Origin: Akkermansiaceae bacterium
GTDB lineage: Bacteria > Verrucomicrobiota > Verrucomicrobiia > Verrucomicrobiales > Akkermansiaceae
Length of the DNA: 40,097 bases
Direction: 5' to 3'
Assembly (NCBI GenBank): GCA_903934285.1
Contig: CAIZNN010000041.1
Location: 1-40,097, forward strand
The translations under genes and the position numbers were made by a program. Below are positions 1-40,097 of the stretch, in pieces. The notes beneath the pieces are model-generated. The model ran no database searches. It was given only the letters and a program-made list of their open reading frames with translations, and was not told the origin of the DNA. Each line of letters starts with the position of its first letter. Within the stretch, counting starts at the first letter, position 1.

Positions 1-104
1 ATGGGATTGGGTGATGGGATTGGGTGATGGGATTGGGTGATGGGATTGGGTGATGGGATTGGGTGATGGGATTGGGTGATGGGATTGGGTGATGGGATTG
101 GGTG
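1..104. repeat. G-rich 13-bp tandem repeat, 8 copies
   Basis: Eight perfect head-to-tail copies of ATGGGATTGGGTG begin at 1, 14, 27, 40, 53, 66, 79 and 92. The array starts at the window edge, so it may be longer. GGG runs spaced by ATT and TGAT give the plus strand G-quadruplex potential. The array lies just downstream of the stop codon of the minus-strand helicase-nuclease gene. The rest of the space, 105-199, shows no gene. Confidence 0.95.
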
Positions 105-199
105 AGGTTGCGGGGAGGGTGGGTGCCTGCCCGCAGCGGGTGGTTATCCGTGGCGTCGACATCGGATCGCAGCATTTAGCTTCAGTATGGCGGTGCAAG

Positions 200-3100
200 T
201 CAGGTTGCCAGTTGCGCCACCACCGCCACAGCCTTCAAGTGGGTGGAGAGCAAGACACAAGCCACCGGCACCCCGGGGAACGCCTGCGCCATCACCGCGC
301 CATAGGCGCGCATCTGGCCGCCATGGCGCGCGACCAACTCGGCCATGGAGTTGACCGCATCGGTCTTGAAATCGATGACCTCCACCCGCATCACCGCACC
401 CGCGGCGTCGCGATGGAGATGCAAGCGGTCGATCACCCCGCTGAGCCACTGGCCATCGACCAGCGCATCGAGCGGCTGCTCGCGGAATAACTCGAGTGCC
501 CGGCCGCGCCGCTCAAAGGTGGCACGCGTGGCGGGGTGTTCTAACAATTCCGTCACCAACCGGCCGGCGTCATTGCCGGGCAGGACCGGCCGCGTCTCAT
601 CGATCCAAGCGACTTGTTCGAATACGGCATGCACCGCGCTGCCAAAGGCCATGCCCGCGGCGGCGGCGGCGGGCCGCAGCGGCCGCGCAGGCGCATTTTT
701 TCCGGCGCTGCTGGGGGTGATCCGCACGCGTCGAGCCACGGCCGCGCCGAGTGCGGGTGGGGCCGCGAAATCCGGTTTTTCATCGGTTAGGGGCACGCCA
801 TCGAACCAATCGGCGAGGCCATGCTGACAGGCCACGCCGGGCTCGCCGCTGGAGGCAACCGCCAGCTCCAACCAGTTAGCCAACGATGTTTTGTCGTCGT
901 CGCGGGATTTTGCGGGCGGCTCTAACAACACGTAGAGCCCGCGCTTGGCCCGGGTGAGTGCCACATACAACATGCAGAAAGCCTCGTAGCGCTGGTCCGC
1001 CGCCCAGCGCGCCTCCGCCTCGCGCATCTCGGGCAGGATGTCGCGCGCCCATTTCGGCGGGGTCTGGCTGAGCCAACCATCGCCCTCCGCCACCGTGAAG
1101 CGCTGCGCCTGCGGAATGCCGTCGCCCGGCACATCGGGCAGCACCACCACATCGAAGCCCAGGCCCTTGGCCTTGTGGATGGTCATCACTTGCACCGCCG
1201 CCACGCCTGGGCTTTGCGACACCTCCAGCCGCTCCACCCGGTCGGCCGCCTCGCGCAGGGTGGCGCCGCCCTGGCCATCCAAGGCCGCGAGAGCCGCCAT
1301 CACATCGCCGGCGCGCCGCCGGCCGAAGTCCGACCACGAGGCCCAACATTGCTCGACGACTTCCTCAATCATGCCGGCGAAGCCCACTGCTGCCGCGCGG
1401 CCCGACAAGCCTTCCCAAACCGCTGGCCACGGCGCGCCAAACCGCCCGTGCAGCGCCGCCGCCAACGGTGACATCGCCACCACTTCCCGCGCAAAGGCAT
1501 CCGCCGGGTCCGCCAGCCATTTGAGCAAATGGCCCAGCACGATGCCCACCGGATTGTCCTTCGCCGGTTCGCGCCGGCCTTCCTCGATCACATCCAGGCC
1601 AGCCGCCCGCAGGTGGTCGGCCACCTCCCGCACTTGCTTGTTATTGCGCACCAGCACGCCACAGGACATCGCGCGGCGGCCGATGCCCACCTCGTCTAAC
1701 AATCCAACCAGCCGCTCCAGCCGCTCCGGCCATTTGCCAGCCACCACTTCCACGCGGGCCTCGCCGCGGTTGGCGGCGGCCTGCAACGGGGAGGCGGCGA
1801 GGTGTGGCTGCCACTGCCAGCGCAGCGCCACGTCGCCAAACAAGCCGCGCAGCAACCCGCCATTGCCGCACACTTGATTGACCAGCGCCAGCACCTCCGG
1901 GCACGAGCGCCAGGATTGCGCCATGGGTTCGATTTCGAGGCCGCCGTGGTAGCGCCGCATCACTTCATCAAACAACCCGACCTCGCCGCCGCGCCAGGCG
2001 TAAATCGCCTGCTTGCGATCGCCCACGATAAACATCGAGCCCTCGCCGGCCGCCGCCGCCTCATCCATCAAGGGTAGCAAGCCCAGCCAATCGGCCCGGC
2101 TGGTGTCCTGGAACTCGTCTAACAGCCAATGGTCGTAGCGCGCGTCCAGCCGGAAATCCACCGCCTCGCGCCGCAGCCGCGCATCCTCGCCCTTGGCCCA
2201 CGCCCCCATCAGGAATTTCACATCGTCAAACCCTAACATGCCACGCCGCCGCAAGCGCTTTTCGCACAACCCGTCATAGCCCGCCACCACCTCCCGCACC
2301 GCACGGGTCCGCTGCAACGCCGCCGCCAGCTCGCAGCGTGCCGCGAGTTCCAGCGCCGCGCGCAGCGCGTCGCCCGCCGGCCCGTCGAGTGCAAATTCCT
2401 TGTAAAACTTCAGCGGCAGCGCGCCGGTGCCGCCTGCCGCCACCGCCCGCTGCACACTCGCCAGCAATCCGTTAGCCCCACCCAGGCTGCCGCTGCCGAT
2501 CGCGTGGTTTTCCAATTGCTCCAGCACGTTGTCCAGCGCCGCGGCTTGCCGCGCGTCGGTATAGGTGATCCCGGCGAGACTGCCGCGCACCTTGTCTAAC
2601 AACCCGTGCTTGTGCTTCTCCCAGTCTTCCAGCGCGACGCCCGCCAGCCCGGCGGGCCCCCATGCCAGGTCGCGCGCCGCGCGATAGCGGCTCTGCCAGT
2701 CATCGACAAACGCCCGCAAGCCGTCCAGCACCCGCAAGTCCTCCTTGCCCAGCATCGCGCGCCGCAACGCATGAAAAAACTCCTCGCTGCCCTCGGCCCC
2801 GGGCGCGGCGCCGAGCACCGATTCTAACAACCCGTCGCGGGCCGCCGCCGCCCGCGCCCCTTCCAGCAAATCGAAGCGGCCGCCGGTCAGCCCCAGTTCA
2901 TACTGGAAGCCCCGGATCACCTTGCCAAAAAAGCTGTCCATCGTGCCCAGGGTGACGCGTGGCAGCGCCCGCACCACGCGTGCCAGGGCGTCGGCGAAGT
3001 CCGCCTCTGGCAATGCCAGATCGCGCCGCAAAGCCGCGGCGGCGGCTTCGTCGGCGGCGGCCTTGGCCAGTTTGGTCAGCACGGCGTCGGCGAATTCGGC

Positions 3101-3247
3101 GGCCGCCTTGCGGGTGAAGGTGAGCGCCACGATGCGTTCCGGAGCCACCCCGCTGGCGACCAGGCCGATGACCCGGTTGCCTAACTGGAATGTTTTGCCC
3201 GACCCCGCCGAGGCGAGAATCAGCAGGTTTTTTGCCAGAATGTTCAT
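200..3247 (-). CDS. AddA/RecB-like UvrD-family helicase-nuclease
   Basis: Predicted ATP-dependent 3'-5' helicase with a C-terminal nuclease, of the type that processes double-strand breaks for recombination. From the chosen ATG the protein has 1015 residues. The Walker A box ASAGSGKT is at residues 12-19, followed by the superfamily 1 motifs ALTFTRKAAAEF, LLDEFQDTSR (Walker B), VGDRKQAIYAWRGG and YVALTRAKR. Near the C-terminus GSAVHAVFE and VIDFKTD fit a RecB-type PD-(D/E)XK nuclease, with Asp and Lys of DFKTD as metal ligand and catalytic base. The frame is open up to 3427, but that extension runs through a palindromic repeat. The start at 3247 puts the Walker box where AddA proteins have it; an ATG at 3268 is the alternative. 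No AddB partner is seen on either side. The AddA/RecB-like fold is secure, the exact complex is not. Confidence 0.9.
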   Translation of the reverse strand: MNILAKNLLILASAGSGKTFQLGNRVIGLVASGVAPERIVALTFTRKAAAEFADAVLTKLAKAAADEAAAAALRRDLALPEADFADALARVVRALPRVTLGTMDSFFGKVIRGFQYELGLTGGRFDLLEGARAAAARDGLLESVLGAAPGAEGSEEFFHALRRAMLGKEDLRVLDGLRAFVDDWQSRYRAARDLAWGPAGLAGVALEDWEKHKHGLLDKVRGSLAGITYTDARQAAALDNVLEQLENHAIGSGSLGGANGLLASVQRAVAAGGTGALPLKFYKEFALDGPAGDALRAALELAARCELAAALQRTRAVREVVAGYDGLCEKRLRRRGMLGFDDVKFLMGAWAKGEDARLRREAVDFRLDARYDHWLLDEFQDTSRADWLGLLPLMDEAAAAGEGSMFIVGDRKQAIYAWRGGEVGLFDEVMRRYHGGLEIEPMAQSWRSCPEVLALVNQVCGNGGLLRGLFGDVALRWQWQPHLAASPLQAAANRGEARVEVVAGKWPERLERLVGLLDEVGIGRRAMSCGVLVRNNKQVREVADHLRAAGLDVIEEGRREPAKDNPVGIVLGHLLKWLADPADAFAREVVAMSPLAAALHGRFGAPWPAVWEGLSGRAAAVGFAGMIEEVVEQCWASWSDFGRRRAGDVMAALAALDGQGGATLREAADRVERLEVSQSPGVAAVQVMTIHKAKGLGFDVVVLPDVPGDGIPQAQRFTVAEGDGWLSQTPPKWARDILPEMREAEARWAADQRYEAFCMLYVALTRAKRGLYVLLEPPAKSRDDDKTSLANWLELAVASSGEPGVACQHGLADWFDGVPLTDEKPDFAAPPALGAAVARRVRITPSSAGKNAPARPLRPAAAAAGMAFGSAVHAVFEQVAWIDETRPVLPGNDAGRLVTELLEHPATRATFERRGRALELFREQPLDALVDGQWLSGVIDRLHLHRDAAGAVMRVEVIDFKTDAVNSMAELVARHGGQMRAYGAVMAQAFPGVPVACVLLSTHLKAVAVVAQLAT

Positions 3248-3332
3248 GCCTGCGCCAGGGTGTCTCATTCCAGGTTGCTTGTCACGACTGTTGTATCCGG
3301 GGTGAATTGGAGTGTCGGGATAGCTCGTGGGG

Positions 3333-3414
3333 AAGCAACCACTGATGAAGACTGAGAAGACTGATGCCACTGATTGAAGATTTCTTCTGTGCTCAGTGGC
3401 ATCAGTGGTTGCTT
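3333..3414. repeat. Palindromic intergenic element (CACTGAT/ATCAGTG)
   Basis: The arm AAGCAACCACTGAT (3333-3346) is perfectly complementary to 3401-3414, and an inner arm ACTGATGCCACTGA (3360-3373) to 3393-3406. The right-hand arms overlap, so the two hairpins are alternatives. The core TCAGTGGCATCAGTGG recurs near 13350. The rest of the 430-base gap 3248-3679 holds no gene that I can support; a small CCGTT-TCT-AACGG hairpin lies at 3659-3671, just past the rhomboid stop. Confidence 0.8.
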
Positions 3415-3679
3415 GCTCCCGAGCCACCCCACCAAGTCACCTCATCCACCCCACCCCAAGTCTTCCGCTTCAATCCGCGTAAGCGACGGAAGAGTGCCAT
3501 GTCATTTTCCGGCATGGTCGCTCAATTCCGCGTCAATTCAGCGCCAAGGTCAGGAAGTCTGCCCATACGGGAAGGCGGCAATATCCCAAGGTGTGAGACC
3601 GTCTTCGCAGTTTGGCCCGCGGCGGATTATTGCTTGTGCGGCCAGCAATCCGGCAATCCGTTTCTAACGGAACCGCCGG

Positions 3680-4534
3680 TCACGGTTGACCCGCCGTGCG
3701 CCGCCACCAGCCGGCGACCACCCCGAGGGCGGTGCCGGCGGCGAAGCCACAGACATGGCCGGCGACATCGGTGCGGGGATCGGAGCCCACGCCCAGCCAC
3801 GACAGCAGCACCAGCCCGCCGCCCAGCGGCACGAGGTAGCGGAAGTTTTTGTTAGGGCCGGCATGATCGCGGGTGGCGTGGAACACGGCCAGGCCGGTTA
3901 GGATTCCCAGCCCGCCGAACACAGCGGTGGAGGCGCCTAACGAAGCGAACGGCTCGTCGAAGTGTGAGGCGGCATTCAGGGCGTTGCCGAGGGTGCCTGC
4001 GGCGAGGATCAGGGCCCAACCGAGCCACGGGCCGACCGAGCGGCAGACCCAGGTGCCAAAGAACGCGCCACTGGCGAGGTTGCTGAGCAGGTGCAGCCGA
4101 TCGGCATGCAGAAACAGCGCCGTGAATGGCCGCCACCATTCGCCTTGAGTAAAGATGGCTTGCGACGAACTAAGCGCCATGCCGGTCAGTCCCGGGTGTT
4201 CCCGCTGCCACCAGAACACGACGCACAGGCTCAGCACCCACAGTGCGGTAGGCAACGCCCCCGCATCAAACTCACGCGGGGCCACCACCACCGGCACCGG
4301 CAGCGCCTGCTCTTGCTCGTAGGCTGCCAGCTCGTGGCGGATAGGGGCGATGTTGCCCGGATCGGCCAGCACCACATAGCCGTCACCAAGCGGGTTTTTT
4401 TCGATTTGGCACGCCAAGCCCATCGCCAAAATCACCAGCGCCCGCTCAAACGCCTGCGCCAATCCGTCATAGCCGCCGATCAGCACGAAATCAGGGGACT
4501 CGTCTGGCTGCGGTGCTTCGGATGGACTGCTCAC
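3680..4534 (-). CDS. Rhomboid-family intramembrane serine protease
   Basis: Predicted membrane protease that cleaves transmembrane substrates with a Ser-His dyad. The 284-residue protein has a hydrophilic N-terminal part (about 1-90) and then a six-segment rhomboid core. FLHADRLHLLSN carries the family HxxxxHxxxN pattern (His143, His148, Asn152), GASTAVFG supplies the catalytic Ser202, and DVAGHVCGF the catalytic His260. GEWWRPFTALFLH matches the conserved loop before the His motif. The extra N-terminal region resembles a small cytosolic domain that I cannot name. It sits alone, about 220 bases from gluQ. Substrates cannot be read from the sequence. Confidence 0.93.
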   Translation of the reverse strand: MSSPSEAPQPDESPDFVLIGGYDGLAQAFERALVILAMGLACQIEKNPLGDGYVVLADPGNIAPIRHELAAYEQEQALPVPVVVAPREFDAGALPTALWVLSLCVVFWWQREHPGLTGMALSSSQAIFTQGEWWRPFTALFLHADRLHLLSNLASGAFFGTWVCRSVGPWLGWALILAAGTLGNALNAASHFDEPFASLGASTAVFGGLGILTGLAVFHATRDHAGPNKNFRYLVPLGGGLVLLSWLGVGSDPRTDVAGHVCGFAAGTALGVVAGWWRRTAGQP

Positions 4535-4562
4535 GGGGTGGGGCTGCTGGCGACGGCCAGCC

Positions 4563-4590
4563 GGCTGGCTGGTTGGTTAGTTAGTTAGTT
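4563..4590. repeat. Tetranucleotide repeat tract
   Basis: The tract reads (GGCT)2(GGTT)2(AGTT)3, a graded microsatellite just upstream of the rhomboid start codon and inside its probable promoter region. Further right, a 7-bp stem AGGGGCG/CGCCCCT (4691-4697 with 4709-4715) lies beyond the gluQ stop but has no T-run. Confidence 0.8.
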
Positions 4591-4760
4591 GGGACGCGCC
4601 GGGGGCGGCCTTCAATTACGCCGGATTGGGCGCAAACGCAAATCATCCGTGCGGGCGGCGGCCGGATTCGGGCCGCATGCCAGGACCTCAAGGGGCGAAA
4701 GGCCCAATCGCCCCTGGCCATGAGGGGGCCAAGGGCGAGCGGTGTGCCGCCACGCGTGGG

Positions 4761-5642
4761 CTATTCATCGGCCGCGGCGGGTACCAGTCCACCGCTGCTT
4801 GGGGTGCTGGCGGCGAGTTGTGCGAGCACCGCGGCGGCCGACATTCCGGCATGGCGCAATGCCGCGATGGCCAGCGAGTCGTGCCGTTTCGCCAGGCGCC
4901 GGCCCGTTTCATCGCGCAGCAGCGGGTGGTGCAGGTATAGCGGTGCCGGCAGTCCCAGCAATGCTTGCAATAACCGCTGCACATGTGTGGCTGGCAGCAA
5001 GTCCTCGCCGCGGGTGACGTGGCTGATTTCCTGATAGGCGTCGTCGACCACCACCGCCAAATGATAGGCCGTGCCGATGTCCTTGCGGGCCAGCACCACA
5101 TCGCCGAGCAAATCCGGCTGCACTTCCAGGGTGCCGTGGCGGAGGTCGCAAAAGCTCAGCGGGCCGGTTAGGGCCGCCGCCTTGTGCGCATCCAAGCGCC
5201 AGGCATGGGTGCTGGCGGAGTCCGGTTGGCGCGGCCGCGCGGCGGCCGCCAAGCTGCGGCAGGTGCCCGGATAGAGCGGTCCTTCCGGCCCCTGCGGCGC
5301 GCCGAGCATGGCCGCCACCTCGTGCTGGATCGCGCGCCGCGTGCAATAACATGGATAGACCACGCCCAGCGCCCGCAACTTCTCCAAGGCCGCCGCATAG
5401 GCCGCGAGGCGCGTGCTCTGGCGCAGCGCCTCGCCGTGCCAGGCGAATCCCAACCAGCGCAGGTCCTCCTCGATAGCCGCATAATATTCCTCGCGCACCC
5501 GGGTCGTGTCGATGTCCTCGTGGCGCAACAAAAACGCCCCGCCCAGCCGCCGCGCCAGGGCGTGGGCGAGCTGGGCCGCCAGGGCGTGGCCCAAGTGCAG
5601 GCGCCCGGTCGGACTGGGCGCAAACCGGGTCCGCGCGATCAT
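4761..5642 (-). CDS. gluQ: Glutamyl-Q tRNA(Asp) synthetase
   Basis: A truncated GluRS-like enzyme that activates glutamate and attaches it to queuosine at the wobble base of tRNA(Asp). The 293 residues are the usual size for GluQ, about 60% of a full GluRS, and no anticodon-binding domain follows. The nucleotide-binding HLGH motif is at 16-19 in PSPTGRLHLGHA. A zinc site is suggested by Cys98, Cys100, Tyr124 and Cys128. RRLAKRH at 248-254 stands in for KMSKS. Its ATG overlaps the rlmN TGA by four bases (ATGA), so it is probably translated from the same message as rlmN and metX, which fits a small RNA-modification unit. A discriminating GluRS is unlikely given the length. Confidence 0.93.
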   Translation of the reverse strand: MIARTRFAPSPTGRLHLGHALAAQLAHALARRLGGAFLLRHEDIDTTRVREEYYAAIEEDLRWLGFAWHGEALRQSTRLAAYAAALEKLRALGVVYPCYCTRRAIQHEVAAMLGAPQGPEGPLYPGTCRSLAAAARPRQPDSASTHAWRLDAHKAAALTGPLSFCDLRHGTLEVQPDLLGDVVLARKDIGTAYHLAVVVDDAYQEISHVTRGEDLLPATHVQRLLQALLGLPAPLYLHHPLLRDETGRRLAKRHDSLAIAALRHAGMSAAAVLAQLAASTPSSGGLVPAAADE

Positions 5643-6724
5643 ATAAGGCCGTCGGCGGTTTCCTGTTTGAGGCGGAGTTGGCCGCAGGCGGCAGCGATGT
5701 CGTGGCCTTTTTCAAAGCGCAGGGTGGCAGGCACGCCGGCGCGTTGGAGGGTTTGGAGGAATGCGGTGCAGTGGGTTTCGGGCGGGCGTTGCCACGCCAA
5801 TCCGTCCACGGTGTTGTAGGGGATGAGATTGACCTTGGCGTGCAGGCGGCGGGCGTGGCGCGCCAGCAGGGCGGCCTGCGCCAAGGAGTCGTTGATGCCG
5901 GCAATGAGGATGTATTCGAGGGTGAGTTTTTGTTTCTTGAGCGAATTCCAGTACGCCAGCGAATCTAGCAATTCCGCCAGCGGCCACTTGCGGTTGACCG
6001 GCATGATTTTGTCGCGCACCTCATCGGAGGCGCCATGGAGTGAGATGGCGAGGCGGAGTTGTTGGGGATGTTCGGCGAGGCGGCGGATTTGGGGGACCAG
6101 GCCGGAGGTGGAAATGGTGAGGTGGCGCGCGCCGAGGTGGAGGGTTTGCGGGCCGGTGATGAGGGCGATGGCGGCGAGCAGGGGGTCGAGATTGGCCAGC
6201 GGTTCGCCCATGCCCATGAACACGAGGTTGTCGATGCGCTCGCCGGAGAGGCGTGCGGCGGCGAGCACCTGGCCGGCGATCTCGGAGGCATCCAGATTGC
6301 GGGTGAAGCCGGCCAGGCCGGAGGCGCAGAACTTGCAGCCGTAGGCACAGCCCACCTGGGATGAGACACACAGCGTGTGGCGGTCGGCGGTGTCGCCATA
6401 GAGTGCCGGGTTGGCCGGGATCAACACGCATTCCACATAGCGCCCGTCGTGCAGGCGGAACAGGAACTTGCGTGTGGTGTCCGCCGCGCCCTGGGTGTGA
6501 GTGTGTTGGAGTGAGTCGAAGCGGAATGACTCGGTTAGGCCGGCCCGCAGCGCCGCGGGCAGGTTGCTCATGGCCGCCACCGCGCCGACATTTTTTTTCC
6601 AGATCCAGTCGAGGATTTGGCGGGTGCGGAATGCGGGGTGGCCGGCGTGCTGCAGCCAGGCGGCGAGGGCCTCCGGCGAGAGTCCCGTGAGAGCGGGGCG
6701 TATCGGGCGAGCGGGGTGAGGCAT
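5639..6724 (-). CDS. rlmN: Dual-specificity RNA methyltransferase RlmN
   Basis: Radical-SAM enzyme that methylates C2 of adenosine in 23S rRNA (A2503) and in tRNAs, using a methyl-cysteine relay. The protein has 361 residues. The [4Fe-4S] triad CAYGCKFC gives Cys126, Cys130 and Cys133. Cys119 and Cys347 (HDIAAACGQ) match the two relay cysteines of the family, and GMGEPL is the radical-SAM glycine-rich motif. The ATG at 6724 was chosen because the longer open frame upstream lies inside metX and has no family similarity. It starts 13 bases after the metX stop and ends overlapping the gluQ start. Two paralogue types exist (RlmN and Cfr); the context and sequence fit RlmN. Confidence 0.95.
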   Translation of the reverse strand: MPHPARPIRPALTGLSPEALAAWLQHAGHPAFRTRQILDWIWKKNVGAVAAMSNLPAALRAGLTESFRFDSLQHTHTQGAADTTRKFLFRLHDGRYVECVLIPANPALYGDTADRHTLCVSSQVGCAYGCKFCASGLAGFTRNLDASEIAGQVLAAARLSGERIDNLVFMGMGEPLANLDPLLAAIALITGPQTLHLGARHLTISTSGLVPQIRRLAEHPQQLRLAISLHGASDEVRDKIMPVNRKWPLAELLDSLAYWNSLKKQKLTLEYILIAGINDSLAQAALLARHARRLHAKVNLIPYNTVDGLAWQRPPETHCTAFLQTLQRAGVPATLRFEKGHDIAAACGQLRLKQETADGLI

Positions 6725-6737
6725 GGAGGCGAGACGT

Positions 6738-7889
6738 TCAGCGGTTGAGCAACCAGGCCACGTGCGGGGTGTAGAGATCGGGCTCGAGCAAAAACGAATC
6801 GTGGCCCTTGTCGGAGTGGACGGTGATGTGCATGACATCGACGCTGGCGTCCTTGAGGTGTTTGACCAGTTCGGATTGTTCTTCCGGATAGAAGCAGAAG
6901 TCCGAATCGATGGAGAACACCAGCCAGTGCTGGTCGGCCTGCTTGGAGCGCTCAAACAATGCCGCCGGGCATTCCGCATCGCCTTCGACTGTGGCGTCGT
7001 AGCGCGACCACATGTCGATGATACGCAGATAGGTGTTGGCGTCGAAGCGGCGGACAAATTTCTTCCCCTGATGGAGCATGTAGCTTTGGAATTGGTCGCG
7101 CACGCGGTACCAGGCGAGCACGTCATCGGGCTGGATGACCTCCTGGCGGGCGCGGGTTTCAATGGCATCGAGATGGACGAAGGTCTTGTGGGAAATCATG
7201 CGGGCCAGCGCCAGGCCGTAGAGCGGCGCCGCGCCGTCATAATAGTTGCCGCCATTGAAATGCGGGTCGTTTTCGATGGCGAGGATTTGTTCGAAAAGGA
7301 TGAGCCGGTTGAGCACGGTGGTTTTGTAGCCGGCGGCGATGGAGATGACATTGCGCACCCGGTGTGGAAAGCGCGTGGCGAAGGTGAGGCCGACCAAGCC
7401 GCCGACCGAGGGGCCGATCACGGCGTTGAGCTGGGTGATGCCGAGGTGGTCCAACAGGTGGCTGACGATTTCCGCCTGATCGGCGGCGGTGACCGCGGGG
7501 AATGCGGCACCCCAGGGTTTGGCGGTGGCGGGATCGAGCGAGGCCGGGCCGCTGCTGCCGTAACAACCGCCCAGGTAGTTGGCGCAGATCACGAAATACT
7601 TGCGGGTGTCGAGGGCTTTGCGGGGGCCGATCATGACATCCCACCACCCCTCGTGGAGCTCGGGTTGCCAGAAATCGCCGACTTCCGGCAGCGCCGGATT
7701 GAAGCCGGCGGCATGGTGGGAGCCGGATAGCGCGTGGAACACAAGGATCGCGTTAGAGCATGCGGCGTCCAGTTCCCCCCACGTTTCGTAGGCCACCGTG
7801 ATGCCCGGCAGCAAGCCGCCGTCGCGCAGCCGCACCGGTGCGGCGGGGCTGCCGAGTTGGAAAAATCGGGTGTGGGTCGCGGCACGCAT
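6738..7889 (-). CDS. metX: Homoserine O-acyltransferase (MetX family)
   Basis: Alpha/beta-hydrolase enzyme that acylates homoserine with acetyl-CoA (or succinyl-CoA in some members) in methionine synthesis. The 383-residue length is typical. The nucleophile is Ser161 in GPSVGG, with Asp330 in DSDFCFYPEEQ and His363 in KGHDSF completing the triad. ANYLGGCYGSSGPASLDP is the family signature. Acyl-donor choice cannot be settled by eye. It opens a three-gene minus-strand run with rlmN and gluQ. The 110 bases upstream, up to the preceding stop at 8000, show no SAM-riboswitch core that I can recognise. Confidence 0.94.
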   Translation of the reverse strand: MRAATHTRFFQLGSPAAPVRLRDGGLLPGITVAYETWGELDAACSNAILVFHALSGSHHAAGFNPALPEVGDFWQPELHEGWWDVMIGPRKALDTRKYFVICANYLGGCYGSSGPASLDPATAKPWGAAFPAVTAADQAEIVSHLLDHLGITQLNAVIGPSVGGLVGLTFATRFPHRVRNVISIAAGYKTTVLNRLILFEQILAIENDPHFNGGNYYDGAAPLYGLALARMISHKTFVHLDAIETRARQEVIQPDDVLAWYRVRDQFQSYMLHQGKKFVRRFDANTYLRIIDMWSRYDATVEGDAECPAALFERSKQADQHWLVFSIDSDFCFYPEEQSELVKHLKDASVDVMHITVHSDKGHDSFLLEPDLYTPHVAWLLNR

Positions 7890-7999
7890 GGGCGCAGCCT
7901 AAGGCCGCGCCGCGCTCAAGGCAAGCGCGGGCCGCCGCCGTGGGGAAATGGCCGCAGCGCCGGCGGGCGGGGTTTGCGTTGATGTTAGCCTCCGCGCGC

Positions 8000-11338
<3,339 letters not shown>

Positions 11339-11350
11339 GTGCGGTGAGTC

Positions 11351-12196
11351 TCAGGCTTGGGATTGGGCGAGCAGTTCCACGATTTGGGTGAGCACTTCAT
11401 CGCGGTCCCTGCCGGTGAGGGCGAGGGCGAGTTGGGCATTGAGCAGGCCGTAGCGTTGGCCGATGTCATGGCGCGCGCCTTCGAGTTCGTGGGCGATGTA
11501 GCGTTCGGAGCGGACCAGCTCGGCCAAGGCACCGGAGAGGCCGGTGTTGGCGGCGTCAGGAGGGTCGGCGAGGTGGCGGGCGAGGATATCCATGATCGCC
11601 GGGGTGAGCACATGCAGCCCGAAAAAACACAGGTAGCGGCCGGCCCGCAGGCCGGGGATGACGAGTTTTTGCTCGGCCTCGGTGGGCGTGGGCTTTTCCA
11701 GCACCGCTTCGATTTCATAGAGGCGGTCGCGGCCGGGCACGCGGTGGCCGCCGATGCAGCCGTAGTGCGGCAACATTCGTTCGTGGGTGGCTTGCACGGC
11801 GGAGACCGCGCATTTCTCGTTGCGGGCGGTCTCGATGAGTTGTTGGGCGCAGGATTTGCCGGTTTGGCTGATGTGGAGGTGGTCGCCCATCATGAGCAAG
11901 AACGGGTCGTTGCCGGTGAACTCCGCGCCACAGTGGACGGCGTGACCGTACCCGAGCGGTTTGGGCTGCACGATGAAGTGCATCCGCCGCGCATGCGGCC
12001 CGGCATTGGCGGCGTAGGATTTTTCCGTGCCCGGGCTGATGATGACGGCGATTTCCTCGATGCCGGCGCCGACGATTTCCTCGGCGAGGATGGCGAGGGC
12101 GGATTTGGGCACCCCATCGCGGTCCACCAGTGTTTGAAGGGGCAGCGAGCGCTGGTTCTTGCCGGCGGCGGTGATAATGGCCTTGTGGATTTTCAC
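11351..12196 (-). CDS. GalU-like sugar-phosphate nucleotidyltransferase
   Basis: Predicted Rossmann-like nucleotidyltransferase of 281 residues. The N-terminus KAIITAAGKNQRSLPLQTL takes the place of the G-x-G-T-R-x-x-P loop; Gly, Arg and Pro are kept while the central GT is replaced by NQ. VPKS supplies the downstream Lys, and QPKPLGYGHAVHCG plus FLLMMGDHLHIS match the GalU uracil-binding and metal-binding segments. A GTG start at 12196 is chosen because KIHKAIITAAG is where the fold begins; the open frame to 12274 adds non-conserved residues. It lies 12 bases upstream of the kinase/pyrophosphorylase fusion, most likely the same operon. Glucose-1-phosphate uridylyltransferase is the natural guess, but the altered loop argues for caution on substrate. 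Confidence 0.82.
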   Translation of the reverse strand: MKIHKAIITAAGKNQRSLPLQTLVDRDGVPKSALAILAEEIVGAGIEEIAVIISPGTEKSYAANAGPHARRMHFIVQPKPLGYGHAVHCGAEFTGNDPFLLMMGDHLHISQTGKSCAQQLIETARNEKCAVSAVQATHERMLPHYGCIGGHRVPGRDRLYEIEAVLEKPTPTEAEQKLVIPGLRAGRYLCFFGLHVLTPAIMDILARHLADPPDAANTGLSGALAELVRSERYIAHELEGARHDIGQRYGLLNAQLALALTGRDRDEVLTQIVELLAQSQA

Positions 12197-12362
12197 GGCG
12201 CAAGCATGCCGTGGGAGCCGACCTTTGGCAACCACGGCGACGCACCAAACAGCGGATTTCCGCCAAAGTCGCAAAATTCATCCTTGCCGCCGCCGAGGGA
12301 TCGGCTAACTTCAAGCCAGCCTCTGGTGGGAAAGTTCCTGCCTCATGGGGCTATAGAAAATC

Positions 12363-12376
12363 GGGGCAATTGCCCC
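12363..12376. promoter_or_regulatory. Perfect palindrome GGGGCAATTGCCCC
   Basis: A 14-bp perfect inverted repeat 31 bases upstream of the prepilin ATG, in the gap between two divergent genes. It could be an operator or a leader hairpin. No regulator can be assigned. Confidence 0.5.
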
Positions 12377-12407
12377 ATCCAACCAAATAAATCAGAAAGA
12401 CCAAACC

Positions 12408-13106
12408 ATGAAAACGCATACACATCCGCAACGCAGGGGGTTCACCTTGGTGGAACTCCTCGTCGTTATCGTCATCATCGCCGCCCTCGCCGGGCTCGCC
12501 GCCCCGCAGCTCATCCGCATGCGAAAAAAGGGGGACCAAGTGGTTGCCATGACCAATGGCAAGAGCATGGTGCTGGCACTCACCGACTTCAGTAACGAGT
12601 ATGGCAGTTTTCCGGACAAGGAAACGGCCAAAGCCGTGACCGAAAACACCGGCTCCACCCTCAATCTCAATGGCGATACCGCCAATGACTATTTCCGCCA
12701 GCTCATCGCTTCCGGGGTGGCCAAATCCGAAGACCCGTTCTATTCGAAAACCCCCTATTCGCCCAAGCGGCCGGACAACAACGTCAAAGGCAGCGAGGCG
12801 CTCAAAGCCGGCGAAGTTGGCTTCGGCTATATCATGAACGGGACCACCGCCATCGGCAATGACGATCCGAATCGCATCATTGCGGTCACCCCGTTGCTCA
12901 ACGCCAGCCCCAAGGGTGAATTTGATGCCGGCCCCTTGGACAAGGCGGCTCTTGTCTATCTCGATCAAAGCGTCAAAATGATGACCATCCGCGAGGACAA
13001 CAAGAAGGTGGTCGTGAGCGGCAGCAAGACGCTGTTGGATAGCGGTGAAAACACCATCTGGGGCGCCGACATCAAGCCGGTCATCAAGGCACCCAAGAAA
13101 AAATAG
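12408..13106 (+). CDS. Type IV prepilin-like (type II secretion/pseudopilin) protein
   Basis: A 232-residue protein with a type III (prepilin) signal. A short basic leader MKTHTHPQRRG ends at Gly11, followed by FTLVELLVVIVIIAALAGLA with the conserved Glu16 at +5 of the mature chain. A prepilin peptidase would cut after Gly11 and methylate Phe12. The rest is a soluble domain with DPFYSKTPYSPK and GFGYIMNG, seen in pseudopilin-like proteins of this phylum that often act in secretion or on the cell surface. No pilus assembly genes are adjacent, so it is a solitary gene. A strong terminator follows 25 bases downstream. Confidence 0.9.
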   Translation: MKTHTHPQRRGFTLVELLVVIVIIAALAGLAAPQLIRMRKKGDQVVAMTNGKSMVLALTDFSNEYGSFPDKETAKAVTENTGSTLNLNGDTANDYFRQLIASGVAKSEDPFYSKTPYSPKRPDNNVKGSEALKAGEVGFGYIMNGTTAIGNDDPNRIIAVTPLLNASPKGEFDAGPLDKAALVYLDQSVKMMTIREDNKKVVVSGSKTLLDSGENTIWGADIKPVIKAPKKK

Positions 13107-13130
13107 CCGACGCGTTTGATTCTCATCTCC

Positions 13131-13167
13131 AGCCGGGAGGTCCGTCACGGGCCTCCCGGCTTTTTTT
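13131..13167 (+). terminator. Rho-independent terminator of the prepilin gene
   Basis: The stem AGCCGGGAGG (13131-13140) pairs perfectly with CCTCCCGGCT (13152-13161) and is followed by a run of seven T. Confidence 0.93.
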
Positions 13168-13219
13168 GCGCGCCGTACCTGCGCTACCCCCACCGCGTTG
13201 TGACCAACGCGCCCACGGC

Positions 13220-13424
13220 CATGCGCGTCAAGTTAAGGGGGTAGTTATAAGAAACCACCGGATTCTGGTAAATCGTGCCAAAATAAACCACTGAAACACT
13301 GATTGCCACAGTGGGCACTGAGAAGAATTTTGTTATTATTTCAGTGGCATCAGTGGTCCTCAGTGCTTTCAGTGGTGAAAATCGTCACGCACAATCACAA
13401 AAGCTCGTTAACTTGACGCGCATG
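13220..13424. mobile_element. MITE-like element with 17-bp perfect terminal inverted repeats
   Basis: CATGCGCGTCAAGTTAA at 13220-13236 is the exact reverse complement of 13408-13424, enclosing 205 bp. Inside lies a second nested palindrome built of CCACTGAAA (13288-13296) and TTTCAGTGG (13367-13375), plus TCAGTGGCATCAGTGG near 13350, shared with the element at 3333-3414. No coding frame and no target-site duplication were seen. It fills most of the gap between the prepilin terminator and the tricorn gene. Confidence 0.7.
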
Positions 13425-13425
13425 A

Positions 13426-13470
13426 CCTACGGGGCGCCGGCTTGAGCCGGCGAGCCTATCTCCCTGTAGG
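13426..13470. repeat. GC-rich hairpin at the 3' end of the tricorn-like gene
   Basis: CGCCGGC (13435-13441), loop TTGA, then GCCGGCG (13446-13452), framed by CCTAC (13426) and GTAGG (13466). It overlaps the last codons of the minus-strand protease gene. There is no T-run, so intrinsic termination is doubtful. Confidence 0.6.
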
Positions 13471-16400
13471 TGCCTTGGCCAGGCTCTCGCGGAGCACCAC
13501 AAGCGCGCGCTCCAATTGCGGGTCGCGGCCCGCGGCCTCATCGGCGGGGCCCAGCGCGACGGGATGCTCGGGCAGCGCGCCGCGCCCGTCGAGGTCCTCG
13601 CCGGTGGTGGCCTGGAACCAGCCACGAAACGGCACTTGCAGGCAGCCGAGGTCCGGGATGGATTCATCCACGGCGGAAATCACCCGGCCGGCGGTGGGGG
13701 CGCCGACGAGCACGGCGCGGTGGACTTGTTGCAGGGCATGGCAGATGATTTCGGCGTTGGAGCAGGTGCGCTCGTTGCACAGAACCACCAGCGCGCCACC
13801 CCACACCGCGTGATCGCGGCGCCCGCCCGGATAGCCGGCGGGGCCGTCGCGGGGGATGGTGAACGCGTGGTTTGGCTGACAAAACATCGCCAGCACTTGG
13901 TCGGCCGCGTTGCCGCCACCGTTGTCACGCAGATCGAGGATGACCCCGTCGTGATCAAGTGATGCCCGATGGATTTCCAGCTCCAACTGCCGGACGTCCT
14001 CCGCTTCCATGCGTGGAAATGGCAGATAGGCCAGGCGCGGGCCCGGCCGGTAGCCGGCCAGCGTGCGGCGGGCGAGTTCGCGTGCCTGCCGGTCGAGCTC
14101 CCGGGCGCGGGCATACGAGATGCAGCGCAGTTCGAGCACCCGCAATTGCCCGTCGCTGGCGCGCAGCACCAGCGGCAGCGGCCGGTCAATCGCCCCGGCG
14201 AAAATTGGTTCCAGCGGAGTGTGGTTGTCCACCTCCTGACCGGCGATGCGCGTCACGATTTCGCCGGGCCTGGGCGCCGCGGCGAGTTCGGCCACCGGCG
14301 AGCCGGCCACCACCCGCGCGATGACCAGCGGCCCGTCACCCGCGTCATCCCGGAACACCAGCCCGGGATGGGCGGTCGCCTCAACCGGATGCGCCGGAGA
14401 AAACGGCGGCGGCCACACGTCACTAACAAATCCGAGGTGCGAGGCCGCGAGTTTTTCTAACATCATGGCGACGACCCGCTCGAACTGGTTGGAATCGCGG
14501 GCGGCGACTGCCAGGGCCTCGTAGTTTTCGCGCAGGGCGGGCCAGTTGGCGCCCTTCATCGTGGAATCATAGAACCGCTCGCCGAGGCTGCGCCAGATCC
14601 GGCGGAAACCCAGGCGCAGCACCTCCTCGCGCCGCCGCTCCACAGTCATGGCAATCGGGAAGCGCGTCAGCTCGCCGCTCCTGAGCAACGCCGGGCAGCC
14701 ATCCACCAGCCATAGCAAAGTGCCATCGGCCGTCACCCGCAGCGGCCTGCCGCGGTGTTTCGCGACGCGTGCCATGGCTTTCCCTGAAATGGTTAGGCTA
14801 TACAACCAGGGGTCGGCCGGGTCGGCGCTTTGCAGCAACATGCGCGTGGAGTCCGCGGCCCAAATCACCCGGCTCGGCTCCACCCCGCGGGGTTCCAGCG
14901 GCGCCGCAAGGTCGCCGACACGGGTGAGCGCCTCGTCAGAAAGACCCGCCGCAGGGCCGCCGGGGCCAAAATCCATCCGCCACAACCCGGATTTGTTAGT
15001 CGAATTGCGGCGGACGGTGAACACCAGGTATCGTCCGTCCGGCGACCAGCGCGGCGAGCTTTCAAAGGCCGGCTTGCGTGTTAGATCGAGCGGTGGGCGG
15101 GAGCCATCGGCGGCGGCGAGCCAGATGTCGCGGTTGTTGTTCTTATCGATGGCGGCGAGGGCGAGCCAGCGGCCGCAGGGCGACCACTCGAGGGTGGGTT
15201 TGTCCCAACAGTGGAACACCCGCCTGGGGTTGGAGCCATCTGCCGCGGCAGTCAACACATCACCCGTGCCCTCGACCCAGGCTATTTGCGCGCCATCCGG
15301 GCTGGGCTTCATCCGGCATTTCGTCCGGGCTCCGCGGGTGAGTTGTTGGACGGCACCAAGCCGGCCGTGGTCGAATGGCGCGCGGAAGTAATTGGCCTCC
15401 AGCCCGTCGTCGCGCAGGAAATACAGCCAGCTGCCATCGCGCGCAATCCGCACCTCGCTTTCCGCGGCCGGCGTTTCCGTTAGACGGGTGGGCAGCTTGC
15501 CGTCCGCGTCCAGCCACCACAGTTCGCCGCAGGCGGAAAACACCACCTGGTCCAGGCCCGGCGAAAAATCCGCATCCGTCGCGGCAGCCACCTGCTCGCT
15601 GATGGGTGACACATCCGGCACTTGCTCCCGCGTCCACAATTCCAGCGGCACCGGCGCGGCGTCCGTGGCGGGCCGCCAGCGGCACAGTTGCCAGCCGACT
15701 AACAAAACAATGGTGGTCTCATCGGCGGAAACGCTCGGCCGGGACACCCCCTCACCTGTTGAAAACGTGAGTTGTGTGGAGCTTTGTGTCGCCGCGCGAT
15801 AGGAACAAAGATTGGCCACGCCATTGATACTAGAGACATAGTAGAACCCCCCGCCGTCGCGGTGCCATACCGGCGAGCGCACGTCCATGGCGTCCGGCAG
15901 CATGCGCCCGAAGGCGCCGCCGTGATTCAGATAGAGCCAGAGTTGTGCCGCGCCCGCGCCGGCCTCACCCTGGCGCAACGGCTTGTCCCCGCCCCGACAA
16001 AACAGCACGCGCGCGCCATCCGGCGCGCAGGCGGCGCAATTGGCATAACCATCAAACAAGCACCGCTCGCGCCGCTCGCCGGTGAGATCCACTTCCAGCA
16101 GGCGGGTGGCGTCCTGGCCCGCGCGCTCGCGAGTGCCCGAGATGATGGCGCGCGTGCCGTCCGGCGTCAGGCACTCGAGCAAGCCGCCCTCGCTGTGCAG
16201 CGAATGTTGGATTGGCGCGCCGCCTTCTGCTGCCATCGAATACACTTGGAACGCTCCGCTGCGGTTGCTGGAAAAAACCACCCGCTGGCCGTCCGGCGTG
16301 AACTGCGGCCGGGTGTCTCGCGCCGGATGCCCGGTGAGGCGCACGGCCTCGCCGCCGTCCACCGCGGCACCCCACAAATCATCGCGCCATTCAAACATCA

Positions 16401-16548
16401 GCGTCTTGCCGTCCGGCGCAATGACCGGCCACTCGACCAGATTCATCGGCGTGGCCGCCTCGGGAATCGCGGCGCCGGCACCGGCCACCGCCAACCAACA
16501 GCCGAGCGTGAGCCGGAGTGTGAGCCGGAGCGGACTGCGCAAATGCAT
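13456..16548 (-). CDS. Tricorn-like S41 protease with N-terminal beta-propeller
   Basis: A 1030-residue exported protease related to archaeal tricorn. A signal peptide (about 1-27, ending near AGAGAAIPEAA) is followed by many WD40/TolB-type propeller repeats of the form PDGxxLVF, then KLAASHLGF, which matches the Ser-His of tricorn. A PDZ segment (PGEIVTRIAGQEVDN) comes next, and the S41 core ILDLRDNGGGNAADQV with NERTCSNAEI, whose Ser near residue 930 is the expected nucleophile. The ATG at 16548 is chosen because it directly precedes the signal peptide; the frame stays open further upstream without similarity. The size is close to tricorn. It probably degrades peptides outside the cytoplasm. 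It is divergent from the barrel/DUF1080 gene. Confidence 0.9.
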   Translation of the reverse strand: MHLRSPLRLTLRLTLGCWLAVAGAGAAIPEAATPMNLVEWPVIAPDGKTLMFEWRDDLWGAAVDGGEAVRLTGHPARDTRPQFTPDGQRVVFSSNRSGAFQVYSMAAEGGAPIQHSLHSEGGLLECLTPDGTRAIISGTRERAGQDATRLLEVDLTGERRERCLFDGYANCAACAPDGARVLFCRGGDKPLRQGEAGAGAAQLWLYLNHGGAFGRMLPDAMDVRSPVWHRDGGGFYYVSSINGVANLCSYRAATQSSTQLTFSTGEGVSRPSVSADETTIVLLVGWQLCRWRPATDAAPVPLELWTREQVPDVSPISEQVAAATDADFSPGLDQVVFSACGELWWLDADGKLPTRLTETPAAESEVRIARDGSWLYFLRDDGLEANYFRAPFDHGRLGAVQQLTRGARTKCRMKPSPDGAQIAWVEGTGDVLTAAADGSNPRRVFHCWDKPTLEWSPCGRWLALAAIDKNNNRDIWLAAADGSRPPLDLTRKPAFESSPRWSPDGRYLVFTVRRNSTNKSGLWRMDFGPGGPAAGLSDEALTRVGDLAAPLEPRGVEPSRVIWAADSTRMLLQSADPADPWLYSLTISGKAMARVAKHRGRPLRVTADGTLLWLVDGCPALLRSGELTRFPIAMTVERRREEVLRLGFRRIWRSLGERFYDSTMKGANWPALRENYEALAVAARDSNQFERVVAMMLEKLAASHLGFVSDVWPPPFSPAHPVEATAHPGLVFRDDAGDGPLVIARVVAGSPVAELAAAPRPGEIVTRIAGQEVDNHTPLEPIFAGAIDRPLPLVLRASDGQLRVLELRCISYARARELDRQARELARRTLAGYRPGPRLAYLPFPRMEAEDVRQLELEIHRASLDHDGVILDLRDNGGGNAADQVLAMFCQPNHAFTIPRDGPAGYPGGRRDHAVWGGALVVLCNERTCSNAEIICHALQQVHRAVLVGAPTAGRVISAVDESIPDLGCLQVPFRGWFQATTGEDLDGRGALPEHPVALGPADEAAGRDPQLERALVVLRESLAKAPTGR

Positions 16549-16706
16549 GCCCCGCAACAACCCCAGATAGCGCCAGCAAGCAAGCGAAATCACCGCCGTG
16601 AGCCGCAGGTCCGGCAGGACTGCGAATCGATCCGTGCTTGCCGCGGCTACGGTGGCTGGACATGATGCCTGCGGCACCCATCTAACCATGAACCAATTGC
16701 TCAGGA

Positions 16707-16715
16707 CCCCCCCCC
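16707..16715 (+). repeat. C9 homopolymer in the divergent promoter region
   Basis: Nine consecutive C between the tricorn-like gene and the barrel/DUF1080 gene, 32 bases upstream of the latter's ATG. Such tracts slip during replication and can alter promoter spacing. Confidence 0.8.
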
Positions 16716-16731
16716 GCCTGCAAGTCAACCT

Positions 16732-16737
16732 GGAGGG
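16732..16737 (+). promoter_or_regulatory. Shine-Dalgarno GGAGGG
   Basis: GGAGGG nine bases before the ATG at 16747 supports that start codon. Strong Shine-Dalgarno sites are scarce in this window. Confidence 0.75.
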
Positions 16738-16746
16738 CCTCAAGCC

Positions 16747-18216
16747 ATGACCCGCAGCACCTTTCCGACCGTGCTTGTCAGCTTCTGCGCCGCAGTCCTC
16801 TGCGGTGCTGCGGAACCGGCGTTTTTCGCCATGGACACCGGCACCCGCGATGCCACCCACCAGACGGCCGCGGCGCAGGTGGCCATGGTCAAGGAGCTCG
16901 GCTTCGCTGGCATCGCCCCCTGCTACACCACACCGGCGGCGCTGCGCGACATGCTCGCCGCGGTGGACCAGCAGCACTCGAAGTTGTTCGCGCTCTACGT
17001 GGGGCTCGATCTCGATGCCCCCACCCCGCTGAGCCCGGAAATCCGCGACTCTATCAACCAGTTGCGCGACCGCGACGCGATCCTGTGGCTATATGTCACC
17101 GCCGCCGCCCACAAGCCGTCCGATCCCGCGGCCGACGCGCGCGCCGTGACGGTCCTGCGCGAGGTGGCCGCCCTGGCGGCACCGACCGGCCTGCGCATCG
17201 CCCTCTATCCACACGCCGGCGCGTGGGTCGAACGCGTCGATGACGCGCTGCGCCTGGCCCGCCAGGTGGATCGCAAAAACCTCGGCGTGACCTTCAACCT
17301 ATGCCACTGGTTGATGGTCGATGGCAAGGACCTCGATGCCAGTTTGAACGACGCGTTGCCCTATCTTTTTGTGGTGACCATCAACGGGGCCGACGCGGGT
17401 GGCAAGGATTGGGGGAAGTTGATCCAACCGTTGGATAGCGGCACGTTCGACGTGAACCAGGTCCTAACAAGCCTGCGGCGGCTCGATTTCACCGGTCCCG
17501 TGGGCTTGCAGCATTACGCCATCCCAGGCGATGCCCGCGCCAACCTGCAACGCTCGATGAACGCCTGGCAACGCCTGCATGGCGTCGCCCTGATGCCGCC
17601 CGGTGCGGCCCTCGCCGCGTGGGAGCCCGCCACGGGATGGAGCGAGGTCGGAAATGTCAGCCTCGACCCCCACAACCCCGGCCGCTTGCAAACCGCACCC
17701 GGCACGGGCGTGCTCGTCTCACAAGGCGCGGGCCAATACCTGCTGACAAAAGAGCGCTTCGGCGACGTCGCGGTGCATCTGGAGTTCCTCATCCCGCCGC
17801 ACTCCAACTCCGGCGTGTACTTCCTCGGCAGCCACGAGCTGCAGATCTATGACAGCTTCGGCGTCGCCGAGGGCGAGTACCCCGGCATCGAGTGCGGCGG
17901 CATCTATCCGGAATGGGTCAACGACGCCAACCTCCGCGGCCATTCGCCGCTGGTCAATGCCAGCAAGCCGCCCGGCGAGTGGCAGCGCTGCGACGTGACC
18001 TACCGCGCCCCGCGCTTCGACCCCGCCGGCCACAAAACCCGCAATGCCCGCTTCGAGAGGGTGCTGCTCAACGGCACGCTCATTCAGGAAAACGTCGAGT
18101 TGCTAGGCCCGACCCGTGTCGGCCTCCCCGAGCAGGCCGGCGGCCCGCTGCGCCTGCAAGGCGACCACGGCCCCGTCGCCTATCGCAATTTCCGCGTCCG
18201 TCCGCTCAGTGAGTGA
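16747..18216 (+). CDS. Sugar isomerase/epimerase-type TIM barrel fused to DUF1080 (3-keto-glycoside hydrolase-like) domain
   Basis: A 489-residue exported protein. A signal peptide ends near CGAAEP. Residues about 25-275 are a xylose-isomerase-like (AP endonuclease 2) barrel, with YPHAGAWVERVDDALRLA, GVTFNLCHWLMVDG and FVVTINGAD carrying the usual metal-ligand positions. Residues about 290-489 are the DUF1080 concanavalin-like fold: ERFGDVAVHLEFLIP, NSGVYFLGSHELQIYDSFG, CGGIYP, WQRCDVTYRAPRF and GPVAYRNFRVRPL. DUF1080 proteins are linked to 3-keto-disaccharide hydrolysis in this group of bacteria, so a role in breaking down oxidised glycosides in the periplasm is likely. No matching dehydrogenase is adjacent. 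Both domains look intact. Confidence 0.9.
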   Translation: MTRSTFPTVLVSFCAAVLCGAAEPAFFAMDTGTRDATHQTAAAQVAMVKELGFAGIAPCYTTPAALRDMLAAVDQQHSKLFALYVGLDLDAPTPLSPEIRDSINQLRDRDAILWLYVTAAAHKPSDPAADARAVTVLREVAALAAPTGLRIALYPHAGAWVERVDDALRLARQVDRKNLGVTFNLCHWLMVDGKDLDASLNDALPYLFVVTINGADAGGKDWGKLIQPLDSGTFDVNQVLTSLRRLDFTGPVGLQHYAIPGDARANLQRSMNAWQRLHGVALMPPGAALAAWEPATGWSEVGNVSLDPHNPGRLQTAPGTGVLVSQGAGQYLLTKERFGDVAVHLEFLIPPHSNSGVYFLGSHELQIYDSFGVAEGEYPGIECGGIYPEWVNDANLRGHSPLVNASKPPGEWQRCDVTYRAPRFDPAGHKTRNARFERVLLNGTLIQENVELLGPTRVGLPEQAGGPLRLQGDHGPVAYRNFRVRPLSE

Positions 18217-18234
18217 ATGCGGCTGGCTTGCAAG

Positions 18235-18394
18235 GGTTATAATGCCAGGCATTATGCTGTTGACAGCGCCCCGGGGTTATAATGCCAGGCATTTTGCTGT
18301 TGACAGCGGCGCGGGGTTATAATGCCAGGCATTATGCTGTTGACAGCGGCGCGGGGTTATAATGCCAGGCATTTTGCTGTTGACAGCGGCGCGG
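18235..18394. repeat. Four tandem 40-bp repeats carrying a palindrome, TATAAT and TTGACA
   Basis: Exact 40-bp periods start at 18235, 18275, 18315 and 18355. Each unit holds the palindrome AATGCC-A-GGCATT, then GCTGTTGACAGCG. Copies 1 and 3 continue as ATTATG and copies 2 and 4 as ATTTTG, which suggests duplication of an 80-bp pair; copies 1 and 3 have the longer palindrome ATAATGCCAGGCATTAT. The spacing from TTGACA to the next TATAAT is 12 bases. The array begins 18 bases after the barrel/DUF1080 stop. The remaining 18395-18661 shows no gene, only a GTTGAG-ctggaa-CTCAAC hairpin at 18524-18541. Confidence 0.9.
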
Positions 18395-18661
18395 GCGGGC
18401 GGCGTTGGCGTTGGAGGGTCCCGGTGGCCGGGCGTGCTTTGAGGCCTTGAGTGGGGGCATCCGGCGTCGAGCTGGGGAGGGGTGGGATCATGACCCGGCT
18501 AACCTGACAGGAGCAGCACCGAGGTTGAGCTGGAACTCAACAGGCTTTGCGATGCCGCGCCCGGAGGCGGAGTACGCCAATCGCCCCAGCCATTCCCTGT
18601 GGAATCACACCTTTGGGATTGAGTTGGGCGGCTAGCCGCCTATGCTCCTGCCGTTCGCCCC

Positions 18662-19627
18662 ATGATCCGCCCCCTGATTGTCCGCCTCATTGCGCTGCTG
18701 AGCGCCTGTTCACCCCTGCTGCTGCATGCCCAGGGGCCGGAAAGCGCCATGGTCGTGGAGGCCTATTCCGGCAAAATTCTCCTCGCCACCAATGCCGCGG
18801 TCAAACGCCCGGTCGCCAGCCTCACCAAATTGGCCACCGCCATCGTGGCGGTGGATTGGGCCACGGCCACCGAGGCCGACATCAGCCAGCTCGCCATCAC
18901 CGCGCCGCAAACCATCACCTTGGTCGGCGGTCCCAACCCGATGAACCTGCAACCCGGCGACACCTTGACCCTGCGCGACGCGCTGTATTCCGCGTTGTTA
19001 GGGTCCGACAATCTCGCGGCCCTCACCATTGCCGACCACGTAGGCCGCGAGATTCTGGCCAAACGCGGCAAGGACGGCGATCCGGTGGCGGCCTTTGTCG
19101 GAGAAATGAACAAACTCACCAAGCTCAGCGGCATGACCCAGACCAAGTTTGTCAACCCGCACGGGCTGGAGCGGCCGCGGGCGCAAGGCAGCTCCACCGC
19201 GGCGGACATGGCCCGGCTGGCCATGGTGGCGATGCGGCGCAATGCGATCAATTTCATAGTGCGCCAAAAGGACCGCCATATCGAAGTGACCGGTGCCAGC
19301 GGCAAGCACGGGTATTTGATCCGCAACACCAATGAATTGATCGGCGAGGAGGGCATTCTCGGCATCAAAACCGGCACCAGCGCCGCCGCCGGCCCGTGTC
19401 TGGCCACGTGCATGGACCGCGCGCCGTTGATCCGCACCAAGGCCGATGGCTCCAAGGGGGCGACGCCGCGGCGCTTGATCGTCATCGTCCTCAACAGCCC
19501 GGACCGCTTTGGCCGCGCCCGCCACCTGCTGCAGCAGGGTTGGACGCTTTACGACGCCTGGCTCGCGGCCGACGCCCCAGTCAACGATCCGCGCCGCGAA
19601 ATCCTCTCCGTGCCCACGCCGAATTGA
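18662..19627 (+). CDS. D-alanyl-D-alanine carboxypeptidase (S11 family, DacA-like)
   Basis: A penicillin-binding serine enzyme that trims the terminal D-Ala of peptidoglycan pentapeptides. It has 321 residues with an N-terminal signal peptide ending near LLLHAQG. All three active-site motifs are present: SLTK (Ser53-Lys56), SDN (115-117) and KTG (236-238). The protein is shorter than E. coli DacA and lacks its C-terminal beta domain and amphipathic anchor, so it is probably periplasmic. The next gene, an Lrp-type regulator, starts 31 bases later and is likely co-transcribed. Endopeptidase activity (PbpG-like) is a possible alternative. Confidence 0.93.
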   Translation: MIRPLIVRLIALLSACSPLLLHAQGPESAMVVEAYSGKILLATNAAVKRPVASLTKLATAIVAVDWATATEADISQLAITAPQTITLVGGPNPMNLQPGDTLTLRDALYSALLGSDNLAALTIADHVGREILAKRGKDGDPVAAFVGEMNKLTKLSGMTQTKFVNPHGLERPRAQGSSTAADMARLAMVAMRRNAINFIVRQKDRHIEVTGASGKHGYLIRNTNELIGEEGILGIKTGTSAAAGPCLATCMDRAPLIRTKADGSKGATPRRLIVIVLNSPDRFGRARHLLQQGWTLYDAWLAADAPVNDPRREILSVPTPN

Positions 19628-19658
19628 CAACCGAAGACCGCTAACTCCCCGCCGCGCC

Positions 19659-20144
19659 ATGCCCCTCGATCCGCTCCTTCACTTGTTGTGCCGCAAGGCG
19701 CGCCTCTCGCATCAGGAACTGGGCGAATTGCTCGCCCTGCCGCCGCAGACCATTGCCGAGCGCGTCGCGGCCTGGGAAAATGACGGGACCATTCTCGGCT
19801 ATCATGCCGTGATTGATCCCGAGATCACCGGCGACACCGCGGTGTCCGCGTTCATTGAAGTGAAAATCACGCCCGAGCGTGGCGGTGGTTTTGATCGCCT
19901 GGCCCTGCGCGTGTCGCGTTTTGAGCAGGTGGTGTCCTGCTATCTGGCCAGCGGCGGCTACGATCTGATGGTGGTCGTGGAAGGCGGCGACCTGCGCGAG
20001 GTCGCCCGCTTTGTGTCGGAAAAACTCAGCACCTTGGAGGGGGTCATTTCCACCGCCACCCATTTCCGGCTCAAAACCTACAAGGAAAACGGCTTTCTTT
20101 TCGAGCGCGAGGTGACTAACGAGCGGCTGGCCGTCTCGCCCTGA
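19659..20144 (+). CDS. Lrp/AsnC-family transcriptional regulator
   Basis: A 161-residue regulator. The N-terminal winged helix (about 1-60) includes LSHQELGELLALPPQTIAERVAAWENDGTI, then GYHAVIDPE marks the hinge. The C-terminal RAM domain (about 70-150) includes SAFIEVKITPERG and SCYLASGGYDLMVVVEG and would bind an amino acid and form the oligomer. The ATG at 19659 is used because the helix-turn-helix begins immediately after; the upstream open frame lies inside the carboxypeptidase gene. Target and effector are unknown. Confidence 0.92.
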   Translation: MPLDPLLHLLCRKARLSHQELGELLALPPQTIAERVAAWENDGTILGYHAVIDPEITGDTAVSAFIEVKITPERGGGFDRLALRVSRFEQVVSCYLASGGYDLMVVVEGGDLREVARFVSEKLSTLEGVISTATHFRLKTYKENGFLFEREVTNERLAVSP

Positions 20145-20497
20145 GCCCGCGCGGGGAGCGCGGGGAGCGCGGGGAGCGCGGCTGTTCCGTTAGGAAAAAC
20201 CGGTGGGGGGAAATTTCGTGAGGAAATTAGGTTGCGGGCTGGCGAAAGGGCGTTACGATCTTTGCGACTGCTGTGTTCGTTCGATTTGGTTGCAAGCCCG
20301 AACCGATACAATGGAAACGGGATCATTCATTTTGCCACATAGGTCACACCCTCACGGGAAGACCGAACCAGGCAAGACGATCCCACTTATTGGGCTTTAG
20401 GAACGTGGCTCATTGCGCCAAGAACGGCACAGCGGTTTTTCTTTTTTCCAAGGATCGGGGTTGATTTTTCGTTCAATTCACGGACCCTGCCCCTCTC
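20145..20497. other. Gene-free stretch with 9-bp tandem repeat
   Basis: It starts with three copies of GCGGGGAGC (20151-20177) and then becomes noticeably less GC-rich up to the next start codon. That second part probably holds the promoter and leader of the HEAT/TPR gene. No convincing gene, hairpin terminator or known riboswitch was seen. Confidence 0.6.
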
Positions 20498-23167
20498 ATG
20501 AAATCCTTCGGTGCCGCTTTCCTTTTCTGCCTGGCCGTCTTGCCCTTGGCAGTCCCAGCGGTGGGCGGCGCGCCACCGCTGGCGGCACCTCCGGTCCATG
20601 ACCCAGCCCCCGCCGCCCCGGCCGCGATCCCGGCGCTCATCGCCGAGCTTGCCAATGACAGCTTCCCGGTGCGCGAGGCCGCCACCCAACAACTCTGGCA
20701 GCTCGGCGCGGCGGCCCTCGAAGAATTGAAACTGGCCGCCGCCGGGGCCGACCCCGAGGCGGCCCACCGCGCCAAGCAGTTGCTGCACAAGATCGAACTC
20801 CACATCACCCCGGAGACCGATCCCGCGGTCATCGCCTTGGTCGAGCGCTATCAAAAAGCCGCGCTCAGCGAAAAAATCGCGCTACTCAAGGCGATGCGGG
20901 AAAAACGCGCCTACCGTCAGATTCTCAAGCTGTACGCGGCAGAGACCGACGCCCGGTTGCGCGGCGAGTTGCAAGCCACGGTGAGCGGCATCGCCATGTT
21001 CGCCGCGCGCGAACGCCTGTTCAAAGGCGACGCCGCTGGTGCCCGCGAGTTATTGGAATTGGCGCCGGCGGACACCCGCGGCTTGATGGCGCTCGCCGCG
21101 TTCCACCGCGCCAACGGCACCCTTGAGGAAGAACTCGCGCGCGCGAAAACCTCCACCGCCAAAGGGACCCATGCCTGGCAACTCGCCCTCCATCGCAGCG
21201 CCGGCAACCTGAAGGAGGCGCAAGCCGCCGCCATCGCCGCTGGGGAACCCGCCATCGCCGCCACCATGGCCATGCTGGCCGGCGACCCAGTGCCCTGGCT
21301 GGAGCATGGCAATGCCACCCACCCCGCCGGCCAGGATGTGGATCTCTACACCCCGCTGGCGCTCAAACGCTGGCAGGATCACGCCCTGCGCAAGGCCGAC
21401 CTTGAGCCCGCCCTCAAACTGCTCAATTCGCGCACGCCATCGACCCGCGCCCAAGCCTTCAGTTCGCTCTTTCTCCTCGGCGAGGCCACCACCGTCGAAG
21501 CCGCTTTCGCCAAGTCCTCGCCGCTGGATGGCTTCATCTACTTCGAATCCCTCGAACGCATCCCCGAGGCGCTCACCGCCCTCGGCCTCGACCCCGACCA
21601 ACCCGACTACACCACCTGGGCGGCCACCCGCTTCGCGCTCCTGAGCAAGAAACCCGACGCCAGCAACACCGCCTCGGGCGAATTGATCGCCCTCGCCAGT
21701 TTCCTTGAAAACCGCGGACTCCACGAGCAACTCGCCGCCGCCTTCGACGCACCGCTGGCCCGCCTCGCCAAGAAGGATCTCGATACCTTCTCCGGCCTCC
21801 TCGGTGCCCTTTTCGGCAACCGCTTCGTCCGCACCGGGGTGGTCGGCCCCCTGTTGGGCGCGGGCACCGCGTGGGCCGGCGACGACCCCGAGCGCTGGGA
21901 AGAACTCGTCGCCGCCGCCTTCGGCGATGACGATGAAACCCTCGCCTGCTGGAAATGGCTCGCCGAACTCAACGCCGATGCCACCCCCGCCCAACGGCTC
22001 GCCGCCATGCTCGCCCTCGGCGGCTATGGCACCGACCCCGCCGGCCTGCGCGACCACTGGCTCGCCCTCGCCTGGGCCGCCATCACCCAGGCCAATGCCG
22101 AGCAACAACCCGCCCTTCTCACCCACCTCGCGGTGCTCATTGGCCAAGCCGGCGACGCCGCCACCAACCTGAAAATCCGCGACCTGCGGCCACCTAACGA
22201 ACCCCTCACCGAGTTGGATGGCCTGCACCTGCTGCAGTTCTCCGCCGCCGGCCGCTGGGAGGATGCCTCCAAAATCATCCTTCAGCTCTTATCAAGCAAA
22301 GCTGAAATCGACCCCAACACCCGCCCCGACCTGCACGCCTATGCCGCCTCCTGCCTGCGCCGCGCCGGCCATCCGGACGCCGCCGCAGTGCACGATGCCT
22401 GGGTCGAAAAACTGGCGCTGGGCGATGCCAGCACCTATCTGCGCATCGGCCATGGCTACGCCTTCGGTGCCGATTATGCCCGCTGCTCGGAGTGGTGGGA
22501 CCGCGCCGCGCGCGAGGCCGCACCCGAGAACGACAATTATGTCAATGTTCTAACTGTGCATGCCGGCGACCTGCTCAAGCGCGGCCTGTGGCGCCAGGCC
22601 GCCGCCACCTCCGAGGTCCTAGCCCAAATTTCCAGCGGGCCGAATTTCAGGAGCAGCTCGCCGTTGGTCTTCCTCCGCATGCGGCTCCAGGCCGATCAGG
22701 CGCGCGGCCTCAGCCTGCTGGCCAGCGCGCCGGCCAAGGCCCTCGCCCTGTTGGAAAAATGTCACGCCCTGCTGCCTTGCGACGGCTCGCTGGCCGACTA
22801 TTTTTTCCCGGCCCTGCGTCAGGCCGGCCTCATCCAACAACACGACGCCTGGTTTGAAAGCACTTGGCAGCAGATCCAAGCCGTCATCGCGCGCTATCCC
22901 AATGCCCACAACACCCGCAACACCGCCGCCTGGCTCGCCGCCCGCGCCATGCGGCGCCTCGACGAAGCCGAGGCCCACCTCAACAAGGCGTTGGCCACCC
23001 ACCCCAACCAAGCCGCCTATCTCGATACCATGGCCGAACTCCAATTCGCCCGCGGCAACCGCAAGCAAGCCATCAAGTGGTCGGACAAATCGGTGAATTT
23101 CATGCCCACCGACGATGATGTCCGCCGCCAGAATCATCGCTTCACCAACGACCCGCTGCCGAAGTAG
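20498..23167 (+). CDS. Secreted HEAT/TPR-repeat protein of unknown function
   Basis: An 889-residue, alanine-rich, almost wholly helical protein. A signal peptide (MKSFGAAFLFCLAVLPLAVPAVGG) is followed by one HEAT-like repeat (ELANDSFPVREAATQQLWQLG), a motif common in exported proteins of Planctomycetes and Verrucomicrobia. A long solenoid of TPR-like helix pairs follows, ending with the clear TPRs RRLDEAEAHLNKALATHP and AAYLDTMAELQFARGNRKQAIKW. No catalytic motif is visible. It probably acts as a periplasmic scaffold. It is converging with tlyA, separated by a hairpin. Confidence 0.88.
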   Translation: MKSFGAAFLFCLAVLPLAVPAVGGAPPLAAPPVHDPAPAAPAAIPALIAELANDSFPVREAATQQLWQLGAAALEELKLAAAGADPEAAHRAKQLLHKIELHITPETDPAVIALVERYQKAALSEKIALLKAMREKRAYRQILKLYAAETDARLRGELQATVSGIAMFAARERLFKGDAAGARELLELAPADTRGLMALAAFHRANGTLEEELARAKTSTAKGTHAWQLALHRSAGNLKEAQAAAIAAGEPAIAATMAMLAGDPVPWLEHGNATHPAGQDVDLYTPLALKRWQDHALRKADLEPALKLLNSRTPSTRAQAFSSLFLLGEATTVEAAFAKSSPLDGFIYFESLERIPEALTALGLDPDQPDYTTWAATRFALLSKKPDASNTASGELIALASFLENRGLHEQLAAAFDAPLARLAKKDLDTFSGLLGALFGNRFVRTGVVGPLLGAGTAWAGDDPERWEELVAAAFGDDDETLACWKWLAELNADATPAQRLAAMLALGGYGTDPAGLRDHWLALAWAAITQANAEQQPALLTHLAVLIGQAGDAATNLKIRDLRPPNEPLTELDGLHLLQFSAAGRWEDASKIILQLLSSKAEIDPNTRPDLHAYAASCLRRAGHPDAAAVHDAWVEKLALGDASTYLRIGHGYAFGADYARCSEWWDRAAREAAPENDNYVNVLTVHAGDLLKRGLWRQAAATSEVLAQISSGPNFRSSSPLVFLRMRLQADQARGLSLLASAPAKALALLEKCHALLPCDGSLADYFFPALRQAGLIQQHDAWFESTWQQIQAVIARYPNAHNTRNTAAWLAARAMRRLDEAEAHLNKALATHPNQAAYLDTMAELQFARGNRKQAIKWSDKSVNFMPTDDDVRRQNHRFTNDPLPK

Positions 23168-23178
23168 CGCGGCCGGGG

Positions 23179-23210
23179 AGTACTCCGCACACAGGACGGT
23201 GCGGAGTACT
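23179..23210. terminator. Hairpin between convergent genes
   Basis: AGTACTCCGCAC (23179-23190) pairs perfectly with GTGCGGAGTACT (23199-23210) across an 8-base loop. It lies between the HEAT/TPR stop and the tlyA stop and overlaps the latter by two bases. It could end transcription from both sides, but there is no T-run, so it may instead be a dispersed repeat. Confidence 0.55.
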
Positions 23211-23961
23211 ACCCGAGCCACGCCAGAAACTCCTGGTTGCCATCCGTGCCGGTAATCGGTGACGGAATCACCCCGCGCCAGTCGCGGCCTTGCCCGGCGG
23301 TGACAAAGTGGCGGATCTTGTCGATGGCCTGCTGGTGCAACCCCGCGTCCCTAACAACACCGCCCCTGCCCACATCCTCGCGCCGCAACTCGAACTGCGG
23401 CTTGATGAGACAGACCACACTGCCGCCCTCATCCAACACGGCAAACACCGCGGGCAACACTTTTGTTAGGGAGATGAACGACAGATCCATCACCGCCAGG
23501 CGGACCTTTTCGCCGAGGTCATCCGGGACCATGTGGCGGGCGTTGAATTGCTCCCTAACGATTACGCGGGGGTCGTTGCGCAGCTTCCACACCAGTTGGT
23601 TGGTGCCCACGTCCACTGCATGCACGCGCAGGGCGCCGCGCTGCAGCAAGCAATCGGTGAAACCACCGGTGGAGGCACCCACATCGAGACACACCCAGCC
23701 GTGCGGGTCGATCCCAAAGGCGTCCAGCGCGCCCTCGAGTTTGAATCCGCCGCGGCCCACGTAGCGCGGCCGCTCCCGCACCGCCAGCGGCGCATCCACG
23801 GCGAGCTTGGTGCTGGGCTTGTCGATGGTGCGCTCGCCACTGCGCACTTCCCCGGCCAGAATCAGCCGCTTCGCCTGCTCGCGCGAATCGCACAGTCCCC
23901 GCGTGGTTAGCAGGGCGTCGGCGCGGTCGGTCTTTGGTTTGTTAGTTTTCGGGGTTGGCAT
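23209..23961 (-). CDS. tlyA: TlyA-family rRNA (cytidine-2'-O)-methyltransferase
   Basis: Predicted SAM-dependent enzyme that 2'-O-methylates cytidines in rRNA. The protein has 250 residues. The N-terminal S4 RNA-binding domain (about 11-60: RADALLTTRGLCDSREQAKR, LILAGEV) leads to RYVGRGGFKLEGAL and the FtsJ-like methyltransferase with the SAM loop DVGASTGGFTD (93-103), VMDLSFISL and LIKPQFE. The ATG at 23961 is chosen because the S4 domain starts just after. It lies 111 bases downstream of the LOG-family gene on the same strand. Some members are called hemolysin A for historical reasons. Confidence 0.93.
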   Translation of the reverse strand: MPTPKTNKPKTDRADALLTTRGLCDSREQAKRLILAGEVRSGERTIDKPSTKLAVDAPLAVRERPRYVGRGGFKLEGALDAFGIDPHGWVCLDVGASTGGFTDCLLQRGALRVHAVDVGTNQLVWKLRNDPRVIVREQFNARHMVPDDLGEKVRLAVMDLSFISLTKVLPAVFAVLDEGGSVVCLIKPQFELRREDVGRGGVVRDAGLHQQAIDKIRHFVTAGQGRDWRGVIPSPITGTDGNQEFLAWLG

Positions 23962-24072
23962 GGTGGTTCTGAACTGAGTGTTCGACCTCAAAACAGCCAC
24001 GCTGTCAAGCAAGTTGGCTTCGCTCTTTGATTTGCCAATGCCGGAGGGATGCGTGGTTTCCAAGCGCCTGGT

Positions 24073-25194
24073 CTAACACGCCTCGAGGCGCGCGAGGTTG
24101 ACGGCATTGATGAGCTGGCGCAGGCGGCCGTAGTCGCGGCGGTGGTGGCGGAACACCAGGCGCGGCAACGCGGCCATCTCCGGCTCGTCGTCTTCTTCTT
24201 CCAACGCGCCGCGCTGGGTCATGGCGCCGGCCTTGACCAGATCGGCGAATTCCGTCTGCAAGCGGGCGGGTTCGGCGGCGGCCAGCGGTGCCATGAGGCG
24301 CATCACCAACTTGTCGCCGACGTAGCGATAGGAATGGAACACCCGATAGAAGCCGGTGATTTCGGCCACCGCCGCCTCGATGTCATCGGTGACCATGAAG
24401 AGCGACAGGTCGGATTCTGCAATGAGGGCGAGGCGGAGCAGGTGTTCGCGAATGAAGCGGGCCCAGAATTCCCAATAGGTGCCGTCCTTGGCATCGATGA
24501 GCACGATGGGATGGATCGAGGACTTGCCGGTTTGGATCAGGGTGAGCGACTCGAACACCTCGTCCATCGTGCCAAAGCCGCCGGGAAAGCCGACCAAGGC
24601 ATCGCTTTCCTTGACGAAGCTGAGCTTGCGGGTAAAGAAATAGTTGAAGGCCACCAGCTTGTCGTCGCCGGCGATGAACTCATTGGCCACCGCTTCAAAC
24701 GGCAGCACGATGTTGAGGCCGAAGCTATCGGCGCGGCCGGCGCCCTCATTGCCGGCGGCCATGATGCCGGGCCCGGCGCCGGTGATGGTCATGAACCCCT
24801 CGTCGCGCATGCGCCGGGCAAACTCGGCGGCCGCCTTGTATTCGGGTTCCTCCGGGCGGGTGCGCGCCGAGCCGAACACCGACACCTTGCGGACATTGCG
24901 CCAGGGCTTGAAGACCTCCTCCGCCCGCCGCATCTCCTTGAGCGTGCGGTTGAACAGCTTGAACTCGCCGGCCGCAATGTCCATCCGCGCGACGCGGGCA
25001 CTGGTGATCATCATTTCAACTAACAACTGCGGGTCGCGCACCCCGGGCACGCTGGCGGCGAGTTCCCCAATCCGCTGGTCCAGCAGCGAGTCGCCGGTGG
25101 AACCCGCAAACGAGCGCCGCCGCCCGGGCCGCACCATCCCGGCGGTGAAATCGCGTTCCATCGGCACGGCGGCAGTGTCCAGCAGTTTGGCCAT
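24073..25194 (-). CDS. LOG-family protein (Rossmann-fold phosphoribohydrolase-like)
   Basis: A 373-residue member of the lysine-decarboxylase-like (LOG) family, which hydrolyses nucleotide 5'-monophosphates to base and ribose-5-phosphate. VSVFGSARTRP starts the fold, GAGPGIMAAGN is at 139-149, and the signature PGGFGTMDE at 204-212 carries the catalytic Glu; Arg189 of FFTRK matches the second catalytic residue. It is longer than typical LOG proteins (about 190), with about 100 extra N-terminal and 90 extra C-terminal residues, as in the longer PpnN-like or Planctomycete types. The stop codon TAG is part of a CTAACA hexamer. The ATG at 25194 fits the first conserved helix; the open frame upstream has no similarity. 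Confidence 0.9.
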   Translation of the reverse strand: MAKLLDTAAVPMERDFTAGMVRPGRRRSFAGSTGDSLLDQRIGELAASVPGVRDPQLLVEMMITSARVARMDIAAGEFKLFNRTLKEMRRAEEVFKPWRNVRKVSVFGSARTRPEEPEYKAAAEFARRMRDEGFMTITGAGPGIMAAGNEGAGRADSFGLNIVLPFEAVANEFIAGDDKLVAFNYFFTRKLSFVKESDALVGFPGGFGTMDEVFESLTLIQTGKSSIHPIVLIDAKDGTYWEFWARFIREHLLRLALIAESDLSLFMVTDDIEAAVAEITGFYRVFHSYRYVGDKLVMRLMAPLAAAEPARLQTEFADLVKAGAMTQRGALEEEDDEPEMAALPRLVFRHHRRDYGRLRQLINAVNLARLEAC

Positions 25195-25416
25195 GGTTGG
25201 AGCTTGCGCGCAATGGCGGTGGATGCCAAGACCGAAGCAGCAGAACAGGGTGGAATTTGCGGAGGGGCACGGGTGGCATCGCACGTGCAAGGACCGACGC
25301 ATGCCAAGGGCTGTGTCGTTTGGCGACGGGACTTGGCAAGGGCCGTTCCATGCCCCAGCCGGACCGTTTGGAAAGCACTCCCTGCCGATTGATTCGACCT
25401 GCCAAATGCAATGGCC

Positions 25417-25600
25417 CAGGGCTGCTAAGCAAACCGTATCGGGCAGGGTGCCCAATACGGTTTACTTAAGACGAGACAGGGACGAGGCAGGAAGAGGCGG
25501 CGGGCAGGATGCCCGCGCCACAGGTGGCCCGGGCATCTTGCCCGGAGCCTCGACTCAAACCACCAGGGCTGCTAAGCAAACCGTATCGGGCAGGGTGCCC
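25417..25600. repeat. Cluster of GGGCA/TGCCC hairpins with a 37-bp direct repeat
   Basis: A 37-bp sequence containing GCTAAGCAAACCGTATC and GGGCAGGGTGCCC occurs identically at 25417-25453 and 25564-25600. Within copy 1 it extends to a hairpin 25432-25464 (AACCGTAT...ATACGGTT around GGGCA-ggg-TGCCC). Two further hairpins follow: GCGGGCA-gga-TGCCCGC (25500-25516) and CCGGGCA-tct-TGCCCGG (25529-25545). The element fills the gap between two minus-strand genes. The other part, 25195-25416, shows no gene. Confidence 0.85.
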
Positions 25601-25606
25601 GCCGCC

Positions 25607-26425
25607 CTAACAAAGCCGCACCATGTCCTTGACGAATTGGCCCCAGAGAAAGATCAGGCCGCGCTTGGAATACTGGAAATGGCCGTCGCCGGTGAGGCGG
25701 ATGATGCCGGAGGCGAGGTTGAATTCGACTTGATGGCGCATTTCCCGCTCGAGGGAGTCCTCGACATCTTCAGGATCGGGCACACGCAGCAACTCGGCGT
25801 TGACTTTGTTGCGGCCGAGGAATTCGCGGTGGTTGCGCAGGATGTGGTGGAAACAATTCCGCTCGCAGGGGACGTAATTCCAGCGGATGTGCGGCGAACA
25901 TTGAAGGGTGAGGGAGAACGGGAAATTGGTGGTGCGCCAAGTGCGGCCTTGGCTATCCTGGGAGGTTACCGAAATGAAGGCGAAGGCGACATCGCTCTGT
26001 TCGCACAGGCAAATGGCGGAAATCGCGCGTTCTTCCGGGTGCCAATAAAACCGGAAAAACTGCTGCATGCCGGCCCATTTCCACCCGCAATCCGACACGT
26101 GCTCGAAGCCTTCGGCTTCCATCGCGGCGGTGGCTTCGAGCGCATTGGGGAAGAACGCCGGATTGGGGACGCTGCGATGTTGCAGCCGGTTGTTGAGCGG
26201 CAGGCGCAAGCGCCGGATGTGGGTGAGCAACTCGAACCAAGGCAGGAAAAACCAGCATGACACAGCGATGGAGCCGCCGAGCTTGCTGCCGGAGAGGAAA
26301 AACCCCAGCCAGAAGGTGGCGATCAAAAACGTCAGCGCGCCCACTTTGCGCAAGCTGGTCCTGCGGGCACTGCGCAGTGCCACCGCAAGAAAAAACAAGC
26401 CTACGACGATCAAGGTTTCACGCAT
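25607..26425 (-). CDS. Membrane-anchored protein of unknown function
   Basis: About 272 residues from the ATG at 26425. Two or three N-terminal hydrophobic segments (LIVVGLFFLAVAL, VGALTFLIATFWLGFFL, SIAVSCWFFLPWF) are followed by a soluble domain of about 190 residues rich in Trp, Phe and His. Recognisable phrases are EGFEHVSDCGWKW, FYWHPEERAISAICLCEQSDVAFAF, HILRNHREFL and KRGLIFLWGQF. I do not recognise the family. An in-frame GTG at 26515 would add 30 residues; neither start has a Shine-Dalgarno site. It is divergent from the DUF456 gene. A stress- or lipid-related membrane role is a guess only. Confidence 0.75.
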   Translation of the reverse strand: MRETLIVVGLFFLAVALRSARRTSLRKVGALTFLIATFWLGFFLSGSKLGGSIAVSCWFFLPWFELLTHIRRLRLPLNNRLQHRSVPNPAFFPNALEATAAMEAEGFEHVSDCGWKWAGMQQFFRFYWHPEERAISAICLCEQSDVAFAFISVTSQDSQGRTWRTTNFPFSLTLQCSPHIRWNYVPCERNCFHHILRNHREFLGRNKVNAELLRVPDPEDVEDSLEREMRHQVEFNLASGIIRLTGDGHFQYSKRGLIFLWGQFVKDMVRLC

Positions 26426-26601
26426 GAATGGAATGAATTGGGGCACCACCGCCGCCGTGTCCTGAAAGGGACCAAGCCGTGCGCTGCCACCGGACACAAT
26501 TTCCACAGTTTCCACACCGGCGCAAGTGCTTGTTTGCGGGTTTGCCCCCCTCCGTGGCGCGCGTGAAGATGGGATTGCAGGCAGGGCCGCAATCGGCTAC
26601 C

Positions 26602-26608
26602 GAGGGGG
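26602..26608 (+). promoter_or_regulatory. Shine-Dalgarno GAGGGGG
   Basis: Purine run immediately before the ATG at 26610. It decides for this start over the upstream in-frame ATG at 26526. Confidence 0.65.
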
Positions 26609-26609
26609 C

Positions 26610-27140
26610 ATGTGGGAATCCATCCAATCCGGGACGGCATGGGCAGGAGTGGGCGCGGCTTGGCTGGTGACCGCGTGCCTGCTGCTGGCGGGCCTGGTCG
26701 GTTGCGTGCTGCCGGTGCTGCCCGGGCACTTGATCTTGTTGCTAGCCGCGGTGGCCCACCGGTTGATGCTGGGGGCCGACGGGTCGGGGCTGGAGTGGTG
26801 GTCATTTCTGGTGCTAGGCTTGCTGATGGTGATCTCACAAACTTTTGAAATGGTCAGCGGCGCGGTCGGCGCGCGCTGGTTTGGCGGCAGCCGCTGGGGG
26901 GCGCTGGGCGCGTTGCTCGGCGGCGTAGCGGGCCTGTTGTTTCTGCCATTCGGGTTGCTGCTCGGACCGCTGGTCGGAGCGTTTGTGTTTGAACTCGGCT
27001 TTGCCAAACGGCACACCAGGCCGGCGATGGTCTCCGGCGTCGGCTCGGTGATGGGCACCCTCACCGGCATGCTCTTCAATATCGTCATCGGCACCCTCAT
27101 GGTGCTGTGGTTTTTCCTCGACGTGTTTGTCATCGGCTGA
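26610..27140 (+). CDS. DUF456 family membrane protein
   Basis: A 176-residue, very hydrophobic protein with about four to five transmembrane segments. The first part VTACLLLAGLVGCVLPVLPG has the family LPxLPG motif. A glycine-rich middle follows, GARWFGGSRWGALGALLGGVAG, then LPFGLLLGPLVGAFVFEL and a last hydrophobic helix ending in FFLDVFVIG. These features match DUF456, a family without a known biochemical role. It lies about 145 bases upstream of dsbD, separated by a hairpin. Confidence 0.85.
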   Translation: MWESIQSGTAWAGVGAAWLVTACLLLAGLVGCVLPVLPGHLILLLAAVAHRLMLGADGSGLEWWSFLVLGLLMVISQTFEMVSGAVGARWFGGSRWGALGALLGGVAGLLFLPFGLLLGPLVGAFVFELGFAKRHTRPAMVSGVGSVMGTLTGMLFNIVIGTLMVLWFFLDVFVIG

Positions 27141-27189
27141 GACCCCGGCAGCCATGGAGCAAGACAAGACAACATGACCGCTTCGCTTC

Positions 27190-27259
27190 AAGACGCACGA
27201 CACGCAACGCAAGCAAAGAGCCCGGACTTTGTGTTTTCTTGTCTTGCGTGTTGCGTCTT
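27190..27259. repeat. Interrupted inverted repeat in the dsbD leader
   Basis: AAGACGCA (27190-27197) and ACACGCAA (27200-27207) pair with TGCGTCTT (27252-27259) and TTGCGTGT (27244-27251); the left side has a 2-base bulge and the loop is 36 bases. It lies 26 bases upstream of the dsbD ATG and may be a leader structure or a dispersed palindrome. Confidence 0.7.
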
Positions 27260-27285
27260 CCATTCTTGAGTCTTCTTCCCCACCC

Positions 27286-29394
27286 ATGAGCCGCCTCGCC
27301 CCATTCCTCCTCGCCATCGCCGCATTGGCTTCACCTGTCCGTGCCGAACCGGCCCCGACCGTTGGCGCTGCCAGCAAACCGGCCACCGCTGCCAGTCTGG
27401 TAGCGGAAGCGGCTGCCATCGCCCCCGGCGAGTCATTCACGCTGGGGCTGCAACTCAAGCACCCGGCCGGCTGGCACAGCTACTACCTGAACTCCGGCGG
27501 CGTCGAACTGTCCCCCGCCATCGAGTGGCAGCTGCCCGCCGGTTTCAGCGCCGGGCCGATCCAATGGCCGACCCCGGCCATCAAGGACGGATACTCCGGC
27601 AAAAGTTTCGTGTACCCGGACAGCCCGGTATTGCTGGTGGCCATCAGCGCGCCAGCCACCCTGCAAGTTGGCACCAGCGTCACCCTGACCGCCAAGGCCA
27701 CCTGGCAGATCTGTGAGAATAGCTGCCTCAATGAGGCGCAGGAGTTCACCCTGACCCTGCCGGTGCGCGCCGCCGCCGCGCCCGATCCGGCGCAAGCGGC
27801 CTGGTTCAGCCAGGCCCGCAGCAAAATCCCTGTCGCCAATCAGGCGTGGACCGTCACCGCCTATCCGAACTCCGGCAATTTTGTCCTGCGGCTCAGTCCG
27901 CGCCCTGGCAGCGCCGCCACGCCGGCACCCCCCGTGGATTTCATTCCCAACCAGCCGTTCGTCAAGCCGCTTAGCGACGGCGGCAACGTGGCACGCGACG
28001 GCGCGGACTGGCTGGTGACCTTGCAACGCAACGCCGTGGACATTTTCGAGAAGCCGATCCCGCCGGGCAAGGAGCTCTCCGGCATCCTGCTCAGCGGCCA
28101 ACGCGACACTCCCGCCGCCCAGGCCATCCTCATTGCGGAGACCCCGCTGAGCGTGGCGCCGGCGCAGCCGCTGTCGTTTTTCCACTTGCTGCCCATTCTG
28201 GGTGGCATGTTGCTCGGCGGGTTGATCCTCAATCTGATGCCCTGCGTGTTTCCGGTGATCGGGTTGAAAATCATGGGCTTCGTCAGCCAAGCCGGCGACG
28301 ACCGCAAAAAAATCATCGTTCACGGCATCCTCTTCACCCTCGGCGTGTTGGCGTCCTTCGCCGTGCTCAGCGGCATTCTGTTTGCCGGGCGCTTGGCAAG
28401 CGGCAGTCCCATCGGCTGGGGCTATCAACTGCAAATCCCCGGCGTCGTGTTGGGTTTGATGTTACTGATGTTCGGCCTCGCCCTCAACATGTTCGGCTTG
28501 TTCGAACTCGGCACCTCCGCCACCGCCATCGGCGGCAGCCTGCAATCAAAACACGGCCTGGCCGGATCGTTCTTCTCCGGGGTGCTGGCCACCATCGTCG
28601 CCACCCCCTGCTCGGCTCCGTTCCTGGGCGCCGCCATCGGCGCCGCCATCGGCCTGCCCGCCGCACAATTTTTCGCCGCCTTCGCCGCCATGGCCATCGG
28701 CCTGGCGCTGCCGTATCTGCTGCTCTCCGCCTTTCCCAGCCTGATCCGTTTGCTGCCCCGCCCCGGCGCCTGGATGGAAAGCTTCAAGCAAGGGATGTCG
28801 TTTCTGTTGTTCGCCACCACCGGCTACCTGCTGTGGGTGTATGGCGGCCAAATCGGCCCGGAAAACTTGTTGGGCGCGATCTTCGGCCTCAGCGCCATCG
28901 CCATGGCGGCTTGGATCTACGGCCGCTGGTGCCTGCCGCACCGGACGCGCGCCACGCGCCGCATCGCCCTCGGCGTGAGCCTGGCGCTCGCCATCGGCGG
29001 CTTGCTGCTGGCCTTGCCACCCAAACCCAACGCCCTCACCTGGGAACCCTGGTCGCAAGCCCGCGCCGACAAGTTGTTAGAAGAGGGCCGCCCGGTTTAC
29101 ATTGATTTCACCGCGCAGTGGTGCCTCACCTGCCAGGTCAACAAGAAGCGCGCCTACACGCCGGAAGTGATCGCCTTGATGCAGGAAAAACACATCGTGG
29201 CACTCAAGGCCGACAAGACCAATCCCGATCCCGCCATCGAAGCGCAGCTCCACGACCTCGGCCGCACCGCCATTCCGGTCAATGTGCTGTTGGTGCCCGG
29301 CAAAGCCCCCATCGTCGCCCCCGAGATCCTCACCGCCGCCTATCTAACGGAGTTGTTCAACCGGGAAGTGCCCGCCGCCGCGGACGGGAATTAG
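27286..29394 (+). CDS. dsbD: Thiol:disulfide interchange protein DsbD (ScsB-like)
   Basis: A 702-residue inner-membrane electron carrier that brings reducing power from cytoplasmic thioredoxin to the periplasm. A signal peptide (about 1-20) precedes an N-terminal immunoglobulin-like domain of the ScsB type (HPAGWHSYYLNSGG, WQICENSCLNEAQEF with two cysteines). The central eight-helix domain has the redox cysteines in NLMPCVFPVIGLK and ATPCSAPFLGA. The C-terminal thioredoxin fold has VYIDFTAQWCLTC with a CxxC. All three redox pairs are intact. The ATG at 27286 starts the signal peptide. The gene converges with the lipoprotein gene 16 bases downstream. Confidence 0.94.
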   Translation: MSRLAPFLLAIAALASPVRAEPAPTVGAASKPATAASLVAEAAAIAPGESFTLGLQLKHPAGWHSYYLNSGGVELSPAIEWQLPAGFSAGPIQWPTPAIKDGYSGKSFVYPDSPVLLVAISAPATLQVGTSVTLTAKATWQICENSCLNEAQEFTLTLPVRAAAAPDPAQAAWFSQARSKIPVANQAWTVTAYPNSGNFVLRLSPRPGSAATPAPPVDFIPNQPFVKPLSDGGNVARDGADWLVTLQRNAVDIFEKPIPPGKELSGILLSGQRDTPAAQAILIAETPLSVAPAQPLSFFHLLPILGGMLLGGLILNLMPCVFPVIGLKIMGFVSQAGDDRKKIIVHGILFTLGVLASFAVLSGILFAGRLASGSPIGWGYQLQIPGVVLGLMLLMFGLALNMFGLFELGTSATAIGGSLQSKHGLAGSFFSGVLATIVATPCSAPFLGAAIGAAIGLPAAQFFAAFAAMAIGLALPYLLLSAFPSLIRLLPRPGAWMESFKQGMSFLLFATTGYLLWVYGGQIGPENLLGAIFGLSAIAMAAWIYGRWCLPHRTRATRRIALGVSLALAIGGLLLALPPKPNALTWEPWSQARADKLLEEGRPVYIDFTAQWCLTCQVNKKRAYTPEVIALMQEKHIVALKADKTNPDPAIEAQLHDLGRTAIPVNVLLVPGKAPIVAPEILTAAYLTELFNREVPAAADGN

Positions 29395-29410
29395 CCGCGG
29401 CCCGGAGGTG

Positions 29411-30559
29411 TCAGTTCGTAGCGGCCCCGGTTTGCAGCCACTCGCGGGTCACCGCCACGGACACCTTGCCCTGAATGCGGGTGGAAGGGCCGCCGCGGGC
29501 GCCGGTGACCAGGGTTTGGACGGTCTCGAGTTGTTCGCGGATGACGAGCGGATAGACCAGCGACAGCCAGACAGTGCCGGAGGTGATGGATACCTCCTGG
29601 TCGACGAGCGCGCCGTCCGGACCGGGCACCGCGGCGGCATGGTAATTGCCCGTGACCGCAAACACCCCGCAAGGATGGCCAGCGCTCACCGCGAACGACT
29701 CCAACTTGAGTACGAGCGCGCCGGAGGCCCCCTCGCCTAACAATAATGACAATGCCGTGCCACTCAGCGGCACGCTATCGCCCGGCTTGAGCCGGCGTTT
29801 GCCAAACCAATAGGCCCGCGGCATGACCCCCGCATCGAGGCAAGTGGCATCCAGCCTGGGGGCCAGGTTGCCGCCCCAGACGGTGAGCTTGAAATCGTTC
29901 GAGTGCTCTGGCTTCCATGCGCTGCCCTGGCGCACAAAGACGAGCTTGCAACCTGTCAGCTCCTTGATCGCGGTCAATTCATCCGGCACGGCGGCGGCAG
30001 CGGCGGCGGCGGCCGTTTCCTGGTTCTGCTTCGCTTGCTCGATCTTCGATTTGGCAGCCATGGCTTTGTCGGCCATGGCTTTGTCGGCCTTGGCCTTGTC
30101 GGCCACGGCTTTGTCATCCTTGGCGGTGGCGGGCTTGGCGATGGCGGCCACCTCGGGTTTGGCAAAGCCGGCGTTTTCGATGGTGAGTGCCAGCCGCGCG
30201 CCCGCACGCTCATAGCTGGCGGTGCAAAACTGGGTGCCGGAAACGACGGTCGCTTGGTTGCCGATAGCCGATTTCACCACCATCCGCGCGCCCTCAAAGG
30301 TCAGACGCCGCTCGACCTTCACCCGCAGTTGCTCGGGAAATGCCAAATCCTTGCGAAACAGCGCACCTTCCGGCGTTTGATCAACGAGGGCCTGCAGCCG
30401 CGCGTCGGGCGCGCTTTCCGCGGTCTTGGGGGCACCCAGGGCGGCCGACACGCTCGTCTCGGCCGCTCGCTTGGCCTTGTTGGTCAGCTCGCGGATCTTG
30501 CCACACGCGACCACGCTCAGGCCAAGGGCGGCGATGCCTAACAGGCGGCAGGAGGTCAT
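29411..30559 (-). CDS. Predicted lipoprotein with (A/K/D)-rich repeat linker
   Basis: A 382-residue protein. The signal MTSCRLLGIAALGLSVVAC ends in a lipobox with the likely lipidated Cys19. In the middle, about 145-195, lies a low-complexity linker of ADKAM/ADKAK repeats, Gln-rich residues and a run of alanines, probably a charged helix or coiled coil. The flanking parts share no family that I recognise; WLSLVYPLVIREQLETVQTL is near the C-terminus. Its ATG overlaps the cysE TGA (ATGA), so it is translationally coupled to cysE. The link to cysteine synthesis is not understood. Confidence 0.85.
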   Translation of the reverse strand: MTSCRLLGIAALGLSVVACGKIRELTNKAKRAAETSVSAALGAPKTAESAPDARLQALVDQTPEGALFRKDLAFPEQLRVKVERRLTFEGARMVVKSAIGNQATVVSGTQFCTASYERAGARLALTIENAGFAKPEVAAIAKPATAKDDKAVADKAKADKAMADKAMAAKSKIEQAKQNQETAAAAAAAAVPDELTAIKELTGCKLVFVRQGSAWKPEHSNDFKLTVWGGNLAPRLDATCLDAGVMPRAYWFGKRRLKPGDSVPLSGTALSLLLGEGASGALVLKLESFAVSAGHPCGVFAVTGNYHAAAVPGPDGALVDQEVSITSGTVWLSLVYPLVIREQLETVQTLVTGARGGPSTRIQGKVSVAVTREWLQTGAATN

Positions 30560-31443
30560 CTGTTGTTCGGGGGGGATAGGGTTTTTCCGCTGCGGCGCTC
30601 AAGGTGTTGGTTCATCTCGATGGCCGGATTTTCCTCCCCGAGCTCGCCGACGATGACGGCGGGCACGCCCGCCACGGTGGTATGCGGCGGCACATCCGCC
30701 AACACCACACTGCCCGCCCCAACCTTCGCCCCAGCACCAATCTCGACCCGGCCGAGGATCTTGGCGCCGGCCCCGAGCAGCACGCCGGAGCGCACGATCG
30801 GATGGCGGTCGCCGGTTTCCTTGCCAGTGCCGCCCAAGGTGACCTCATGCAGAATGGAAACGTCGTCCTCAATGATGGCGGTTTCCCCCACCACGAAGGA
30901 GGTGGCATGGTCTAACAGGATGCCGCAACCGATGCGGGCCGCCGGATGGATGTCCACGGCGAACGCTTCGCTGCCGATGCTCTGGAGGTACAGGGCGAGC
31001 CAGCGCCGCCCGTCCAGCCACAACTGATGGGCAATGCGGTAGGTGCTGAGCGCCAGAAACCCTTTGAAAAACAACACCGGCTCCAGCGGCGAGAAGCACG
31101 CCGGGTCGCGTTCATACATCGCCACCAGATCGCGCGCGGCACTGTGCACCAGCCGCGGTTGACTCTCAAACACCCCGCTGAACAACGGCTCCAGACACTG
31201 CCGCGGCATGTCCTCACGGGCCAGACGGCGACTCAGCCGGGCACCGAGGGCGGCCGCCAACGAGCCGCGGGTCAGAATCACATCTTCCACCAGTTGCCCG
31301 AGCAACGGCTCTTCGGCCACGACGCGCCGGGCCTCGGCGCGCAGGGTGTGCCACACGCTCGTCACGTCGAGCCCGCCGCCCACGCATAGCTCCGACGTGT
31401 TCTTACTCGCCGGATTAGCGCCGATATGTTGCATTTCGCTCAT
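30556..31443 (-). CDS. cysE: Serine O-acetyltransferase
   Basis: Makes O-acetylserine from serine and acetyl-CoA, the first step of cysteine synthesis. Up to 295 residues. The helical N-terminal domain starts at VWHTLRAEARRVVAEEPLLGQLVEDVIL; the catalytic segment FAVDIHPAARIGCGILLDHATSFVVGETAIIEDDVSILHEVTLGGTG carries the Asp and His residues of the family, followed by hexapeptide repeats of the left-handed beta helix (GAGAKVGAGSVVL). The C-terminal tail lacks an obvious terminal Ile for CysK binding. The first ATG (31443) shares two bases with the divergent Rrf2 ATG; GTG at 31365 would match the E. coli N-terminus better and would leave room for a promoter. The start is therefore uncertain. 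Confidence 0.93.
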   Translation of the reverse strand: MSEMQHIGANPASKNTSELCVGGGLDVTSVWHTLRAEARRVVAEEPLLGQLVEDVILTRGSLAAALGARLSRRLAREDMPRQCLEPLFSGVFESQPRLVHSAARDLVAMYERDPACFSPLEPVLFFKGFLALSTYRIAHQLWLDGRRWLALYLQSIGSEAFAVDIHPAARIGCGILLDHATSFVVGETAIIEDDVSILHEVTLGGTGKETGDRHPIVRSGVLLGAGAKILGRVEIGAGAKVGAGSVVLADVPPHTTVAGVPAVIVGELGEENPAIEMNQHLERRSGKTLSPPNNR

Positions 31444-31855
31444 GAAGATTTCGCAGAAATTGGAATACGCATGCCGGGCGCTGACCCAGCTCGCCAAACA
31501 CCATGACGGCAGAACTCTTACACGACTCGATGACCTGGCGCAACGAGAAGACATCTCCAGAAGCTTTTTACTGCAAATTCTCAACGACTTGCGCCGCGCC
31601 GGACTCATCGACAGTTGCCGCGGCGCCGCCGGCGGCTACTTGCTCGCCCGCCCCGCCGATGCCATCACCCTGCGCCACATCGTCGAAGCCGTCGATCCCT
31701 CGCTGCTCCAATGCGCCGTGGCTCCCGCCGGCGAATCCGGCCCCGCCATCCAAACGGTCTGGGAAAAAATCTCCGCCACGCTGCGCCACGCCCTCGAACA
31801 GGTCACCTTGGAAAGCATCTGCGCCGGCCAAAGCTCCCCGATGTTTTTCATCTGA
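31442..31855 (+). CDS. Rrf2-family transcriptional regulator
   Basis: A 137-residue winged-helix repressor. MKISQKLEYACRALTQLA is the standard N-terminus of the family. The recognition region ISRSFLLQILNDLRRAGLIDSCRGAAGGYLLARP is followed by ITLRHIVEAVDPSLLQC. Only one cysteine lies where IscR and NsrR have three, so an iron-sulfur cluster is unlikely and a CymR-like regulator is the closer type. It is head-to-head with cysE, which points to control of cysteine synthesis. The start codon is certain from family alignment. Confidence 0.9.
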   Translation: MKISQKLEYACRALTQLAKHHDGRTLTRLDDLAQREDISRSFLLQILNDLRRAGLIDSCRGAAGGYLLARPADAITLRHIVEAVDPSLLQCAVAPAGESGPAIQTVWEKISATLRHALEQVTLESICAGQSSPMFFI

Positions 31856-31946
31856 GCCGAATAATAAACATTTCCCAAATATTTAGCTGGCCAAAGCTGG
31901 CGGGATTGGCTAATTCCTCAGTGGTCCAGCCAACTCCGAGCCTGCC

Positions 31947-32579
31947 ATGAGCGCCCCCAGCGACCACACCCACCACATCAAGATCCGTACGACCCAAATG
32001 GAAATGCCGACGCGTGCGGCCTCCCTGCCGGTGGAGGACTACGATGACAAGCTCAAGGCGGCGGAGGACGAACTGGAGCGGATTCAAATTCAGCGGGTGG
32101 AACTGGAGCGCAAGAAGCGCGCGCTGGAAGAACTCACCGCCCGCAAGCGGACGTTTCTGTCGCAACAGGTCGAGTTGGCGGAGAAGCTCAGCGCGACGGT
32201 CACCTTGATCGAACGCCAATTGTATGAAGTGCGGCAGGAGACCGAGGATCTGGAACAATGCCGGGTGTGCTTCGTCTCGCACATGGACAAACTCGACAAG
32301 ATCAATCCGGAATCGTGGGCCCGCGAACACCTCCCCGAGAAACTCGACCGCTCGATCATGACACTGGACATGGCCACCGACGAATACGATCAAGCGGCCG
32401 CGCACTTTGAAGGCGGCCGATACGGCGCGATTTTCGGCCGCGCCTCGAAACGGGGCCGCACCCGCAACCCCGGCGGCCATGGCAGTGAATTTCTGCACAA
32501 CCTGCGCAACGGGCTCGCCTTCAATCTCCCGCTGTGTGCGCTGGGCGGCGCCGCCCTCGTCATTTACCTTCTCAAGTAG
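31947..32579 (+). CDS. Coiled-coil protein with C-terminal membrane anchor
   Basis: A 210-residue protein. Residues about 30-110 form a strongly predicted coiled coil (KLKAAEDELERIQIQRVELE and KKRALEELTARKRTFL). A basic patch GRASKRGRTRNPGG precedes a single C-terminal hydrophobic segment LPLCALGGAALVIYLLK, which ends at the stop, so it looks tail-anchored. I do not recognise the family. The next gene is similar in design, starts with the same MSAP and lies 17 bases downstream. Confidence 0.8.
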   Translation: MSAPSDHTHHIKIRTTQMEMPTRAASLPVEDYDDKLKAAEDELERIQIQRVELERKKRALEELTARKRTFLSQQVELAEKLSATVTLIERQLYEVRQETEDLEQCRVCFVSHMDKLDKINPESWAREHLPEKLDRSIMTLDMATDEYDQAAAHFEGGRYGAIFGRASKRGRTRNPGGHGSEFLHNLRNGLAFNLPLCALGGAALVIYLLK

Positions 32580-32596
32580 TAGAAAGCCCGTCCCCC

Positions 32597-32920
32597 ATGA
32601 GCGCGCCCACCTTTGCCCAAGAGGACCTGGAGCTGAAACAATGCGAACAAGAGGCCCGGCGTCTGGCCAAGGAATTGGAGGACGCCCGCGAATTGCCGAA
32701 ACGCATCGCCCGCGAAAGACAGGATCGCGAGAACACCATGCCCCCGCTCGAACGGGTCGGCGAAATCACCCGCCTCAAACGCCACGAGCAGGAAATGGCC
32801 ACCCGCGCCGCCACCCGCAATCTGCGCAAAATCCAATCCCGCAGCCTGCTGCTGCTCGTCAGCCTCATCGCCGCCACCGCCGCGCTCATCGCCTGGGGCC
32901 TGCGGGTGATGCACGGCTGA
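32597..32920 (+). CDS. Small coiled-coil protein with C-terminal membrane anchor
   Basis: A 107-residue protein. Residues about 8-75 form a charged coiled coil (LKQCEQEARRLAKELEDA, ITRLKRHEQEMATR). A C-terminal hydrophobic helix LLLLVSLIAATAALIAWGL ends in RVMHG. The ATG at 32597 is chosen because both this gene and the preceding one start with MSAP; 17 bases separate them. Together they look like two partners of one membrane-bound complex. No family is recognised. Confidence 0.78.
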   Translation: MSAPTFAQEDLELKQCEQEARRLAKELEDARELPKRIARERQDRENTMPPLERVGEITRLKRHEQEMATRAATRNLRKIQSRSLLLLVSLIAATAALIAWGLRVMHG

Positions 32921-32943
32921 GCGCCACGGCCGTTAGGCAACCC

Positions 32944-33510
32944 TCACCGCCGCTTGCGCGCTGCCAGCTTCAAGCGCTGCTCCAACTCCGCCCATTGCTG
33001 GCGGCTGACAATGTAACCTTGGCAATTGGCCGAGCCGCAAAGGCACGGATGATCCTCGTAACAATCGACGTCGAAGCCGTAGTCAAAGGTCAATTCCTCG
33101 CCGGACTGGATATCGTGCAAGGCGTGGATGATGATTTTGCGGCCCACGATCCAGGCCTCGCAATTCGGGTTGCATGAATGATTGATCAGCCGCGCCGTGT
33201 TCCACGGGAAGTTGCCATCAATGTCATGGCGCTTCGACAATGTGAAAATATACACCGCCGCGCCGCCCGTCTTCTGCGCTTTGGCATGTTGCCGCAATGC
33301 CCGCCGCTCGCTTTCCCGCTTGTCAATGCGCTCGCCAAAATACTCGATGATCGGCGACGCCTCGGGAATGAAACAGGTGGCATACACCCCGCGGCCGTGA
33401 ATGTCGGAGCCGCGCACTTCACACTTGGCGCTTTGCCCGCGTTGCCACAAGCGCAGCAACTTGCGATGCAACACTTGTTCTTCTGAAACGACTTTGGTTT
33501 TGGCAGGCAT
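32944..33510 (-). CDS. SET-domain lysine methyltransferase with post-SET motif
   Basis: A 188-residue SET protein predicted to transfer methyl groups from SAM to lysine. HGRGVYAT (38-45) starts the SET fold, RLINHSCNPNCEAW (107-120) is the cofactor knot, ELTFDYGFD (139-147) holds the catalytic Tyr, and CLCGSANC (156-163) is a cysteine-rich post-SET segment that probably binds zinc. These last two are of the eukaryotic histone-methyltransferase type. Bacterial SET proteins occur in Verrucomicrobia and Chlamydiae; substrates are mostly unknown. It starts 10 bases after the stop of a secreted-protein gene, so the two are probably co-transcribed. Confidence 0.92.
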   Translation of the reverse strand: MPAKTKVVSEEQVLHRKLLRLWQRGQSAKCEVRGSDIHGRGVYATCFIPEASPIIEYFGERIDKRESERRALRQHAKAQKTGGAAVYIFTLSKRHDIDGNFPWNTARLINHSCNPNCEAWIVGRKIIIHALHDIQSGEELTFDYGFDVDCYEDHPCLCGSANCQGYIVSRQQWAELEQRLKLAARKRR

Positions 33511-33520
33511 GGGTGCTACA

Positions 33521-34201
33521 TCAACGGGTTTCCGCAGCCATGCGCTCTTCGATGAGCGGTAGTTCCATGTCCCGCGGCAAGGTGACGTAGAGCCGCCGCA
33601 ACGTGTTGAGGGTCAGCCCGGAGCCATCGATGAAAGTCCAATCGTTTTTGCCCTTGTCAGAAACGGCCACCTGATAGCCGAGCTTCTCGATGATCACCGG
33701 CTTGGGATCGCCCTTGAGGAGCAGCCGGTATTTGGTTAGAGTGGGCACCAACACCATCCACTTGGTGAAAATCTGGATCTCCACCTTCTCGCCATTGACC
33801 GTTTCCACCTTGGTGCCCGGACCGACTTCGAATGACCGCGGCGTGCCTTGCGGCACCGAGGAAATAATGCTCATGCCCTCCTGCGTCATGCGTTTTGAGG
33901 CGCCATCGATTTGCTTGACGACCTCGTCCATGCCGCCCTTGGTCTGTTTGGCCAAGCGTTCCTTCCACAGCGGATTCATCCGCTCGATGGCCACCGCATA
34001 ATTGCCGCGCACCACCTCGCTGCCCAGCTTCTCCACTGCGGTCCAGGCCGCGGCGATCACATCGGGCGGCGCGGTGCCCGCCGCGGGTGCCGCGGTGGCC
34101 GCAGTGACCGCGGCAGTGGCCGCGCCGCTTTGCTGCGCCAAGGCATGGCTCCAGAGCAGCGCCCCAAGCGCCCATGAGATCATCCAACACGTCGTTTTCA
34201 C
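33521..34201 (-). CDS. Exported protein of unknown function
   Basis: About 226 residues from a GTG at 34201. The signal peptide VKTTCWMISWALGALLWSHA ends at ALAQQ. A Thr/Ala/Pro-rich linker follows, then a globular part with AAWTAVEKLGSEVVRGNYAV, ERMNPLWKERL and NDWTFIDGSGLTLNTLRRLY, reminiscent of exported NTF2-like or DUF-type proteins but not assignable. The open frame starts at 34228 with ATG, but this would put nine residues before a good signal peptide. It precedes the SET gene by 10 bases and is divergent from parB. Confidence 0.8.
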   Translation of the reverse strand: MKTTCWMISWALGALLWSHALAQQSGAATAAVTAATAAPAAGTAPPDVIAAAWTAVEKLGSEVVRGNYAVAIERMNPLWKERLAKQTKGGMDEVVKQIDGASKRMTQEGMSIISSVPQGTPRSFEVGPGTKVETVNGEKVEIQIFTKWMVLVPTLTKYRLLLKGDPKPVIIEKLGYQVAVSDKGKNDWTFIDGSGLTLNTLRRLYVTLPRDMELPLIEERMAAETR

Positions 34202-34290
34202 GCCCGATGATTGCCTTGCCAACCGCAATCCGTCAAGCCCGCTGCAATTCCGCTTGGATTTCTCCGCGCGTCTTGGTAAGGCTCTGCCCC

Positions 34291-35205
34291 ATGGCTAAAC
34301 CGGCACAGGCACTCGGCAAAGGACTCGCAGCTCTCATCAGGAAACATCCCACCGCTCCAGCGAATGATGGCGGGATGTCTGCGGATGATTTGAAACGGGT
34401 GCGGGATGTCCCGCACCAGCAAGTGGTGCCAAGCCCGCTGCAACCTCGCACCCAATTTTTCGAGGCTCCGCTCGACGACCTCGTCGAATCGATCCGCCAA
34501 CACGGCATCATCCAACCGCTCATCGTGCGTCTGGTCAACGGCAGCTTCGAACTCATCGCCGGCGAACGCCGCTGGCGCGCCGCTCACAAACTCGGCCTCG
34601 CCACCGTCCCGGTGATCGAACGCGAGGCGTCCGACCGCGACGTGCTCGAAATGGCCCTCATCGAAAACATCCAGCGCGAAGACCTCAACCCGATGGAGGA
34701 AGCCGCCGGCTATGTCCGGCTGGCCAAGGAATACTCGCTCAAGCAAGAGGAGATCGCCGCCCGCGTCGGCAAGAACCGCGCCAGCATCGCCAATGCCATG
34801 CGCTTGCTCGACCTCCACCCCGACATCCAAATCCTGGTCGCCAAGAAGAGCCTCTCGGTGGGCCACGCCAAGGTGGTCCTGTCCCTCAAGGATCAGGAGA
34901 TCCAATTGCTCGCCTCCGGTCAAATCCTGCGCCGCCAACTCACCGTGCGCGCCACCGAAAAACTCGTCCAATCGCTGCTGGCCAGCGCCAGCGCCGACCC
35001 CGCGCCCGGCGATTCGAAAAAATCCGCGGCGCTGCGCGAGGCCGACGTTCACGTGCGCGCCGTCACCAACCGGCTGCGGGCGCACCTGGCCACCCACGTT
35101 GCCATCCAGCACTCACCCAAGAAGGGCCGCATCGAAATCGAATACTACGGCAACGACGATCTGCAACGGTTGCTTGAACTCCTTGGGCTCCCCACCAACG
35201 AGTGA
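34291..35205 (+). CDS. parB: Chromosome-partitioning protein ParB
   Basis: A 304-residue CTP-dependent DNA clamp that loads at parS and works with ParA in chromosome segregation. MAKPAQALGKGLAALI is the usual ParA-contacting N-terminus. The CTP-binding box GERRWRA (91-97) and ENIQREDLNPMEEA follow, then the helix-turn-helix SLKQEEIAARVGKNRASIAN with LSVGHAKVVLSL, and a C-terminal dimerisation region ending in ELLGLPTNE. The ATG at 34291 starts at the family N-terminus. ParA is not adjacent, and no parS-like TGTTTCACGTGAAACA was seen in the window. Confidence 0.94.
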   Translation: MAKPAQALGKGLAALIRKHPTAPANDGGMSADDLKRVRDVPHQQVVPSPLQPRTQFFEAPLDDLVESIRQHGIIQPLIVRLVNGSFELIAGERRWRAAHKLGLATVPVIEREASDRDVLEMALIENIQREDLNPMEEAAGYVRLAKEYSLKQEEIAARVGKNRASIANAMRLLDLHPDIQILVAKKSLSVGHAKVVLSLKDQEIQLLASGQILRRQLTVRATEKLVQSLLASASADPAPGDSKKSAALREADVHVRAVTNRLRAHLATHVAIQHSPKKGRIEIEYYGNDDLQRLLELLGLPTNE

Positions 35206-35241
35206 GCCCGCGGCAAGCCAGCCGAGACGGCGGATGACCCA

Positions 35242-35463
35242 TCAATGGGCGGCGCCCTCATCTATCATGAAGCCGACCTTGATGGTCACCTGCCAGTGGC
35301 GGATCTTGCCCTCGGCGATGCTGCCGCGGGTTTCGACCACCTGGAACCAGCACAGGTTCTTGAGGGTTTGCTGGGCGCGTTCGATGGCCTTCTCCACGGC
35401 ATCCTCGATGGAAACAGCGGAAGTGCCGGTGAGTTCGATAAGTTTATAGACGGGGTCTTTCAT
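35242..35463 (-). CDS. Dodecin family flavin-binding protein
   Basis: A 73-residue protein with the dodecin signature: VYKLIELTGTSAVSIEDAVEKAI, NLCWFQVVETRG with the flavin-stacking Trp, and HWQVTIKVGF. Dodecins form hollow dodecamers that store flavin or CoA. The length is standard. The start at 35463 is the only ATG giving the family N-terminus MKDPVYK; the open frame beyond has no similarity. It converges with parB 36 bases away. Confidence 0.92.
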   Translation of the reverse strand: MKDPVYKLIELTGTSAVSIEDAVEKAIERAQQTLKNLCWFQVVETRGSIAEGKIRHWQVTIKVGFMIDEGAAH

Positions 35464-35530
35464 GGCGGGTCGGGTTGGTTGTGTTAGGATTGCGACTACG
35501 GATAGATAACGGCGCAAGCCGGGGCCTGGC

Positions 35531-37351
35531 TCATTGGCCGGCTTTGTTGCGGTCTTTTTTGTCAGACGACTCCACCTCGGAGTCACGCGAAGCCGGCTTG
35601 CCCTGCGCGGGGGGGGCCACCACCTTGGGCGGAGTTATGGCTTGGCGCTGGGGTGGCTCGACCCGGCGTGACGGCTCCGGTTGCACCTGCCGTTTGGGAG
35701 GCGTCACCTCAGGCATGCGGGGTTCGGGTAGCACCTGCCGTTTTTTGGGGGGAATGTCGGCTTGGCGGGGTTGTGGTTCCAGCCGTTTTTGGGGGATCGC
35801 CTCGGCTTGGCGGGGTTGCGGTTCGAGCCGCTTTTTGGGGGTCGCCTCGGCTGGGCGGGGTTGTGGTTCCAGCTTTTTTTTGGGGATCACTTCGGTTTGG
35901 CGGGGCGCGGATTCCGGCGTGCGCAGGTCCAGATCCGCCGGGCGGCCGGTGCGCTCGGGTTTGGGCAGTTCCTTGAGCTCGGCCTTGGGGGCGCGCGGCG
36001 TAGCGGGCGGCATCTCGGATTTTTTCAACTGTCCGGCGGACTTGGCGACAATCGATGAGCGGGGCAGCTTCACGGTGGACGGTTCGATTGCGGCACCTGG
36101 TTTGCGGGGGGGCGCCTCCGCGCCGCCGGTCTCAAGCATGCGCCGCTGGTCGCGGGATTTGCGGATTTCCTGGCTGCTCTGGGCCAGCATTTTGCGGTCA
36201 TCCTGCGGCATCGCTTGAAACCGCTGCGGGCCGCCTTTGCGCTTGGCCAGTTGGTCGATGGAGGTGGCCGCCACGGCCCGCTGGTGTTGGGACTCCGGCG
36301 CATTGGCATCGAGGCCTTGCAGCGCGTCCCAAGTGCGCGGCGGGCGCGCGTTCTCGTGATCGCGGCGATATTGATAGGTTGTCTCGACGCGCTTTTCCCA
36401 GGCGCGGTCTTGCCGGTGCTCCCACCGCTCATGGGCATAGATCGGATCGTAGCCGAAGCGGTTGGATTGAAACGCGCAAGCTGCAAAATACCCGCCTTGG
36501 TGATAACCAGGCGCATAGTAGTCGCCGAAATAATAGTGGTGGTAGCGTGGCCGCAGGAAGAGCTGCTCGGCAAACAACGCCAGATCAATCACAATCAATG
36601 GCGAGTAGGAGTACCCCGGCCGCAAATACACGCCTTCATCAAACCAAACCGGCGCAAACACCACGCCGCGCCGCGCCACCGCATAATCCCAGTAGCCATC
36701 CACGAAAATGTAGCCGCGCGGCGTCCACACATAATGCGCGGGCATCCACGTCCAATCCGCCCGGCCTAACGACCAATACCCGGGCTGCCAGGCATATCGT
36801 TCCTGCCGCCAGATCCACGTCCCGGGCGTCCAGCCATAATCGCGCGAGGGCGCGGCGATATTCGGCCCGTTTTCCACAGTGGCCGGCGGCGGCGGCAAAT
36901 AGGTCGTCTCCTGTGCGGCGGCGTCGGCCCAATAGCCCGAGGTCCACTGATAGCCCTCCGTGGTTTTCCCCCAATAGCCGGCGATCCATTGGCGGCCGGG
37001 CGGCAAGGCGCGCCAGATGCCGCTGATCCAGAGAAAGTCGCTGCGTTCGTCGTCCCACGCCCAATAGCCGGGGATCCACGCCACGTTGTCGCCCTCCGGG
37101 CGTTCTGCCGGGGGGATTTCCTCGATCAGCTCGGGCGGGGTTTTGGGCACCACGACCCCTGGTTCGGGATTGAAGGTGACAATCCCGGCGAATGCCTCGT
37201 GCACCGGCCCGCGGGTGAGCACCTGGGCCACAGCCTCATCGCCAGCCGGCGCTTGGGCCAGGCAGGGGACCGGATGCCACGCGAGGGCGACGAAGCCTGC
37301 CAGCAGCGCGGTGTGCCAGGCTGTGGCAGCGTGGCGTGCCCGGAGGTCCAT
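35531..37351 (-). CDS. YXWGXW-repeat exported protein with basic Pro-rich C-terminal repeats
   Basis: A 606-residue exported protein. The signal peptide MDLRARHAATAWHTALLAG to CLAQA is followed by about seven YXWGXW-type repeats (WIPGYWAWDD, WISGIWRAL, WIAGYWGKT, WTSGYWAD, WTPGTWIWR, WQPGYWSLG, FVDGYWDYA), then a His/Tyr-rich segment (RPRYHHYYFGDYY). The last third is disordered, with an approximate 15-residue repeat of PKKRLEPQPRQAE and relatives, about four to five copies (DNA about 35690-35890). The protein probably sits in the outer envelope; function unknown. ATG at 37351 is chosen as the start of the signal peptide; the open frame extends to 37441. Confidence 0.9.
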   Translation of the reverse strand: MDLRARHAATAWHTALLAGFVALAWHPVPCLAQAPAGDEAVAQVLTRGPVHEAFAGIVTFNPEPGVVVPKTPPELIEEIPPAERPEGDNVAWIPGYWAWDDERSDFLWISGIWRALPPGRQWIAGYWGKTTEGYQWTSGYWADAAAQETTYLPPPPATVENGPNIAAPSRDYGWTPGTWIWRQERYAWQPGYWSLGRADWTWMPAHYVWTPRGYIFVDGYWDYAVARRGVVFAPVWFDEGVYLRPGYSYSPLIVIDLALFAEQLFLRPRYHHYYFGDYYAPGYHQGGYFAACAFQSNRFGYDPIYAHERWEHRQDRAWEKRVETTYQYRRDHENARPPRTWDALQGLDANAPESQHQRAVAATSIDQLAKRKGGPQRFQAMPQDDRKMLAQSSQEIRKSRDQRRMLETGGAEAPPRKPGAAIEPSTVKLPRSSIVAKSAGQLKKSEMPPATPRAPKAELKELPKPERTGRPADLDLRTPESAPRQTEVIPKKKLEPQPRPAEATPKKRLEPQPRQAEAIPQKRLEPQPRQADIPPKKRQVLPEPRMPEVTPPKRQVQPEPSRRVEPPQRQAITPPKVVAPPAQGKPASRDSEVESSDKKDRNKAGQ

Positions 37352-37591
37352 GCCGAGTGGTGCGGGAGCGGGTCCGGGCTGGTTGTGTGCCGCGGCGGCG
37401 GCGGCGGACCCGTGAGAGACAAGCAATGGTTGGCTGTTCATGGCGTTAGGGCCAAACTACACCATCATCAAGCCATTGCAAATGGGGATGCCTGAAAGAC
37501 TGCCCAGGCCGCTGCCGGACGGCGGGAGCACCTCATGAGTCCGTGGCCGGCCGGGTTCCGGCAGCACCGGGCACCCGCGCTTGCGGAAGTG

Positions 37592-38368
37592 TTAGGACCG
37601 CAGTTCGCACGGCGGCCTAACCGGGATGCCGCGGGCGGCGAAATGGCGCTTGGCGTCGGCCACCGTGAAGTGGCCGAAATGGAAAATGCTGGCGGCGAGC
37701 ACGGCGTCGGCTTTGCCGGCTTCGAGCACTTCCACCATGTGGTCAAGGGAACCGGCACCGCCACTGGCAATGACCGGGATGCCGATGGCCGAGGAAATCG
37801 TGGCGGTTAGTTCGATGTCATAGCCAGCTTGGGTGCCGTCGGCGTCCATGCTGGTGAGAAGGATTTCACCGGCGCCGCGGCGCCAGACTTGGGTGGCCCA
37901 TGCCACGGCATCGAGGCCGGTGGGGGTGCGGCCGCCATGGGTGTAGACGCCCCACTTGCCGGGGCCTTCACGTTTGGCATCGATAGCCACCACAATACAC
38001 TGGCTGCCAAACGCCTTGGCGCCGGCATCGACGAGTTCGGGGTGGTGCACCGCAGCGGTGTTGATGCCGACTTTGTCGGCGCCGGCGAGGAGCATTTCGC
38101 GCATGTCCTCCACGCCGCGAATCCCGCCGCCGACGGTCAGCGGAATGAAGCAGTGCTCGGCGGTGCGCCGCACCACCTCGACCATGGTGCGCCGACCGTC
38201 GGAGGAGGCGGTGATATCAAGGAACACCAATTCGTCGGCTTGCTGGGCGTTATAGGCCAGCGCACATTCGACCGGATCACCGGCATCGATCAAATCGACG
38301 AAGTTGACGCCCTTGACAACGCGACCTGCGGTGACGTCGAGACAGGGGATGATTCGTTTGGCCAGCAC
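37592..38368 (-). CDS. hisF: Imidazole glycerol phosphate synthase subunit HisF
   Basis: Cyclase subunit of histidine synthesis. It joins PRFAR with ammonia from HisH to give IGP and AICAR. A 258-residue (beta/alpha)8 barrel with [11 protein letters not shown] (catalytic Asp11), VVAIDAKR (catalytic Asp130), TVGGGIR and IASGGAG phosphate loops, all intact. It lies 9 bases downstream of rpmE on the same strand, an unusual pairing. HisH and other his genes are not in the window. Confidence 0.96.
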
Positions 38369-38377
38369 GCGCTAGGC

Positions 38378-38647
38378 TCAGTCGAGCTTGGGCTTGCCGA
38401 TGCGGCGCACGGTGCCGAAGCGTTTTTGGAATTTATCGATGCGGCCTTCGGTGTCGACGAACTGGTTTTGGCCGGTGTAGAACGGATGGGAGGCGGAGGT
38501 GACGCCGATGGAGATGAGGCTGTGCTCGACGCCATCAATGACTTCCTTGCGCTCGGAGGTCTTGGTGGAACGTGAGATAAAGCGGTGGCCGGTGCTCATG
38601 TCGACGAACACGACCGGATTGTATTTGGGATGGAGGTCCTTTTTCAT
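38378..38647 (-). CDS. rpmE2: Ribosomal protein bL31, type B (no zinc)
   Basis: An 89-residue type B L31 with KKDLHPKYNPVVFVD, FISRSTKTSE, HPFYTGQNQFVDTEGRIDKFQKRFG. It lacks the CxxC pairs of the zinc-binding form. In many bacteria this form is induced by zinc shortage, but here it may be the only copy. The ATG at 38647 gives the exact family N-terminus. It is followed by hisF after 9 bases. Confidence 0.95.
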   Translation of the reverse strand: MKKDLHPKYNPVVFVDMSTGHRFISRSTKTSERKEVIDGVEHSLISIGVTSASHPFYTGQNQFVDTEGRIDKFQKRFGTVRRIGKPKLD

Positions 38648-38739
38648 GGGGGTAGTGGGGCAAACGCCACGTTTCCGACGCGGCGGGCGCGCAAGAATGG
38701 AGCAGAACACCGAGCTGTCAAGCCAGCATTCGAAAAAGC

Positions 38740-38809
38740 CTCAAATCCCTCCAAGCGCCACGATTTGAGCAGATTGCGCAAGGAAAGCGATTATTTGAGT
38801 CGCTTTTCC
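38740..38809. promoter_or_regulatory. Two hairpins between rpmE and a divergent gene
   Basis: CTCAAATC (38740-38747) pairs with GATTTGAG (38762-38769). A second stem GGAAAGCGA (38782-38790) pairs with TCGCTTTTCC (38800-38809), with one bulged T. They lie in the common upstream region of rpmE2 (minus) and the 38837 gene (plus). They may be operators or leader structures. Confidence 0.45.
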
Positions 38810-38836
38810 AGGAAGCGGTGGTAGAGTGCTCGCGCC

Positions 38837-39148
38837 ATGGCAACCTCCACAAAACGCACTCGGTTTTCCCGACGCCTTCCTGATCACGTCACTGACGAAC
38901 TGGTGAATGTTCTGGCAGAAAAGACGATATTCGGCTTCAACGATTTGTTTGAGCGGGTCTTTGCCAACCTGAAATTGCGCAATGCGGTGAGCGGTGGCGA
39001 AGAGATGCTGCGGCTGCGGGCGTACGAGAAGCTGCAGAATCTAGTGACACGCGGGTTGGTGGAAAAGATCGGCAAGGAGTACAAGGGGACGTCACGGGTG
39101 CACGAGGCGTCCAGCACCTATATGGCGGCGCAAGCCGAGGTGGATTGA
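38837..39148 (+). CDS. Small conserved protein, possibly winged helix
   Basis: A 103-residue basic protein: RFSRRLPDHVTDELVNVLAE, FNDLFERVFANLKLRN, LRLRAYEKLQNLVTRGLVEK and GKEYKGTSRVHEASS. Two to three helices followed by GLVEKIGKEYKG resemble a winged-helix wing, but I know no family name. The gene has its own terminator, so it is transcribed alone. Confidence 0.8.
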   Translation: MATSTKRTRFSRRLPDHVTDELVNVLAEKTIFGFNDLFERVFANLKLRNAVSGGEEMLRLRAYEKLQNLVTRGLVEKIGKEYKGTSRVHEASSTYMAAQAEVD

Positions 39149-39172
39149 GATTTCCTTAGGAATGCTGAAAAG

Positions 39173-39202
39173 ACCGCGCCGGCAACGGCGGCGGTTTTTT
39201 TA
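39173..39202 (+). terminator. Rho-independent terminator
   Basis: A GC-rich stem ACCGCGCCG / CGGCGGCGGT with a GCAA loop and one bulge, followed by a run of seven T. It ends the transcript of the 38837 gene. Confidence 0.85.
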
Positions 39203-39254
39203 TTGGTCAAGTGCGCCCCCCCACGCTAAGACAGTCGCAGCCCCGAATCACCCC

Positions 39255-39626
39255 ATGCCAGCCGAGTATCTTCCCGTTTTGTTGCAGATTTTGATAGTCA
39301 TCGGCTTTGCGGTGCTGGTGCTGGTGTTGAGCGTGGTGTGTGGTCGCTCGGCGAAGCGCAACGCGACCAAGGACAGCCCGTATGAATGCGGGATGCTGGC
39401 GGTGGGCGAAGGCGCGCCGCGGTTTTCGGTGAAATTCTATTTGGTGGCGATGTTGTTTGTGATTTTCGACATCGAGGTGGTGTTCATGTACCCGTGGGCG
39501 CTGCAATTCCGCGATTTGGCGCAGCAGAGCCCGATGGTGCTGGTGAGCATGGCGGGCTTTGCCGGGACGCTGGCGTTTGCCTACGTGTATGCCTTGAAAA
39601 AGGGTGCCTTGAATTGGAAATACTGA
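39255..39626 (+). CDS. nuoA: NADH-quinone oxidoreductase subunit A
   Basis: A 123-residue membrane subunit of respiratory complex I with three transmembrane helices. The conserved loop DSPYECGMLAVGEGAPRFSVKFY and helix VAMLFVIFDIEVVFMYPWA carry the family Glu and Asp residues. The ATG at 39255 starts MPAEYLPVLLQILIVIG; the frame upstream runs through the preceding terminator. No nuoB or other nuo gene follows: the next gene, 69 bases on, is unrelated and on the other strand. Confidence 0.94.
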   Translation: MPAEYLPVLLQILIVIGFAVLVLVLSVVCGRSAKRNATKDSPYECGMLAVGEGAPRFSVKFYLVAMLFVIFDIEVVFMYPWALQFRDLAQQSPMVLVSMAGFAGTLAFAYVYALKKGALNWKY

Positions 39627-39695
39627 GGCGCGACAGGCGATCCCACAGCGACATAAGGATCAAGCCGAGGGGACGAGAGGCGGGACGCGTGTGCC

Positions 39696-40097
39696 TTAAG
39701 GGGCGTTCGGCGCCCGGCGGGCTTGCTCTTCGATGAAGATTTCGGCGAGGCGAAAGCAGCGGCGCGCCAGTTCGCGGGCGTCCTGGTCGCCGATGAGGGC
39801 AACGCCTTCTTCGCTGACTTCGGCAAGAAAGATTTTCCACGCTTTGTTAGCCAGGGTCTCCGGATCCATCTTGGCGCGGGGCGCGGGCGGGCGCGGTGGC
39901 GATTGTGGCGCCTCGGGGTGCCTGGGCGCGGCGGGCGGCGCGGTGGCGACGACGGCCAGGTGCTCGACGGCATCGTCGCTGGACAAGTTCTCCTCGGTGG
40001 ACGCGGCGGCGGCGTGTGGTTGGGCGGATTGGCCTTTGCCCTTGCGCCGGCGGCGCTTGCGCTTGGCATCGGAGGCGGCATGGCCGCCGCTGATGGG
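39696..40097 (-). CDS. Partial protein with basic, disordered N-terminal part
   Basis: The frame is open to the right edge; 133 codons plus stop are visible and the N-terminus is missing. The visible part starts PISGGHAAS and has a very basic stretch KRKRRRRKGKG, an Ala/Pro-rich linker, and a C-terminal helical domain AKMDPETLANKAWKIFLAEV, EEGVALIGDQDARELARRCF, RLAEIFIEEQARR. A TTG at 39986 could start a shorter form, but the reading frame and composition continue before it. I do not recognise the family; nucleic-acid binding is suggested by the basic run only. Confidence 0.7.
   Translation of the reverse strand, partial: PISGGHAASDAKRKRRRRKGKGQSAQPHAAAASTEENLSSDDAVEHLAVVATAPPAAPRHPEAPQSPPRPPAPRAKMDPETLANKAWKIFLAEVSEEGVALIGDQDARELARRCFRLAEIFIEEQARRAPNAP

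Follow-up and report, generated by a model that had tools for sequence, protein, structure and literature searches.

The window, by which we mean the whole analysed stretch of 40,097 nucleotides, carries an array of four short palindromic, REP-like units between two genes on the same strand (Table 1). The upstream gene stops 18 bp 5′ of the array, and the DNA behind the array (18396–18661), compared by blastn with the other loci of the same genome, recurs there behind units of the same kind. Three further tandem repeats lie elsewhere in the window: a perfect 13-bp repeat (ATGGGATTGGGTG, 8.1 copies by Tandem Repeats Finder) at the contig start (1–105), 15/30/45-bp repeats at 30050–30151 inside a mechanical open reading frame on the minus strand (29411–30559), and a 45/90-bp repeat at 35737–35905 inside another (35531–37441, minus strand).

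Table 1. Features in and around the array; positions are those of the window.
Feature	Position	Strand	Basis
Upstream neighbour gene, 3-keto-disaccharide hydrolase and xylose-isomerase-like domains	16747–18216	+	ORF list, domain search; outside the element
Expected site of left terminus X	18214–18238	+	Only GCGNNTGGCT-like remains, by eye
Array of four REP-like units, period 40	18234–18395	+	Tandem Repeats Finder and direct reading
Conserved cores of the four units	18239–18264, 18279–18304, 18319–18344, 18359–18384	+	Core search
Non-coding tail	18386–18595	+	Tail profile hit (profile built from six stretches, this one included); blastn against own loci
Right terminus RE	18522–18596	+	Profile E 8.1e-17; window copy among profile sources
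RE terminal motif GGCGGAGTACGCCAATCGCCC, ending in the right inverted repeat	18566–18586	+	Motif with 3 mismatches
Possible promoter piece of the Peptidase_S11 gene, TTTGGGATTGAGTTG	18612–18626	+	Read by eye
Downstream neighbour gene, Peptidase_S11, D-alanyl-D-alanine carboxypeptidase type	18662–19627	+	ORF list, domain search; outside the element

The four tandem 40-bp repeats described in the initial annotation are real: Tandem Repeats Finder gives a period of 40, 4.1 copies, 95% matches, 0% indels and a score of 296, and direct reading shows that in each unit a palindrome is followed by TTGACA and this by a G+C-rich end. The palindrome AATGCC-A-GGCATT is present in all four copies, and the A/T alternation holds as CATTATG in copies 1 and 3 and CATTTTG in copies 2 and 4. 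The period is exactly 40 bp as stated, but the copies are not otherwise identical, copies 1 and 3 differing at two more bases in the G+C-rich end; the duplication of a two-unit block that was read from the alternation is still plausible. TATAAT and TTGACA both occur in the units, and a sigma-70 promoter made of them was considered and rejected: TATAAT precedes TTGACA within the unit and only 12 bp separate TTGACA from the TATAAT of the next, so that no promoter of normal order and spacing results. The suggestion that palindromes about four helical turns apart would face the same side of the DNA does not hold up, since 40 bp makes about 3.8 turns and the spacing of neighbouring units elsewhere ranges from 39 to 262 bp. 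No Rfam family was found in the window at the gathering threshold. The array as RNA folds better than shuffled sequences (z −3.44), as expected of repeated palindromes.

The genome-wide search for the palindrome that the initial annotation had proposed found the 13-mer AATGCCAGGCATT at 30 places in its own genome (reversed control 0), and the core ATAATGCCAGSCATTNNNNNNTTGAC matches 92 times there at up to one mismatch and 106 times at up to two (controls 0). A logo of 112 of 127 hits, built before opposite-strand double hits were removed, outlines a dispersed unit of about 37 bp, ANYATAATGCCAGSCATTATGTWGTTGACAGCGGCGG, with sharp bounds and almost no information outside them. Once double hits are removed, the fetched regions hold 106 copies at up to three mismatches in 65 clusters (37 single, 19 of two units, 6 of three, 2 of four and 1 of five), although some copies at contig ends were possibly counted twice, C7 and C91 sharing sequence, as do C102 and C177. 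The reading as a ‘variable repeat’, which had been offered, is partly right, clusters ranging from one to five units. All 41 pairs of neighbouring units within 400 bp are head to tail. For 34 unit pairs the flanks were comparable; in 15 of them no flank similarity exceeds the 95% level set by unrelated flanks, and these too have the same orientation. None of the 36 clusters with both neighbours overlaps a gene called at a score above 45, in loci of which 85.8% is called coding; these 36 are among the clusters outside an earlier list of 14 gene-linked ones, a count that later became 19. Seven single unit hits overlap weaker gene calls. The units show no strand bias by GC skew (29 of 65 on the G-rich strand), and the palindrome of the commonest variant is not predicted to fold as single-stranded DNA.

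The unit is thus a short intergenic palindrome at high copy number (106 matches, control 0) without being a canonical REP. The 5′ GT[AG]G foot is missing, the logo of 112 hits showing ANY before the stem and GTWG on its 3′ side, and inverted head-to-head and tail-to-tail dimers do not prevail, every one of the 41 pairs being direct.

Many units stand directly before a transposase gene. The genome has 42 Y1_Tnp matches, which include two long subfamilies: RAYT-A, with the unit just 5′ of the frame and in the same direction, and RAYT-B, without it. RAYT-A follows the unit in 19 of the 65 clusters and starts 30–39 bp past the core in the 13 clusters in which query residue 1 aligns. It is present in multiple copies, with at least 23 matches in its own genome (23 of the 92 own candidates were scored), and seven aligned copies are 72–92% identical to the first. 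The N-terminal linker varies between copies, including L076 of cluster C166, by alanine/valine-rich codon repeats. RAYT-B (for example L085, L086 and L070) has another leader, AGAAAGTNSTTGACRTGG, which is doubled before some genes and occurs at 17 places at up to two mismatches, against 1 for the reversed control; at 11 of the 17, a Y1_Tnp match follows within about 250 bp.

RAYT-A is a long relative of the REP-associated tyrosine transposases and an HUH/Y1 single-strand nuclease of the TnpA-REP/TIRYT kind. It scores 35.2 bits against Pfam Y1_Tnp (cut-off 23), and its only NCBIfam match is NF047646, the REP-associated tyrosine transposase, at 68.1 bits and so below the curated cut-off of 80; the IS200 transposase model NF033573 gives no match at E ≤ 0.001. 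The only solved sequence relative up to E 1 is TnpA-REP 4er8 (E 0.011), which is also the best PDB fold match of an AlphaFold model (mean pLDDT 79.6, pTM 0.74), followed by IS608/ISDra2. The HuH motif is H152-F-H154 and the tyrosine is Y271 in Y---NP, H154 and Y271 being 117 residues apart; an alignment of 44 homologues shows no variation at H152, H154, Y271 and N275. The protein thus combines HuH and Y---NP on a Y1 fold closest to TnpA-REP, and its gene is flanked, mostly on the upstream side only, by its own dispersed palindrome family. The nearest named carriers are Akkermansiaceae/Verrucomicrobia metagenome-assembled genomes (MAGs).

Further parts recur on either side of unit and gene. A left terminus, X (CAGGGCGTTTGGCTGACTGGGGCAACTC...), begins abruptly 5′ of the units, and a right terminus, RE (GGCTGATTAAGCCAMTCGCCCTG), lies at the end of a non-coding tail. 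The X profile has 24 hits in the genome’s own loci, 21 of which precede a unit on the same strand, and the RE profile has 23, of which 21 lie behind a unit, likewise on its strand (reversed controls 0). X was modelled on unit flanks, and copies from the genome itself served to build all three profiles (X, RE and tail), whose hits therefore include their sources; the loci were chosen for holding units, so that the counts cover unit-bearing loci. An earlier regular-expression scan for RE had found 19 places behind a unit and, as a twentieth, an other-strand reading of one of these. Of 14 terminal bases, CAGGGCG(T/A)TTGGCT, 13 are shared by X and the reverse complement of RE. Three of the four pairs of the RE stem are nearly invariant among 18 copies, and the evidence for compensatory change is weak.

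Counted by cluster, X is found in 22 of the 65, RAYT-A in 19 and RE in 21; at least one further part, tail included, accompanies the unit in 45, and the unit stands without X, gene, tail or RE in 20, four of which have less than 170 bp of downstream sequence. Of the 19 clusters with the gene, 3 are followed by RE, and 8 are covered over the full 1700 bp. X and RE surround one gene copy in the profile scan (C166), which places a Y1 gene between terminal inverted repeats, while many gene copies have no detected end. A simpler model, in which nothing lies to the left of the unit or past the stop codon of the gene, is ruled out by X, tail and RE. The window copy consists of array, tail and RE, to about 18591; the X profile has no hit in this cluster at E ≤ 0.05.

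Relatives supply intermediates. In MAG CAIKDP bin-1240, two copies consist of X, unit, codons 1–103, a later piece of the gene (230–268 in one, 426–444 in the other), tail and RE; they are internal deletions caught part-way. The X and RE profiles find both ends in two loci of relatives and X alone in a third, whereas a search for terminal inverted repeats in five such loci gave no clear terminal pair. At one locus, L169, a short tandem repeat (cgctatccgcca-like) lies between X and the unit.

Within the genus, the repeat is found in some of the genomes searched. The relaxed core occurs in 5 of 73 genus genomes: 101 matches in its own, 35 in G530 (some of them opposite-strand readings of one palindrome), 5 in G536, 2 in G506 and 1, with a mismatch, in G505; at up to one mismatch, a search of 144 other genomes of the family, including 21 from the same genus, did not find the core. 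Close RAYT-A copies are present in its own genome, G530 and G506. G536 has one unit before an 81% identical RAYT-A fragment at a contig end, and the 3 kb of sequence surrounding the G505 match showed no RAYT-A. Tandem units 38–42 bp apart recur in G506 and G530. A second version of the unit, AACTGCCAGGCATACAATTGACTTG, occurs in 7 of 12 genomes tested (G544, 9; G513, 4; G547, 3; G545, 2; G511, G546 and G497, 1 each), all seven having a RAYT-A relative 46–56% identical, and none was found in G000, G506, G530, G520 or G254. Dispersed copies carry the gene-linked variant in G513 and G547 and differ from it in G545 and partly in G530. Judged from these genome sequences, the repeat appears to be common in the genus only where RAYT-A is present, in genome-specific versions. 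In G530, two gene-linked units (C362 and C139; L193 and L107) have an inner palindrome (ACTGGC, ACTGTC) of opposite sense to that in the majority of the dispersed copies; the side on which TTGAC stands is unchanged. Distant RAYT relatives of an Opitutales MAG (L153–L161) have a common AATAAANACACAGGGCCTTTATTTGACA-like leader 5′ of the gene, which may be this module with its parts differently ordered.

The initial annotation had proposed a multi-site operator, and palindromic units in an intergenic region 5′ of a carboxypeptidase gene would suit one; a host regulator acting through such an array on the downstream gene is, on the present evidence, very improbable. Operator sites would be conserved before orthologous genes. 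Matches to the Peptidase_S11 gene itself occur in 69 of the 73 genomes of the genus, its own included. The roughly 480 bp upstream of the orthologues at the 13 other loci fetched contain the array in no case; genus-wide, the core was found in only 5 of the 73. Before the G530 orthologue there is a single opposite-facing unit, in the version of that genome, about 165 bp from the gene. What the 13 orthologue upstream regions have in common is, by eye, TTGAGTT (window 18620–18626), shortly before the start and outside the array. The same units also stand before unrelated genes and before the transposase gene, at variable spacing, and the mobile element that has the unit in its front part recurs at dozens of unrelated sites. 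The array does not look like a promoter or control switch. As grounds against its reading, the annotation had named a random distribution with no link to genes, or absence in close relatives: the unit is indeed absent from most relatives, but it is linked to a gene, specifically that of the transposase.

Two other readings keep the transposase and shift the role of the unit. The unit might itself be the mobile entity, which RAYT-A would spread on its own as a strict REP family, with X, tail and RE secondary. Canonical REPs are likewise described as short palindromes tied to a RAYT (in part of PMC6006769), units far outnumber detected X or RE, and 20 of the 65 clusters are units only; the further element parts in the other 45 and the missing GTAG foot 5′ of the stem make this rather unlikely. 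The unit might instead be chiefly the promoter and autoregulatory leader of RAYT-A, with TTGAC as −35 box and the palindrome as operator, and a mere passenger elsewhere, as the near-constant distance to the RAYT-A start would suggest. Leaders with a CAG core and TTGAC or TTGCC, a pattern picked after viewing leaders and hence exploratory, precede 25 of 43 diverged relatives against 172 of 762 control windows. Yet no convincing −10 box is seen by eye 17 bp after TTGAC, and TTGAC is kept in gene-less copies, which recent copying could also explain and which the search core partly demands; we regard this reading as unlikely.

Dispersal, the link to RAYT-A, the recurrence of X, tail and RE, the deletion derivatives and covariation across the genus together argue for a non-autonomous transposon of TIRtron/REPtron-like kind and against an operator. 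We consider it highly likely that a gene-less copy of a RAYT-A-linked transposon family lies here, with the array as its front part and its end at about 18591. The full element would read X, one or more REP-like units (palindrome, then TTGAC), RAYT-A, non-coding tail and RE. In TnpA-REP and IS608, the tyrosine nicks single-stranded palindromic ends and rejoins them. By analogy, RAYT-A would recognise palindromic sequence at the element ends in single-stranded DNA, cut it with its tyrosine and rejoin it. The roughly 100 scattered palindromes were probably dispersed in this way, by a single-strand-DNA transposase that still lies beside many of them. Gene-less copies would arise by internal deletion and be moved in trans by transposase supplied from intact copies elsewhere, some of which may be active at present. 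The unit keeps a fixed position ahead of the gene and has drifted along with the transposase, which points to a recognition site: most likely the unit would be that of the transposase, just inside the left end, and it may also carry the −35 box of the gene. The ‘protein-binding array’ of the annotation would then stand with the transposase as its likely binder. Tandem units probably stem from duplication, the four window copies from that of a two-unit block.

Several observations speak against so simple a picture: the unit-only clusters, which may mean that units spread alone or that ends have decayed; the ends missing from many copies, X of the window copy among them; the commonest variant, which is predicted to fold poorly, and the absence of any strand bias; the gene-linked and dispersed versions that are not all alike in G530 and G545; and the NCBIfam score below cut-off.

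We found no description of such an element in Akkermansiaceae in the open-access literature searched. What is new is the group of bacteria that hosts it, the strict head-to-tail order of its units, and a transposase similar to a subclass for which REPs are reported to be lacking. We put forward tentatively, as a possibility that we would not yet favour, that a verrucomicrobial lineage of REP-type (‘domesticated’) transposases stayed, or again became, a true multi-copy transposon that combines terminal inverted repeats with a REP-like palindrome inside and many gene-less derivatives. If so, IS-like, TIRtron and REPtron lifestyles would be joined in one element, and REPs could arise as an internal end-module that multiplies in tandem. 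This touches the old question of where REP palindromes come from and whether their transposases still move anything. Repeat arrays and copies with the gene occur here in one lineage, together with deletion intermediates in a relative; with their defined ends, they offer natural substrates on which transposition could be tested directly.

IS200/IS605 elements have the HUH/Y1 fold, palindromic sequence at their ends and gene-less derivatives. The present family has the same three traits and differs in its terminal inverted repeats and in a protein that scores as a REP-associated transposase and not as IS200.

Among the TnpAY1 subclasses, RAYT-A resembles 2.3 in HuH–Y distance, length and copy number, as far as sequence can tell: subclass 2.3 combines a HuH–Y distance of about 110 residues and an inserted domain with multiple copies and a long protein, and the RAYT-A model has several helices between the strand at 152–159 and the helix at 224–243. 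A 10-residue insertion between β1 and αA is part of the description of subclass 2.3 (Quentin 2018, PMC6006769); the RAYT-A model has only 8 residues between strand 105–113 and helix 122–139. For subclasses 2.1 and 2.3, the part of PMC6006769 that deals with them reports no REP-like sequences. The REP/RAYT systems, or REPtrons, as portrayed in parts of PMC6006769 and PMC3733652, likewise pair a short intergenic palindrome of about 100 copies, in genome-specific versions, with their own neighbouring HUH/Y1 transposase; here the 5′ GT[AG]G foot and inverted pairs are missing, the transposase is multi-copy and long, and terminal inverted repeats lie further out. Opitutus terrae, in the lines that PMC3733652 gives to it, has a REP-rich genome of the same phylum, with GTAG-tagged repeats in head-to-head and tail-to-tail dimers, and is likened here by description, not by sequence.

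A parallel in layout is found in the TIRtrons and their TIRYT transposases (Di Nocera et al. 2013, PMC3733652), which, in the account given of them there, have a Y1 transposase gene between terminal inverted repeats, some families of which are dispersed through the genome and clustered like REPs. The GGGGWSAS motif, found according to that account in the repeats of only some TIRtrons, is not seen by eye in the X and RE consensus. Unlike TIRtrons, the present family has an extra internal palindromic unit, multiplied head to tail, and gene-less copies with both ends.
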